This document shows positions 1-49,701 of a DNA stretch of 49,701 nt, piece after piece. The DNA lies in the IMG/VR virus record IMGVR_UViG_3300027826_000010, positions 1 to 49,701 of that record. The stretch is one strand, 5' to 3'. The position numbers and the translations under genes were made by a program. The stretch comes from a virus. Within the stretch, counting starts at the first letter, position 1, and the number at the start of each line of letters is the position of its first letter. Under the pieces are notes generated by a model. It saw only the letters and a list, made by a program, of their open reading frames with translations. It ran no database searches and had not been told where the DNA came from.

Positions 1-48
1 ATCTCGCTTGCCAACTTCCAGCTGCAGCAGGAAGTTGGCCAGCGAGAT
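1..48. other. Fold-back artefact at the left contig end
   Basis: Bases 1-19 are the reverse complement of bases 30-48 with one mismatch, hinged on the palindrome GCTGCAGC at 21-28. Bases 1-17 are absent from the other copy of this region, where the sequence before the matching point (49559-49575) is different and keeps the tail-fibre gene open. The simplest reading is a fold-back chimera at a read or contig end, so bases 1-17 are probably not phage sequence. A real terminal hairpin is less likely because the fibre reading frame continues only through the other copy. Confidence 0.75.
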
Positions 49-900
49 CTTGCGCGCGTAGCCATCGGCCGCAGCGTTCTGCACGAAGACGGCTCCGACC
101 GCTGGGACCTCGAGCGCCGTGTTGGAGTTGAGGTAGTGGGCAAAGAGATTGCCCACGTTGTCGCGCTCCGCGAGCGTGTTCGGCGTGGCAGCGGTGTCGA
201 TCGCGACCGAGAGCGGAGTCACCTGCAGGTTGATGTTGACCCCATCGCCCCAGACTCCGGTCGGCCCAGCTGCGCCGCCCTGCGGGATCGCGACGCCCGT
301 GCCGCCTGCGGTCTTCGCAGTCAGCGTGTGCGAGCCCGTCGTGTTGTTGACGAGCAGCCATTCCTGCGTGGTCGTCGGGAACACGATCGTCAGGTTCGAG
401 GTAAGCGCGCCGTTGAACTCGATGATCGGCTTGCGCCACTGCGCGGGCGTGAGCGAGACCGAGCCGCCGGTCAGCGCATTCACGGCCGCGATGCCGTAGC
501 TGATCCCCGGCACCCAGCCAGCGCCGCCGCTATCCGGGTTCGTCGCATTCGCGGCCGACTGGTTGAGCCACAGGCCCGAGCCATCAGCCATGCCCAGCAG
601 CGCGCCGACTGCGTAGCCGCTGATCGCGCCTTCGACTCCCGAATCAAACAGGTACGGCTGACCGGCCTGCAGCGCGAAGAGGTGCGTGCTCATCGTGTAC
701 AGGATGCCGTTGAAGTCCTGACCGAGCGGCGGCTCGCCACCCGAGATCTCCGGCTGCATCGTTACCGGAGGGAATCCGAGGTGCCACGACGCCGCATTGA
801 CCGGGGACACCGAAGTGTCCGGGATCGGGAACGTGATGTTGCCGCCTGCCGCTGCGATCGCGAAGGCTTCGGGGATGAATGCAGGAGTGGGTGCGCCCAT
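1..900 (-). CDS. Tail fibre protein, N-terminal part (gene crosses the contig ends)
   Basis: The frame opens with ATG at 898-900, three bases after the stop of the upstream baseplate gene, and stays open to the left end. After circularisation it continues at 49575 and stops at 49259, giving a 399-residue protein. The N-terminal 120 residues (TPAFIPEAFA..., FPPVTMQPEISGGEPPLGQD, FNGILY, ISGYAVG, PDSGGAGW) resemble the start of the fibre at 48512-49255, so the two are paralogues sharing an attachment domain. The middle looks like a beta-rich shaft. The C-terminus, encoded at the right end, resembles gp53-like fibre tips. The protein probably attaches to the baseplate and contacts the host surface. 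Codons left of position 18 come from the artefact and should be ignored. Confidence 0.85.
   Translation of the reverse strand, partial: MGAPTPAFIPEAFAIAAAGGNITFPIPDTSVSPVNAASWHLGFPPVTMQPEISGGEPPLGQDFNGILYTMSTHLFALQAGQPYLFDSGVEGAISGYAVGALLGMADGSGLWLNQSAANATNPDSGGAGWVPGISYGIAAVNALTGGSVSLTPAQWRKPIIEFNGALTSNLTIVFPTTTQEWLLVNNTTGSHTLTAKTAGGTGVAIPQGGAAGPTGVWGDGVNINLQVTPLSVAIDTAATPNTLAERDNVGNLFAHYLNSNTALEVPAVGAVFVQNAAADGYARKISLANFLLQLEVGKRD
18..143. repeat. Terminal direct repeat, left copy (circular-genome overlap)
   Basis: These 126 bases are identical to 49576-49701. The length is that expected from the overlap an assembler leaves when a circular or circularly permuted genome is cut open with a k-mer near 127. 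The repeat lies inside one continuous tail-fibre reading frame, which argues against a genuine short terminal repeat at a packaging end. Joining the ends gives a circle of 49,558 bp (18-49575). Confidence 0.9.
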
Positions 901-903
901 GAA

Positions 904-3462
904 TCAGGCTCCGTTATAGAAAGCGCCGAAGTTGAACGGCTTGGAGAGTGCGCCCGCCTCTTGGAACCCGAACAGTTCCTCCGGGACGATGTTGATGGTG
1001 ACACCAACGCCGGCCGGATGCGCGAGCACTCCCGAGAATTCGAGGATCGCTAGCTCGATCGTCGTCAGCGTGAAGTTGAAATGGTAGGCCATCTCCATGC
1101 CGCCGAGGTCTTGCGTGTAGCAGCGACCGCGACCGGGAAAGAGGTTCGTGATCAGGCGATTCAGCGCGGGCGCGGTGGTCGCGCACACGTTCGCCAACGC
1201 CTTCGTCAGTAGCAGCGTGAGGTAGGGCCCGTCGCTGAGCCTGTACGAGCCCGTCGAGATCTCGCCCGAAAAGAAAGGCCCGCCGGCGGTCGGCAGAGTC
1301 AGGTTGCCGAAGTTCTGCCAGTCCTTCGGCGTGTCGGTGTTGTCGAAGCCGAACGCGCCCGAGCTTCCGGGGATCGGGATCACTCGCGACACGCCGAGAA
1401 TCAGGCCCCAGATGTCGAGCCCGAAGCCGCTCGCGGTCTCGATGTTCCAGACCTGCAGGTAGAAGTCTTGGATGTTCGCGGCCGGGTCGAACCACTGACC
1501 GAAGTCCTCGACCAGTGCGAGGATCGTCGGGCTGTTCGCGTACTGCGAGATCACCGTTACATCGATGTCGAACTCGGTGACGAGGAACGACACGCCGAGA
1601 TCGACCGCCGTCCCGAAGGGGACGTGCGTGCCGAAGGGGATCCCCTGAGTCGCGACGCTGCCGATCGGGATCTCGATGTCGACCACGCCGGTCACTGCGC
1701 CGGCCGTGAGGCCCGCAGCGGTCAGCGCAGCGCGCGCATCCGTCGCCGTGAGCCCAACCACGTCGGGCACCACCGCGAACTGCGCACCGAGCGACAGGGT
1801 GATGTTGACCGGATCGCCGGGGAGCCCGAGCGCGCCAGCGCCGGGACTCTGCTGGAACACGATGCCGACTGGCACCGAGGCGTTGTAGAGGTTCGAGACG
1901 TTGCCGAGGACGAAGCCAGCGCCAGTGATCGTGCTCGTCGCAGTCGCGAGCGTGTCACCGATAACGTCGGGAACCGCGATGATGCACGACTCTCCGAACG
2001 GCTGATCCGGAGGAGTGAAGTTCGAGGTGTAGCGCGCGAGGCCCTTCGTTACCCGGATCTCGTCAATGAATCCGGGATCCAGCCCGCCCGCGATCGTCGC
2101 GCTCCAACCGAATGTCGCGCTCGATCCAGCTGGCGGACCTGCGTAGCCATTCCAGTTCGATGAATGGACGCCCTGCTCGACGCCATCCAGCCACAGATGC
2201 CCGTTTGCTCCCTGCCTCGTGATCGCGAAGTGGTGCCACGCCGACGTGCTGAGAGCGACCGCGCCACCGAGACCCGACCAACTCGGAATCGTCGGCTGCA
2301 CTTGGAAGTTGCCGCCCGTGACCGACGACGCGACCAGCTTGATACCGCTGGTCCCGCCGAAGGACACGAGGTCGTCGCCGTAGTCAACGATGACGAGGTT
2401 CGCGGTGTTCGTCGGCGTGAGGTAGAACCAGCCCTCGATCGTGAAGTCGCCAGACGCATCCGAGAGGATGTCGAGCGGCGAAGAGGCAGCGATCGGCGTG
2501 GCGACGTAGCTGTGATCCGCCGTGCCAGTGCTCGGCAGGTTGAACGATCCGACGCCCCACAGCAGTTGGCTGCCTGAGATCGCCGCGATTCCGCTCACCG
2601 TCATCGGGTGCGCGAAGTTCGATGAGTCGAGGACCGTGGTCGAGAGGTCAGGCCCGTCGAACGTCAGCAGCAGTACGACTTCCGCGAAGTGCGGGTCGCA
2701 CGGATAGTCCGGGCCAGCCGGGAAGGTCCACTCCAGCGCGATCCCGTCCGGCGCGTTGATCGTGTGCGGAGACGGCACGCCCCACAGCGCGGTCTCGCTG
2801 ACCGTGCCCGATAGCTCGTGGTAAGCGAGCGAGAGCGGCAAGCCACCGCCGATCGCGAAGGCATCAGAGACCCAGCCGGACGGGGATTGCACGGTCGTAT
2901 CGAGACCCCAGCCGCCCCGGCTCACTGAGACGCCCGACACCAGCATGTCGCCCGCGTTGCCCGCGAGCGCTGGCATCAGAAGCGTCCACTGCGCCGGGTC
3001 GAGAGTCTGACCTGCGTTCTGCTGGATCGCCGTCGAGAGGTTGAACGACGGGTCCACGTCGATCGACACCGACGCGATCATCCCGTAGTGCTGCAGGAAT
3101 GACGGCGAGCCTCCGATCGTCACTACGAAATCGGAGCCGGTGAAAACGTCCGTCACGTCCGGCAAGCACACCGCCGCGACCAGCAGCCGCTCGTCGCTCG
3201 CCGTCCCGGCGGCATTGTTCGGGCAGATAGCGACCTGACATGGCAGGCCCGCATACGTGATCGTGATGTCGCCCAGCGTCACGCTGCCGAGCGGGAAGGC
3301 CTCGATGTAGAACAGGCCGGTGATCGCGAGATTGTTTCCCGGCGGCAGCAGTACGCCCTGAGCGAACGGCTGCGTCAGCACGTTCCCCGCGAATGACTGC
3401 GGCGTGGGCTGCAGCGCCCACTTCGCACTCGGCCGGACGATCGGTGTGGCTGCGCGACTCAT
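904..3462 (-). CDS. Baseplate protein: LamG + two PASTA + DUF2612 fusion
   Basis: An 852-residue protein directly after baseplate J. Residues about 1-260 are beta-rich and unrecognised. Residues about 263-485 look like a LamG/concanavalin-type lectin fold, with the core motifs FTIEGWFY and WHHFAITR followed by LWLDGVEQ. Two PASTA-like repeats follow (about 497-560, starting VPDVIGDT; about 564-628, starting VPDVVGLT). The last 220 residues match the DUF2612 tail family usually found after gp47/J genes, including VWNIETASGFGLDIWGLILG. DUF2612 proteins normally stand alone at about 200 residues, so the N-terminal 630 residues are an unusual extension. LamG commonly binds glycans and PASTA binds peptidoglycan or related ligands, which suggests a baseplate-borne envelope-binding device. 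That role is inferred. Confidence 0.82.
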   Translation of the reverse strand: MSRAATPIVRPSAKWALQPTPQSFAGNVLTQPFAQGVLLPPGNNLAITGLFYIEAFPLGSVTLGDITITYAGLPCQVAICPNNAAGTASDERLLVAAVCLPDVTDVFTGSDFVVTIGGSPSFLQHYGMIASVSIDVDPSFNLSTAIQQNAGQTLDPAQWTLLMPALAGNAGDMLVSGVSVSRGGWGLDTTVQSPSGWVSDAFAIGGGLPLSLAYHELSGTVSETALWGVPSPHTINAPDGIALEWTFPAGPDYPCDPHFAEVVLLLTFDGPDLSTTVLDSSNFAHPMTVSGIAAISGSQLLWGVGSFNLPSTGTADHSYVATPIAASSPLDILSDASGDFTIEGWFYLTPTNTANLVIVDYGDDLVSFGGTSGIKLVASSVTGGNFQVQPTIPSWSGLGGAVALSTSAWHHFAITRQGANGHLWLDGVEQGVHSSNWNGYAGPPAGSSATFGWSATIAGGLDPGFIDEIRVTKGLARYTSNFTPPDQPFGESCIIAVPDVIGDTLATATSTITGAGFVLGNVSNLYNASVPVGIVFQQSPGAGALGLPGDPVNITLSLGAQFAVVPDVVGLTATDARAALTAAGLTAGAVTGVVDIEIPIGSVATQGIPFGTHVPFGTAVDLGVSFLVTEFDIDVTVISQYANSPTILALVEDFGQWFDPAANIQDFYLQVWNIETASGFGLDIWGLILGVSRVIPIPGSSGAFGFDNTDTPKDWQNFGNLTLPTAGGPFFSGEISTGSYRLSDGPYLTLLLTKALANVCATTAPALNRLITNLFPGRGRCYTQDLGGMEMAYHFNFTLTTIELAILEFSGVLAHPAGVGVTINIVPEELFGFQEAGALSKPFNFGAFYNGA

Positions 3463-3465
3463 GGC

Positions 3466-4905
3466 CTACACCAAGTTGACCGTCACGGTTCCGAGCGTCG
3501 GCGCCTGATCGATTCCGACCAGCTGCGCGGTCGCGGTCGCGGTGCCGGTGACCACCTCGGGCGATCCCACGGTGCCGGTGGCCTCAGCGCTCATCTGGTA
3601 GGTGCCGATCCCGCCTGCTGCGCCGGTCAGCTGTTGGACGATCTGCGTGGCTGCAGGGATGTCCGTGCCAGCGATGACGGTGCCGGGCGTCAGGGTTCCG
3701 CTCGTTACGCCTGTGACGGTCAGCACGTCCGATGCATTGACGAGCGTCGCGTGACCGCTGAAGGCGGAGCCGAGAAAGATCGAGAGCACCTGCACAGGGA
3801 CCGAGGGGCCTTCGCAGTTCGCGACCGGGCCGTAGAAGTTGGCAGCCAGCAGGAACGAGCCGATGCGCACGCGGCGCGAGCCCGGCAGCGTCCCGTTGAA
3901 CTGCGCGGTGATCGCAGCCGTGACGTCCTGCACGATCGTGCTCGGCAGCGCGGCCGAGTCCACGATGTTGACCGTGAAGTTATAAGCGGCGGGGTTCGTC
4001 GCGCAGTTCTCAAATTTGATGGTGTAGCTCGGCTGCGGGAACGAGTACTGCGTATCGACCACAGTCTCCGACACGTTGCCGTTCATATCGCAGCCGAGAT
4101 CCTTCTTCGTCCAAATCGCATTCGCGATGTCCTGCGCCACGCCGCCGATCACGCCGACGTACACGGAGTGCGCGACGAGCTCGAAGTTGGTGGAGCCGAC
4201 GAAGATGGGCGAGCCGGTCGTGTTCTCGAACACGTAGGCATCGGTGACCCCCGGCAGGTCGATGACCGCGCCGTAGATCGCATCCGCGCTCCCGTGCGCA
4301 TTCGCAGCGACCGACTGCTCGCGGCGGAACTCGAACGACGAGGTGCTTTCGACGTTGGTGCCGTCGATGCCATCGGCCGAGTTGTTGATCGAGTCCCAGC
4401 CGGGAATCGACTGGTAGATCCGCGTCAGCGAGTTCGCCGGGCAGGGGATCGGGCCGTTGACCACGTTTTGGAACTGCAGCGTGATCGTACCGCCCGAGGG
4501 GATGGTGCCGCCGTCCGTGCAGACGTAGAGATTGTTCGACGTGTCCTGAGCCTGCGCGCCCGCCGGGATCACCGCTCCGACCAGTCCGATGCACTCGCAC
4601 TGCACGATCGTCGGCGCGCCCGGCATCCGGTTGATGAAGTAGATCCGCGCGATGGCGTCCTGCATGAAGCCGGAGTTGAGGTCCGGGTTGACTCCATTCA
4701 CGAGGTTCGTAAAGAGCGCGTAGCAGTTCGAGATCGCAGCCGCGAGCGAGGTGGCCAGCTGCCCCTGCGGCGTGCTCAGCGCGGGGTTGAGGTTCCCGCC
4801 GAACGCGGCATTGATGTCCTGCAGCACGCCCGCGAGCACCGCCGCTTCGGTCGGAACCACGAGGCCAGTGGCGGTCCACTGGATGGGCGGAACATTCGTG
4901 CTCAT
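3466..4905 (-). CDS. J: Baseplate wedge protein, J/gp47-like
   Basis: A 479-residue protein of the phage baseplate assembly J family (Mu gp47, P2 J). The N-terminal region shows the family pattern (PTEAAVLAGVLQDINAAFG, STPQGQLATSLAAAI) and the central region has LPGVTDAYVFEN. The ATG overlaps the stop of the gp46-like gene by 4 bp. Residues about 385-455 form an extra module (LTVTGVTSGTL then GTDIPAATQI and GIGTYQMS) that recurs in the sheath and the large cement protein of this phage, so it looks like an inserted decoration domain and not part of the J core. The protein is expected to form the wedge ring around the hub. Confidence 0.9.
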   Translation of the reverse strand: MSTNVPPIQWTATGLVVPTEAAVLAGVLQDINAAFGGNLNPALSTPQGQLATSLAAAISNCYALFTNLVNGVNPDLNSGFMQDAIARIYFINRMPGAPTIVQCECIGLVGAVIPAGAQAQDTSNNLYVCTDGGTIPSGGTITLQFQNVVNGPIPCPANSLTRIYQSIPGWDSINNSADGIDGTNVESTSSFEFRREQSVAANAHGSADAIYGAVIDLPGVTDAYVFENTTGSPIFVGSTNFELVAHSVYVGVIGGVAQDIANAIWTKKDLGCDMNGNVSETVVDTQYSFPQPSYTIKFENCATNPAAYNFTVNIVDSAALPSTIVQDVTAAITAQFNGTLPGSRRVRIGSFLLAANFYGPVANCEGPSVPVQVLSIFLGSAFSGHATLVNASDVLTVTGVTSGTLTPGTVIAGTDIPAATQIVQQLTGAAGGIGTYQMSAEATGTVGSPEVVTGTATATAQLVGIDQAPTLGTVTVNLV

Positions 4906-5264
4906 AGGGCCACCGTGAAGCTGGAACCGTCAGACGTGGTGAACTGTACTTGGCCGACGACCTGTCGTCCCATGAAAGCGGAGACGACGCAGGTGGCGCT
5001 CTCGACGTCCGGCACCGTCAGCGCAGCGGCAGCGATCGCGCCCTGCAGCACGTTGAGCGGAGGCGACTTGCCAAGGATCTCCTGCAGGTACGGCACGCCC
5101 TGACTGTCGTCGAAGTACACCTCTCCGAGGAACACGCGGCACGCCGACGCGACGTCTTGCGTGATCGAGTAGGGCGGCTTCGCGAGCGCGATGTTGTGGT
5201 TCGCATCCGCGATCAGGTCCCAAGCCTCGACGTCGAGATAGAGAGTCGAAAACGGCGCGCTCAT
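4902..5264 (-). CDS. Baseplate protein, gp46/W-like
   Basis: 120 residues from an ATG at 5262-5264; the frame extends further upstream but ATG gives the expected size and a 4-bp overlap with the spike gene. The sequence has the hallmarks of the Mu gp46/T4 gp25-like group: a start with LYLDVEAWDL, then DVASACRVFLGEVYFDDSQG, VPYLQEILGK and a C-terminal beta segment. In this family the protein joins the wedge to the sheath. Position between spike and J is the standard Mu-like order. Confidence 0.85.
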   Translation of the reverse strand: MSAPFSTLYLDVEAWDLIADANHNIALAKPPYSITQDVASACRVFLGEVYFDDSQGVPYLQEILGKSPPLNVLQGAIAAAALTVPDVESATCVVSAFMGRQVVGQVQFTTSDGSSFTVAL

Positions 5265-5908
5265 ACCGGTGGCCCCGTGTCTCCGCCACCAGTGGTGACG
5301 CCCGAGTGGGTGTGCGTTTCCCACAGCTTGCCATCGAGCGTGATCCCGCTCGCGTCGATCTGCAGCACCGTTCCGCCTCCGGTCAGCTTGATAACGGGCG
5401 CGGTGATGTCGATCTCTACCGGGCTCGTCGCCTTGATCGTGCCGTCCGCTAGCCACTGCAGGTACGAGGTCGGCTCAGCGCCGAGCATCCCGCCCACCCA
5501 CAGCCCATCGGCGTAGCCGAAGATGCGACCCGAGGGCGGCGGGCCGTGTTGCTTGCTCGCGATGACCGAGGACAAATCCCTCGAGCCGAAGACCATCAGG
5601 CCGATATCGCCCACCGCCGGATCGAGGATGATCGCGTTCGCTCCACCCTGCCAGCGCACGTAGGGGCGGTTGTAGAGCGTGACGTGAGGGACCGCCGTGC
5701 CGGCTCCGTCCACCTGATCCACAAGCACCTGCACGTCCATCATGCCGACCGGGCCGAGCCCGCCACCACGCACAGCGATCGCTTCCACGAGGATCGCCGT
5801 CTGCACCTTCCGAAGCCGCTGCTGGATGAGGAACTGCAGCATTTGGAATTCGGTCGCGCGCGAGGTCGGCTCAGTGAACGGACTCGCTACCGGGTTGGGG
5901 CTGCTCAT
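5261..5908 (-). CDS. Baseplate central spike protein (gp45/gp138-like)
   Basis: 215 residues. The ATG at 5906-5908 overlaps the stop of the hub gene by 4 bp and was preferred over upstream in-frame starts. An N-terminal helix (LQFLIQQRLRKVQTAILVE) and an OB-like domain (DVQVLVDQVDG, YVRWQGGANAIILDP, VGDIGLMVFGSRD) are followed by beta-helical repeats and a tip ending HTHSGVTTGGGDTGPP. The HxH pair in such tips binds iron in characterised phage spikes. The protein is the membrane-piercing tip of the tail. Confidence 0.9.
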   Translation of the reverse strand: MSSPNPVASPFTEPTSRATEFQMLQFLIQQRLRKVQTAILVEAIAVRGGGLGPVGMMDVQVLVDQVDGAGTAVPHVTLYNRPYVRWQGGANAIILDPAVGDIGLMVFGSRDLSSVIASKQHGPPPSGRIFGYADGLWVGGMLGAEPTSYLQWLADGTIKATSPVEIDITAPVIKLTGGGTVLQIDASGITLDGKLWETHTHSGVTTGGGDTGPPV

Positions 5909-6795
5909 GCTGCCGCCGATGCCGGGTAGCGCATGCATTCGAGGTGGGAGAACCAGCGGCCGCCCGGCTTGATCGCTTCCAACTCGTGCGTGAACTTGTA
6001 CGGGAACCACAGCCCGTTCGTGCCCGGCACCTCAGAGTCGCGGATCTCTACCGGGCTGCCGTTCTCGATCGCGGAGTTCCACAGGCAATCGAGTTCGATC
6101 CCGAAGCGGTTGAGCGTCACGTAGCCCACGAGCCCCGACGTCGGTGAGAGCACGATCGCGTTCTTGCCCTTTCGCGGCTGATTCTTCGGCGTGATGATCA
6201 GCGACGACTTCGCGTCGAAGTAGAAGTCGAAGTTCGCATCGCTCGCCAGCTGCCGGAACTGGTCCATCAGCGTGCCGCCAAGATACGGCGAGGCGATCGA
6301 GCCCTCCACTCCGTTGTTCTCGAACGCGAACCCCATCTGGCTCGCGAGCTTCGACGCCATGCCCGGCACGTCGGCCGCGCCGTTGATGCTCGTCGGCTGC
6401 GCTGCGAGGTACTGCTGGCCCATCCCCGTCATGGCGTTGATCGTGAGCGACACATCGGGCAGCGATCGATAGTCCGGCTGCGCGTCAAAGAATTGGCCCT
6501 CGAACACCTGCAGGAACCCGGACGAATCGCTCGCTTCGAGGATCACCAGCGCGCGCGCGTTGATGTTGATCGGGTTCCCGTCCTGACCGAAGAGCACCGT
6601 CACGGCGTTCATATCGGCCTGTCGCATGCCCCAGATGTGCAGCGCCAGCGAGTTCGTGAAGTTGCCCGCGCCCTGTAGCCGCGCGCTCATCCGGAAGCCC
6701 TGCAGGACGAGCGTGTTGGAATTCGTGCCGGGGAAATTACCGGTCGGCAGAATCAGCGTGGCCCGCAGGGTGCGGTTGACGAAGCTGGTGGTCAT
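5905..6795 (-). CDS. Baseplate hub protein (Mu gp44-like)
   Basis: 296 residues, between the plug and spike genes and overlapping both by 4 bp. The position and the pattern of beta-rich segments with a helical middle part (GMASKLASQMGFAFENNGVE, GTLMDQFRQLASDANFDFYF) match hub proteins of Mu-like and minimal myophages, which form the trimer between tube and spike. Assignment rests on synteny and general sequence character; no catalytic residues are expected. Confidence 0.75.
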   Translation of the reverse strand: MTTSFVNRTLRATLILPTGNFPGTNSNTLVLQGFRMSARLQGAGNFTNSLALHIWGMRQADMNAVTVLFGQDGNPININARALVILEASDSSGFLQVFEGQFFDAQPDYRSLPDVSLTINAMTGMGQQYLAAQPTSINGAADVPGMASKLASQMGFAFENNGVEGSIASPYLGGTLMDQFRQLASDANFDFYFDAKSSLIITPKNQPRKGKNAIVLSPTSGLVGYVTLNRFGIELDCLWNSAIENGSPVEIRDSEVPGTNGLWFPYKFTHELEAIKPGGRWFSHLECMRYPASAAA

Positions 6796-7175
6796 AGCGG
6801 CGCAGCCACCAGTCCAGCCGCTTCGAGATCCGCGAGCGTGAAGTACACGAGCACCCAGCGCGTGCCGAGCCCGGCGGGCAGCGGATCAGCGGGCGGGATC
6901 AGCGCAGTGGCCTGCGTGTCGATGAAGAGGAAGTCGCCCTCGAATCCGAGGTAGTGCGCACCGACCGTCATAAACGGCGGCGTGTTCTCAGGGAGCGGCG
7001 GGAAGGCGCGCACGATCCGGCCGGTGAACACCGCAGCGCCGTTCGCCACGAGGTCCATGTAGAGCGCGGCAGCTGCGCCAGCGCCGAGCAGGTACAGCGC
7101 GATCTCGACCGCTTGCCCTCCGAGCGTCACGGAGAAGTTCTGAGCCGGAACCGCTGCGAGTGGGATGGTCTGCAT
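6792..7175 (-). CDS. Baseplate plug-like protein
   Basis: 127 residues with the features of the small baseplate plug family known from cyanophage Pam3-type minimal myophages: an N-terminal QTIPLAAVPAQNFSVTLGGQ and a middle ALYMDLVANG. It sits between the Dit-like and hub genes, the position of the plug in that group. Such proteins line the upper hub channel. The start is fixed by a 1-bp stop/start contact with the Dit-like gene and a 4-bp overlap downstream. Confidence 0.65.
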   Translation of the reverse strand: MQTIPLAAVPAQNFSVTLGGQAVEIALYLLGAGAAAALYMDLVANGAAVFTGRIVRAFPPLPENTPPFMTVGAHYLGFEGDFLFIDTQATALIPPADPLPAGLGTRWVLVYFTLADLEAAGLVAAPL

Positions 7176-7840
7176 CAGTACGATCCCGGCGGGCCGATCG
7201 CGGCTGTGTCGAGCGCTTGCTGGCCGTCCTGCTGGATCTGCGACGAAGCGGCTTGCGGCTGCACGATGCCGACGCTCTCGGGCGGGAGCCCGGCGGGATC
7301 CGACGAGTTCGGAAGCTGCACAGCGGTCGTCGTGTACTGCGCCTGCACCTCGATGATCTGGATGAAGTAGACGTCCACTTCGGTGAGGAAGTACGCGCCC
7401 TTCGCTCCGCGCCGGCTGACCTCTTGCCGCTCCGCGTTCACGCTCTTGTAGATCGCCTCCGGCGTGACGACGGTGTACAGGAGCGTCGATTTTACGAGGT
7501 CGTCAATATCGGAGAGGAAGTCCGCGCGCTCGCTGAGCGTGCCCGACTTCGAGAACCGCATCAGGATCTCGAACGGCCGAACCACCTTGTTGTAGTTGGC
7601 GAAGCTGCCCGACTGGACCGGGTAGCTAGAGATTTCGTACTCCTGACGCCGGCTGAATTCGAGCACCGAGTCGGGGAAGAGGACCTGATTCCCGGCCGCA
7701 TCGAACACGCCCCACGACGGAGGCGACTTCGACGCCTTCCACAGAAGCGCTGCGATGGCCTCGCTCGCGATCGCCGCGACGACCGGGAGCGCGGCCGAGG
7801 GCGGCAGCTGGGGAATACCGGGGATGAATGGGCCGGCCAT
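7175..7840 (-). CDS. Dit-like baseplate/tail protein
   Basis: 221 residues immediately after the tape measure gene, where distal-tail proteins are encoded. The N-terminus is proline/alanine-rich with a short hydrophobic stretch (AALPVVAAIASEAIAALLW). The core (VLEFSRRQEYEISSYPVQSG, NYNKVVRPFEILMRF) is typical of Dit-like proteins of small myophages that connect the last tube ring to the hub. The C-terminal 50 residues are Gln/Ser-rich and probably flexible. Confidence 0.7.
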   Translation of the reverse strand: MAGPFIPGIPQLPPSAALPVVAAIASEAIAALLWKASKSPPSWGVFDAAGNQVLFPDSVLEFSRRQEYEISSYPVQSGSFANYNKVVRPFEILMRFSKSGTLSERADFLSDIDDLVKSTLLYTVVTPEAIYKSVNAERQEVSRRGAKGAYFLTEVDVYFIQIIEVQAQYTTTAVQLPNSSDPAGLPPESVGIVQPQAASSQIQQDGQQALDTAAIGPPGSY

Positions 7841-9261
7841 CAGCTGACCCCTCCGTCAGCGTTCGCCACCAGCAGTTTCCGCCGCAGCGCACCATGCATA
7901 TCCCCGGCGATCGAGTCGGCATCCGTCGCTCGGGTGTTGATGGTCATGGAATCGATCTGGACGCTCGTACCGCCATTGGACGCCGTAGGACCGCCGGGGC
8001 CGGGCGCGCCGGCCTGCTGGGCTGCTGACCCCGGCCGAGGGGCGGTAGGCGTGGCTGGGGCTCGCACGATGCGCCCGCGAGCGGGTAGCGGGCCTTCCCC
8101 GGCATGGGCCTCCTTCTCGCCCACCCCGAACGCTTCCGAGATGGTGCTCCCGAGCCAGTCCCCGAGGCCCTGCTTGGCGCCGAGCATCTTAGGCAGGGTG
8201 TCCGTCAGCAGCTTTCCGCCCTCGTACCCGGCCAGCGCAGCGAGCCCGAGCCCGCCCAGCTTCCCGAGGAGCGGCGCGATCGCCTTACCGGCATTCAGGG
8301 GGGAGAGCGCGAGCGCAGCGACCAGCGAGCCGATCATGCGGATCAGCGCACCGCCCGCTCCCATTGCGAAGGTCAGCGCCGCGAGCCCGGCCACGAGGCT
8401 GCCGGTCGGCCCGAGGAAATGGATCAGGTCCTTGATCCAGCCGGGCGGGTTCTTAAAGAAATTGATCACGCTCTCGATCGCCTTCACTAGCTTCGGGAGG
8501 AGTTCGTTCACCAGCTGGCGCATCCACCCGGCCAAGCGCTCGATCGCGGGGGTGAGCGTCGCGAGCACCGCCGACGATTGCGCGGCCGTGACCTCCTTGA
8601 GGCGCGTGAGGGACTGATCGAGCTTGACCTGCCCCTCGATCGTCTTCTCGGTCAGCGCGCGCTGGTCGACCTTCGCCTTCGCCATCGCGTCCTGCAGGCC
8701 CTTCCCGCCCTGCGCGACCGCCGACGCGATGCCACCCGTGAACCCGAACGAGAGCGCCATCTGGTAGCGCTCGCCCTTCGTCATGCCGGTGGCTTTGGCC
8801 TGTCGCTCGATCGCCTTCGATGCGTCGAGCGCCACGTCCTTGAACTCGCGCGCGTGGCCGTTCGCGGTGAGATACGCGACGCCGAACCGCTGCAACATCA
8901 TCAGCGACTCGGACAGCTGGCCTTTGTAGCGCAGGTTGTAGACCGACGACTGCAGCTGCGACACCGAGTCGGCCGCATCCTGCATCTGCCCGCCGAAGAG
9001 TTCGCTGACCTCTCCGAGACGCTTGAGCTCGGTTCCGGCTACGCCGAGGTTCCGCGAGGTGAAGCCGATCTCGGCCAGCTGCGCGTGGAGGTCTTTGAAG
9101 TACCCCACGACGTCTTCGATCCCGCGCACGGCAATGAACATGCCGGCGAGTCGCTTCGTGAATCCCGCCAGCTGATCCGTCGAGCCCTTGACGCCTTCAG
9201 CGAACGCTTTGTTGTCGAGCCCGAGGGTTACGACGAGGCTGTCGATCACGCTACCGGCCAT
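7840..9261 (-). CDS. Tail tape measure protein
   Basis: 473 residues, helical, with hydrophobic segments around residues 270-330 (LVAGLAALTFAMGAGGALIR, MIGSLVAALALSP) as in tape measure proteins. Its ATG lies 11 bp inside the end of the frameshifted chaperone product, the usual tail arrangement. The protein is short for a myophage; at about 1.5 angstrom per residue it would set a tail of up to roughly 70 nm (inference). The C-terminal third is Pro/Ala/Gly-rich. Confidence 0.9.
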   Translation of the reverse strand: MAGSVIDSLVVTLGLDNKAFAEGVKGSTDQLAGFTKRLAGMFIAVRGIEDVVGYFKDLHAQLAEIGFTSRNLGVAGTELKRLGEVSELFGGQMQDAADSVSQLQSSVYNLRYKGQLSESLMMLQRFGVAYLTANGHAREFKDVALDASKAIERQAKATGMTKGERYQMALSFGFTGGIASAVAQGGKGLQDAMAKAKVDQRALTEKTIEGQVKLDQSLTRLKEVTAAQSSAVLATLTPAIERLAGWMRQLVNELLPKLVKAIESVINFFKNPPGWIKDLIHFLGPTGSLVAGLAALTFAMGAGGALIRMIGSLVAALALSPLNAGKAIAPLLGKLGGLGLAALAGYEGGKLLTDTLPKMLGAKQGLGDWLGSTISEAFGVGEKEAHAGEGPLPARGRIVRAPATPTAPRPGSAAQQAGAPGPGGPTASNGGTSVQIDSMTINTRATDADSIAGDMHGALRRKLLVANADGGVS

Positions 9262-9900
9262 TGCGAGACGCCTCCTCTAAGCGCTGGCGATTGTAGGCAT
9301 CGACCATCACGACTTCGATCAGGTCGTAAAGGTCGTTCACGCCATAGACGGTATCTAGCTCAGTGAGGGTGGCAAGGCCGGAAGAGACTACCGCGCCAAT
9401 CGAGGCCGCGACATTCGCGTAGGTCTTGAGCCCGTGTGGATTGTTCCCGGCGAAGGCGACGCCGAAGTCGATGGCTTTCCGTTCGAAAAAAAATCCACAT
9501 GGAGACCCAGCACCTCCATCCGCAGGTGCGTGATCGTCGCGATCTCCTCGATCGGACACGCGTCGCCAAGATCGATCGCCATCGGCGGCTGCCCCGGCGC
9601 ATGCACGTACTGCACGCACGTCCACCAGTCCTCGAGCGACGGGTCCTGCAACGCAGTGATCATCGTGGACGCTTCGGATGCCGTGATCGCGGAGCCGGAT
9701 GCGGGCATCGTCGCAGCGAGCCCCTGCATGCCAGCGTCGGCTGCTTCGGGCGTGACTGTCGCACCGGACTTGACCATGAGAGCGAGCACGCGACTCGCCC
9801 AGCGCTCTGCGCGAACGGCCGGCATCTCGGTGAGCAGGAAGGTTTTGCCCTTGTCCCGCCCCTCTTCCGTGATGACGACCGTTTTGGTTTTGCGTCCCAT
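9251..9900 (-). CDS. Tail assembly chaperone, -1 frameshifted product (GT-like)
   Basis: A -1 slip on the T-run at 9487-9493 joins the first 138 residues of the chaperone to a 78-residue extension ending at 9251, making a 216-residue protein. The extension reads FERKAIDFGVAFAGNN..., ends EEASRNGR, and overlaps the tape measure start by 11 bp. Programmed frameshifting in this gene pair is conserved among tailed phages. The extension has no start of its own, and its frame upstream is an Arg/His-rich shadow, which supports its expression by frameshifting. Confidence 0.82.
9388..9900 (-). CDS. Tail assembly chaperone (short product, G-like)
   Basis: 170-residue zero-frame product between the tail tube and tape measure genes, the universal position of tail chaperones. 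The shared N-terminal part (KTKTVVITEEGRDKGKTFLL, AERWASRVLALMVKSGA) is typical of the family that binds the tape measure protein during tube assembly. The frame meets an eight-T run at residues 137-138, after which the zero-frame tail becomes low in character (Ser/Arg/Pro-rich). That is expected when the conserved continuation lies in another frame. Confidence 0.82.
   Translation of the reverse strand: MGRKTKTVVITEEGRDKGKTFLLTEMPAVRAERWASRVLALMVKSGATVTPEAADAGMQGLAATMPASGSAITASEASTMITALQDPSLEDWWTCVQYVHAPGQPPMAIDLGDACPIEEIATITHLRMEVLGLHVDFFSNGKPSTSASPSPGTIHTGSRPTRMSRPRLAR
9487..9493 (-). other. Slippery heptamer for -1 frameshifting
   Basis: On the minus strand the zero-frame codons are GAT TTT TTT TCG. 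T TTT TTT therefore forms an X XXY YYZ heptamer within an eight-T run (9486-9493). Slipping back one base gives TTT TTT TTC GAA, which opens the 78-codon extension of the chaperone. An eight-base homopolymer could also be a sequencing indel, but the location in the tail chaperone gene makes a programmed site far more likely. Confidence 0.8.
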
Positions 9901-9912
9901 TCATGCGACCTA

Positions 9913-10344
9913 TCAGACCGGTGCGGAGGTGACCGACTCGAAGGTTAGCTCGTAGGTCTGCGGCTGGAAAATCTTTTTTCCCGGCGGAGTCGGCATGTCG
10001 CCCGTCAGGAACCCGTTGGTGAAGGTGAACACCTTCCCCAGCGAGGGCGCGACGATCGACAGATTGCAGGGGAAGGCATCGGTCGCCTGATCCATCGCCT
10101 GCCGCCACTGGTCCATGAAAATGTTGGACGGCGAGTTGGCCTGCAGCACGATCTTGAGCTTGACCGGGTACGGCGTGTAACCGCCCGACAGCTTCCCATC
10201 GACGCCCATCAGCGTCTCGTTCGGTGCGACGTTCTCGGTGTCGAAAGCGTCGTCGGTGGCGAAGCCCTGCAGCGGCACCGGCACGGGGAACACGCCCGGC
10301 ACCGACAGGGCGATCTTGGCATTCGCAGAGGTCAGTGTGGTCAT
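9913..10344 (-). CDS. Tail tube protein (DUF3277-like)
   Basis: 143 residues directly after the sheath gene. The beta-rich sequence with N-terminal TSANAKIALSVPGVFPVPVP and central SPSNIFMDQWRQAMDQATDA corresponds to the tube protein paired with DUF3383-type sheaths. It forms the hexameric inner tube through which DNA passes. No unusual features; the ATG is 6 bp from the sheath stop. Confidence 0.82.
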   Translation of the reverse strand: MTTLTSANAKIALSVPGVFPVPVPLQGFATDDAFDTENVAPNETLMGVDGKLSGGYTPYPVKLKIVLQANSPSNIFMDQWRQAMDQATDAFPCNLSIVAPSLGKVFTFTNGFLTGDMPTPPGKKIFQPQTYELTFESVTSAPV

Positions 10345-10350
10345 GTTGCG

Positions 10351-12084
10351 TTACTCGACGTCGATGGAAGCCATGATGATCTGCTGGATGGACTGCCCGT
10401 CCGTGTACCAGAAGGTGGTGGTCGGCGAGCCGCGCGCAGCGCGCACGGTCGGACCGGGATCGAGGATCTGCAGGTACCAGCCCTGCGACTGCAGCGTGCT
10501 CGCGATGTTCAGGCCGGCAGCGGTGTTGACCGCCACCTCCTGAGATCCCGAGAGTTCGACGCCCGAGCGCCACGCGCCGAACTGGCCCATCGCCTGAATG
10601 TCAGCCGCGAGCGACTGACGGATCTGGTTGTAGCCCGCCTGCGTGTACGGGATCGACGGAACCTGCGAGAGCAATTCCGCGAAGTCATTCTGGAAGCGCG
10701 CGTTCCAAAAGATCTGGTTCACGTAGCTGTCCGCGAACTCCCACGAGCCCGAGATCGAGCCGGGCTGCAACCACTGGAACGCGGCGGTGCGAGTCGCGAC
10801 CGCGCAGTACGCGTTGTAGTTGTTGCTGATCAGGCTCTCGTAGATCGCCTGACTGTTGACGTCCGGCGTCACCACCGGGCTCGCGCGATATGCGAAGTCG
10901 GTGCGACCGCCCGGCTGCGCGAAGTTGATCGCGGCCGTGATGCCGCAGACGAAGGCAGCGACCGAGGGGCCCTGCGAAGCGCTCCACACGGGGAACGTGC
11001 CGTCGAGCGCATCGACCAGCACACCGAAGCAGGCGCCGTCCGAGCCGTTCGCTGCCGCCGGGTCCGAGTCGTACGCGACGTACATGTACGAGTCGTGCTG
11101 GCCCGCGTTCCACGTCGCGAAGGCGAGCTTGATCGGCCCGCCCGCCGCGCCGCCATCCGGGTCCACGACCGTCGTGAAGGTCGCCCAGTCGGTCGAGAGA
11201 CCGATCAGCGAGTTCATCAGCGCGGCCGGGACTGCTGCAGCTGCGCCCTGCGAGAGCACCGCGCCGGCAGCTGCCGTGAGCCCGAGGCCCGTGGTCAGCG
11301 AATCGACCGCCGGGAAGCCGATCGTGCTGCTGGCGCCCGTGGTCGCGGACGCGATCACGAAAGCCTGCCGCTGCGAGTCGTAGGTGCAGGTCGCGGTGCT
11401 GGTGACATCGACCGCGCCCGAGCCCTGCGTGCCGCTGGTCGAGACCGTCACCGTGCCGGTGCCCGCGAGCACCGTGTAGGTGCCGAACGCGGTGATCGTG
11501 GCGGAGCCACCGAACACGCCCGCGCCCGTGACCGTATCGCCCACCTTCAGGTGGCCCGAGGAGGTAGACGCGATCGTCAGGACGTTGGTCGCCTGCGAGC
11601 CCACACCGACGAAGACGTTGCCGGTGCTCTGCAGGCCGGCCTGCACCAGCGCCGCAGCGTTCGAGAACGACGTCGCGCCCGAGAGGTTGATGCTCGGCGT
11701 GACGAGCGCATCGCCGTCGACCACGATGGTGATGGTCCCGCTGAGCGCCTGAATCTGCGTCAGCGACTTCGTGTTCGTCTCGCCGCGCAGGTATGCGCCC
11801 ACCGCCGCAGTGTTGTACTGCGCGAAGTAGAGCGCCGAGGGGATTCGAGTGGCGCCGTTGTAGCCGGCGAAGTAGACCGACGCGAGCGCCGCTTCCACTG
11901 ACGCCGAGCCGAACCACGCTGCGACATCCGCCGCTGAGCCGAACTGCTTCAGCGTGCCGATCGGGACCGACGTGTCGCCCGAGTTGTCGAGGAACACCGC
12001 GTTCATCGCGAGGTCCGCCGCTCCGGCCTGAAGCACGGACGGAATGACGTCTACGAATACTGCGGCCGGGATTGAAGGGTTCAT
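10351..12084 (-). CDS. Contractile tail sheath protein (DUF3383-like)
   Basis: 577 residues. The N-terminus (AAVFVDVIPSVLQAGAADLA, GTLKQFGSAADVAAWFG) and C-terminus (YLQILDPGPTVRAARGSPTT, WYTDGQSIQQIIMASIDVE) match the DUF3383 sheath family of myophages. Residues about 158-225 contain a beta-rich insertion (VLTIASTSSGHLKVGDTVTG and following) that is also found in the baseplate J-like and large cement proteins. The sheath drives tail contraction; the insertion is predicted to decorate its outer surface (inference). Confidence 0.9.
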   Translation of the reverse strand: MNPSIPAAVFVDVIPSVLQAGAADLAMNAVFLDNSGDTSVPIGTLKQFGSAADVAAWFGSASVEAALASVYFAGYNGATRIPSALYFAQYNTAAVGAYLRGETNTKSLTQIQALSGTITIVVDGDALVTPSINLSGATSFSNAAALVQAGLQSTGNVFVGVGSQATNVLTIASTSSGHLKVGDTVTGAGVFGGSATITAFGTYTVLAGTGTVTVSTSGTQGSGAVDVTSTATCTYDSQRQAFVIASATTGASSTIGFPAVDSLTTGLGLTAAAGAVLSQGAAAAVPAALMNSLIGLSTDWATFTTVVDPDGGAAGGPIKLAFATWNAGQHDSYMYVAYDSDPAAANGSDGACFGVLVDALDGTFPVWSASQGPSVAAFVCGITAAINFAQPGGRTDFAYRASPVVTPDVNSQAIYESLISNNYNAYCAVATRTAAFQWLQPGSISGSWEFADSYVNQIFWNARFQNDFAELLSQVPSIPYTQAGYNQIRQSLAADIQAMGQFGAWRSGVELSGSQEVAVNTAAGLNIASTLQSQGWYLQILDPGPTVRAARGSPTTTFWYTDGQSIQQIIMASIDVE

Positions 12085-12638
12085 GCGGGGTAGGCCTCTT
12101 CGACGTTGATCATGGTGAGCTTGGCCACGTCGGCGTACTGCTGCGGGATCGTGGTCAGCGGATTGATCTGGAAGCGTGCGTCCACCGACCAGCGCTCCTC
12201 GTACTGTTCCTCGCCATCGACCAGCGGAATCATCCGAGCGTCGTCAGCGTACAACGGCTGCAGTTCAAACGGTGGGGTCATTGCTGCGCCGAGCGCTGCC
12301 AGCGCGGTGCAGCCGTACTCGTCTCGAAGCGTGGCGCTGAGCATGTTGGCCCAATCGCAACCGCTGAGCCCGTAGCAATCGATCTGGACCGTTAGCTCGA
12401 CGCCCTCTTGGATGCCGGCCGTCACAGGCGGCTCCGTGAGTTCGTCCGGGATGTCGATGTTCGTGATGTTGCGGTGCCGGAAGAGCGCCTGCACCACGAT
12501 GAAGTTCGGCTCCGGCATCGGCGCGCGGTTCTGGATCCCCTGAATGACCTGCGTATCCGCGAGCCCGGTCACGCTGATGATGAAGGCGACGATCGGCGCG
12601 TAGACGTTCTGCAGGGTGGGGACGACGGCGAGACTCAT
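12081..12638 (-). CDS. Neck/tail terminator-like protein
   Basis: 185 residues from the ATG at 12636-12638, which gives a 4-bp overlap with the upstream gene. The sequence resembles the phage neck-terminator (gp12-like, LIC_12616) family: VVPTLQNVYAPIVAFIISVT, then a central beta region and a C-terminal VDARFQINPLTTIPQQYADV. Position directly before the sheath fits a protein capping the tail tube. It lies in a six-gene connector block between capsid and sheath. Confidence 0.6.
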   Translation of the reverse strand: MSLAVVPTLQNVYAPIVAFIISVTGLADTQVIQGIQNRAPMPEPNFIVVQALFRHRNITNIDIPDELTEPPVTAGIQEGVELTVQIDCYGLSGCDWANMLSATLRDEYGCTALAALGAAMTPPFELQPLYADDARMIPLVDGEEQYEERWSVDARFQINPLTTIPQQYADVAKLTMINVEEAYPA

Positions 12639-13090
12639 GGCCGGTCCACCTGCAGCACGACGTACAGCTTCGTCCACCCGCTGACCGATGGCGGCGGCGT
12701 GGGTAGCTCGCTCGAGGGAGCGCCATTCGTGCCGACGTCCCACGCCTCATCGATGCGAACCACCAACCAGTTATCGACCGGCGCGCCTCCCCACTGCGGG
12801 AACTGCAGCAGGTCGCCGCCCTTGACGTTGACCCGGTTGATGGCCGAGGGGTCCGAGTAGAGGAACACGACGCGCGTGGTCCCCTGAATGTTCAGCATCT
12901 CCATGTGGCGGAGATCGCGCCCGCTCGGCGGCTGCGCCTGAATCGGCACGTTGACCGGCGCAGCGTACGCAGGGATCTGCCGACCCGAAGGGTTGGCGGC
13001 ATACCCGCTCGACGCGAGATAGGCAGCCGTGATGTCCGCATTCACGGACTGGATCGCGCCGCGCACCGTGGCGTGGAGGTTCAGGCTCAC
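12635..13090 (-). CDS. Head-tail connector protein of unknown family
   Basis: 151 residues overlapping both neighbours by 4 bp. No specific family is recognised with certainty. The sequence is beta-rich in its second half (TRVVFLYSDPSAINRVNVKG, DNWLVVRIDEAWDV) and the gene lies between the tail-completion-like and terminator-like genes. A head-closure or stopper role is plausible from position alone. Confidence 0.5.
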   Translation of the reverse strand: MSLNLHATVRGAIQSVNADITAAYLASSGYAANPSGRQIPAYAAPVNVPIQAQPPSGRDLRHMEMLNIQGTTRVVFLYSDPSAINRVNVKGGDLLQFPQWGGAPVDNWLVVRIDEAWDVGTNGAPSSELPTPPPSVSGWTKLYVVLQVDRP

Positions 13091-13542
13091 GACAGGACCT
13101 CGAAGCCGGTCGAGTTCTGCATCACGCTCGAATCCACGAGGCCGTGATTAAAGCCCTTCCGCTTCGCAGTGGACTCGGCGTTATCGGCCGGCCACGTCGC
13201 GATTTTGTTCGTAAGCGAGTCCTTGATCTCGACTCCCATGAGGCCGAAAGCCTGATCGGAATCGAAGTCGTTCGCCTTGAGGTAGCCACCGAGATCGTCG
13301 CCCCAGTGTTCCTGATTCTCGCGGATCATCCCGCGAAAGAACGGGCGCGCCGGCGCGGTCACGGTGCCGAACTCATTCCAGAAGGCGACCTGCGCAACGT
13401 GCAGCTGCGATCGCGTCGGCGTCGCAGGGTACGTCGCGTTTTCGAGGAAGCCCACGCGCACGCCAGAGGCTGCGCCCGTCTTCGCCGCGAGCGCTTCGAG
13501 GAACAGGCGCATCCGCGCGCCGCCCTTCAGGCCTAGCTTCAT
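13087..13542 (-). CDS. HK97 gp10-like tail completion/neck protein
   Basis: 151 residues from the ATG at 13540-13542. The pattern VRVGFLENATYP, VAQVAFWNEFGT, then PARPFFRGMI is the hallmark of the HK97 gp10/tail-completion family (a glycine-containing beta strand, then NEFGT and PxRPF). These proteins join the connector to the tail. A longer frame upstream overlaps the preceding gene and is discounted. Confidence 0.75.
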   Translation of the reverse strand: MKLGLKGGARMRLFLEALAAKTGAASGVRVGFLENATYPATPTRSQLHVAQVAFWNEFGTVTAPARPFFRGMIRENQEHWGDDLGGYLKANDFDSDQAFGLMGVEIKDSLTNKIATWPADNAESTAKRKGFNHGLVDSSVMQNSTGFEVLS

Positions 13543-13547
13543 GCCGC

Positions 13548-14015
13548 TCACTGCGGCCACGCATCCCACGGCGACGGCGCAGCTGCGCAGGCCGGGGGGA
13601 AGTAGGTCGCCGTGCGGTACTGCGCCGTGGCGCGCCAGTACATCGCGCCGTACTGAGTCTGATTCCACCACGCAGCGCTCTCGCTCTGCGCTTGGAACTC
13701 TGCGGAGACCGACACCGAGCCTTCCGTGGCGTTCGAGATGCGACCGACGATGCCCTGCCCCGGCTGTCCGTTGACGCCGTTGAGTAGGGCGGTGATGTGC
13801 GCCACCACGAGATCGTAGAGCGCAGCGCGCGTCGGCGCGTCCTTCACGAGGCCGCAGCACGAGTTCGCGAGCAGGAGCGTCGCGTACTCGAAATTCATCA
13901 CGAGCACGGGATCGGGCACCGACGTAAACGCCGGCCACGCATCCTTGAACACCGTAGCGTCGAACGTGACGACTCCCGGTGTGATCGGCGTAGCGGCGCA
14001 AGCGTCGATGCCCAA
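13548..14015 (-). CDS. Head-tail adaptor (DUF4054-like)
   Basis: 155 residues. The sequence GVVTFDATVFKDAWPAF, FEYATLLLANSCCGLVKD, then LYDLVVAHITALL matches the DUF4054 family of adaptor-type connector proteins: an all-helical N-terminal part with conserved alternating helices. It ends in a GRISNATEGSVSVSAEF segment characteristic of the group. It is the first connector gene after the head module and probably docks below the portal. Confidence 0.75.
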   Translation of the reverse strand: MGIDACAATPITPGVVTFDATVFKDAWPAFTSVPDPVLVMNFEYATLLLANSCCGLVKDAPTRAALYDLVVAHITALLNGVNGQPGQGIVGRISNATEGSVSVSAEFQAQSESAAWWNQTQYGAMYWRATAQYRTATYFPPACAAAPSPWDAWPQ

Positions 14016-14024
14016 GTGCCCTCC

Positions 14025-14510
14025 CTAAGCCGGGTTCTGCGTGGCGCGCTGGAACGACTCGGCGTCGCCCTCGACGTCCGCGCCACCCAGCTTGCCGATC
14101 TGTTTCACGCGCGGATCCTTCTCCGGCGCGAGCGCTTCCATGCCGGTGCGCTCTGCCACGCGCTCCGTCGCCACGTCCTGCGCGCGAGCCGTGGAGGTCT
14201 CCGCGAAGACGAAGCCGCGCTTGACGAATTCGAGGTCGTGATTCGCCTTCAACCACGCTTCCCAGAAGTCGCGCGGCACAGGCGTCAGCGCATACGGGTG
14301 CTGGCCCATCGATGCGCGCTTGTCCGGGCGCAGCGAGTTCGCGCCCTTGATCTCGATCCGGCGACCGGTCGGCATCGGCTGCCGCAGTTCGCCCGGCGTG
14401 ATGATCTCCATCCAGAAGCCGTTCGAGAGCTTGCACCCGACCATCACGACGTCAGCTGACTTCGTGGGATCGGGGATCTCCGGCTTCGCGATACGTTGAG
14501 CTTCGGCCAT
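14025..14510 (-). CDS. Virion-region protein of unknown function
   Basis: 161 residues; the start at 14508-14510 is preceded by a GGGG ribosome site eight bases upstream. A conserved-looking block (VVMVGCKLSNGFWMEI, then RIEIKGAN and RDFWEAWLKANHDLEF) recalls small structural-module proteins found next to capsid genes in many phages. The C-terminal 60 residues are charged. A head-decoration or connector role is possible, but nothing in the sequence decides it. Confidence 0.5.
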   Translation of the reverse strand: MAEAQRIAKPEIPDPTKSADVVMVGCKLSNGFWMEIITPGELRQPMPTGRRIEIKGANSLRPDKRASMGQHPYALTPVPRDFWEAWLKANHDLEFVKRGFVFAETSTARAQDVATERVAERTGMEALAPEKDPRVKQIGKLGGADVEGDAESFQRATQNPA

Positions 14511-14521
14511 GTGTGTGTCCC

Positions 14522-15046
14522 CTAATTCAGCGGCTTGGAGAAGGTGGAGATCCGCAGGTGTGCATTGCAGCTGCACCCCGTCTCCATCAGCGTCCACGGC
14601 GTAGCCACCAACCCGCCGGGATTCCCGGCGTAGGGTACGCCAGTCGCGGGATCAGTGAAAACGCGCTGGCCGGCTTGGCCACCGAAGGGGAACACCGTCT
14701 TGAAGTCGCCGGCCGTGGCGACCACGACACCCATCCCGGCTCGAAGGATCAGACCGCGCACCGGAGCGCCCGCAGGCGTCGGCGTGGTGCGCTGCCAGTT
14801 CCACATGCCGATCACGGGGAGCACGAAGCCGAGCAGCGCTCCGTCGCTCCGCACGTTCGTAACCTGACCTGTGACTGGATCCGCCCACCCGAAGATGCCC
14901 ATCTGGACACCATCGGGGCCGGCGGCGAGCGCGCCGGGGCCGGACACCATCGAAGCGTAAGGCTGGCGACCGTATCCGATCGCCGCTGGCCAGTTGAAGG
15001 GCGTGCCAGCGCCTTCTAGCTTCCCCGGTGTTGAGCCCCAGCGCAC
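14522..15046 (-). CDS. Structural cement protein, short paralogue
   Basis: 174 residues directly downstream of the major capsid gene. The motifs FGWADPVTGQVTNV, LLGFVLPVIGMWNWQ and VVVATAGDFKTVFPFGGQAG mirror GWADPVTKQVSNY, FAGFVHRDGQAVITN and VTLMAQGDFWGLFASGATAG in the protein at 16245-17303. The two are therefore paralogues of the phage cement (gp24-like) fold, placed on either side of the capsid gene. Cement proteins bind outside the capsid shell and stabilise it. Having two suggests hetero-decoration of different lattice sites. Confidence 0.7.
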   Translation of the reverse strand: MRWGSTPGKLEGAGTPFNWPAAIGYGRQPYASMVSGPGALAAGPDGVQMGIFGWADPVTGQVTNVRSDGALLGFVLPVIGMWNWQRTTPTPAGAPVRGLILRAGMGVVVATAGDFKTVFPFGGQAGQRVFTDPATGVPYAGNPGGLVATPWTLMETGCSCNAHLRISTFSKPLN

Positions 15047-15068
15047 AGGTTCGGACGCACGGCTCGGA

Positions 15069-16205
15069 TCAGCCGAGCATCGAGACCTGAAGGAACCGGC
15101 GGTACCACACGGTGCCGAAGCCGCCGCTGGAACGCTTCTGCTTCCACGACGACGAGTCGACCACCATGTTGTGCGCCATCAGCTTCGAGCTAAATGCGCA
15201 CTCCACGGTCCGATGGCCCTCGATCTCCTCCACGATCAGCTGCACCAGCTGGCCGGCCGCGTTGTACGGGGGGCCGTACTCGGGCGCGGTCTCGATCCGC
15301 AGATTCGGGTAGTTCTGCTTCAGCAGTTCCTTCACCGAATTCGTGTTGTAGAGCGTGACCTGCGTCAGCGCGGTCGCGTTCTGCGGCGACATCGCCAGCA
15401 CCATCTTGTCGTCCATGCGGACGGTGCCCTGCGACTGCTGCATCAGCTGCGTGACCATCCGGACCACGTCCTGATAGATGGTGTTCGCCGTGGCGCTCGC
15501 GCTGGTGAGCCACGAGAAGGTCGGCGTGAGCGACGGCGGCAGGTACGGGTCGTTGATCAGCCCGTAGTTCTGCAGGTTCGCGACGCCGTAGAAGTAGCTG
15601 AAGTTCAGCGCCTTCGCGAGCGCGAGCACGTTCGCCTGCTGCTGCTGGCTGACCCAATCGAGCTTCGCGAGACCGTAGCGACCCACTTCCCGCTGGCCGT
15701 ACTGCAGGAACGACTGGAACAGGAAGTTCTGCCGCTGCGGGAAATTGACGTTGACGTTGGACGACCCGCTGTTCGAGTAGTCGCCGTACGCCGAGGTGTC
15801 ACCGACCGCCTCGGCCGTCATGAACATCGCGGTCTCGGTGAGCCAGTCACCCTTCAGCGACTCGCCCGCGATGACGGCGGCCATCATCGGAGAGACGAGG
15901 ATGGCGATGACCTTGGGGTCCACCCAGTTCGCGAGGAACCACGGAATGCCCGCGTTGCCGACCGTGACGAGCTCGCTCTGCACGTAGCTCGGCGGGGCGT
16001 CCATCGCCAGCGGCAGACCGTCGAGCGCGATCGGTGCGCCTCGCTCCGGCATGTCCACGAAGCGAAGCAACGGCGACGGCGTTGCGTCGGCGCGCGAGGC
16101 GTCGAACGCGATGCCGTGCTCGGCCTTCAGCTTCTGGAAGATCGCCGGCTGGTGACCCGCGCGAGCGGCGTCGGCAAGGATCTGGCGGTTGTACAGGGTG
16201 CGCAT
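15069..16205 (-). CDS. Major capsid protein (DUF2184-like)
   Basis: 378 residues, of a size and type typical of HK97-fold capsids of the DUF2184 group. Diagnostic stretches are SYVQSELVTVGNAGIPWFLA, WVDPKVIAILVSPMMAAVIA, QREVGRYGLAKLDWVSQQQ and LAMSPQNATALTQVTLYNTN. It has a GGAG ribosome site upstream (CGGAGTAGACGCA before ATG) and is flanked by two cement-protein paralogues. It forms the icosahedral shell. An N-terminal region of about 60 residues may be processed or may serve as an N-arm. Confidence 0.9.
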   Translation of the reverse strand: MRTLYNRQILADAARAGHQPAIFQKLKAEHGIAFDASRADATPSPLLRFVDMPERGAPIALDGLPLAMDAPPSYVQSELVTVGNAGIPWFLANWVDPKVIAILVSPMMAAVIAGESLKGDWLTETAMFMTAEAVGDTSAYGDYSNSGSSNVNVNFPQRQNFLFQSFLQYGQREVGRYGLAKLDWVSQQQQANVLALAKALNFSYFYGVANLQNYGLINDPYLPPSLTPTFSWLTSASATANTIYQDVVRMVTQLMQQSQGTVRMDDKMVLAMSPQNATALTQVTLYNTNSVKELLKQNYPNLRIETAPEYGPPYNAAGQLVQLIVEEIEGHRTVECAFSSKLMAHNMVVDSSSWKQKRSSGGFGTVWYRRFLQVSMLG

Positions 16206-16244
16206 TGCGTCTACTCCGGAAAGTGCGTTGCCGTAGGGCTAGGG

Positions 16245-17303
16245 TCAGGTCGCCAGCCAGCTGGAAATGCGACCCAGCTTGCCCTGCGTCGCGACGAAGG
16301 TGCCGGTCGAGGTGATCACCGGGCCCGCGCTCGTCAGATACGTGCCGGTACCGCCAACGGTGCCGCCGGTCAGCTGCTCGAGGACCTGCACGTTCAGGCT
16401 GCCCGGCAGACCGGTGGCCGAGAGCCACTGTCCCGGAGCCAGCAGGCCCGTGAGACCCGACGCGACGGTGAGGATCGAGAACTCCGAGGGCGCGACCGGC
16501 GCAGCGAGCGAGCCGGTGAAGGTCGCATCCGCCGTGACCGGGCTGGCCACGTAGAACTGCGATTCCTGCACACCGTAGTTCGCGGTGGTCTCGGTGGTGA
16601 CGTTGGCGATGGCCGTCCCATCGAGATTCGCGAGGTTCCAGAGGTGCGTGCCCGAGCCGGTGCCCGCCGCGCTCGCGATGTACGTACCGGCCGGGATGCC
16701 CGCGCCCGTGATGATCTGGCCGACCGCGAGCGCGCTGCCGCTCTGATCCGCATCGGTCGTGGTCAGCACGCCGGAGGTGATCGAGGAGCCGGTGTTCGCA
16801 CCGACGACCGACTGGCCCGTGGCGTTGCCCGAGAGCGCGCCGAACAGGGGGTCGAAGTACACCTTCTGACCGGCGGTCGCGCCCGAGGCGAACAGGCCCC
16901 AGAAGTCGCCCTGCGCCATCAGCGTGACGGCCATGCCGCTCAGGATCGTAAGCGTCGAGATCCCGAGGAAGTTCGTGATGACCGCCTGACCATCGCGGTG
17001 CACGAAGCCCGCGAACGCGTTCGGCTTGAAGTAGTTGGACACCTGCTTCGTCACCGGATCCGCCCAGCCGCCGTCACCGACGAGCACGCCCGCCGGAACC
17101 GCCGTGTAGCCGAAGGAGCCGCCGACCACGTTCGCGCGAATGTTCGCGCCAGCGTAGTCACCGAGCACGCCCGGCGGCAGTGCGTTGTTGACGAACGACT
17201 GGAAGCCGTCGCCGGAACCGGGGCCCGCCATCAGGGCGAGGGGACCCGCGATCAGGGCCGAGGCATCGCCCCGGAGCAGGCGGCGGATGAAGTTGCTGAG
17301 CAT
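16245..17303 (-). CDS. Structural cement protein, long paralogue with extra modules
   Basis: 352 residues. Residues about 50-155 form the cement domain shared with the gene at 14522-15046. The remainder carries two copies of a beta-rich module: about 171-222 (SALAVGQIITGAGIPAGTYI) and about 263-341 (FSILTVASGLTGLLAPGQWL, then GGTGTYLTSAG). Related modules sit in the sheath and baseplate J-like proteins. Encoded between the scaffold/protease and capsid genes, it probably decorates the capsid, with the extra modules projecting outward. Confidence 0.7.
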   Translation of the reverse strand: MLSNFIRRLLRGDASALIAGPLALMAGPGSGDGFQSFVNNALPPGVLGDYAGANIRANVVGGSFGYTAVPAGVLVGDGGWADPVTKQVSNYFKPNAFAGFVHRDGQAVITNFLGISTLTILSGMAVTLMAQGDFWGLFASGATAGQKVYFDPLFGALSGNATGQSVVGANTGSSITSGVLTTTDADQSGSALAVGQIITGAGIPAGTYIASAAGTGSGTHLWNLANLDGTAIANVTTETTANYGVQESQFYVASPVTADATFTGSLAAPVAPSEFSILTVASGLTGLLAPGQWLSATGLPGSLNVQVLEQLTGGTVGGTGTYLTSAGPVITSTGTFVATQGKLGRISSWLAT

Positions 17304-17345
17304 GTGGGCGGGCTCCCGTTACTTGAAAGGATCAGTCGCGTGCGA

Positions 17346-18830
17346 TCAGGCGACTTTGAAAATCGCGTCGATGTCGGTCAGCTTCGCAGCTGCCGCGTCC
17401 TGCGCGATCGAGGGCGCGGCGGTCGTCGGCCGCTGCTTCGTCTGCACGGCCATGTCCACGAGCGCGCCGAGCGCGGTGTCGTGCACGCCTTCGTGCTTGA
17501 CCCCGGCATGCTTCAGCGCGAGGCGGTAGATCTCCGGCGCGCTGTCAACCGCGAGCGACACGACGCCGATGATCGGGCGCACCTTCTCGCGGGCGATCGC
17601 CGCATCCGTCGAGCGCTGGCGCTCGGCCTTGATCTGCGCGTCCAGTTCATCCTTCGTCACGGCATCCTCCGCTCGGCTGTCGCCCGACCGGAAGTCGCGG
17701 CGGTGGTCAGTGGGGTCGGCCAGCGCATCCGACGCGCGGCCATCCTTCGCTCGCGCATCACGCGCGGCCTTCCGGGAGTCGCGAGCGGTCTTACGGTCCC
17801 GCGCCTCCTCGTCGTCCTTCTCGGCGTCCATTGCCTCTTCGCGCTCATCCATCGCGGCTTCGCGCTCGTCCAGCGCCTTGTCGCGAGCGGCAGCGTCGAG
17901 CGCAGCGGCGTCTTTCGCCTTCGCGTCTTTGGCCTTGGCGTCCTTCGCGGCCTTCGCGTCTTTGGCCTTCTTGTCCTTGGCCTTCCGATCGCGCGCTTTC
18001 TCGTACGCCTTCTCGCGGTCGTCGTCGTCCAATTCCGCGTCGGCACCCTGCTCCTTCCGCTTCTCCTCGAGGGCCGCGTCCTCGCAGGCCTTCATCTCGG
18101 ACGCATCGAGCGAGATCACCGACTCGGCCGGGACCTCACCGAGCGAGCCATCGAGGGCGATCGCGAGCGGGCGAGCGTCGAAACCAGCGGGCAGGGCGCG
18201 CGAGAGCACAGCGGCGATTTTGGAGGCAAGGGTCTTCATGCGGCGGAACTCCGGTGGTTTTTCGTCAGCGACGTGGACGTCAGGTCCGACGCGCCCCTCT
18301 GAAACGATCGCGGTGTGGTTGCCGCGAATGTTGACCATGCGGCCGTCATACGGCTTGCCGCCCCACGCGCCCGGCGTCATCTCCGCGTCGTACCGATAGG
18401 CCGACGACAGTTCGCGCTGGGCAGCTGACTCGATCAGCTTGATGGCCTCGGCTGTCCACACGGTCAGCGGGCGCGTGACGAGATACGGTGCTTCCCACAC
18501 CACCTGCCCCAGCGAGCCGACGACCAGATCCTTCTGGGGCTCCTCGGCTGTGACCGGTACGTGCTTGACCAGCAGCGGCTTGCCCGAGAACGTCGGCGCA
18601 GCCTTCTCCAACTCGGCCGGATCCCGGAACAGCTGGTACGTGCGCTCGGGATCGAGCCCCAACGCCTGCCAGTTCGGAATCTCCCTTCCCTTGTACGGGC
18701 AGATGTTCGCTTTGGAGATGCGCGACTCTTCCACGCGCATGTGCCCGTCGGCATCGATCGAGCGCAAAGAACGGTCGAACGCGAGGAGAACCGACTGTCT
18801 CCGTTGCGTCCGACCGCTGAGTTCCAACAT
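17346..18830 (-). CDS. Capsid maturation protease-scaffold fusion (DUF2213-like)
   Basis: 494 residues. The first 200 match the DUF2213 prohead protease-like family: FDRSLRSIDADGHMRVEESR, ISKANICPYKGREIP, SGKPLLVKHVPVT (His90 likely catalytic), LSSAYRYDAEMTPG (Ser142 or Ser143 likely nucleophile) and GNHTAIVSEGRVGPDV. Residues about 240-400 are a highly charged helical region dominated by short Lys/Asp/Ala repeats (KAKDAKA type), fitting a scaffolding domain that fills the prohead. The C-terminal 100 residues are less biased and may bind the shell. Such proteins assemble inside the capsid and then self-cleave. Confidence 0.82.
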   Translation of the reverse strand: MLELSGRTQRRQSVLLAFDRSLRSIDADGHMRVEESRISKANICPYKGREIPNWQALGLDPERTYQLFRDPAELEKAAPTFSGKPLLVKHVPVTAEEPQKDLVVGSLGQVVWEAPYLVTRPLTVWTAEAIKLIESAAQRELSSAYRYDAEMTPGAWGGKPYDGRMVNIRGNHTAIVSEGRVGPDVHVADEKPPEFRRMKTLASKIAAVLSRALPAGFDARPLAIALDGSLGEVPAESVISLDASEMKACEDAALEEKRKEQGADAELDDDDREKAYEKARDRKAKDKKAKDAKAAKDAKAKDAKAKDAAALDAAARDKALDEREAAMDEREEAMDAEKDDEEARDRKTARDSRKAARDARAKDGRASDALADPTDHRRDFRSGDSRAEDAVTKDELDAQIKAERQRSTDAAIAREKVRPIIGVVSLAVDSAPEIYRLALKHAGVKHEGVHDTALGALVDMAVQTKQRPTTAAPSIAQDAAAAKLTDIDAIFKVA

Positions 18831-18908
18831 GGGGTAACTTCACACTTGGCTCGTCCTGAGGGGGTAGCTCAGAAACTTCGGGGCGAGAGCAAACCAGAGC
18901 GCCGCGCA

Positions 18909-18938
18909 AGGATCAAATCTTTTTGGACGCTTGATCCT
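18909..18938. other. Inverted repeat between MuF and protease genes
   Basis: AGGATCAA at 18909-18916 and TTGATCCT at 18931-18938 form an 8-bp stem around a 14-base spacer. It lies in the 153-bp gap between the MuF-like gene and the protease/scaffold gene, one of the larger gaps in the virion operon. It could be an attenuator or an operator. No U-tract follows on the minus strand, so it is not a standard intrinsic terminator. Confidence 0.4.
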
Positions 18939-18983
18939 CACGGGAACGGCTGCTAAAAGTCCCGCTCTTCCCCTCGACCCCAA

Positions 18984-20147
18984 TCACTTCGGCGCGAATC
19001 GCCCCGGAATGATCGCTCGCGACGAGCACCGGCAATTGATCAGTTCGCCCGGCTGCACCTTGCGCCCCTCAGCCGAATCGTAGAATCCCTCGGCCAGAAC
19101 GAAGCGCTTGCCGTTCATCGCGAGGTGAGTCGGTCGCGGTTTCTTTCCCGCGTGCGAGTGCTGCCAGATGCCCTCGGTCAGCCCTAGCTCAGCGCGGCGC
19201 GTCTGCTCGAAGGTCGATCGAGACTTCTGCACCTGATCGCGAGCAATCAGCGCCGCGCGCCGGTACGTGACCCCGTACTTCTTTCGGATCGTGATCGAGA
19301 GCGCCGACATATCGCCGCCTCGCTGCACCGATTGCCACACTGCCGACTCTATGTCCTTGTGGAAGTCGCGAGGGATCGATCGAATCAGGCCCACGTTCTC
19401 GGCTACCACTGCGCGGTACGCGCTGATCTGTCGCGGCGTCGGGCGAAACGAGACCGTGAAGCCGGCGTCCTTCATCCGCTTTTTGATCGCAGCGTCGGTG
19501 TAGCGGCGCTGTTTCCCGGCGAAGCTGGCCGCGATGTCGTCGCTCATCTCGTCAAAGCGCTTGGTCCACGTGCGGCCCCACTTCCGCATGACGCGCCTCA
19601 GCAGCACGATCGGATCATCGTCCATCGCAAGCCGCTCGCTCGCGGGGCGGTACGCCGCCTTCATCTTGCGCAGGATGTCCTCGGCCATGCGGCGCGCGAG
19701 GCACTGCAGCTGATCCCGATACCACGCGCGAACGGCCGCGTTGGGTAGAACCGGGCGCATCAGCACTTCGCCGTCCTGCGGCTTCGGCTTCGCATCCACC
19801 GCGATCGGGTTGAGCGGGCGGAACCACAGCGCTCCGCTGGTGCTCACCAGTCCGCGCCCACCCGGATTCGGATCGTGGACCAGCTTGCCGTTCGCCATCA
19901 CGACCATGTGCTCGTGGCCCTGCGTGCTGGTGCCGGTCTCGAAGTAGTAGCGCCCGGCCGGCGCGCGCCCGCGCTCCAACTTGTAGCCGCGCCGTTCAAA
20001 GAACACGCGCATGCGGGTGTACGGATCGCCCTTGAGGTTCCCGAAGTCCGGCACGTCATTGGCTGACAGGTTCAGCACCGACGCGACCGCCGCGCGCATG
20101 CAGTCTCCGCGCTTCGCTCCGAACGCTGTCTGGTAGACCGGGGTCAC
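18984..20147 (-). CDS. MuF-like minor head protein with N-terminal papain-like domain
   Basis: 387 residues from a GTG that overlaps the upstream stop as GTGA. Residues 1-110 look like a papain/C39-like cysteine peptidase fold: RGDCMRAAVASVLNL with Cys16, GHEHMVVM with His80, and KLVHDPNP with Asp92 after a beta strand. Residues about 210-387 are a MuF (phage head morphogenesis) domain, with RAALIARDQVQKSRSTFEQT, WQHSHAGKKPRPTHLAMNGK and PGELINCRCSSR. MuF proteins bind the portal and are packaged or ejected in small number. Peptidase domains on MuF proteins are unusual, so the domain may act on head proteins or be delivered to the host (inference). Confidence 0.82.
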   Translation of the reverse strand: MTPVYQTAFGAKRGDCMRAAVASVLNLSANDVPDFGNLKGDPYTRMRVFFERRGYKLERGRAPAGRYYFETGTSTQGHEHMVVMANGKLVHDPNPGGRGLVSTSGALWFRPLNPIAVDAKPKPQDGEVLMRPVLPNAAVRAWYRDQLQCLARRMAEDILRKMKAAYRPASERLAMDDDPIVLLRRVMRKWGRTWTKRFDEMSDDIAASFAGKQRRYTDAAIKKRMKDAGFTVSFRPTPRQISAYRAVVAENVGLIRSIPRDFHKDIESAVWQSVQRGGDMSALSITIRKKYGVTYRRAALIARDQVQKSRSTFEQTRRAELGLTEGIWQHSHAGKKPRPTHLAMNGKRFVLAEGFYDSAEGRKVQPGELINCRCSSRAIIPGRFAPK

Positions 20148-20704
20148 GCGGGCGCGCGTTCGCCAGCGCAGCCGCGCAGCCAGCCCTCGCGCAGGAAGCC
20201 GTGCCAGTACCACGGGCTCCCCGCATCGGCGTGGCGGATCGAGGGCGAGAGCGTGGGCGAGGTCTCGCTGCCGTTCCAGTCCCAGCGCGGGCGTGCTTTC
20301 GGCGGCGGATGACCACCGGGCGGCACGATGTCGATGCACCCCTCGCTGACCTTGCCGTTGGCGGTGGGCAGCGCGAGCCACATCACGCGCAGGTCTTTGG
20401 CATCGACTCCCGCGACGGTGCCGAACGCGCAGTCACCCGGTTCGAGGCATCCGTCATTCACCGTGCTGGTGTAGGCGTCCCACGAGGGCCGGCGCTTCGC
20501 GTAGTCGTCCCACGAGAACACGGGCACCTGCGCATCGCGGTTGAGGATCCCCGGACCCTGCGCTCGCGGCGCTGCCTGCGCGGGAGGTCGGCCCTCCTGC
20601 TGGCGCCGCTGATCGGGCATGACCTGCGGCGGGTGCGGAACGGTCAGACCAGTGCGCCCGCGTACGAGCGTCTTACCGAAGCGGCGTGGAGTGATCAATG
20701 CCAT
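20144..20704 (-). CDS. Virion-module protein, possible DUF6527-like domain
   Basis: 186 residues from the ATG at 20702-20704. The N-terminal half is Pro/Arg/Gln-rich. The C-terminal half has CIDIVPPGGH, RWDWNGSETSPTLSPSIRH and WYWHGFLREGWLRGC. The order 'W-x-W-N-G ... TxSPSI ... HGFLR-G' resembles the DUF6527 family of small phage and defence-island proteins, whose activity is not established. It overlaps the small gene upstream by 10 bp and the MuF-like gene by 4 bp, so it is expressed with the portal and head genes. Confidence 0.5.
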   Translation of the reverse strand: MALITPRRFGKTLVRGRTGLTVPHPPQVMPDQRRQQEGRPPAQAAPRAQGPGILNRDAQVPVFSWDDYAKRRPSWDAYTSTVNDGCLEPGDCAFGTVAGVDAKDLRVMWLALPTANGKVSEGCIDIVPPGGHPPPKARPRWDWNGSETSPTLSPSIRHADAGSPWYWHGFLREGWLRGCAGERAPA

Positions 20705-20907
20705 GTCCTCCACAGCAGCCGCCCGATCCCTCCATCCCTGCGGCGCAAGACGACGTGGAATCGGCGCCCGGCATAGTCCGGATCGCGGCACCAGCACACT
20801 TCCAAACGCCAGCGGCTAACTCGCTCGATCACGATCCGCCACGGGTGAGTGGGGATCCGACGATCGAACGTGAGACGGAATTCAGCTAGTACTTCGCGCC
20901 CGCTCAT
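20695..20907 (-). CDS. Small basic protein of unknown function
   Basis: 70 residues, rich in Arg and Trp, with a single beta-like core (WRIVIERVSRWRLEVCWCRD). It is supported as a gene mainly by its exact ATGA overlap with the portal stop and its 10-bp overlap with the next gene. No family recognised. Confidence 0.55.
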   Translation of the reverse strand: MSGREVLAEFRLTFDRRIPTHPWRIVIERVSRWRLEVCWCRDPDYAGRRFHVVLRRRDGGIGRLLWRTWH

Positions 20908-22496
20908 TCGTCCTCCTCGTCAACGTGGTCGCCCTCGCCCTTCCCGACTTCGCCATCGTCGTCGGGATCTCCACCGGCAGCTGCAGCCGCAGCGAGTTCT
21001 TCGGGCGTCGGCGCCTCGTTCGCTTCGGTTAGCTCTTCCGGCATCTCGCTCGAAAGGTTGTCGTAGCCCGAATCCGGGTCGGTCGCCACGCGATCGCGCA
21101 CTTCCTCCGGGAGCACCACACCGGCATCGATGTAGCCGACGTCCATCTCGCTCTGCGTCTTTTTGACCCGCGAGAGCGCTTCGCCCGTCAGCTGTTTCAG
21201 CGGCACGTAGTCGAACACGATGTCGTCGTCGATCTTGCCGTGCCGGTTGAGCATCAGTACGTGGAGCACCTTCGTGAGGTGGTCCGTATACAGCTGCTCC
21301 TGCGACGAGTTGATCCAGTCGTGGAACACCTCGATCTCGGAATCGCTCGACGCATTCAGCCCGGCGGGCGTGATGCCGGTCAGCACCACCAGCGGGAGGT
21401 GCGTCGGCGCTGCCATGTGCTCCTGCGCTTGCGCCTGTAGCTCGCTGAGCCCCGAGAGCGGGACCGCAAGCTGGTACAGCATCTCGCGTTCCTTGTCGGT
21501 CAGGAACAGCCCTTGGTTATCGCGCGTCTGCAGGAACAGCTTGATCCGCTGCAGCAGTGCGTTCGAGCCCGCTCCGTTCACGCTGCCCTGCAGGAGCGCA
21601 TCCATATCGGTCTGCAGGAAAATGATCGAGAAGTTCGAGATGAGTTTATTGACGCTATCGACCGTCTTGAGCCAGCGATCCACGTACGGCTGGATCAGCT
21701 GCGTGAGCGAGATTCCGCCGAAGTTATAGGCCGGCTTGATGATGTCCGGCACTTCCCTCGAGACGAAGCGCAGCAGTCGCGTCGCGTCGGTCTTGCGCCC
21801 GAGCACCATCCACGAATCGGGCTTGTAGAAGTTCGGCTTCGTCGGGTCGGTGCTGTTCCACACGAGCGGCGTGGTCCACATCGGCTCGATCGTCGTGAAG
21901 CCTCGCAGCGAACCCTTCGCGATCGTCTTCTCGTCAATCATCAGCGGATCGGAGGGCATGCCGCTATCGACATCGATGTAGATGAAGCCGAGCCCGTAGA
22001 AGCCGTCTAGCTCGGTCACCTTCCGGAAGAGCGCCTGAATCTTGTACTTGCGCAGGTCGTCTTCGAGGTCTTTGATCGCGTCGCCCTTGTTGGCCTTCGA
22101 CTTGGATTTGAGCGCGATCCACTTGCGCGTCATTTCCTTCGCCGTGGTCTCAGTCGGCTGACGGAACTCGCTGCGCTGCGCTAGCTCAGCGAGAAACGGG
22201 TAGCCGGGGAAGTAGAGACCGAACGCGCCGAGCCCTGCGGCGGTGTTCAGGAATCCGAACGGCCCGCCCGGTCCACCTCCGGGCGCATCGTCCATCGCCA
22301 TCCCCGGCTCGCTGCCGCGCACCGCTTCGGGGATCTTCGGCAGTGTGAGCGGGTGTCGGTAGGGGTCGGGCTGTGTCGGAATAGTCAGCCCATCCGGGAT
22401 CGCGAGCGCGTGGCGCTTCGGTCGCTGATCGACTCGCGGGGCTGGGGTCGTCGGGGTCGTGGGTGTCTTACGCCGAAACCATTTCCGCCAGTCCAT
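20904..22496 (-). CDS. Portal protein (DUF1073-like)
   Basis: 530 residues following the large terminase. Motifs typical of DUF1073-type portals include ELAQRSEFRQPTETTAKEMT, LFRKVTELDGFYGLGFIYID, NFGGISLTQLIQPYVDRWLK, and APTHLPLVVLTGITPAGLNA followed by DSEIEVFHDWINSSQEQLY. The portal forms the dodecameric vertex for DNA packaging and connector attachment. The N-terminal 70 residues are Pro/Arg-rich, and the C-terminus is acidic (GDPDDDGEVGKGEGDHVDEE). Confidence 0.9.
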   Translation of the reverse strand: MDWRKWFRRKTPTTPTTPAPRVDQRPKRHALAIPDGLTIPTQPDPYRHPLTLPKIPEAVRGSEPGMAMDDAPGGGPGGPFGFLNTAAGLGAFGLYFPGYPFLAELAQRSEFRQPTETTAKEMTRKWIALKSKSKANKGDAIKDLEDDLRKYKIQALFRKVTELDGFYGLGFIYIDVDSGMPSDPLMIDEKTIAKGSLRGFTTIEPMWTTPLVWNSTDPTKPNFYKPDSWMVLGRKTDATRLLRFVSREVPDIIKPAYNFGGISLTQLIQPYVDRWLKTVDSVNKLISNFSIIFLQTDMDALLQGSVNGAGSNALLQRIKLFLQTRDNQGLFLTDKEREMLYQLAVPLSGLSELQAQAQEHMAAPTHLPLVVLTGITPAGLNASSDSEIEVFHDWINSSQEQLYTDHLTKVLHVLMLNRHGKIDDDIVFDYVPLKQLTGEALSRVKKTQSEMDVGYIDAGVVLPEEVRDRVATDPDSGYDNLSSEMPEELTEANEAPTPEELAAAAAAGGDPDDDGEVGKGEGDHVDEEDE

Positions 22497-24091
22497 TAGA
22501 TCTCCTCAAGCAATTCGTCGGTGATCAGCATCGGGCCACGGCGGGGAGCGTACGCCATCATCACGGCGTCGGCCAGATTGGGCGACGGGGTGCCATCCGG
22601 GGCTTTGTTGATCAGCAGCTTCCCGGCAGTGGTCTGCGTGTACGTCGGCTGTGACAGTTCCACCAGTAGCTTCGGGAGCTCGGCTAGGCGCGGATTGAAC
22701 GAGACGAGCATATCGGCCTTGTAGCTCAGGCCGCTGACCGCTCGCCATGTGTTGTAGATGCACAGCCGCAGCCACCACCACGATTGCGCTTTGAAGTTGA
22801 GAAAGAAGTCCTCGTTCTTTCGACCCTCGACCATCTCGCGCCGGGGCTCGAACACCGACGCTGAGCCACGGAAGGCTTCGACCGCGATCAGGAATGCCGG
22901 GTTGCGGGTCTCGTTGATCTTGCGCGCTGCACCACGCACGTCCGCGCCGACGCCGTCAGCGTCGTAGCGCAGCCGTCGCACCTTCAGGTTGTCGCAGCCG
23001 AGGAACGCCCACTCGGTCGTCGCGTACGGGTCGCTCCCCTTGCCGCTCCACTGTTCGAGGTGTTCCAGCTGGAAGCCGTGAACGATCGCCAGCGCGTTCT
23101 TGTCGCGGCCCTGATCGGCCACATCGAGCGCTCCGCGTAGCTCGCCTGTGACCTTCAGCTTTAGCTTCTCGGCCGCACCGACGCACGCCGACGACCAGTG
23201 CGCGGGGATCACGATCCCCTCGACCGACGCTTGGAAGTTCATGTCCAACTCTTGCGCGGTGATCACCGGGCCCCACGCTTCGAGGAACTTGTCGTAGTCC
23301 TCCTGAGTGAATCGCGGGTTCTCGCGCCAGTGGAAGTTGAACCGCTGCCCGCCTTCGAGCACCGACTTCTGGTGCGCGCGCTGAGCGAACGAATTCGTCA
23401 TGCCGTGGACCGACGAGACGTCTTGCCGGCACTGCGTGTTCTTTGAGAGCGCAGCATCCACCAGCGAGTCGTGTTCGAGATACGCGGCCTCGTCCACGAA
23501 GTAGATCGAGGTTCGGCCACCGCGCCCGATGTTGTCTCCGATCTCTCCGATGATGCTCGATCGAGTGTTGGGGACGAAGATCCGGCGCTCGAAGCTGCAG
23601 GTGGCCGGGTCATAGCCTTCGCAGAATTCGCTGGGGATCCCATCGAAGTACGCGCGCCCCTTCTCGAACATCGAGCCCATGTCTCCGCGCCAATCGACCT
23701 TCTCTTTTTTGAACGAGCCCCAGCCGATCGCGACGTCCTTGTAGAGCACAGCCATCGAGATGCTGAAGGCCACGATCAGCCACGACACGCCGACGTCTCG
23801 CGACTTGACCGTGCAGCCGTACAGGCGGCGCTGCCACATATCGAAGGTGAAGTCGCACCACTCGCGCTGCCGGGGATCGAGCAGGAATGGCAGCACCACC
23901 GGGGCTTCGCGGCCGACGTTGCGCGGATCAACCGTCAGCCCCCAGTCGTTGATCATGTCCGCGATGTGCGTGCGGTAGTACCGCTTGAGCGCGCGTAGCT
24001 CTTTGGGGTGCGCTCGAATCCAACTGAGGCGGCGGGACCTCTCCTTCGCCGCCTCTACGTACCGATCGGCCGGTTGAACGACCGCCGACAC
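22496..24091 (-). CDS. terL: Terminase large subunit
   Basis: 531 residues with an N-terminal ATPase and C-terminal nuclease. A degenerate Walker A is at residues 96-103 (KSRDVGVS), and Walker B with the catalytic acidic pair at 195-202 (SIYFVDEA, D200-E201). The coupling region VSSVHGMTNSFAQR follows. Nuclease acidic residues are suggested by GALDVADQGRDKNALAIVHG and LRYDADGVGADVRGAARK. It packages DNA into proheads through the portal encoded next. The Walker A variant (Arg/Asp in place of the usual GxGKT) is common in terminases of this type. Confidence 0.92.
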   Translation of the reverse strand: MSAVVQPADRYVEAAKERSRRLSWIRAHPKELRALKRYYRTHIADMINDWGLTVDPRNVGREAPVVLPFLLDPRQREWCDFTFDMWQRRLYGCTVKSRDVGVSWLIVAFSISMAVLYKDVAIGWGSFKKEKVDWRGDMGSMFEKGRAYFDGIPSEFCEGYDPATCSFERRIFVPNTRSSIIGEIGDNIGRGGRTSIYFVDEAAYLEHDSLVDAALSKNTQCRQDVSSVHGMTNSFAQRAHQKSVLEGGQRFNFHWRENPRFTQEDYDKFLEAWGPVITAQELDMNFQASVEGIVIPAHWSSACVGAAEKLKLKVTGELRGALDVADQGRDKNALAIVHGFQLEHLEQWSGKGSDPYATTEWAFLGCDNLKVRRLRYDADGVGADVRGAARKINETRNPAFLIAVEAFRGSASVFEPRREMVEGRKNEDFFLNFKAQSWWWLRLCIYNTWRAVSGLSYKADMLVSFNPRLAELPKLLVELSQPTYTQTTAGKLLINKAPDGTPSPNLADAVMMAYAPRRGPMLITDELLEEI

Positions 24092-24402
24092 TAGCCGTTG
24101 GCTGCGGGCGGCTGGATCGCCGCGAGCATCAGCTTGTCCGCGAACCCGAGCGCGTCACGGACCATCCGTTCACCGAAGCCGGTCTCGACCTCGCCCTTGA
24201 CCACTGCAGCGTACGAGCCCGCGCACATGCCGCTGAGCACCGACGTTGCGATCGCGAGCCGCTGCTGGCCTGCCATCGCTCGCGCCTGCTGCATTCGCAT
24301 TTCCGCCTGAGCCGCTGCGTTCTTGGCCTGCTTGTCGGCCTCGCTCAGCGCCTCGCCCACCGCAGCTGCCAGAGGCGCGCTACCGTTTTTCTCAGCGTCC
24401 AT
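24091..24402 (-). CDS. Small Ala-rich protein between terminase subunits
   Basis: 103 residues, helical and alanine-rich (ALSEADKQAKNAAAQAEMRM, then LAIATSVLSGMCAGSYAAVV). Its stop overlaps the large-terminase start by one base and it begins 3 bp after the small-terminase stop, so it is translated with the packaging genes. A packaging accessory role is possible from position only. Confidence 0.5.
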   Translation of the reverse strand: MDAEKNGSAPLAAAVGEALSEADKQAKNAAAQAEMRMQQARAMAGQQRLAIATSVLSGMCAGSYAAVVKGEVETGFGERMVRDALGFADKLMLAAIQPPAANG

Positions 24403-24404
24403 CG

Positions 24405-24794
24405 TTACTCCTTGGTTGGTTTTTTCAGCATCGCAAGATACGCGCGCATCGAGTCGTCGTCGGTCGCCTCTGCAGTGATCGCCGCCGATTTGATAGGCCC
24501 GCCATTCGCTCCCGTGATCTCGGTGCGGTTGGTCTCGCGCCAGTCAGCCTGACACTTGAGCCAGAAGCACACCGCCCACGGCTTCCCGCTCGCGGCAGCG
24601 GAATACGCCACGCGCGAAATGTTCGCATTGCCAGCCGCCTTCCCCTGATCCAGTTCCTTCCGATAGTGCTTGAGGAGCGTCTTGATCGAGATCGACATCA
24701 GGATCGCGATCGAGTGGTGCGGCGTGCCCACGGTGGCGTACGCGAGCACCTGCGTGCGCTGTTTCTCTGTCGGATCGTGCTTGGGGCGCGGCAT
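24405..24794 (-). CDS. terS: Terminase small subunit
   Basis: 129 residues with a basic N-terminal helix-turn-helix (HDPTEKQRTQVLAYATVGTP, SIAILMSISIKTLLKHYRKE) and a second half (ISRVAYSAAASGKPWAVCFW, LKCQADWRET) typical of small terminases that recognise the packaging site and oligomerise. The acidic C-terminus may contact the large subunit. Located just upstream of the large subunit, as usual. Confidence 0.82.
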   Translation of the reverse strand: MPRPKHDPTEKQRTQVLAYATVGTPHHSIAILMSISIKTLLKHYRKELDQGKAAGNANISRVAYSAAASGKPWAVCFWLKCQADWRETNRTEITGANGGPIKSAAITAEATDDDSMRAYLAMLKKPTKE

Positions 24795-25681
24795 CAGAGG
24801 TCACACGGCCCGGAGGTGTAGCCGGTCTTGAGCACCATGCCGTAATCGTCCACTCCGGTCGGCCACTCGATGTCTCGACGGCGCACCAGCGGCGTCTTCT
24901 GGAACGGCTTGTAATCGACGTAGTGGTGGACGCGCCCGAAGGCCCAGCGCAGCCGCGACACGTCGGGGTGCATCCGCACCTGCATCTGCGACTTCGCGAG
25001 CGTGCCTTCCTTCGCGTAGAACTCCGCCGTGTTGCCGCCCTTGATCATTTGGGTGGCGGTCTTTCGCTGCAGGAATGCGTCGAACTGAATCGTGCACCAC
25101 CCGCCCTTGAGCATGCGCAGCGAGAGATCCGTGTCCTCGTTGTAGCGACCGCGCCAGCGGAACGGCGTGTCGTTGCGGATCAGGTTGCACGAGTAGATGC
25201 GGGTGTTGAGGATGAACGGCGGGAAGCGGCGCTTGGCAGGGACGAAGGTCGCGTAGTTGGGGCCGGCCATCGCGACGTTCATGTAGCGGAGACAGAAGTC
25301 CTCCATGCACGCGAACGCGGTGCCGTCACCGATAAAGATTTTGCGGTTCTCGTGGAGCCGGTACCAGCCCTTGATGTTGTCGTCCATCACCCAATGCCAA
25401 TCGGCGCCCGCAGCGATCGAATGATCCCACGCGAAGTTGCGCGCCGGGCCGGGGCCCTTCGACTTCGTATCCCCGAGATCATCGAAGGTGTCGTACTTCC
25501 GCTGATACGCTTTGTCGAGCACGAGGATCTTGGCCGGGTCGATCACCTTCGCGTACTCGGCGTGCTCCTGTTCCTCGACCACGATGAAGTACGGCACGCG
25601 CGCCACTTCGAGCGCTCGCGAGGTGTAGCGAGAGTCCGCGCGGCCCTTCGACACGATGTAGATGGGGAACTGCGGGTTCAC
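24794..25681 (-). CDS. TET-associated-type glycosyltransferase (TAGT-like)
   Basis: 295 residues from a GTG overlapping the upstream stop as GTGA. The sequence has a GT-A-like pattern: IYIVSKGRADSRYTSRALEV, YFIVVEEQEHAEYAKVI, GPGPARNFAWDHSIAAGADW, then the acidic metal-binding motif WVMDDNIKGWYRL (D100-D101). Later come RGRYNEDTDLSLRML, which probably carries the catalytic acid, and KTATQMIKGGNTAEFYAKEG. This resembles the TAGT family, which in other phages adds sugars to 5-hydroxymethylcytosine made by TET/JBP-type oxygenases. No TET or DNA methylase is visible in this window, so the acceptor here is unknown: host-made modified bases, a virion protein, or another substrate. Confidence 0.72.
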   Translation of the reverse strand: MNPQFPIYIVSKGRADSRYTSRALEVARVPYFIVVEEQEHAEYAKVIDPAKILVLDKAYQRKYDTFDDLGDTKSKGPGPARNFAWDHSIAAGADWHWVMDDNIKGWYRLHENRKIFIGDGTAFACMEDFCLRYMNVAMAGPNYATFVPAKRRFPPFILNTRIYSCNLIRNDTPFRWRGRYNEDTDLSLRMLKGGWCTIQFDAFLQRKTATQMIKGGNTAEFYAKEGTLAKSQMQVRMHPDVSRLRWAFGRVHHYVDYKPFQKTPLVRRRDIEWPTGVDDYGMVLKTGYTSGPCDL

Positions 25682-25887
25682 AGCGGTTGCTCCACCGGGC
25701 CGTACGAGGCTCCGCAGCGCGGACACTCCCACCACTGACCGGTGCCACGCGAGACGATGCGCAGCGGTCGACCAGTGCGCGTGATCGAGCCGGGCAGCCA
25801 GACGCCGCAGCCGAGCGCCATGCATCCGTCCGCGATCGCGGAGTAGCCCTGATCCTCGCAGTCGGCTTCGAGCCCGATGGCGCTCAC
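25678..25887 (-). CDS. Small zinc-finger-like protein
   Basis: 69 residues from a GTG with GTGA overlap to the ParB-domain gene. It ends with WWECPRCGASYGPVEQ, one CxxC pair. An earlier cysteine group (LEADCEDQGYSAIADGCMAL, GCGVWL) could complete a metal site. Wedged between the ParB-like and glycosyltransferase genes with overlaps on both sides, it probably works with one of them. No family recognised. Confidence 0.5.
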   Translation of the reverse strand: MSAIGLEADCEDQGYSAIADGCMALGCGVWLPGSITRTGRPLRIVSRGTGQWWECPRCGASYGPVEQPL

Positions 25888-26531
25888 GGCTGCGCCTCCA
25901 CGTAGCGCTTGTCCACATTCACCTCGCGCTCCTTCGCCGGGTACCACAGGAACTTCGTTTGCTTCGTCACCTTCTGGTCGACCAGCGCAGCGAACGCAGC
26001 GACGTCAGCCTCGTTGCGGAAGTGCATGACGATCAGCTGGTAGCCCTCCTCGTCGCCGGAGGTGTACGCCGGCATCCCGCCCCACTCGGCCCGCGCATCT
26101 ACCTGACCGATGTTCTCGATCGACGCCATCAGCTGCGCGACCTCGGCATCGTTGAACCCCGTGACGCCTGAGAGTTCGACCGGCAGCGAGGTGATCTCCG
26201 CCAGCAGCAGGGCGTCGTCCCACCCGGCATTGAGGGCCAGCTTGTTATCCGCGATGACCAGCGCCGCCTTCTGCGCCGCGCTCAGGCCCGCGATGACGAT
26301 GGCCGGGACCTCGGTCATTCCCTCGAGCCCCGCCGCCGTGAAGCGCCCGTGGCCCGCGATGATCCCGTTGTGCTCATCGATCAGCAGGGGGTTGGTGAAG
26401 CCGAACTCCCGGATCGAGCGACGCAGCTGCGCGATCTGCACGTCGTCATGCGTCCGGGCGTTCCGCTCGTAGGGCGCGAGCGATGCGAGGGCGACGATCT
26501 TGTACTCGTGTACTTTCGAGGCTTCAGTCAT
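25884..26531 (-). CDS. ParB N-terminal-domain protein
   Basis: 215 residues. The first 110 match the ParB/Srx-like domain: VALASLAPYERNARTHDDVQ, AQLRRSIREFGFTNPLLI, then IIAGHGRFTAAGLEG at residues 57-71, VPAIVIAGLSAAQKAALVIA and DNKLALNAGWD. The motif is GHGR..AA, not the GERRxRA of segregation ParBs, and no parS-reading HTH follows. This places it with the ParB-like proteins often linked to DNA methylases in phages. The C-terminal 100 residues are unrecognised (YQLIVMHFRNEADVAAFAAL). A perfect parS palindrome lies 27 bp upstream of its start. Confidence 0.75.
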   Translation of the reverse strand: MTEASKVHEYKIVALASLAPYERNARTHDDVQIAQLRRSIREFGFTNPLLIDEHNGIIAGHGRFTAAGLEGMTEVPAIVIAGLSAAQKAALVIADNKLALNAGWDDALLLAEITSLPVELSGVTGFNDAEVAQLMASIENIGQVDARAEWGGMPAYTSGDEEGYQLIVMHFRNEADVAAFAALVDQKVTKQTKFLWYPAKEREVNVDKRYVEAQP

Positions 26532-26557
26532 GGCGATTTCCGTCCGACGCTCGGGGA

Positions 26558-26573
26558 TGTTCCACGTGGAACA
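26558..26573. promoter_or_regulatory. parS: Perfect parS-like palindrome
   Basis: The 16-bp palindrome TGTTCCACGTGGAACA is an exact match to the bacterial parS consensus (TGTTnCACGTGnAACA), in the form typical of Pseudomonas-type chromosomes. It lies in the 73-bp gap between the MazG/HTH gene and the ParB-domain gene. A match this perfect is not expected by chance in 50 kb. It could bind host ParB, the phage ParB-like protein, or another regulator of this promoter region. Confidence 0.75.
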
Positions 26574-26604
26574 CCAGTAAGGGGTTGATCTTACGAGGGA
26601 TCTG

Positions 26605-27363
26605 TCAGCGACGCCTGATCGGGCGGCTCAGCCCCAGCTTATGGGCCTGCGTATACAGCTGGTACACGCCCACTCCCAATTCGTCCGCTAGGTCGCTCAG
26701 GGTGCGGTTATCGCGCGCTGCAGCGTACTTCTCGGTCAGTTTGGCCTTCATTTCGGGCGTCCACGTACCCGGTGGATGGCCGGCCGGGCCTTGCTCCTTC
26801 ACCCATTGGATCGGACCGCGATCCGCTGGCCCCCTGAGCGGGTAGCACTCGTGCGGGCCTTCGTGACCGACTCGCAGGTAGCAGGGCATGGTCACGCCCT
26901 CGATGGTCTGGTAGCACCGCAGCAGGGGAGGGGTGGGGGTCATGGGGCGCTCCGAAATTGGGGCGGCAGGCCGGTCGTTGCCGGTTTCCTCAGTAGCGCG
27001 GAGATCATCCCGAGCCTTCACAACTGAGACCGCCCCTTGCGGTAATCCGATCAGCTGGCCGCGCTCGCGGGAGAGCGCCAGCATCCGTGCGATTTTCTCT
27101 GACTTGAACTCAAGGTGGGCCGTCACGTCCTTGGGAGTGATGGCCGAGATCAGGCCGGCGCGTTCGAGGAATTCGACGCAGGCCAGCAGGTCAAGGATCT
27201 CGAAGCGAAGCCGCTCGGCATTCGGCACCCGCTGACCCGGCTGGATCTCATCGCCACCGAAGCGCAGCTGCTTGGACGCGCGCTGCCCGAGCGCGGCGAG
27301 TTCGCTCGACACCTCGAAGCATTCCTCCATCAGCAGGATCAGGTGGTGCTCGTGCAGGTTCAT
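26605..27363 (-). CDS. MazG-like NTP pyrophosphohydrolase fused to HTH domain
   Basis: 252 residues. Residues 1-75 show the all-alpha NTP pyrophosphohydrolase pattern: EECFE at 13-17, then ExxD at 55-58 in RLRFEILDLLACVEFLE. The middle is linker-like with a possible metal knuckle (CYQTIEG, PCYLRVGHEGPHECYP). The last 50 residues form a helix-turn-helix (WTPEMKAKLTEKYAAA, TLSDLADELGVGVYQLYTQA) reminiscent of GcrA or SANT-like domains. MazG enzymes hydrolyse non-canonical dNTPs or alarmones. Fusion to a DNA-binding domain suggests a nucleotide-sensing regulator or a targeted enzyme (inference). Confidence 0.65.
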   Translation of the reverse strand: MNLHEHHLILLMEECFEVSSELAALGQRASKQLRFGGDEIQPGQRVPNAERLRFEILDLLACVEFLERAGLISAITPKDVTAHLEFKSEKIARMLALSRERGQLIGLPQGAVSVVKARDDLRATEETGNDRPAAPISERPMTPTPPLLRCYQTIEGVTMPCYLRVGHEGPHECYPLRGPADRGPIQWVKEQGPAGHPPGTWTPEMKAKLTEKYAAARDNRTLSDLADELGVGVYQLYTQAHKLGLSRPIRRR

Positions 27364-27548
27364 GGCTGCAGCCTCTCCATTTGCCAGACGGCTCCCAGCA
27401 CGAACGCGCGCTGGATCTTTTCGACCATCGTCAGGTCGCGCTCGAAGTAGAGCGGCCCGCTCGCCGCGATCGCCGCGTCAGCGAGCATCGTCGTCCACTC
27501 CTCCTGAGTCAGCGGGCGCTTCGGACCTTGGACGGGCTCGGTGCTCAT
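27360..27548 (-). CDS. Small protein of unknown function
   Basis: 62 residues from the ATG at 27546-27548, which overlaps the HNH gene stop as ATGA; the stop overlaps the MazG/HTH start by 4 bp. Sequence: PLTQEEWTTMLADAAIAASG then MVEKIQRAFVLGAVWQMERL, probably two helices. No family recognised. Confidence 0.55.
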   Translation of the reverse strand: MSTEPVQGPKRPLTQEEWTTMLADAAIAASGPLYFERDLTMVEKIQRAFVLGAVWQMERLQP

Positions 27549-27871
27549 GCGAGTAGATCTCCAACCGCCTTGCCGGCGCGCCGCGTCGCGTACGCGCTCT
27601 GCTGGTGGTGCTCTCGGTCGTAGTGGAGGTGGCAACGCTGGCACCAGTGGCGCAGGTTTTCCATCGAACAGTGCTCAGGCGTGTGATCGAGATGCGCGGT
27701 GGTCAGCACGACCTTGGATCCGGTCTCGGGATGCGGCTGGCCGTTCACTGCGCGACAGGCCGGGAAGTCGGGCGAGCCCTCGCAGCGATCGCCCGAGCGC
27801 TCGCGCACCGCCGCGACGATGATCAGCCAGTCGGGCGGGTAGCGGCTCGCATTCTCGGGCTTGATCGGCAT
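27545..27871 (-). CDS. HNH endonuclease-like protein
   Basis: 108 residues from the ATG at 27869-27871. The HNH/treble-clef signature is clear: RSGDRCEGSPDFPACRAVN, then LTTAHLDHTPEHCSMENLRH, then WCQRCHLHYDREHH. The core His is in AHLDHTP, the Asn in MENLRH, and the last zinc ligands in CQRCHLHYD. Proteins of this type cut or nick DNA; in phages they act in packaging, as restriction-like nucleases, or as homing enzymes. It is operonic with small accessory genes and not inserted in another gene, so a homing role is less likely. Confidence 0.8.
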   Translation of the reverse strand: MPIKPENASRYPPDWLIIVAAVRERSGDRCEGSPDFPACRAVNGQPHPETGSKVVLTTAHLDHTPEHCSMENLRHWCQRCHLHYDREHHQQSAYATRRAGKAVGDLLA

Positions 27872-28356
27872 CACGCCACCTTGCGCACGATCGGGTACAG
27901 GACGCGCTGCGTCGTCATCGGCAAGTAGAGCGGGTGCTTCGGCGCTCCGACCTTCGTCACGCCGAGACAGAAGTTCCCGCCGGGACACCACAGGCTCTCC
28001 GGGATGTGCGTGCCGCCCGGATTTCCCCAAGCGAGCACCGCCGACGCGCATTGCGAGCCGATCACTCCGAGGTGCCAGTCATTCTCCGGCCCCTCCGCTT
28101 CGGTGACCGATAGCAGCTTAAGCACGCTCGGGTCGGTCGATCGATACGCGTACCGGTTCACGACCCACATGGCGCCGTAGCCCCACAGCTTCGCGAAGGC
28201 GATGCACTTGGAGATCGTACGATCGTCAGTCTCGCCATCGGCCGTGCTCGGGTTGAGCATCACCCACAGCAGCGGCAGCAGGTGCGACTTCTCCCACTCG
28301 CGGTAGAGCCGATATCGGTAGCGAGTGCATTCGGAGATGACAGCGGACTTGATCAC
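27871..28356 (-). CDS. DUF1643 family protein
   Basis: 161 residues from a GTG overlapping the small membrane gene's stop (GTGA). Family features: RYRLYREW, LLWVMLNPSTADGETDDRTI, FAKLWGYGAMWVVNRYAYRS, VLAWGNPGG and KVGAPKHPLYLP. DUF1643 proteins are widespread in phages and plasmids and resemble uracil-DNA-glycosylase-like folds, but their function is not established. The likely context is nucleotide or base handling, in keeping with the MazG-like and HNH genes downstream. Confidence 0.8.
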   Translation of the reverse strand: MIKSAVISECTRYRYRLYREWEKSHLLPLLWVMLNPSTADGETDDRTISKCIAFAKLWGYGAMWVVNRYAYRSTDPSVLKLLSVTEAEGPENDWHLGVIGSQCASAVLAWGNPGGTHIPESLWCPGGNFCLGVTKVGAPKHPLYLPMTTQRVLYPIVRKVA

Positions 28357-28511
28357 ATCGTCACCACGAGCGTGCCGAGATCCGCGACGGCGAAGCCGGC
28401 GAACATCAGCGCGAGCCCGTACTGCCGACTGTAGGCGTATACGCCTGCGGCGAGAATGTCGATCAGCAGCTTGGACGAGACGATCGCAGCTGCGAAGCCC
28501 GCCGCGCTCAT
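28353..28511 (-). CDS. Small membrane protein
   Basis: 52 residues starting MSAAGFAAAIVSSKLLIDIL, then AAGVYAYSRQYGLALMFAGF and AVADLGTLVVTM. The start ATG overlaps the upstream stop as ATGA, and its stop overlaps the DUF1643 GTG as GTGA, which strongly supports it despite its size. Two hydrophobic segments suggest a membrane hairpin. Function unknown. Confidence 0.65.
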   Translation of the reverse strand: MSAAGFAAAIVSSKLLIDILAAGVYAYSRQYGLALMFAGFAVADLGTLVVTM

Positions 28512-28981
28512 CCGTCTGCACCCTTCTGGTTCGGCGACGGATCAGCCGCCCCGCAGTCGCAAATCTGGTTGGTCGCTACTGAGCGGCACCACACGCGGTG
28601 CGGTGATCCGCCAATGGTCACTCGGGTCTGCGCCTCGTCGCGTAGCTTGCGTAGCTCCTCGCGCGTGACGTGGACCTGCTTGTGGGTCGCTTCGAGGCGC
28701 CGCTTCAGGATCTCGTTGTCAGCGAGCACGCGGCGCAGCGCAGCGGTGCTAATCGCTAGGTGATCCGAGAGCCCGATCACGGTCGGCAGCTTGTCGAGCC
28801 GCGCGACCACCGTCTCGAATGCGAGCAGGCGCGCATCGCTCTGCACGCGGAGCTCGGCTAGCCCCGCAGCGGCGACCTGCTGCGCCAACGTCAGCAGGCG
28901 AACGTGCCTAATGACTTCCGTTAACGAGGCGTCGCGCAAGACCGGTGGACGTTTCGCGCTCCGCGATTTTGGCTTGGTCAT
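28508..28981 (-). CDS. Coiled-coil protein of unknown function
   Basis: 157 residues from an ATG with GGGG eight bases upstream; an in-frame GTG four codons earlier is possible. The N-terminus is basic (TKPKSRSAKRPPV) and the centre is helical (AQQVAAAGLAELRVQSDARL, LKRRLEATHKQVHVTREELR). The C-terminal WCRSVATNQICDCGAA may bind metal. It overlaps the RuvC-like gene by 74 bp in another frame. Confidence 0.6.
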   Translation of the reverse strand: MTKPKSRSAKRPPVLRDASLTEVIRHVRLLTLAQQVAAAGLAELRVQSDARLLAFETVVARLDKLPTVIGLSDHLAISTAALRRVLADNEILKRRLEATHKQVHVTREELRKLRDEAQTRVTIGGSPHRVWCRSVATNQICDCGAADPSPNQKGADG

Positions 28982-29483
28982 GTTGTACCCCACGAAGTTC
29001 GAGCTGGTAGCCGTAGCGCGCGATCAGCAGCGCCTCGGCCAAGTTGTGATCCTTGACTCTCGACAGGCGCGCTTTCGGATACATCAGTGAAGCGCGCTCG
29101 CGCGACCGTTGCTTGCGCGCCGGCCCGCTGTCGCTCTTGTCGCCCCTAACCCCCATCGCCGTCTTCCACGCGAGCGGTTGCACCAGTTGGAGTGACGCAC
29201 CGATCACCTGCACGCTCGCGAGCACCGAGCCCATCGTCATCCCCTGCGAAAATGCGGCGATGCATCCGTTCTTCGGCATCGCGTGCACTTGCTCGACGTA
29301 CGCGACGACTGTATGGGTTCCGATGTGCGGGAGCAAGAGTTCGGTCAGCTGCATCGGATCGATCCACGCCGCTTTCCCCCAGCGCGTGATCGGCAAATCG
29401 TCGGCCGCAACCATCGAGCCATCGGTGGCGGAGAGCAACGCCCACGCTCCCGTGAGACCCGGATCGATTCCGAGCAGCATCAT
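28908..29483 (-). CDS. RuvC-like Holliday junction resolvase
   Basis: 191 residues with an RNase H/RuvC fold. Acidic active-site candidates are D7 in LLGIDPGLTG, E64 in VVAYVEQVHAMP, and D145/E150 in VKDHNLAEALLIARYG. An AFSQGMTMGSVLASVQVIGA helix follows the second strand as in RuvC. It probably resolves branched replication or recombination intermediates before packaging, working with the ERF/YqaJ system on the other strand. Its last 74 bp overlap the next gene. Confidence 0.85.
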   Translation of the reverse strand: MMLLGIDPGLTGAWALLSATDGSMVAADDLPITRWGKAAWIDPMQLTELLLPHIGTHTVVAYVEQVHAMPKNGCIAAFSQGMTMGSVLASVQVIGASLQLVQPLAWKTAMGVRGDKSDSGPARKQRSRERASLMYPKARLSRVKDHNLAEALLIARYGYQLELRGVQHDQAKIAERETSTGLARRLVNGSH

Positions 29484-29740
29484 GTCCCGTCCTCCTCTGA
29501 GCCGAGCGGCAGCGGCAACGGCTCAGTGAGTTCAATCCCCTTGGCCGCGATCAGCACCGCCTGATCGTGGTCGATGAACAGAGCTCGCATGTTGCCCGTG
29601 GGATGCGCTCGCGTAGAGTCGTAGACCTGCGCGAGCACCATCCCCCTGCGGCCCATCGATGCCTGCACGGCGGCCTTGTTGAACAGCGGCCGCAACACCG
29701 CCCGCTGCTCTTCGGTGAGCGGGACCCGGATCTGGATCAA
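29480..29740 (-). CDS. Small protein of unknown function
   Basis: 86 residues, overlapping both neighbours by 4 bp. Sequence features: QIRVPLTEEQRAVLRPLFNK, GRRGMVLAQVYDSTR, LFIDHDQAVLIAAKGIELTE. It appears to be a compact alpha/beta protein co-translated with the RuvC-like enzyme. No family recognised. Confidence 0.55.
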   Translation of the reverse strand: MIQIRVPLTEEQRAVLRPLFNKAAVQASMGRRGMVLAQVYDSTRAHPTGNMRALFIDHDQAVLIAAKGIELTEPLPLPLGSEEDGT

Positions 29741-30372
29741 TGCGTCGTCTCAGCTGCAGGCGCGGCGGGATCAGCAGCCGCAGCCGGCTCCGGCGCATCG
29801 AGCGGAAGCGCCGACTGGTCAGCCTTCGGCGTCGCGTCCTCCTTCCCGATGCGACCGCCCTTCAGGTCGATCTCGATCTCGTGGTTGAGGTGGACGCTCA
29901 ATTCGCCCAGCTGCTCGTCAACCGGGTGCGCTTGGATCTGCAGCTTGCAGCGAGTCATGCCGCCGGTCTCGGGCGTCAGCGTGATCGAACCCAGCTTGCA
30001 GTCGTTGAACGTGATCTCGTGGCGCGAGAGACCGAGCCGCATCGTCACGTCCACCTTCTCGATCTTGTCCTCGATCTGCAGCGGCTTCATCGTGCGGAAG
30101 CGCGGCTCCGGCCCCGTCGTTAGCTCGCGCGTGTACAGCGCATTGTGCGAGCCGACGCCCAGCAGCTTTTCCAGTTCCTTCTCGTACAGGCCGAACACCA
30201 CCGAGATGTCCACCGCCAGCACGTCAGCGTCGCCGTGCTTCTCGGTTCGCAGATTGCCGTGGCCGCTCAGCTTCGCCTCGCGATTGGTCACCGTCAGCGG
30301 CCCGCCCCGATACTTGCGCTTCTCGGGCTTTTTGCTCGCCGCCTTTTTCGCCGTCGCCTTCCGCTTCGCCAT
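29737..30372 (-). CDS. Replication-region protein, possible nucleic-acid binding
   Basis: 211 residues. The N-terminus is strongly basic (MAKRKATAKKAASKKPEKRK), the middle is beta-rich (VLAVDISVVFGLYEKELEKL, KIEKVDVTMRLGLSRHEITF, CKLGSITLTPETGGMTRCKL) and the C-terminal 30 residues are Ala/Pro/Asp-rich and acidic. This layout, between replication and resolvase genes, would suit a ssDNA- or recombination-associated protein. Some SSB-type proteins share the acidic tail, but no fold signature is certain. Confidence 0.5.
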   Translation of the reverse strand: MAKRKATAKKAASKKPEKRKYRGGPLTVTNREAKLSGHGNLRTEKHGDADVLAVDISVVFGLYEKELEKLLGVGSHNALYTRELTTGPEPRFRTMKPLQIEDKIEKVDVTMRLGLSRHEITFNDCKLGSITLTPETGGMTRCKLQIQAHPVDEQLGELSVHLNHEIEIDLKGGRIGKEDATPKADQSALPLDAPEPAAAADPAAPAAETTH

Positions 30373-30407
30373 GTGTGTCCCCTAGCTGTGTGATTGATCG
30401 ATCGAAC

Positions 30408-31007
30408 TCAGTGCAGGCCGTGCTCCGCAAGCCACGCGATCGCGAGCGCGCGCGGATAGATGCGTTCGGCTTCGGCGTCCGCGAGTCGCTCAAAGCGCTC
30501 TTTCGTCGCCTGTGGATCTTTCTCCGATACCAGCAGCAGGTGACCTTCAGCGAGGCGCAACACCTCGAAGGCCAACTCGGTGTGGAGCGGATGCTCGAAT
30601 CCCGCGTAGTCGCGGTTGGCGTCCATGCCGACGAAGCGATGGCGCACCGAGCGGTGCATGAACCACTGCGTTGCGAGTTTCTGTGCGTCGCTGCACTTCG
30701 ATGGCTCCGGCTTCCACTCCACCGTCCGCGCGATCCCTCGAGCCAGCACGAGGAAGTCGGGCATCGTCGGCGGATGCTGCGCGCCGGATTTCATCACGCG
30801 CGCGATCCCGTCCTTCAGCTGCGCGTCAGTCAGGCTCTCGATCGCTTGAACCCAAAGCGGGGACGGCTCCGCGCCGTAGCTCTCCGCCCACCTCTGTCCG
30901 AACAATTCGATCATCCCCTTCCAAAACTTCGCCGGCCGCAATGATGCGGTCGAGGTTGGCTTGGGTCGCGTCGTAGCGCGTGAGTCGTTGTGTGTTTCGT
31001 CGCCCAT
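30408..31007 (-). CDS. Replication protein P-like (helicase-loader type)
   Basis: 199 residues; GAAGGA sits nine bases before the ATG at 31005-31007. The stretch RPAKFWKGMIELFGQRWAES, then YGAEPSPLWVQAIESLTDAQ, LKDGIARVMKSGAQHPPTMP and DFLVLA follows the layout of lambda P-like proteins that recruit the host replicative helicase. The start lies 182 bp inside the preceding O-like gene in another frame. No ATPase motif is present, consistent with a loader and not a DnaC-type ATPase. Confidence 0.65.
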   Translation of the reverse strand: MGDETHNDSRATTRPKPTSTASLRPAKFWKGMIELFGQRWAESYGAEPSPLWVQAIESLTDAQLKDGIARVMKSGAQHPPTMPDFLVLARGIARTVEWKPEPSKCSDAQKLATQWFMHRSVRHRFVGMDANRDYAGFEHPLHTELAFEVLRLAEGHLLLVSEKDPQATKERFERLADAEAERIYPRALAIAWLAEHGLH

Positions 31008-31698
31008 TGTTGTCGTCCTTCAGTGCGAACAGACCTTGCCACCCCGCCGCGATCGATTGCTCGACCACGGCCTCCTGATCGGCGCCGAACGCCGCCAGCT
31101 TCCGCGCCGCTGACGGCAGCGACACGGGTTTGAGTTTCATCTTGGCTTCGACCCGGTACTCGATCCACCTGCTCCACGCCTTCAGGTTCAGGTCTGGCAC
31201 CGATGCCGGATCGAACTCAGGTTTCTCTCGCGCGCGCCCCGAGCGAAGCGAGGGGATAGGGGATTCAGGATTCAGAGAAGAGGGATTCAGAGCGAAGCGC
31301 TGCTGACCATGGTGCGAAGCCACTTCATCCCTTGGTGTACCGCGCTTCGCACCTTGGTCAGAAGTGGGAGGCGGGATGACGCTCGCCGCTTCGTTCTGGT
31401 GAGGCCGCTGATGCTTGGTAAACGCTGGAATGTAAATGTATTTTTTCCCGGCGACCTCATACCGCACGATGAACTCGTTCTCGGTCAGCCAATCGAGCGA
31501 GCGCGCTGTGCCCTCGAAAGCGCGGCCCGGATTAACTGTAATGTGAATCTTCGCCGGGCGATCTTCGAGCCGACCTTCGCGGTCAGCTGCACACCAAAGC
31601 CCTTGAAAGATCACGGTAAAAAGGGGATCGGCGACCGCAAGTAGTTCGTTCTCGAATAGAGACGGTTTCAAGTTGCGTGCCCTCACGGCTGATTCCAA
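30826..31698 (-). CDS. Replication initiator, O-like
   Basis: 290 residues. The N-terminal 110 residues carry the common phage replication-initiator winged-helix pattern: ARNLKPSLFENELLAVADPL, LWCAADREGRLEDRPAKI, LDWLTENEFIVRYEVAGKKY and FTKHQRPHQNE. A Ser/Pro linker and a C-terminal helical domain (LKAWSRWIEYRVEAKMKLKP, FGADQEAVVEQSIAAGWQGL) follow. It probably binds an origin and recruits the P-like protein encoded next. Large stem-loops in the gap upstream of this gene are candidate origin or leader structures. Confidence 0.75.
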   Translation of the reverse strand: MESAVRARNLKPSLFENELLAVADPLFTVIFQGLWCAADREGRLEDRPAKIHITVNPGRAFEGTARSLDWLTENEFIVRYEVAGKKYIYIPAFTKHQRPHQNEAASVIPPPTSDQGAKRGTPRDEVASHHGQQRFALNPSSLNPESPIPSLRSGRAREKPEFDPASVPDLNLKAWSRWIEYRVEAKMKLKPVSLPSAARKLAAFGADQEAVVEQSIAAGWQGLFALKDDNNGRRNTQRLTRYDATQANLDRIIAAGEVLEGDDRIVRTEVGGELRRGAVPALGSSDREPD

Positions 31699-31796
31699 TG
31701 CATTAATCGCCCCGGTCGTCGCATTTGACTAGCTCGTCGTTATTAGGTAAGTAGCTCCGCATCGAGCGGTAAGCCGATACCGCCAATGCTGCTCGT

Positions 31797-31833
31797 GGGC
31801 GCCGGCCGGGGTAGGGCCAACCGGCCGGCGCCC
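31797..31833. terminator. 13-bp perfect GC-rich stem-loop
   Basis: GGGCGCCGGCCGG (31797-31809) and CCGGCCGGCGCCC (31821-31833) are exact reverse complements around an 11-base loop. The stem is very stable on either strand. Only TTG follows on the plus strand and no T-run on the minus strand, so Rho-independent termination is not assured. It may act as a pausing site, attenuator or origin element. Confidence 0.5.
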
Positions 31834-31864
31834 TTGCCCCCTAGCCCCTCCCCTCGATCAGATA

Positions 31865-31927
31865 CCCCGTGGCCCGGTCAAGCGTCAGCTGCCGTGCGTC
31901 GGCAGTTCTGAGACGCCCGTCACGGGG
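31865..31927. other. Nested stem-loop structure
   Basis: CCCCGTG (31865-31871) pairs with CACGGGG (31921-31927). Inside, GCGTCAG pairs with a CTGA..CGC segment, and CTGCCG pairs with CGGCAG around a TGCGT loop. Three coaxial stems within 63 bases are far more structure than chance would give. This could be a cruciform origin element or a structured leader RNA. Confidence 0.45.
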
Positions 31928-31946
31928 CTGGAAAATGCTGCGCTGC

Positions 31947-31971
31947 GCCCCGGCCTGACGGCCTACGGGGC
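31947..31971. other. Third stem-loop of the replication gap
   Basis: GCCCCG and CGGGGC close a 25-base hairpin with inner GCC/GGC pairing around TGAC. It lies 30 bp downstream (minus strand) of the repressor stop at 32001, so it may be the repressor terminator, though without a U-tract. Confidence 0.4.
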
Positions 31972-32000
31972 TCGGAGAGCGGCGATCGCCTGACCCGCGC

Positions 32001-32282
32001 TCAGACATCAGCCGTGGCCGGCTGGGCGTCCTGCTGCTCGGCCTGCTGAGCCGACGAGGGCTCGGGAGGCGGGTAGATGTCGGGCCTGAAGTCCCACGGC
32101 TCGCGCGGGCGCTTGCTCGTCTTGGAGAGCGCTACGAGCCCTCGTACGTGCTCTGCCGTCACCCCTCGGTTACCCCAGTACTCGACGGCTTGGCGCGTCA
32201 CCTTCAGCGCTTTGGCGATCTCGTGGGACGTTAGCTCAGCGATCAAGGACCGGATCGCGCGGGTGGGGCGGTTTTGCTTCAT
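32001..32282 (-). CDS. Small HTH repressor (Cro/YdaS-like)
   Basis: 93 residues. Residues about 8-55 form a helix-turn-helix (IRSLIAELTSHEIAKALKVT, RQAVEYWGNRGVTAEHVRGL), in the style of Cro/YdaS-type regulators that sense 'YWGNRGV'-like contacts. The C-terminal 40 residues are Pro/Gln/Ala-rich and probably disordered. It lies at the divergence of the two genome-wide transcription units, next to an inverted-repeat operator. No Shine-Dalgarno is visible, and a -10-like TAGGAT lies so close to the ATG that the mRNA would be leaderless. Confidence 0.75.
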   Translation of the reverse strand: MKQNRPTRAIRSLIAELTSHEIAKALKVTRQAVEYWGNRGVTAEHVRGLVALSKTSKRPREPWDFRPDIYPPPEPSSAQQAEQQDAQPATADV

Positions 32283-32288
32283 GGCGGC

Positions 32289-32317
32289 ATCCTAAACCGC
32301 CATCACACTTTCTGCAA
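32289..32317 (-). promoter_or_regulatory. Candidate leaderless promoter of the repressor
   Basis: On the minus strand TTGCAG (32317-32312) and TAGGAT (32294-32289) are separated by exactly 17 bp. A start six to seven bases downstream would fall on or next to the ATG at 32282. The arrangement recalls lambda cI transcribed from PRM, which is also leaderless. The hexamers are imperfect. Confidence 0.45.
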
Positions 32318-32328
32318 ACGAGCTTGCA
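32313..32328. promoter_or_regulatory. Inverted-repeat operator at the divergent promoters
   Basis: TGCAA-ACGAGC-TTGCA is a perfect 5-6-5 inverted repeat. The left half lies within the -35-like element of the leftward repressor promoter. The right half lies within TTGCAT (32324-32329), a weak -35 for rightward transcription with TAGGCT 16 bp downstream. A dimer bound here would touch both promoters. A related array occurs at 33982-34014. Confidence 0.55.
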
Positions 32329-32375
32329 TAGGACTATAGGTCGATTAGGCTAGTCCCCGTCGATTGATTCCACCA

Positions 32376-32385
32376 AACAAGAGGT
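32376..32385 (+). promoter_or_regulatory. AACAAGAGGT leader motif / ribosome site
   Basis: AACAAGAGGT precedes the DUF932 start by 7 bases and contains the AAGAGG ribosome site. Nearly the same leader precedes three other rightward genes: AACAAGAGT at 33492, AACAAGAGGT at 34044 and AACAACGGAG at 39118. Each is also preceded by an A/C-rich stretch such as CACAACAA. Confidence 0.55.
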
Positions 32386-32392
32386 TACTGAA

Positions 32393-33448
32393 ATGAGCCA
32401 CGAAATCGAAACCGCCCTGTTCTCGAATCGCGAAGGCGCTGGCTGGACCGGTCTCGGTCGCGCGATCCCCGAGTCGATCGCTCGCGACCCCGCCAAGATC
32501 GCTGAAATGCTCAACGCGACTTGGACCGTGCAGACGCGCGAAGTGTTCTACAAAGCCGCGCCGGGCACCGATCAGGAGCGCTTCCTGCAGGTCGCGGGCG
32601 CCGCTGCTCAGGTCCGCAGCGACAACGGCCACGTGCTCTCGCTGACCAGCGACAACTGCTACCACCTCGATAACCGCCATCCGATCGATGTGCTCGAAGC
32701 CTTCCGCGATCAGCTGAACCAGAACAAGCTGGAGATCTCGCACGCTGCGGTCCTTCGCGGCGGCGCGATCATCGCAGTGTCCGCGCTGCTCCCCAGCGAA
32801 TACGACTTGGTGGTGGGCAAGGGCGACGTGTCCAAGCGATACGTGACGCTCTCAACCGGCTACGACAAGAAGAACGGCACCAAGCGCACGCGCGGTGGGA
32901 TTCGCGTGGTCTGCGCGAACACGTGGGCCATGTCGGTCAGCGAGGGCGAGAGCACCGGCACGCTCAAGACGATCAAGGCCAGCACGAAGATCGAAGTCGA
33001 AGGGCTCGCGCAGCTGCTCGCCAGCATGGAGGGCGAGATGAAGGCCGAGCAGGCGAAGTACGACGCGCTCGCTAACCAGCGCATGAGCGACGCCGATGTG
33101 CAGCGCTACTTCGGGGACGTGCTCAAGATCAACATCAGCGACATCGGCCGCCTCGACAAGACCGGCAAGCCGCTGGTTTCGAGCCGCGCGCGCAACATGC
33201 TGACCGAGATGACGGAGGCCTACCACAAGGGTCCGGGCGCGCAGGCGACGATCGGCACCGCTTGGGGCGCTTTCAACGCTGCGACCTACTACGCGACGCA
33301 CCTCAAGACGGCGCGCGACACCTCGAACGCGAACGACGGGGCGGTGCTCGCCCGCATCGCCTCGAACATGACCGGCTCCTCGCACGAGATGAAGGTCCGC
33401 GCGCTCGCGCTGCTCAGCCAGAAGACGAAGGTGGCGATCGCCGCCTAA
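32393..33448 (+). CDS. DUF932 family phage/plasmid-like protein
   Basis: 351 residues, first gene of the rightward unit. It matches the DUF932 (phage/plasmid-like, TIGR03299) family: GAGWTGLGRAI, LTSDNCYHLDNRHPIDVLEA, FRDQLNQNKLEISHAAVLRG, YVTLSTGYDKKNGTKRTRGG and IRVVCANTWAMS. These proteins are very common as first or highly expressed early genes of phages and plasmids, but the function is unknown. The gene has its own leader with an AAGAGG ribosome site and lies next to the divergent operator, so strong early expression is likely. Confidence 0.85.
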   Translation: MSHEIETALFSNREGAGWTGLGRAIPESIARDPAKIAEMLNATWTVQTREVFYKAAPGTDQERFLQVAGAAAQVRSDNGHVLSLTSDNCYHLDNRHPIDVLEAFRDQLNQNKLEISHAAVLRGGAIIAVSALLPSEYDLVVGKGDVSKRYVTLSTGYDKKNGTKRTRGGIRVVCANTWAMSVSEGESTGTLKTIKASTKIEVEGLAQLLASMEGEMKAEQAKYDALANQRMSDADVQRYFGDVLKINISDIGRLDKTGKPLVSSRARNMLTEMTEAYHKGPGAQATIGTAWGAFNAATYYATHLKTARDTSNANDGAVLARIASNMTGSSHEMKVRALALLSQKTKVAIAA

Positions 33449-33507
33449 TCGACCGGGGCGGTTGCGAGCCGCCCCCAATTTTTCCCAACACAACAAGAGT
33501 ACACGCC

Positions 33508-33906
33508 GTGATCAAACACACTTTCCTCTGCTGGGGCCCGCGCGTCGAACCGCAGGTCCACATTCTCACCTGCGATCAGGTCGATCGGTTCAACAACTTC
33601 CTGCTGACGCTCTCGCAGTCCGGGCTCGCGCAGGCATTCACCTTCGGAGAGGGAATCGAGATCGCCGTACCCGCGATCGCGCCCGCGCTCGAAATGCTGA
33701 TGGAGTACACCGGGGTTCATCAGGATCGGATCCGCTACTTGGCAGCCTGCCTCGTGACGGACACTCCGATCAATCCGGACGCCGATGATGACATCGAGGG
33801 CGGCGCCGGAGCCCGCCTCATCCCGCCTACGCCGGTCCTCCCGCCGAGCGGCGCAGCGGTCAAGGGGAAGCCCTCGCGCATCCCGCAGCCGGCCGCCCTG
33901 TTCTGA
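33508..33906 (+). CDS. Early protein of unknown function
   Basis: 132 residues from a GTG with AAGAG eight bases upstream in the shared leader motif. Sequence: VIKHTFLCWGPRVEPQVHIL, TCDQVDRFNNFLLTLSQSGL and PALEMLMEYTGVHQDRIRYL. It is probably alpha/beta with a Pro-rich C-terminus (LIPPTPVLPPSGAAVKGKPS). The frame extends upstream within DUF932 but lacks a better start. No family recognised. Confidence 0.6.
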   Translation: MIKHTFLCWGPRVEPQVHILTCDQVDRFNNFLLTLSQSGLAQAFTFGEGIEIAVPAIAPALEMLMEYTGVHQDRIRYLAACLVTDTPINPDADDDIEGGAGARLIPPTPVLPPSGAAVKGKPSRIPQPAALF

Positions 33907-33918
33907 GGAACGCGCCTA

Positions 33919-33940
33919 GAGCGGCCCACCGGGGCCGCTC
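33919..33940. terminator. 9-bp stem-loop after the second early gene
   Basis: GAGCGGCCC and GGGCCGCTC are exact reverse complements with an ACCG loop, 13 bp after the stop at 33906. No T-run follows. It may be an attenuator separating the two early genes from the next promoter region at about 34.0 kb. Confidence 0.45.
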
Positions 33941-33981
33941 GAGGCCGGGGTCCTCGGGTCGGATCGAGTTCTCACTTCGCG

Positions 33982-34014
33982 GCAAGAACGCTTGCAGAGG
34001 CAAGCACCTCTTGC
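33982..34014. promoter_or_regulatory. Tandem GCAAG/CTTGC operator array
   Basis: Four alternating half-sites, GCAAG-n4-CTTGC-n4-GCAAG-n5-CTTGC, span 33982-34014. They share the CTTGC/GCAAG core with the TGCAA...TTGCA operator at 32313. The array overlaps a promoter-like pair: TTGCAG at 33992-33997, a 17-bp spacer, then GACTAT at 34015-34020 with a TGn extension. The likely reader is the HTH repressor encoded at 32001-32282. Confidence 0.55.
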
Positions 34015-34060
34015 GACTATGCCAGTGACGATTCGATCTACACAACAAGAGGTTTCCACC

Positions 34061-34348
34061 ATGCCGAAGATCGCACACACACCTGCTCCGTGGACCGCTG
34101 CGCCGATCAGCAGCGACACCATCTCGATCAAAGCCGGCGAGTACTTCATCGGCGAAGCGTACGACATGACGCGCAGCGCTGAGAACCGCGCCAACGCGCA
34201 GCTGATCGCCGCCGCGCCTGACTTGCTCGCTGCTCTGCGCGCGCTGCAGGACACAGGCGCATTCGATCGAGCGACCGGCCCGCGCCACGGTGCAGCGATC
34301 AGCGAGGCGCGCCGCGCGATTCGCAAAGCCACGGAGGTGAAGCCGTGA
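34061..34348 (+). CDS. HTPGPW/AAPDLL-family small protein, copy 1
   Basis: 95 residues from an ATG after an AACAAGAGGT leader. It starts HTPAPWTAAPIS and contains [20 protein letters not shown]-like sequence ([16 protein letters not shown]). This pattern defines an abundant phage early-gene family of unknown function (related to Ea22/ead-type proteins). Two clear paralogues follow at 35574 and 36426. This copy reads HTPAPW where the others read HTPGPW. Confidence 0.7.
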   Translation: MPKIAHTPAPWTAAPISSDTISIKAGEYFIGEAYDMTRSAENRANAQLIAAAPDLLAALRALQDTGAFDRATGPRHGAAISEARRAIRKATEVKP

Positions 34349-34539
34349 ACACAGCCGACATCCTGCTGCTGACCGCTCTGGCCGAGATCGTCGTCGCTCT
34401 GCTCTGGTTCCAGATCAAGGGTTGCACGAAGGTCGATCCGCCTCTGAGCCGCGAGGAGCGCACGCGCCTCCGGTTGGAGCGCGCGGTCGAGGAGCATTCC
34501 AAGACGCAGCGCTTCCGCAATGCGAGGGGGCTGAAATGA
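34345..34539 (+). CDS. Small membrane protein
   Basis: 64 residues; GTG overlaps the preceding stop (GTGA). One N-terminal transmembrane segment (DILLLTALAEIVVALLWFQI) is followed by a basic, probably cytoplasmic helix (REERTRLRLERAVEEH). Function unknown. Confidence 0.6.
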   Translation: MNTADILLLTALAEIVVALLWFQIKGCTKVDPPLSREERTRLRLERAVEEHSKTQRFRNARGLK

Positions 34540-35066
34540 ACGACGACCCCCGCTACTCCCCGGTCGCTGATCTCTGGATGCGCCAGCCCGTCGTGTATCC
34601 GCTCACGCGCGATGGCGCGCGCCGCGCACACGCGCTGCTGATCCGTCGCTTCGGTTCGCTGCGCGACTACCCGGCGAGCATCGAACGCACCGGCCGCACG
34701 AAGGTGCGACTGATGGAGACTCGCGTGTGCTGGATCCAGCGCTCGCCCGGCTACAGCCTTGAGAAAGGCTGGGCTCGCCTCGTCCACGACACCTCGCACC
34801 ATGTGTTCCGCTATCGCCACCCGAGCGCGCGCCCTCACGCGCACGGGCACGATCGCCTCGAACACGAGATGGCGCTGTACGTGATCGCTCGCGAACTGAT
34901 GGAGAAGTTCCGCGTGGTGCCCCGCCCAAAGCTGACCGCTGCCGACAAGATCGAGCGCGTGGACGCTGCGATCGCGAGGTGGCAGACGAAGCACAAGCGC
35001 GCGAGCAACGCTCTTCGGAAACTCAACGCGAAGCGCAAGCGGCTCGCGAAGGCGGTGCAGCCGTGA
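34536..35066 (+). CDS. Protein with histidine-rich motif, function unknown
   Basis: 176 residues from the ATG at 34536 (4-bp overlap). A histidine-rich central part reads ARLVHDTSHHVFRYRHPSAR then PHAHGHDRLEHEMALYVIAR. These clustered HxxxH pairs could bind metal and resemble a conserved phage family without known activity. The last 40 residues are very basic (RWQTKHKRASNALRKLNAKR), suggesting nucleic-acid binding. Confidence 0.6.
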   Translation: MNDDPRYSPVADLWMRQPVVYPLTRDGARRAHALLIRRFGSLRDYPASIERTGRTKVRLMETRVCWIQRSPGYSLEKGWARLVHDTSHHVFRYRHPSARPHAHGHDRLEHEMALYVIARELMEKFRVVPRPKLTAADKIERVDAAIARWQTKHKRASNALRKLNAKRKRLAKAVQP

Positions 35067-35344
35067 AGCGCAAATCGGTCGCTATGCAGATAGCGGAGCA
35101 CCTCGGCTGCGACGTCGAGGAGATCCGCGAATACGACTACCAGCCCGGCACGTATAGCCCGAAGGTCTACGCGGGCATGGACGGCAACAACTATTGGAGC
35201 GCTGGCCCTCGCAAGCCGCGCTACACCTACTTCGGCAGCGGAGACGACCTGCTGCAGTGGAAGCGCATCGAATCCAACTGGAAAGGCAACGGCCCGCTCT
35301 GGTGCGCGAGCGGCGACGTGCTCTCAACGGAGGTGACCTCATGA
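35063..35344 (+). CDS. Small early protein of unknown function
   Basis: 93 residues from a GTG overlapping the preceding stop. It begins KRKSVAMQIAEHLGCDVEEI followed by an aromatic-rich stretch (REYDYQPGTYSPKVYAGMDG, NNYWSAG, RYTYFGSGDDLLQW). No family recognised. Confidence 0.6.
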   Translation: MKRKSVAMQIAEHLGCDVEEIREYDYQPGTYSPKVYAGMDGNNYWSAGPRKPRYTYFGSGDDLLQWKRIESNWKGNGPLWCASGDVLSTEVTS

Positions 35345-35577
35345 AAATCTACACACTGCAGATTAGCGGATCGATCAACGACGCAACGTGGTCCACGATC
35401 GTGACCGCATCGACAGATTCCGAAGCGCGCGATCGCGCCGTGATGCTCCTTCGGAATTCTGAGATAGCGAGCGCTGCCCGCCGCGCGCGGCTCTGGACGC
35501 AGGACGACAAGCCCGTCCACGTTGCCGAGTGGGAGATCGAGCGGCAGACCACCTTCCAGCGGGTGAACCGCACATGA
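35341..35577 (+). CDS. Small early protein of unknown function
   Basis: 78 residues with 4-bp overlaps at both ends. It begins MKIYTLQISGSINDATWSTI and continues EARDRAVMLLRNSEIASAAR; a ferredoxin-like beta-alpha-beta layout is plausible. No family recognised. Confidence 0.6.
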   Translation: MKIYTLQISGSINDATWSTIVTASTDSEARDRAVMLLRNSEIASAARRARLWTQDDKPVHVAEWEIERQTTFQRVNRT

Positions 35578-35990
35578 GCGCTCAACACACACCCGGACCG
35601 TGGATCGTCTCGACGGATGCGCACGGGCGAACCGAGGTCCACTCCGAAACCCCATCGCGCGCTATGCAAACGTGGCGAGCCGAAGATCCGCTCAGGCCGC
35701 GCAACTCCTTCAAGGGCGTGCTGATCGCCACCTTCGGCGCGAAGTACAACGGCAGCGGTCCGCAATGGGGACCGCCGGTAACTCTCTCGCAGGACGAAGC
35801 CGACGCGAATGCGAACCTCGTCGGCGCTGCACCCGATCTCCTCGAAGCGCTTGAGGAATTGGCCGAGCCCGCTCTGGGACCGAAGGGCGCCTGCCACGTC
35901 GGTATCTGCAGCGAAGCCATGTGTGGCCGCTGCAAGCGCCACGCACGAGCGCGCGCTGCGATCGAGAAAGCCAAGGGGGTGCAACCGTGA
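35574..35990 (+). CDS. HTPGPW/AAPDLL-family protein with zinc-knuckle insert, copy 2
   Basis: 138 residues. It starts [19 protein letters not shown] and carries [19 protein letters not shown], the family signature. Unlike copies 1 and 3 it has a Cys/His cluster before its last helix ([20 protein letters not shown]), a possible metal knuckle. The C-terminus [11 protein letters not shown] matches the AAIDKAR ending of copy 3. Confidence 0.7.
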
Positions 35991-36256
35991 AGCCTCCCAC
36001 TCCGATGCGGATCGCCAAAGTCAACGGCGTCATTCACATCATCGGCTCCGGCGGCGGATCGCTTGCCACTACCGACTACCCGAGCCACGCCGATTTCCTC
36101 GTTCTCGCCGGCAACGCCTACGAGGACATGCTGAAGGCGCTGATCGCGGCGCAGCTGTGGATGGACACCGGGACCGGCGGGATGACCGCCCGCGCCAACA
36201 CCTACCAACTGATCGAGCACGCGATCGCGCGAGCGAAGGGAGTGAAGTCATGCTGA
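35987..36256 (+). CDS. Divergent AAPDLL-like small protein
   Basis: 89 residues from a GTG overlapping the preceding stop. It lacks HTPGPW, but the [20 protein letters not shown] helix and the closing [10 protein letters not shown] helix parallel the LIAAAPDLL...AIEKAKG layout of its neighbours. It may be a decayed or specialised family member. Its end overlaps the csrA start by 7 bp. Confidence 0.55.
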
Positions 36257-36429
36257 TCCTGACACGCCGCGTTGGCGAGACCATCACCATCGGGCCCGAG
36301 ATCACCGTCACGGTGCTCGGCGTCAAGGGGAACCAAGTGCGCATCGGGGTCAATGCCCCGCGCGATGTCGAGGTGCATCGCGAGGAAGTCGCAGAGCGCA
36401 TCCGCCTCGAACAGGAGGGGCGCGCATGA
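36250..36429 (+). CDS. csrA: CsrA/RsmA-like carbon storage regulator
   Basis: 59 residues with GGGAG eight bases upstream. The sequence [20 protein letters not shown], then [17 protein letters not shown] and [18 protein letters not shown], is a full CsrA. It includes the RNA-contacting N-terminal LTRR and the VHREE arginine (R44). The core is almost identical to gammaproteobacterial CsrA. CsrA dimers bind GGA motifs in 5' leaders and block or alter translation, so the phage copy could rewire host metabolism or phage translation. It lies within the AAPDLL-family cluster. Confidence 0.93.
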
Positions 36430-36752
36430 AGCCGCTACACACTCCCGGCCCGTGGCGGGTCGGCTTCGCGAACGGCTCGAACGTCAACACGGTGACGCAC
36501 GGGGACGACGTGGCGATCGCGACCGTCTACGGAGTACCGCTCCACTGCCGCATCGATGAGTTGAAAGACTCGAAGTGGAAGGTCGGGCTCGCGGATGCGC
36601 GCCTGATCGCAGCGGCTCCGGATCTCCTCGCAGCCATCCGGATCGAGCTAGCTGCGCTGATCGAGCAACGCGAGACGGGCACCACGATCCTGAGCCGCGA
36701 CGCCCGGATCGAGCGCCTGCAAGCCGCGATCGACAAAGCGAGGCTGCCATGA
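36426..36752 (+). CDS. HTPGPW/AAPDLL-family small protein, copy 3
   Basis: 108 residues, overlapping the csrA stop by 4 bp. It starts [18 protein letters not shown] and contains [20 protein letters not shown], then a closing helix [14 protein letters not shown]. It is a paralogue of the proteins at 34061 and 35574 with a longer, different central segment ([19 protein letters not shown]). Confidence 0.7.
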
Positions 36753-37066
36753 GCGATCTATCCGAAGCGCTCTCGCTCGCGATCTCAGCCTGCAGCGAAG
36801 AGGCGAAAGCGTTCCACAAGCTGGCGGGGCCTCACCGCGCGCAGTCGGTGGTCGCAGCTGCGAACCAGTACACAGCTGCAGCCACGGAACTCACCTCCCA
36901 CCGCGCGGTGCTCGTGGCCGCGCCTCAGCTGTTCGAGTTCGCGCGCGCTGCTCTGCGCGCTCTGACCCCGACCGATCCATCCAAGTTCTCTGCCGACGAC
37001 GAGAGGCGGCGCATCGCGACGGCGCGCACGCTGCTCTCCCGTGGTCTCGACAAGGTGAAGCCATGA
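36749..37066 (+). CDS. Divergent AAPDLL-like helical protein
   Basis: 105 residues, 4-bp overlaps on both sides. The central LVAAPQLFEFARAALRAL corresponds to the AAPDLL helix of the preceding genes, but the HTPGPW start is missing. The N-terminal half is helical (SLAISACSEEAKAFHKLAGP). Probably another derived copy of the family. Confidence 0.55.
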   Translation: MSDLSEALSLAISACSEEAKAFHKLAGPHRAQSVVAAANQYTAAATELTSHRAVLVAAPQLFEFARAALRALTPTDPSKFSADDERRRIATARTLLSRGLDKVKP

Positions 37067-37542
37067 CCACTCTCTACGTCCGCATCGGAAGGCGCTATCG
37101 CGAGGCAGCCTCAGCTGAGGTGTGCGAGGTCGCAGCCGCTTACAACTTGGAGCGCGCCACGGTCGAGCGCCCGATTCTCAACTCTCCGCGCGCTGCGAAG
37201 GACTACTTGCAGCATCAGGCCGGGCTCGACTACGAACAGTTCGGCGTGCTCTGGCTGACTGCGCGCCACAAGCTGATCAAAGCCGAGGTGCTGTTCAAAG
37301 GCACCATCGACGGATCGAGCGTGCATCCCCGCGAAGTGGTCAAGGCTGCGCTCGCGAATGCTGCCGCCGAAGTAATCCTGTTCCACAACCACCCGTCAGG
37401 AGTCGCTGAGCCAAGCATCTCGGATGAGTCGATCTCGGTTCGGCTTCGCGATGCGCTCGCGCTGATCGAGGTCCACGTCGTGGACCACCTGATCATCGGC
37501 GCCAACACGATGACCTCGCTGGCCGAAAGGGGGCTGCTGTGA
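37063..37542 (+). CDS. radC: RadC-like JAB/MPN protein
   Basis: 159 residues, the single RadC domain. The JAMM metal motif is intact: H108 and H110 in FHNHPSG, S118 and D121 in EPSISDE, plus a typical strand QFGVLWLTARHKLIKAEVLF before it. RadC proteins are widespread on phages and mobile elements; an actual repair role is disputed. Cellular RadC proteins have an extra N-terminal HhH region that is absent here. Confidence 0.9.
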   Translation: MTTLYVRIGRRYREAASAEVCEVAAAYNLERATVERPILNSPRAAKDYLQHQAGLDYEQFGVLWLTARHKLIKAEVLFKGTIDGSSVHPREVVKAALANAAAEVILFHNHPSGVAEPSISDESISVRLRDALALIEVHVVDHLIIGANTMTSLAERGLL

Positions 37543-37682
37543 CTAACCAGCAATTCCTTGCGCTGATCGCTCTCGGCGCGATTTGCCTCGTCGTCTCGCT
37601 CGTGCATGCTGCGCGCGGGTATTTCAAATCGCACCGCTCGTGGTATCGCCGCTATCTGAAGGAGCAACGCCGTGGACGCTGA
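37539..37682 (+). CDS. Small membrane protein
   Basis: 47 residues from a GTG overlapping the radC stop (GTGA). One transmembrane helix (QQFLALIALGAICLVVSLVH) is followed by a basic tail (RSWYRRYLKEQRRGR). Its end overlaps the next gene by 11 bp and carries that gene's AAGGAG ribosome site. Confidence 0.6.
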   Translation: MTNQQFLALIALGAICLVVSLVHAARGYFKSHRSWYRRYLKEQRRGR

Positions 37683-38076
37683 GATCAACACACACGGTTG
37701 GACATGGCCGCTCGGCAAGTATCGCGGCGAGCGAATCACGCGCACGCCGGTCGGCTACCTCCTGTGGTGCGTCAACGTGAACCACCAGTTCAAAGACTTC
37801 GCGGCGGCGGAGTTGAAACGACGTGGGACCGTCGTGCCGACTGTCGAGATCAGCGGCCACGCGATCGATCGAGCATCCCTCAATTGCAGGAAGGTGTGGC
37901 ACGCGACGAGCAACCCCGACGAGGGGATCCACGCTTGGCTCTGCCGCATGAGCGCCGATGCGCTCGCGAAGGGTGCAGCGAGCGAGGGCAGCGACAAGAT
38001 TCGGTACGCGGGGCTGCAGTTCGTGTTCGAGCACGGCGAGGTGTGCCCGACCCTCAAGACTGTGATGCCGGCTTAG
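37672..38076 (+). CDS. DUF3820-like protein
   Basis: 134 residues from a GTG with AAGGAG upstream. The first 45 residues (WPLGKYRGERITRTPVGYLL, WCVNVNHQFKDFAAAELKRR) match the DUF3820 motif also found at the end of exonuclease-X-like proteins. The rest (LNCRKVWHATSNPDEGIHAW, LCRMSADALAKG) is unrecognised. A nucleic-acid role is plausible from family context. Confidence 0.65.
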   Translation: MDAEINTHGWTWPLGKYRGERITRTPVGYLLWCVNVNHQFKDFAAAELKRRGTVVPTVEISGHAIDRASLNCRKVWHATSNPDEGIHAWLCRMSADALAKGAASEGSDKIRYAGLQFVFEHGEVCPTLKTVMPA

Positions 38077-38090
38077 CAAGGAGAGCGACG

Positions 38091-38306
38091 ATGTGGAAGT
38101 GCTTCGACTGCGGATGGGATTCCGAAGACGACAGTGGGCACGAGGAACCAGACGAGCGACTGATCACGCAGCACCACCCATACGGCGAGGGCACCGCAGC
38201 GGAAACGCTGGTCGATGCCTTTATCTGCCCGTGCTGCGGGAGCGAGAACGTAGACGAGATCGATTCACCACCAGAAGAGGAATGCACCGATGACAGCGAC
38301 GAGTGA
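38091..38306 (+). CDS. Small zinc-ribbon protein
   Basis: 71 residues with a strong AAGGAGAG ribosome site. Two CxxC pairs (MWKCFDCGWDSE near the start, ICPCCGSENVDE near the end) make a likely zinc ribbon; the remainder is acidic (EECTDDSDE). It overlaps the ERF gene start by 17 bp, hinting at a role with the recombination genes. Confidence 0.65.
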   Translation: MWKCFDCGWDSEDDSGHEEPDERLITQHHPYGEGTAAETLVDAFICPCCGSENVDEIDSPPEEECTDDSDE

Positions 38307-39099
38307 AGTATCCCCCTCCGGCATGGTCGTTCGCGACCAGCGCTCGGCAGTGAATGAGCCCGCAGCGCTTCCGCTTGCGGCTATGACCGACAGCGCAGCG
38401 CTGATGCACGTAATAACTCGCGCTGCTCAGGATCCAAAGTTGGATCTCGATCGAGTCCAGCGGCTGTTCGAGATGCACGAGAAGTTGCAGGCGAAGCAGG
38501 CCGAGAAGGATTTCATCGACGCGATGGCTCGCTTCCGCGCGACCGTTCCGAAGATCCTTAAGACGAAGCGAGTCGGCTTCGACCACCGCGACGGCGAGGG
38601 CTCCACGAGCTACACGCATGCCACGCTCGGCGGTGTCTGCCTAGCGATCGTGCCGGCGCTGGCAGCGGTCGGGATCTCGCATCGATGGGACCTTGAGCAA
38701 GGCGACGGCCGCGTGAAGGTGACCTGCGTACTGACGCACGTCGGCGGTCACAGCACGAAGACTCCGCTGAGCGGAGCGCCTGACAACAGCGGCAAAAAGA
38801 ACCCGATCCAGCAGACCGCTTCGACCATCTCCTATCTCGAACGCTACACGCTGCTGGCTGCTACCGGGCTCGGCACCGAGGAGCAAGACGACGACGGGCG
38901 CGGCGCTGGCAAAGCGCCTGAGCTAATGAGCGAGGAGCACATCGCGAACCTCGAAGCGCTGCTCACGGAGATCGGCGGTCCGAAGACGCGGGGAAATTTC
39001 CTCACCTTCTGGAAGGTCGATTCGCTAGGGGACCTGCTCGACTCTGACTACAAGCAGGCCATCCAGATGCTTGAGGATCGCCGCCGCAATCGCGGCTGA
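38290..39099 (+). CDS. erf: ERF-family ssDNA annealing protein
   Basis: 269 residues. The ERF core is clear: KLQAKQAEKDFIDAMARFRA, YTHATLGGVCLAIVPALAAV, GISHRWDLEQ, VTCVLTHVGGHS, and the family signature TASTISYLERYTLLAATGLG. ERF proteins anneal homologous ssDNA and work with a 5'-3' exonuclease, here the YqaJ-type protein encoded next. The pair should provide recombination and genome circularisation after injection of permuted DNA. Confidence 0.9.
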   Translation: MTATSEVSPSGMVVRDQRSAVNEPAALPLAAMTDSAALMHVITRAAQDPKLDLDRVQRLFEMHEKLQAKQAEKDFIDAMARFRATVPKILKTKRVGFDHRDGEGSTSYTHATLGGVCLAIVPALAAVGISHRWDLEQGDGRVKVTCVLTHVGGHSTKTPLSGAPDNSGKKNPIQQTASTISYLERYTLLAATGLGTEEQDDDGRGAGKAPELMSEEHIANLEALLTEIGGPKTRGNFLTFWKVDSLGDLLDSDYKQAIQMLEDRRRNRG

Positions 39100-39136
39100 T
39101 CGATCGCGCTGATTCACAACAACGGAGACGACCAAT

Positions 39137-39745
39137 ATGGGTATCGAGATTTTGACGTGTGCGCAGGGCAGCGACGAGTGGAAGCTAGCCCGGCTCGGGC
39201 TCGCGACCGCGAGCGCATTCGCTACCGTGCAGGCGAAGGGGCGCGGTGGCGGCGATTCCGTCACGCGCCGCAAGTACATGCTCTCGCTGATCGGCGAGCG
39301 GCTGACGGGCGAGTCGGTCGAGGGGTATTCGAACGATCACATGGAGCGGGGCAAAGAGATGGAAGCGACTGCGCGCCAGCAGTACGCCTTCGCTCGCGAT
39401 GTCGAGCCCTCGCTGGTGGGATTCATCCGCGACACCGGGAAGCGAGCCGGCTGCAGCCCGGACGCTCTCGTGGGCGATGACGGCCTGCTAGAGATCAAGA
39501 CGAAGCTACCGCACCTGCAGCTGGAAGTGCTGTTGGAGGATCGCCTGCCACCCGAGCACGTCGCGCAGGTGCAGGGCGCGCTGTGGGTCACGGGGCGCAA
39601 GTGGGTGGACTTCGTGTCCTTCTGGCCGAAGCTGCCCATCTTTATCAAGCGCATCCCTCGCGACGAGGCCTATATCGCTGCGCTCGCGATCGCGGTGCAG
39701 GACTTCAATGCTGAGATGGATCAGCTGCAGGAGCGGTTCAAGTGA
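39137..39745 (+). CDS. YqaJ/lambda-exo-type exonuclease
   Basis: 202 residues with its own leader (ACAACAACGGAG). Restriction-fold motifs: QGSDEWKLARLGLATASAFA, MERGKEMEATARQQYAFARD, GCSPDALVGDDGLLEIKTKL (the D-ExK active site) and PPEHVAQVQGALWVTGRKWV (conserved QxQG). It degrades 5' strands of duplex ends to give the ssDNA used by the ERF protein encoded just upstream. Confidence 0.92.
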   Translation: MGIEILTCAQGSDEWKLARLGLATASAFATVQAKGRGGGDSVTRRKYMLSLIGERLTGESVEGYSNDHMERGKEMEATARQQYAFARDVEPSLVGFIRDTGKRAGCSPDALVGDDGLLEIKTKLPHLQLEVLLEDRLPPEHVAQVQGALWVTGRKWVDFVSFWPKLPIFIKRIPRDEAYIAALAIAVQDFNAEMDQLQERFK

Positions 39746-40911
39746 GCACCGAACCGCAAGCCGAACTCGTGCCGGCTCGAAACGAGCACGTCGAAAAGAT
39801 CGAGGGCGCGCTGGCTCGATTCAGCGCTGTCGATGCCGGGCTCGCTGCACTTCGCGACAGGTACAACGGTATCGTTTTCGAGGTGACCACCTCCAAGGGG
39901 CTTGACCTCGCCAAAGCGGCGCGCGCGGAGGTGCGCGAGATCCGCATCGGGATCGAGGAGGTGCGCAAAGAGGCGAAGGCCCCGATTCTCGCTCTCGGCA
40001 AAAAGCTGGACGCCGAAGCATCGCGGATCAAGGGCGAACTCGAAAAAATCGAGGGGCCGATCGACGACCAGATCAAGGCCGAGGAGAACCGCAAGGAGCG
40101 CGAGAAGCAGGAGCGCATCGCGGCCGAGGTGAAGCGGGTGGGCGACATCCAGAACCGAATCGCGGCGATCGCTGCGCTGGTGCTCGACACTCCGGGCGCT
40201 TCGATCGAGAAGCTGGACGCGCTGATCGCGCGCGCCGATGCCGCCGTGGCCGAGCAGGGCTCCTTCATGGAGTTCCAAGCGCAGGCGGCTACGACGTACA
40301 CCAGCACCCGCGAACGGCTGGTGGCTGCCCGTCAGGCGATCGTGGATCAGCAAGCCGAGGCCGCGAAGCTGAAGGCCGAGCGCGAGGCGCTGGCCAAGCA
40401 GCGAGCGGAGCAAGAGGAGCGGGAGCGCGAGGAGCGCGAAGCGAAGGCGGCGCGCGAGCGGATCGAGCAAGCCGATCGCGACGCTGCAGCGGCCGAACTC
40501 AAGCGCCAGCAGGACGAGCTCGAGGAGCAACGCAAGGCGCAGGCCGCAGCTGAAGCTCAACGCTGGGCCGATCTCGCTGCCCGCGAGAAGGAGATCGAAG
40601 CGCGAGAGGCAGCGCTGCGACCGCCACCCCCTCCCGCTCCGGATCCGTTGCTCGATCCCGCGCAGCAGGAGCCCGAGCCGTCTGTGCTGACACTCACGGG
40701 GCCGCAGCCTGATCTACCGACCGTGATGATCGATCCGGACGACATGTTCGTCAGCGAGGCGCCGGTAGATCTCGACGCGACCGGCACGCACATGGCCTGC
40801 CCTGAGCCGGAACGGGTGCTCGAATACCTCGCGGCGATGTACGCCGTGGACATGGAGACCGCACTCGGGTGGATGCGCTCCATCGATTGGAGTGCGGTGC
40901 AGCTGCCGTGA
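39742..40911 (+). CDS. Long coiled-coil protein (DUF1351-like), recombination partner
   Basis: 389 residues. The first 110 (IEGALARFSAVDAGLAALRD, KGLDLAKAARAEVREIRIGI, EEVRKEAKAPILALGKKLDA) resemble the DUF1351-type protein often encoded next to phage annealase and exonuclease genes. Residues about 205-290 form a long, highly charged Glu/Arg/Ala coiled coil. A Pro-rich linker and a 70-residue C-terminal part follow (ERVLEYLAAMYAVDMETALG). GTG start overlaps the exonuclease stop as GTGA. Likely a scaffold or regulator of the recombination pair. Confidence 0.7.
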   Translation: MSTEPQAELVPARNEHVEKIEGALARFSAVDAGLAALRDRYNGIVFEVTTSKGLDLAKAARAEVREIRIGIEEVRKEAKAPILALGKKLDAEASRIKGELEKIEGPIDDQIKAEENRKEREKQERIAAEVKRVGDIQNRIAAIAALVLDTPGASIEKLDALIARADAAVAEQGSFMEFQAQAATTYTSTRERLVAARQAIVDQQAEAAKLKAEREALAKQRAEQEEREREEREAKAARERIEQADRDAAAAELKRQQDELEEQRKAQAAAEAQRWADLAAREKEIEAREAALRPPPPPAPDPLLDPAQQEPEPSVLTLTGPQPDLPTVMIDPDDMFVSEAPVDLDATGTHMACPEPERVLEYLAAMYAVDMETALGWMRSIDWSAVQLP

Positions 40912-41399
40912 AGCTGGTAGGCAAACCACCGAAGCTGACCGTTGAACAGCGCGACATGCTGATCGAGTGGCAGGACGCCCGACGCGCCCTGCCCAGTCTC
41001 GCTGAGATGGCGCGACGGCTCGGCGTCACTCCGTCAACGATCACCCGAACCATCAAGGGGCAGAAACACCATGTTGGACGAGGAATCGTTCTACCTCCCG
41101 ACCGGGGCGCAGCGCGCCTCGGTATTCGCGCGAATCCTGCGCGCTCTCAATTCGCTGCCGAAGGAACAGCAGTGGACCGTCACGATCAAGAAGCACAAGC
41201 CCCGGCGATCGCTCCCGCAAAACGCACTGCTGTGGTCGCTCTACACGGACATCCTGAAGCTGGGCGGTCCCGAGATGGAGGGGTGGGAGAAGGAGGACCT
41301 GCACCAGTTTTTCCTGATCCGCCACTTCGGGGAGGAGATCAAAGAGATGTTCGGCGAGAAGCGGCGCGTGCCGCTCCGCACCAGCAGCGGGTTGAATAA
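40908..41399 (+). CDS. HTH protein whose frame runs on through ninB
   Basis: The first 54 codons from the GTG at 40908 encode a helix-turn-helix (PPKLTVEQRDMLIEWQDARR, ALPSLAEMARRLGVTPSTIT, RTIKGQKHH) that would be a complete small DNA-binding protein. No stop follows; the frame continues for 329 bp across ninB in a different frame, with Arg/Pro/Ala-rich composition typical of an out-of-frame shadow. Either the natural stop has been lost or a base is missing near 41070, or a 163-residue overprinted product is made. The HTH part is believable; the tail is doubtful. Confidence 0.5.
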   Translation: MKLVGKPPKLTVEQRDMLIEWQDARRALPSLAEMARRLGVTPSTITRTIKGQKHHVGRGIVLPPDRGAARLGIRANPARSQFAAEGTAVDRHDQEAQAPAIAPAKRTAVVALHGHPEAGRSRDGGVGEGGPAPVFPDPPLRGGDQRDVRREAARAAPHQQRVE

Positions 41400-41493
41400 G
41401 CAAGAGTTCACCGACTTCATCGATTCAGTGGTGCGCTTCATGGCCGAGCGCGGCGTGGTGCTGCACCTTCCGGGAGACGACGAGCATGGTTGA
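41071..41493 (+). CDS. ninB: NinB-like recombination protein
   Basis: 140 residues. Family features: LRALNSLPKEQQWTVTIKKH, KPRRSLPQNALLWSLYTDIL, KEDLHQFFLIRHFGEEIKEM, RVPLRTSSGLNKQEFTDFID and SVVRFMAERGVVLHLP. NinB (lambda Orf) is a recombination mediator that binds ssDNA and helps load annealases or RecA-type proteins. Its place after the ERF/YqaJ cluster fits. Confidence 0.9.
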   Translation: MLDEESFYLPTGAQRASVFARILRALNSLPKEQQWTVTIKKHKPRRSLPQNALLWSLYTDILKLGGPEMEGWEKEDLHQFFLIRHFGEEIKEMFGEKRRVPLRTSSGLNKQEFTDFIDSVVRFMAERGVVLHLPGDDEHG

Positions 41494-41764
41494 CCTGCGA
41501 AAAGCGGCGCGCGGCATGGAGTGCCTTGTGCGAGTGCCGAACGTCTGCAATCACAATCCCGAGACCGTCGTGCTCGCCCACCTCCGGCTCGCAGGCGTCA
41601 GCGGCATGGGAATGAAATCGCCCGACGTGCTCGGCGCGCACTGCTGCTCAGCCTGCCATGCGTACTGCGACGCTGATCACAGTCCCGAGACGCAGGTCTT
41701 TTTTTACGAAGGCATCTTTAGAACCCAAGCACTTCTCGTCCGCAAAGGGGTACTCGTATGGTGA
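41486..41764 (+). CDS. YbcO-like nuclease (DUF1364)
   Basis: 92 residues, overlapping ninB by 8 bp. It matches the small DUF1364/YbcO nuclease family: LRKAARGMECLVRVPNVCNH, NPETVVLAHLRLAGVSGMGM, KSPDVLGAHCCSACHAYCDA. The Cys/His set forms the HNH-like zinc site. These nucleases are standard in nin-like phage regions and probably act on recombination or replication intermediates. Confidence 0.85.
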   Translation: MVDLRKAARGMECLVRVPNVCNHNPETVVLAHLRLAGVSGMGMKSPDVLGAHCCSACHAYCDADHSPETQVFFYEGIFRTQALLVRKGVLVW

Positions 41765-42015
41765 GCGGGGAATATCAAACAGTCCGCGACATGGCGCTCG
41801 CGGAGAGGAATCACAACAACTGGCTGCGGTGGGCCGACGCGTGGGCGCGAGGCGATTCCCCGCGAGACCTGCGCAGCTGGCAGCAGAAGGACGCGGCGTG
41901 CGATATCCACGCGCGCGCCAACTACCTGCAGCGCATCGCGCGCAAGCTGCACTCGGCCCGCTTCGGTGCGCCGAAGGTGGTGAACCTCAAGGCTTTCAGG
42001 ATGGCGCGGCTATGA
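41758..42015 (+). CDS. Small helical protein of unknown function
   Basis: 85 residues overlapping the previous gene by 7 bp and the next by 4 bp. Sequence: YQTVRDMALAERNHNNWLRW, SWQQKDAACDIHARANYLQR and APKVVNLKAFRMARL. Helical and basic at the C-terminus. No family recognised. Confidence 0.55.
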   Translation: MVSGEYQTVRDMALAERNHNNWLRWADAWARGDSPRDLRSWQQKDAACDIHARANYLQRIARKLHSARFGAPKVVNLKAFRMARL

Positions 42016-42455
42016 ATACCGTCCACCTGATCGGAGCCGAAGAGGTCTCGCGAGCCGGCCGCGCGATCGACGGCGCAGCTGACTCGATGCAGCGTACCGC
42101 CAGCAGCATCGACAGCGCCGTGGAGCGGTTCGATCGAATCGTCGCCCGCTTCGAGCAAGCGACCGGTGTATTCGGACTGGCGGTAGATCGCTACAACGAG
42201 GGACCGCCACCGAACATCGCTGAGGGCCCGCCTCCACCTCCCAAAGATGTCGTGCTGGAAGCCGGCGAGATGGAGCGCCGGTTCACTGCCCGGATGCGCG
42301 AACTCTGCGACCTGATCGACGCCGGGACTGCGCTGATCGAATTCGGTCACGAGGAGAACGAGACCGAAGAATGGCGCAACAACCTCGGCGTCGTCGCTAC
42401 GCGACACACTGGCTTCATCACTGTCAGGATGCGCCTGCGGGTGCTAGCGCCATGA
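42012..42455 (+). CDS. Coiled-coil protein of unknown function
   Basis: 147 residues from the ATG at 42012 (ATGA overlap). An amphipathic helical start (AGRAIDGAADSMQRTASSID, SAVERFDRIVARFEQATGVF) is followed by a Pro-rich linker (GPPPNIAEGPPPPPKDV) and a second domain (MERRFTARMRELCDLIDAGT). No family recognised. Confidence 0.6.
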   Translation: MNTVHLIGAEEVSRAGRAIDGAADSMQRTASSIDSAVERFDRIVARFEQATGVFGLAVDRYNEGPPPNIAEGPPPPPKDVVLEAGEMERRFTARMRELCDLIDAGTALIEFGHEENETEEWRNNLGVVATRHTGFITVRMRLRVLAP

Positions 42456-42509
42456 ACTCCACTTCCGGCATGCTCTCCCCGCTCGATTCGAGCGCGCGGA
42501 GATCTCGAC

Positions 42510-42791
42510 ATGTACGCAGTAGCGCTTTTGCTGATGGTGAGTTGGCCGGCGCAGGGCCCGCTGTGGGAGCAGGACAATCTGCCGGTCACTCTCGTGACGA
42601 CGAAGGCCGAATTTCAAATCAGCGGATTCCCCAACGACAAGGGGATGGCGACGTGCGAGGCGTATGCCGCGCGGGTCGCATCGGGCGACGTGAAGCTGCC
42701 CGTAGCTACGCTGATGACCGGAATCGCTCCCGGCTCGAACATCGCCTACACCACCACCGTAGTCGGCTGCCGGAAGTACAAAATCAGCTGA
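42510..42791 (+). CDS. Small probable exported protein
   Basis: 93 residues starting MYAVALLLMVSWPAQGPLWE, a short hydrophobic signal-like segment. Two cysteines (CEAYAARVAS, VGCRKYKIS) could form a disulphide. A GGAG-like site lies upstream. Function unknown. Confidence 0.5.
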   Translation: MYAVALLLMVSWPAQGPLWEQDNLPVTLVTTKAEFQISGFPNDKGMATCEAYAARVASGDVKLPVATLMTGIAPGSNIAYTTTVVGCRKYKIS

Positions 42792-42807
42792 TCGATTGGG
42801 GGCGGCC

Positions 42808-43398
42808 ATGAAATTCCGCCCCATCCTTTTCTCAGCGCCGATGGTGCAGGCGATTCTCGCCGGCCACAAAACGCAGACGCGCCGCGCTATCACCATCCCC
42901 GAGATCGTCCGCGACGAGAGCGGCGCTGACGGAACTTGCATCCAGTGGGTGCAGGATCACGAGGCCGGCCCGACTTGGGCGGCTTTCCTCGCTGACTATC
43001 CCGAAGAAGGATCCGTTCCGATCCGCTGCCGCTACGGCGCACCCGGCGACGGCCTGTGGGTGCGCGAGGCCTTCTCCTTCTCGCGCGAGCACTCGCTGGA
43101 CATCCCTTGGTATTGGGCAGACGGCAACCCCGAGCACGGCGACTGGACGAGGCCGAAGCCCTCTATCCACATGCCCCGGTGGGCCTCCCGGATCTCGCTT
43201 GAGGTCACCGCCGTGCGGTGCGAACGCCTGCAGGAGATCAGCCACGACGATGCATGCGCCGAGGGGATCCCCAGCGAGCGCGGCGGCAAGTTCGCCTGCA
43301 TCGCCCGTTACCGAGCGCTCTGGGAGTCGATCAACGGCGAAGGATCGTGGGACCTCAATCCGTGGGTTTGGGTCGTGGCCTTCAAGCGGCTGGCGTGA
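42808..43398 (+). CDS. ASCH-domain-like protein
   Basis: 196 residues from the ATG at 42808 after a GGGGGC ribosome site. It has the layout of the phage family often named 'morphogenetic protein' that carries an ASCH-like fold: FRPILFSAPMVQAILAGHKT, QTRRAI, GDGLWVREAFSFSRE, MPRWASRISLEVTAVRCERL, QEISHDDACAEGI and PWVWVVAFKRL. ASCH domains are RNA- or modified-base-binding relatives of PUA domains. A role in reading or processing modified nucleosides is conceivable next to a phage with MazG-like and glycosyltransferase genes (inference). Confidence 0.8.
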   Translation: MKFRPILFSAPMVQAILAGHKTQTRRAITIPEIVRDESGADGTCIQWVQDHEAGPTWAAFLADYPEEGSVPIRCRYGAPGDGLWVREAFSFSREHSLDIPWYWADGNPEHGDWTRPKPSIHMPRWASRISLEVTAVRCERLQEISHDDACAEGIPSERGGKFACIARYRALWESINGEGSWDLNPWVWVVAFKRLA

Positions 43399-43748
43399 GC
43401 GATCCACCCCGGTTCTCCCCGTTCAACTACCCCCGGCCTAAGAACGCTCCCCCGTTCCACCTGCGGGCTTGGGAGGGCGAGCAGGACGCGCAGCTGCGCG
43501 CTATGCGATTATTGGCTGCAGCCGAGAAACAGGCCCACAGCCAGCCACAGACCCCGGAGCGAGCCATGACCACCCCCAGCACCGCCCGAGACGTTCTCGC
43601 GATGGACGGAAAGCACACCTCGCCTTGGATGCAGTGCAAGGAGTGCGAGCGCCTGACCCGGAAGTTCGAAGCTGAGGGGCTGACCACCAGCGATGCGCAG
43701 GGCGCCGCCGAAGCGGCTCACATGCGCGAGATGGGCGGGCTCCGCTAG
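43395..43748 (+). CDS. Last rightward gene, small protein with CxxC
   Basis: 117 residues from a GTG overlapping the previous stop. A Pro/Phe-rich start (RFSPFNYPRPKNAPPFHLRA) is followed by helices and a WMQCKECERLTRKFEAEGLT segment with one CxxC. An internal ATG at 43566 could give a 60-residue form. Its stop overlaps the convergent gene's stop (CTAG at 43745-43748). Confidence 0.55.
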   Translation: MSDPPRFSPFNYPRPKNAPPFHLRAWEGEQDAQLRAMRLLAAAEKQAHSQPQTPERAMTTPSTARDVLAMDGKHTSPWMQCKECERLTRKFEAEGLTTSDAQGAAEAAHMREMGGLR

Positions 43749-43906
43749 AGCCTGCCCGTCAGTAGCAGGATGATCAGCACCAGCACGATGATCCCGCCGA
43801 CCCCGCTCGGGTACCACCCGTAGGGATGATTGACCGGGCCGACGCCCGGAGCGCCGAGCACGGCGACCACGAGCACGATCACCAGCAGCAGTACGAGCAG
43901 CGACAT
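43745..43906 (-). CDS. Small DUF3309-like membrane protein
   Basis: 53 residues from the ATG at 43904-43906 after a GGGGAAC ribosome site. Two transmembrane stretches (SLLVLLLVIVLVVAVLG and GGIIVLVLIILLLTGRL) flank a Gly/Pro/Tyr turn (HPYGWYPSG). This is the layout of DUF3309-type membrane peptides. As the last leftward gene it ends back-to-back with the rightward unit. It may take part in lysis, but that is not proven. Confidence 0.7.
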   Translation of the reverse strand: MSLLVLLLVIVLVVAVLGAPGVGPVNHPYGWYPSGVGGIIVLVLIILLLTGRL

Positions 43907-43916
43907 GGCTGTTCCC

Positions 43917-44084
43917 CTACCGGCCGAGCAGCGGGTGGTGGACGCCTGCATCGACGTAGCCGCCGAACAGCAGCGAGCACACGAACATCGCGAAGGCGAG
44001 CGACAGCCAGCTGATCTTTCCGGCCGGCACGCTGATCGCGCCGAGCAGCGCGAACACCAGCGCCAAGATTAGGAACACGTTCAT
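43917..44084 (-). CDS. Small membrane protein, possibly holin-like
   Basis: 55 residues (MNVFLILALVFALLGAISVP, AGKISWLSLAFAMFVCSLLF, GGYVDAGVHHPLLGR): two transmembrane helices with short ends. Its ribosome site lies in the 3' arm of an 8-bp stem at 44086-44110, so translation may be restrained by RNA structure. Proximity to other small membrane genes and the hydrolase gene suggests a lysis or envelope role. Confidence 0.6.
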   Translation of the reverse strand: MNVFLILALVFALLGAISVPAGKISWLSLAFAMFVCSLLFGGYVDAGVHHPLLGR

Positions 44085-44085
44085 G

Positions 44086-44110
44086 GGGTCACCTCGCAGT
44101 GCGGTGACCC
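44086..44110 (-). promoter_or_regulatory. Stem-loop sequestering the ribosome site
   Basis: On the minus strand GGGTCACC, nine loop bases and GGTGACCC form a perfect 8-bp stem that ends two bases before the ATG at 44084. The GAGGTG ribosome site spans the loop/3'-arm border. Translation of the 55-residue membrane protein should require melting of this stem, for example by temperature, ribosome movement or a protein. Confidence 0.55.
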
Positions 44111-44138
44111 AGCTTCGCCTATTCCCTCGAGCGCGACC

Positions 44139-44152
44139 GTTCGCTAGCGAAC
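44139..44152. repeat. 14-bp perfect palindrome
   Basis: GTTCGCTAGCGAAC reads the same on both strands and lies directly after the hydrolase stop at 44153. It may be an operator or a very tight hairpin between the hydrolase and membrane-protein genes. Confidence 0.45.
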
Positions 44153-44737
44153 TCAGTCGGCTTCGAGCATCGCGCGCAGCCGGTGCGCGAGGAACGGACC
44201 CCACGATTCGAGATTGAGCGCCGCAAAGAAGTCCGAGTGGCCGATCACCTTCGGCATGCCGGCAGTGTTTCCGCAGTCGATCGACGTAATGGCGGGATCG
44301 CGCGTGTCCGGGCCAGCGTGCCCCATTTCCCCCCACTGAGCATCCAGAAGGCCGAGTTCCTGACCGATCTTTGCCACTTCGGTGATGTGATCGCCGGAGT
44401 TCCAGTAGCAGTCGATCGCCTTGACGCCGCGCGGTCGCGAGATCTCGCGCGCGAGCGCTCCGTTGATCAGCGCAGCGCCGAGCGCAGGCGCTCCCATCAT
44501 CATCAGTTCGTAGCAGATGGCCGCGCCGTTCGAGTGGCCCACGAGGAGATCGCCCGACTCGACGTAGGGAAAGATGCAGTCGCGGATGATCGGATTGACC
44601 AGCTTCGTTTCGACGCCGGCTATCCAACCGTAGTCGGGCTCGATCGTCTTGAACCCCGCCGCTTGCAGGTACGGAGCCAACAGGCCGACCGAGCCGGGAC
44701 CTGCCGTGTGGATCCCGTGAATGATGTGCACGCGCAT
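44153..44737 (-). CDS. Alpha/beta hydrolase (lipase/esterase-like)
   Basis: 194 residues. It begins MRVHIIHGIHTAGPGSVGLL (the oxyanion-loop HG) and has the nucleophile elbow LLVGHSNGAAICYELMM, with Ser69 in GHSNG. Candidate acid and base are in AIDCYWNSGDHITE and VIGHSDFFAALN. No signal peptide is visible. In phages such enzymes can cleave envelope lipids (as LysB does in mycobacteriophages) or act in the cytoplasm. Its location near the endolysin and small membrane genes favours an envelope or lysis role here, but the substrate is unknown. Confidence 0.8.
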   Translation of the reverse strand: MRVHIIHGIHTAGPGSVGLLAPYLQAAGFKTIEPDYGWIAGVETKLVNPIIRDCIFPYVESGDLLVGHSNGAAICYELMMMGAPALGAALINGALAREISRPRGVKAIDCYWNSGDHITEVAKIGQELGLLDAQWGEMGHAGPDTRDPAITSIDCGNTAGMPKVIGHSDFFAALNLESWGPFLAHRLRAMLEAD

Positions 44738-44739
44738 GG

Positions 44740-44967
44740 TTAGAACCTCTTGGTGAAGTCGATCTCGGCGCCCTTGTCCTTCAGGTCGACCGAGCCGCTG
44801 ATGGTCAGCGTCGGATCAGCAGGACCGAACGCCTCGTCCATCTCTCTGCGGAAGCGCTCCATGCGCTCCGCGAAATCGGGCGATCCGTCGCCGGGCTGCG
44901 GGTGCCACTCGCCGTCGTCAGGCTCCGGTTCGTCGGGATCTGGCGGGCCGAAGGGAGAAGTGCGCAC
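44740..44967 (-). CDS. Small acidic protein of unknown function
   Basis: 75 residues from a GTG with AGGAG upstream. The N-terminal half is Asp/Glu/Pro-rich (FGPPDPDEPEPDDGEWHPQP), then a helix (FAERMERFRREMDEAF) and a short beta-like end (TLTISGSVDLKDKGAEIDF). No family recognised. Confidence 0.55.
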   Translation of the reverse strand: MRTSPFGPPDPDEPEPDDGEWHPQPGDGSPDFAERMERFRREMDEAFGPADPTLTISGSVDLKDKGAEIDFTKRF

Positions 44968-44986
44968 TCGCTATCTCCTAAAGAAA

Positions 44987-45016
44987 AGCCGGCCGACCCG
45001 TGAGAGCCGACCGGCT
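44987..45016 (-). terminator. Possible intrinsic terminator
   Basis: On the minus strand AGCCGG and CCGGCT close a loop of 18 bases and are followed by TTTTCTTT. The stem is short but GC-rich and the U-rich tail is present, so it may partly terminate transcription from the gene at 45041-45331 before the downstream GTG gene. Confidence 0.4.
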
Positions 45017-45040
45017 GGTCGCACCGAACTCTGCTCGCGG

Positions 45041-45331
45041 TCAGGCGGCAGGCGCGGGCGAAGGCGCCGGCGCAGGCGGAGCGGCCGAGGCGACTGCGGC
45101 ATTGAGTGCCGTGGTTGCATCGGTAAGCGCCGTGCTCTGCGCGTTGAGGGTGGCCACGACACCTTCGACATCAGCCGGGGCCACACCGTTGCCAGCAGAG
45201 ATCTGCGTGGCGAGCGTTGAGATCTCGGAAGCTGCCGCCGCGACCGCGACTGCAAGGGCAGCGACGGCAGCGGTGAGCGTGGTGTTGGATGCCTGCAGGT
45301 CGGCAAGGGCCTGCTGAGCGGTTACGGACAT
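45041..45331 (-). CDS. Ala-rich coiled-coil protein
   Basis: 96 residues from the ATG at 45329-45331 after GGAG. A strongly helical heptad-like sequence (QQALADLQASNTTLTAAVAA, ASEISTLATQISAGNG, VVATLNAQSTALTDATTALN) ends in a Pro/Ala tail. It is encoded in the lysis-side cluster. Such small coiled coils could be structural or spanin-like, but there is no lipobox or transmembrane helix. Confidence 0.55.
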   Translation of the reverse strand: MSVTAQQALADLQASNTTLTAAVAALAVAVAAAASEISTLATQISAGNGVAPADVEGVVATLNAQSTALTDATTALNAAVASAAPPAPAPSPAPAA

Positions 45332-45388
45332 AGCGAAAATCTCCTCGAGTAACTGACGATCGGAACGGTGACGAAAGTGCGACACGGC

Positions 45389-45793
45389 TCAGCCGGTCTT
45401 GGTCTGCACCGCCGCCGGGACGAGGTACTGCTTCGCGAGCGAGACCGCTTCCGCGAGTACCTGATTCAAGATGTCGGTGTTGATCGCGCTCAGCACCGTT
45501 CCACCCGCGAGCCCCTGCAGCGCGGCGGCTTTCGACGCCAGCCACGTGATCGAGGTCTGGATGATCGCGGCCTGCGCCGGGTCGGTGACTGCGCTCGATG
45601 ACAGCGCGGCTTCGAGAGCCGTGATGCCGTCATTGACGTTGCCCGAATTGATCTGCGCCATCGCGGCGGCGACGTTCGCTACGACCTGCGCCTTCGCAGC
45701 CTGTGCAGCTGCGTCGCCAGCGTTGCGGATGATCGAGCCGACGATCAGGTCGGTGCCGAGCTTGATGAAAAGCGGCGTGTTCGCATTCGACAT
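45389..45793 (-). CDS. Ala-rich helical protein of unknown function
   Basis: 134 residues from the ATG at 45791-45793 with GGAG nearby. Hydrophobic helices (TDLIVGSIIRNAGDAAAQAA, AQVVANVAAAMAQINSGNVN, AAIIQTSITWLASKAAALQG) give a soluble all-helical look. Located between the holin-like and coiled-coil genes. No family recognised. Confidence 0.55.
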   Translation of the reverse strand: MSNANTPLFIKLGTDLIVGSIIRNAGDAAAQAAKAQVVANVAAAMAQINSGNVNDGITALEAALSSSAVTDPAQAAIIQTSITWLASKAAALQGLAGGTVLSAINTDILNQVLAEAVSLAKQYLVPAAVQTKTG

Positions 45794-45834
45794 TTCGTTC
45801 TCCAAAGTGTGAAGGGTTGGAAGCAGGTCAGCTG

Positions 45835-46125
45835 TCAGGCCGGCGGCGCCGGCCGGGTAGGGTCCGGTGGCGTCACCTTCGTCATGGTAATCGTCGGCGC
45901 GCCTCGCTGTGTGGCTCTCGCGTGCAGCGCGACCGAGGCGGCGATCGCGCTGAAGCCATCGAGGATCATCGCGACGGCCTGATCAGCCGTCACGCCGTAG
46001 AGCTTGAAGTCGATGTGGTACTGCGACTGGATGCGCGCAGCGACCTGCACGACCACCGCCGTCAGGATCCCCACGATGATGCGCGAGCGATACCAAGGTA
46101 GCGAGTCGGGCGGCGGGGTGCTCAC
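45835..46125 (-). CDS. Holin-like membrane protein
   Basis: 96 residues from a GTG with a strong AGGAGG ribosome site. One transmembrane helix (SRIIVGILTAVVVQVAARIQ) follows a short Pro-rich start, with a second weaker hydrophobic helix (AVAMILDGFSAIAASVALHA) and a polar, Pro-rich C-terminus. Direct position after the endolysin gene makes a holin or endolysin-accessory membrane protein the best guess. Confidence 0.65.
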   Translation of the reverse strand: MSTPPPDSLPWYRSRIIVGILTAVVVQVAARIQSQYHIDFKLYGVTADQAVAMILDGFSAIAASVALHARATQRGAPTITMTKVTPPDPTRPAPPA

Positions 46126-46133
46126 GGAGCCTC

Positions 46134-46538
46134 CTAGATCCCGGCGATCGTGCGCCAGATCGGATGCTGGAAGTGGGGGAACTCTTTGAACGGGAAGCCG
46201 GGGGAGCCCGCCCACTCAAGGCCGACCGCCACACCGATCGCGCCGATTTGCTGCCACAGTGGGTCGCTCGAATCCCACACGCACTTCCCGTTGCGCAGGC
46301 CGACGACATCGAAGGCGAGCCCGTAGTTGTGCGCCGACTCGCCCGGCGGGGCATCCGTCACGATGTGGCCGGGAGCGGTGCGGCCCTCAGCGTAGAGCAA
46401 CGCCTGATCCGGAGTCGCGTCGCGCTGCGTGCAGGTGATGATCACGTCGAGCCCCGCCGACTGGCACGCAGCCACGAAGGCTTCGGCCATCGGCCGGATC
46501 TCTTCCCGCAGGTCGTCAATTTTGCGCGACGAACTCAT
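46134..46538 (-). CDS. Endolysin, M15-type L-alanyl-D-glutamate peptidase
   Basis: 134 residues from the ATG at 46536-46538. M15 zinc peptidase motifs: DVIITCTQRDATPDQALLYA, then ESAHNYGLAFDVVG (H70, D77 zinc ligands) and EFPHFQHP (H122). It cleaves peptidoglycan cross-link stems at the end of infection. The length equals the single catalytic domain, so there is no cell-wall-binding domain. No signal peptide is visible, so a holin is needed for access to the wall. Confidence 0.9.
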   Translation of the reverse strand: MSSSRKIDDLREEIRPMAEAFVAACQSAGLDVIITCTQRDATPDQALLYAEGRTAPGHIVTDAPPGESAHNYGLAFDVVGLRNGKCVWDSSDPLWQQIGAIGVAVGLEWAGSPGFPFKEFPHFQHPIWRTIAGI

Positions 46539-46563
46539 GGGCGGAGCGTACCCGCGTCCCTGC

Positions 46564-46971
46564 CTATCGGCAAATGGTCTCGGGGTATCGCTGCCCCGTG
46601 AGATCCAAGTACTCCGACTGCAGCGACTCGATGTAGTTGCTGAGCCCCTGCCGCGCGCTCTCGTCGGTCGTGTGGCAGCGCACCGCCATCTGATCGCGGA
46701 TCTCGCGACCGAGGCTGATGCGCGTCCCGATGTTGACATTTTTCTGTAACGTCGCGACCGAAGAGGCGAGCCGCTGCATGTCGTCGGCCCTCGCGTAAGG
46801 CGAAGCGACGCCGAACACCACGAGCCAGCCGCATATCCAAGCGATGTGAATGGCCATTCCTAGCACTCCCAAAAATACCGAGATGCGGACGATCTCCTTA
46901 CGCCGTAGCCCAACGAGCCGAGCGAGGAAGCCAAGCAGTCCGGGTACTTCGATCTCCTGTGTCTCCGCCAC
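46564..46971 (-). CDS. Membrane protein near endolysin, possible spanin-like
   Basis: About 135 residues from a GTG at 46969-46971; a TTG two codons earlier is possible. A short cytoplasmic start (LLGFLARLVGLRRKEIVRI), one long transmembrane stretch (SVFLGVLGMAIHIAWICGWL) and a periplasm-like helical part (MQRLASSVATLQKNVNIGTR, YIESLQSEYLDLTGQRYPET) give the topology of an inner-membrane spanin. No second, lipoprotein spanin gene was seen nearby, so the assignment is tentative. Confidence 0.55.
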   Translation of the reverse strand: MAETQEIEVPGLLGFLARLVGLRRKEIVRISVFLGVLGMAIHIAWICGWLVVFGVASPYARADDMQRLASSVATLQKNVNIGTRISLGREIRDQMAVRCHTTDESARQGLSNYIESLQSEYLDLTGQRYPETICR

Positions 46972-46973
46972 CT

Positions 46974-48515
46974 TCAATTCAACCGCGTGAGGCAAAACTG
47001 GCCGTACGCCGCGCGCACGGTGCCGGTGCCGTTGCTGGTCTGCTGAGCCCACTGTACTACCGGGTTCGCGGTGGACGTAATGACGATGAATCCCGACACG
47101 TTGAGCATCGCATCGGTGCCCGTCGCGCCTGTGCAGCTGAAGGGCGTGGAGCCATTCAGCGACACCGCGACGTCGGCTGCTGCGTTGTTGCACGCTGCCA
47201 CGCCCGAGTAGGTCGGCCCGGTCGCTACTCCGCCATCGATCACGATCTGCGCTTTGACGCCGCCGGTCGCGTTCGTGAATGTCCACTCAAGGTGCGCATC
47301 GATTCGATACGCGCCAGCAGGCACGTTCACCAGTTCGAGGTCGGAGTCGTCCGCGAAGGTCGTTGAGCTCGTCACCGTCACCGTCGAGGTGGGCTGAATG
47401 CAGTACTGCGCACCGACGCCGATAGCGCTCGCATTCGTCGCGGTCGCTCCCGTCTTCGCTACCGCCTTTGAATCCGCCCACACGGCCTGCGAACTGCTGC
47501 CCGCCGAGGTGAGAGCCTGACCGGAGTTGCCCGCATTCGCGTTCATCTGCACAGCGCCGACGACGTTGATTCCGCCGGTCGGCAAAAGCGATAGGGGCGT
47601 GTGCGTGCCGGCGACTGTCTGCACGAACTGGAAATTGCCAGCCGCTCCATCGGTGCCGACTTTCCAAGTGAACCCGGTCGGGTCGTTGTACTGAACGAAC
47701 GGTCCCGTAGAAGGGTGAGTCAGCGTGAGCGCCGCCGTGCTGTCGGTCCATGTGAACCGCGACGAGCCGCCGAAGCTGCCCGAGTTGTTGTACTGCACCT
47801 GCGTGTTCGAGCCGCCCGGCGAGCCGCCACCGCCTCCGCAGGATGCCCATGTAGCAGCTGAGCCCGTTCCGCCCGAGGTCAAACAGTTGGTCGCGGTGCC
47901 GACCGATCCGTTCAGGTTCACTTCGCCGTTAGAGGTGATCCCGAGTACGTGGCTACCGGACGCCTCAAGCGATGCGTCGGTGATGTTGCGCGATCCGGTG
48001 TTGCCGGTGATCAGAAGCCCGACACCTCCGTAGCTCCCGCCTCCGTTGAGGATGCCGAGCTTGAATACACCGCTGGTCGAGGAGAACAGCCACGGCGCGC
48101 CGGCCGTATCGTTCAATTCGAAGGCGGGATTTACCGGGCCGGTCACTTGGAAGGCGGTATTGAATCCGCCGCCAGTTCCGGTGAGCGTTAGCAGCTGCGC
48201 GGTGTGGTCCCACGTGAAGTTCGCATCTCCGGCGAAGCTGCCGGAGAGGTTGTACTGCACGTTGGTCGAGGAGCCGCCGGGCGATCCGCCGCCACCGCCT
48301 GCGCTCGCGCACGCGCCATCGCCTCGCAGGAACGTCGAGCTAGAACAGCTGCCCGACCACAGCGCGAGGATGTCCGCGCTCGTCGCGGCCGTCGTCACGT
48401 AGGTCGCTGTCGAGCCCTTCAGGACTCCGTTCGCCGGCTTGAACAAGCTGTACGTCTGCGCCTGCGCGATCGACGCGCAGAGAGCGAGAGCCAGCGCCGC
48501 GAGGATCTTTTTCAT
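46974..48515 (-). CDS. Fibre-like protein with signal peptide and repeated Gly-rich modules
   Basis: 513 residues from the ATG at 48513-48515, which overlaps the upstream fibre stop as ATGA. The N-terminus MKKILAALALALCASIAQAQ is a classical Sec signal peptide (AQA|Q). Two repeats follow (about residues 73-112 and 226-266), each starting GGGGGSPGGS, then VQYN.SGSF.G, then FTW and LTLT; such units occur in environmental phage fibres. The C-terminal 140 residues form a beta-rich head (LELVNVPAGAYRIDAHLEWT, TGTDAMLNVSGFIVITSTAN, VVQWAQQTSNGTGTVRAAYG), probably a jelly-roll binding domain. A secretion signal on a tail-fibre-like protein is unusual. Confidence 0.75.
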   Translation of the reverse strand: MKKILAALALALCASIAQAQTYSLFKPANGVLKGSTATYVTTAATSADILALWSGSCSSSTFLRGDGACASAGGGGGSPGGSSTNVQYNLSGSFAGDANFTWDHTAQLLTLTGTGGGFNTAFQVTGPVNPAFELNDTAGAPWLFSSTSGVFKLGILNGGGSYGGVGLLITGNTGSRNITDASLEASGSHVLGITSNGEVNLNGSVGTATNCLTSGGTGSAATWASCGGGGGSPGGSNTQVQYNNSGSFGGSSRFTWTDSTAALTLTHPSTGPFVQYNDPTGFTWKVGTDGAAGNFQFVQTVAGTHTPLSLLPTGGINVVGAVQMNANAGNSGQALTSAGSSSQAVWADSKAVAKTGATATNASAIGVGAQYCIQPTSTVTVTSSTTFADDSDLELVNVPAGAYRIDAHLEWTFTNATGGVKAQIVIDGGVATGPTYSGVAACNNAAADVAVSLNGSTPFSCTGATGTDAMLNVSGFIVITSTANPVVQWAQQTSNGTGTVRAAYGQFCLTRLN

Positions 48516-49255
48516 GCCTGCACCCACTTCGTAAGGCCTGTCGAATACTGGATCGTGAACGACTGGTTCGTCACCAGCGAGATATCGGTCGGAACTTGGA
48601 TTCGATTCGCGGTCGTGCTTCCGGCGTTGAGCGAATCGAGCGTGAAGTTATTCGCGCCCGTCACCACGAAGGTGAGCCGCTGCCCATCTCTCTGCGCGAC
48701 GATACCGGTCCAGTCGGAAGCGCCTGCGGTGGTATCGACGGCGAGCACGTAGTCGGAAGGGCCGGGGAGCACGACGTTGTTGTGCGCACCTGCGGTTGGG
48801 GTGACGGTAGCGAACAACGGCTTGCTCGAAATCCACCCCGCGCCTCCCGTGTCCGGATCAGTGACGTTCGCGGCCGTCGATGATGTCCACGTCGCGGTGG
48901 CATCTGCGGCCTGCTGCAGCACCGCGCCCTGCGCGTAGCCGCTCATCGCAGTCTGCAACGTCGCGTCGTAGAGCGGAAGCTGACCAGCGCCCAGAAATGC
49001 GACCCACGACGAGAGCAGGTAGAGGATTCCGTTCATGTCCACGCCGAAGGGCGGCACGCCGCCCGATAGCGGGTCGGTCATGTTGAGCGGAGGGAATCCA
49101 TCGAACAGCGAAGCCGCGCCGGGCGTGACTCCGGTCTGCGTCGGTGCGGGGAACGGAGACGTCTTCCCTCCGGGGACCGGAGCGGCAGGAGTGCACACCG
49201 TCGCGTTCTTGGCGAAGGCTTCGACGATGCGCGGGGGAGTGGGTTGTCCTGACAT
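48512..49255 (-). CDS. Second tail fibre protein
   Basis: 247 residues; follows the junction-crossing fibre by 3 bp. The N-terminal half (PPRIVEAFAKNATVCTPAA, FDGFPPLNMTDPLSGGVPPF, GVDMNGILYLLSSWVAFLG, AMSGYAQGAVLQQAADATAT, PDTGGAGW) is clearly related to the fibre starting at 900, while the C-terminal half differs. This suggests gene duplication followed by exchange of the outer part. It probably attaches to the baseplate at an equivalent site. Confidence 0.8.
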   Translation of the reverse strand: MSGQPTPPRIVEAFAKNATVCTPAAPVPGGKTSPFPAPTQTGVTPGAASLFDGFPPLNMTDPLSGGVPPFGVDMNGILYLLSSWVAFLGAGQLPLYDATLQTAMSGYAQGAVLQQAADATATWTSSTAANVTDPDTGGAGWISSKPLFATVTPTAGAHNNVVLPGPSDYVLAVDTTAGASDWTGIVAQRDGQRLTFVVTGANNFTLDSLNAGSTTANRIQVPTDISLVTNQSFTIQYSTGLTKWVQA

Positions 49256-49258
49256 GGC

Positions 49259-49701
49259 TTAGTGTCCTAGTGCGATCCAGAAGCCGCCCGCGAGCGTGCC
49301 GACGTGGCCGTCCACCGCATCGAACACGACGGACATACCGGTCTTGCTCGGCGCGGGCGTCGAGCACATAAAGCCGGTGCCGGCCGAGGAGAACGACGAG
49401 CGAAAAGTCCAGCCGCCGCCCGCGAGTGGCGGTGCGGTCGGGAACGGGATCGGGAAGGTGATCGGCACGTTCGACGGCGTGCCGCCCGCCTGCTGCGCAT
49501 AGCCGAACTGGATGATGTACCCGTTCGGAAAGATCAGCGCGGTTCCGTTGGAGTTCGAGACGACCGAGCCTGCCGCCAGCTGCAGCAGGAAGTTGGCCAG
49601 CGAGATCTTGCGCGCGTAGCCATCGGCCGCAGCGTTCTGCACGAAGACGGCTCCGACCGCTGGGACCTCGAGCGCCGTGTTGGAGTTGAGGTAGTGGGCA
49701 A
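49259..49701 (-). CDS. Tail fibre protein, C-terminal part (continues from 1-900)
   Basis: The frame is open from the right end and stops at 49259; it continues the fibre that starts at 900 through the 126-bp repeat. The tip (GYIIQFGYAQQAGGTPSNVP, FPIPFPTAPPLAGGGWTFRS, VDAVDGHVGTLAGGFWIALG-type end) resembles the gp53-like C-terminal domain of phage fibres: an NGxxIQFG strand, 'ITFPIPFP', then an aromatic FWIALGH end. This domain usually trimerises and binds the receptor. Confidence 0.85.
   Translation of the reverse strand, partial: AHYLNSNTALEVPAVGAVFVQNAAADGYARKISLANFLLQLAAGSVVSNSNGTALIFPNGYIIQFGYAQQAGGTPSNVPITFPIPFPTAPPLAGGGWTFRSSFSSAGTGFMCSTPAPSKTGMSVVFDAVDGHVGTLAGGFWIALGH
49576..49701. 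repeat. Terminal direct repeat, right copy
   Basis: Identical to 18-143. Upstream of 49576 the fibre gene reads through normally, whereas upstream of 18 the sequence is a fold-back, so this copy shows the true flank. Confidence 0.9.

Follow-up and report, generated by a model that had tools for sequence, protein, structure and literature searches.

The window, by which we mean the whole 49,701-nucleotide stretch of viral DNA analyzed here, carries a perfect parS palindrome that is probably a loading site for the ParB protein of the host, used by the phage for hitch-hiking on host segregation. Comparable parS sites were found to recur strongly and non-randomly in unrelated phages without a canonical ParB. 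The palindrome, TGTTCCACGTGGAACA, spans positions 26558 to 26573 and has no assigned strand. It matches the 16-bp chromosomal-type motif TGTTYCACGTGRAACA exactly, which confirms the flawless parS recorded in the initial annotation; it is a host-type site. No other match with up to three mismatches exists in the whole window, dinucleotide shuffles of which yielded 0.11 such matches. The chance expectation for an exact match to any of the four TGTTYCACGTGRAACA forms was 1e-5 to 4e-5 per window (Markov order 1 to 3). The site is located in a 73-bp intergenic spacer (26532 to 26604, no strand) flanked by two minus-strand genes, about 1.8 kb upstream of a terminase small subunit-like gene. Its distance to the ATG of the neighboring gene for a 215-aa ParB-like protein was measured as 26 bp, instead of the 27 bp given before. 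A search around the site gave no sigma-70-like promoter.

The genomic context was evaluated for genes that could accompany such a site. Window positions 18 to 143 are identical to the last 126 bases (49576 to 49701), and this overlap of the contig ends indicates an essentially complete genome of ~49.56 kb, so that the absence of integrase and ParA genes carries meaning. Together with the bases directly after them, positions 1 to 17 make up a hairpin-like artefact. The gene order on the minus strand is a conserved 252-aa gene (26605 to 27363), whose N-terminal part resembles an NTP pyrophosphohydrolase family, the parS spacer, the ParB-like gene (25884 to 26531), a TAGT-type glycosyltransferase (24794 to 25918), a terminase small subunit-like protein (24405 to 24794), the terminase large subunit TerL (22496 to 24091) and the portal protein (20904 to 22496). 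A role of the glycosyltransferase in DNA-base modification is probable, and its location beside the gene for the ParB-like protein points to hypermodified DNA bases; the profile PF20515 for the TET/JBP partner of this enzyme matched no control genome and was thus uninformative here. The phage had been described as devoid of integrase and ParA, and searches of the near-complete genome for tyrosine integrases (PF00589), serine recombinases (PF00239) and ParA-type ATPases (PF13614, PF01656) indeed returned no match. In the window, neither the integrase expected of an integrating temperate phage nor the ParA ATPase and canonical ParB of a self-contained ParABS system were detected. The repressor-like HTH gene mentioned in the same description was also recovered and encodes a Cro/YdaS-like HTH regulator (32001 to 32282, minus strand), which is a possible lysogeny switch; a plasmid-like lysogenic state of this phage is likewise possible. 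The palindrome is unlikely to be the operator of this HTH repressor, as the genome contains only one copy. A CsrA-like regulator domain was detected at the C-terminal end (residues 148 to 203) of the open frame at 35809 to 36429.

Eight bacterial genomes with related prophages (51.8 Mb) were scanned for the site. Exact TGTTYCACGTGRAACA motifs were present at 18 positions, 17 of which are no more than about 6 kb away from a strongly matching chromosomal parB, and the exact motif is thus almost without background in these genomes. The remaining site belongs to a Bradyrhizobium prophage (L205) related to the window phage and has the same form as the parS of that host. The exact 16-mer of the window was located near parB in Achromobacter and in Bordetella, so that it represents a parS form used by chromosomes of candidate host groups. 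Related prophages were found in Achromobacter, Bordetella, Paraburkholderia, Rhizobium, Bradyrhizobium and others, which makes a proteobacterial host of the window phage likely. Binding of ParB to such 16-mers is established for chromosomes.

The protein encoded next to the site does not have the features of a canonical parS reader. Its annotation as a ParB N-terminal-domain protein was borne out by a match to PF02195 (30.6 bits, cut-off 26.3) and by its assignment to phrog_620/15396. Sequence matches were obtained to ParB/Noc, and structure matches of the AlphaFold2 model comprised nucleotide-bound ParB and Noc as well as sulfiredoxin, in line with a CTPase/sulfiredoxin fold; the model had a mean pLDDT of 66 and a pTM of 0.45 and was confident for the N-domain only. 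The canonical ParB profile TIGR00180 scored 34.3 bits, below its cut-off of 58.45, and was covered only at positions 5 to 98 of 186. In Box II, GHGR replaces GERR, and 16 relatives showed GHGR or GHTR with an invariant arginine. The claim that this protein lacks both the GERR box and the parS-reading HTH is thereby upheld, and by sequence it is an orphan ParB-fold protein. One alternative to a host reader is that protein and site form a minimal ParB-parS pair in which the protein reads the site itself, perhaps with no need for ParA, as is the case in staphylococci and streptococci. The 26-bp adjacency and the clear ParB/Noc fold of the N-domain favor such a pair. In addition, parS-like sites occur within some kb of ParB-like genes in several marine loci and in the prophage L205 (1.8 kb before the gene in L205). 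The missing HTH, the TIGR00180 score and the restriction of the confident model to the N-domain argue against it. The phage protein is hence not likely to be the reader of parS, and the comparison with relatives described below makes the pair very improbable and led to its rejection as the main reading.

Relatives were collected by TerL (7 viral loci, none in bacterial genomes) and by portal protein (66 viral and 23 genomic loci), and none of either set spans the parS junction at high identity. The only relative that covers the junction is L168, with no closer one than about 50-75% protein identity. Its identity to the window is 66% for TerL, 69% for the glycosyltransferase and 49% for the ParB-like protein, and the C-terminus of the 252-aa upstream neighbor is conserved as well. 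In L168 this upstream gene ends in GIRRR followed by the stop codon, the stop overlaps the ATG of the ParB-like gene, and both spacer and parS are missing. No parS with up to three mismatches was found in the whole 49.3-kb L168 record. Among 95 TerL and portal relatives (1.39 Mb), a single exact parS besides that of the window was present, namely the one in L205. Conversely, among the 120 viral loci listed with the exact 16-mer, only one had a member of the ParB-like family nearby. The parS site is thus separable from the adjacent ParB-like gene, and the functional link between the two that had been implied at first is not supported, given the retention of the gene in L168, this low co-occurrence and the rarity of parS among the TerL and portal relatives. 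It should not be assumed that parS and a ParB-domain gene of a phage work together as a single system. In marine loci, an enrichment of parS around ParB-like genes of phages was also considered, and it concerned few lineages and was not general.

Searches of two virus collections revealed that the site is found far beyond these relatives. In IMG/VR, whose contigs may include misclassified bacterial DNA, TGTTCCACGTGGAACA was present in at least 120 stretches from 97 sequence clusters with a locus G+C between 0.23 and 0.71, whereas the control palindromes TGTTCGACGTCGAACA and TGTTACACGTGTAACA were present in 11 stretches and in 4 stretches on 3 contigs, respectively. Cultured phages were searched with 18-base queries for which matches of at least 16 contiguous bases were reported, so that some matches cover only 15 parS bases out of 16 together with a single base of the flank (e.g. 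mycobacteriophages, Bitten and PHB09). This search yielded 108 records for the C/G form, 315 for the T/A form and 164 for the mixed form of parS, compared with 1 and 0 records for the controls TGTTCGACGTCGAACA and TGTTACACGTGTAACA; these are raw counts of records that were not dereplicated, taken regardless of phylogeny. Above the cut-off, no canonical ParB was detected in any of 97 parS-bearing virus records scanned, many of which are fragments, and one weak match was seen. The possibility that the palindrome of the window is a chance or hitch-hiking sequence without function would agree with its absence at the locus in L168, the sole relative covering the junction, but an expectation of about 1e-5 per window and the enrichment over control palindromes in both collections make this highly improbable.

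The cultured carriers include phages of Pseudomonas, Stenotrophomonas, Mycobacterium, Bacillus, Listeria, Gordonia, Microbacterium and Arthrobacter as well as microviruses. Escherichia and Salmonella do not rank among the ten commonest names in any of the three cultured-phage lists. To our knowledge, these two genera have no chromosomal ParABS system. Klebsiella (10 records) is an exception, represented mostly by jumbo phages in which a gene contains the site. Most of the Pseudomonas phages inspected with annotation have it in an intergenic position, namely Lana, ventosus, KoPa-4 and Roomu-2 (the last two with an exact parS each), Bitten, UAVern, PHB09, SYP and, within its terminal repeat, phiPsa374, while it touches a gene in KPP25/phiR18. 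Around parS, Ep020 and ventosus match over an island of 40 bp, and UAVern and KoPa-4 each have a parS close to one shared gene, though not at the same position. This looks like maintained presence with positional turnover. Several cultured carriers, phi29 as the published case of host ParB use among them, come from groups that are considered strictly virulent, and parS therefore does not imply lysogeny.

Further features of individual parS-bearing records were noted. Many cultured phages have parS near the record ends or in terminal repeats, as in phiPsa374 (position 388), DSS3P8 (840), vB_AciJM_313 (86), SYP (294) and Gordonia phage Woes (71439 of 73752). Exact or near-exact parS palindromes were also seen in Microviridae and gokushovirus records, which are ssDNA genomes of about 5-7 kb. 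Gene starts coincide in part with parS-like palindromes in the loci L138, L141, L143, L131, L150 and L018, and the proteins encoded there begin with MFHVE or MFHME/MFHMK, a feature that recurs in unrelated phages.

As many unrelated phages carry parS, the window phage most likely borrows the ParB of its host. The recruitment of host ParB had already been suggested in the initial annotation, and host ParB emerges as the likely reader from the sequence data, because the phage protein lacks the HTH and GERR elements and neither ParA nor an integrase was found. The chromosomal ParB of an infected or lysogenized cell would bind the 16-mer, load as a CTP-dependent clamp and slide into the neighboring phage DNA. 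The clamp cycle of ParB is summarized elsewhere (PMC12704722). The phage molecule would thereby become a client of the host segregation machinery, that is of ParA and, where present, SMC, and might be given a position in the cell and, if lysis is delayed, be inherited at division. Several observations count against this reading. The site is absent at the locus in L168 and rare among the TerL and portal relatives (1 in 95), and the window has a single copy compared with four in phi29. Modified bases linked to the glycosyltransferase could in addition block ParB at the CpG core, and some phages have the palindromes in multiple copies shortly before genes or promoter-like motifs, an arrangement typical of operators.

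Two further uses of the site by the phage have to be weighed. First, and as the main rival reading, the palindrome could be an operator instead of a centromere, at which host ParB or a phage repressor silences or tunes the operon of ParB-like protein, glycosyltransferase, terminase and portal. The short distance of 26 bp from the site to the ATG at which the packaging operon begins suits this explanation, and raised ParB levels potentiate the repression of promoters near parS3 and parS4 in P. aeruginosa, according to the title of PMC5521831. Two IMG/VR records point in the same direction. The 28.9-kb record L105 contains five exact copies of TGTTCCACGTGGAACA within 11.5 kb (4324, 6308, 8135, 9161 and 10442); most of them lie in intergenic DNA, and a TGCTACG-like promoter motif recurs behind them together with a ggacaac element. 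A 23-kb record (L287/L290, IMGVR_UViG_3300037423_000235) contains eight copies of the parS variant TGTTACACGTGTAACA, several of them 12-16 bp before gene starts in the manner of a phage-specific operator. However, the window has just this one copy, without further copies at the HTH gene or at other promoters, a search of the region detected no sigma-70-like promoter, and L168 runs the same operon without the palindrome, so that a regulatory role is rather unlikely here. Second, the site could act as a decoy that titrates host ParB or draws SMC/condensin away, and thus disturbs segregation or aids takeover of the cell. A decoy would suit the virulent parS phages, in which replicated genomes would presumably amplify the copies, but one site per genome offers weak titration and this role is improbable.

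The reading of the palindrome as a docking site for host ParB can be extended to the other carriers. There is about an even chance that host-type parS is a widespread phage cis-element, repeatedly gained and lost in phages of ParABS-carrying Pseudomonadota, Actinomycetota and Bacillota hosts, virulent phages included, and employed by genomes that lack partition proteins for host-ParB positioning, inheritance or gene control, with phi29 as one case of a general strategy. The window would then be an instance of this element in which a 73-bp parS cassette was gained at the packaging operon. If this is true, a 16-bp sequence would suffice for docking on the host segregation clamp and would enable carriage without integration, be it in pseudolysogeny, by inheritance through division or by spore entrapment, and host ParB would be a new host factor in infection. 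As the tractable hosts Pseudomonas and Bacillus have phages with and without the site, the question is directly testable. A phage with host-type parS is known already from phi29, and no description of such sites in phages beyond phi29, and thus of the breadth observed here, was found in the part of the open-access literature covered.

Comparison with known systems places the window closest to the phi29 type, in which exact parS sites reside in a phage without its own canonical ParB or ParA. The phi29 genome contains four exact parS, and published work attributes the trapping of this genome in spores to host Spo0J/ParB (PMC9437464, citing Meijer 2005). In phi29 the sites have the TGTTTCACGTGGAACA form and the host sporulates, whereas the window has one TGTTCCACGTGGAACA and a host that is probably a non-sporulating proteobacterium. 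The identical 16-mer serves as chromosomal parS of Proteobacteria near parB in Achromobacter and Bordetella, but the copy in the window is phage-borne, single and away from a chromosomal parB or oriC. A parS-type site beside a ParB-domain gene is also a feature of extrachromosomal prophages that encode a parABS system themselves, such as P1 and those of actinobacteriophages; in the window, by contrast, no ParA or canonical ParB was found and the site is of host type instead of the phage's own. The adjacent gene belongs to the same broad class as the orphan ParB-CTPase-fold phage proteins surveyed in PMC12704722, with an N-domain above the PF02195 gathering score and no canonical HTH; that survey is about proteins, and the passages available from it draw no link to host-type parS. 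Finally, phages with CtrA or Spo0A sites (PMC9437464) carry sites for a host DNA-binding protein through which their cycle is tied to the host cell cycle; in the window this protein would, unlike in those phages, be the segregation clamp ParB.
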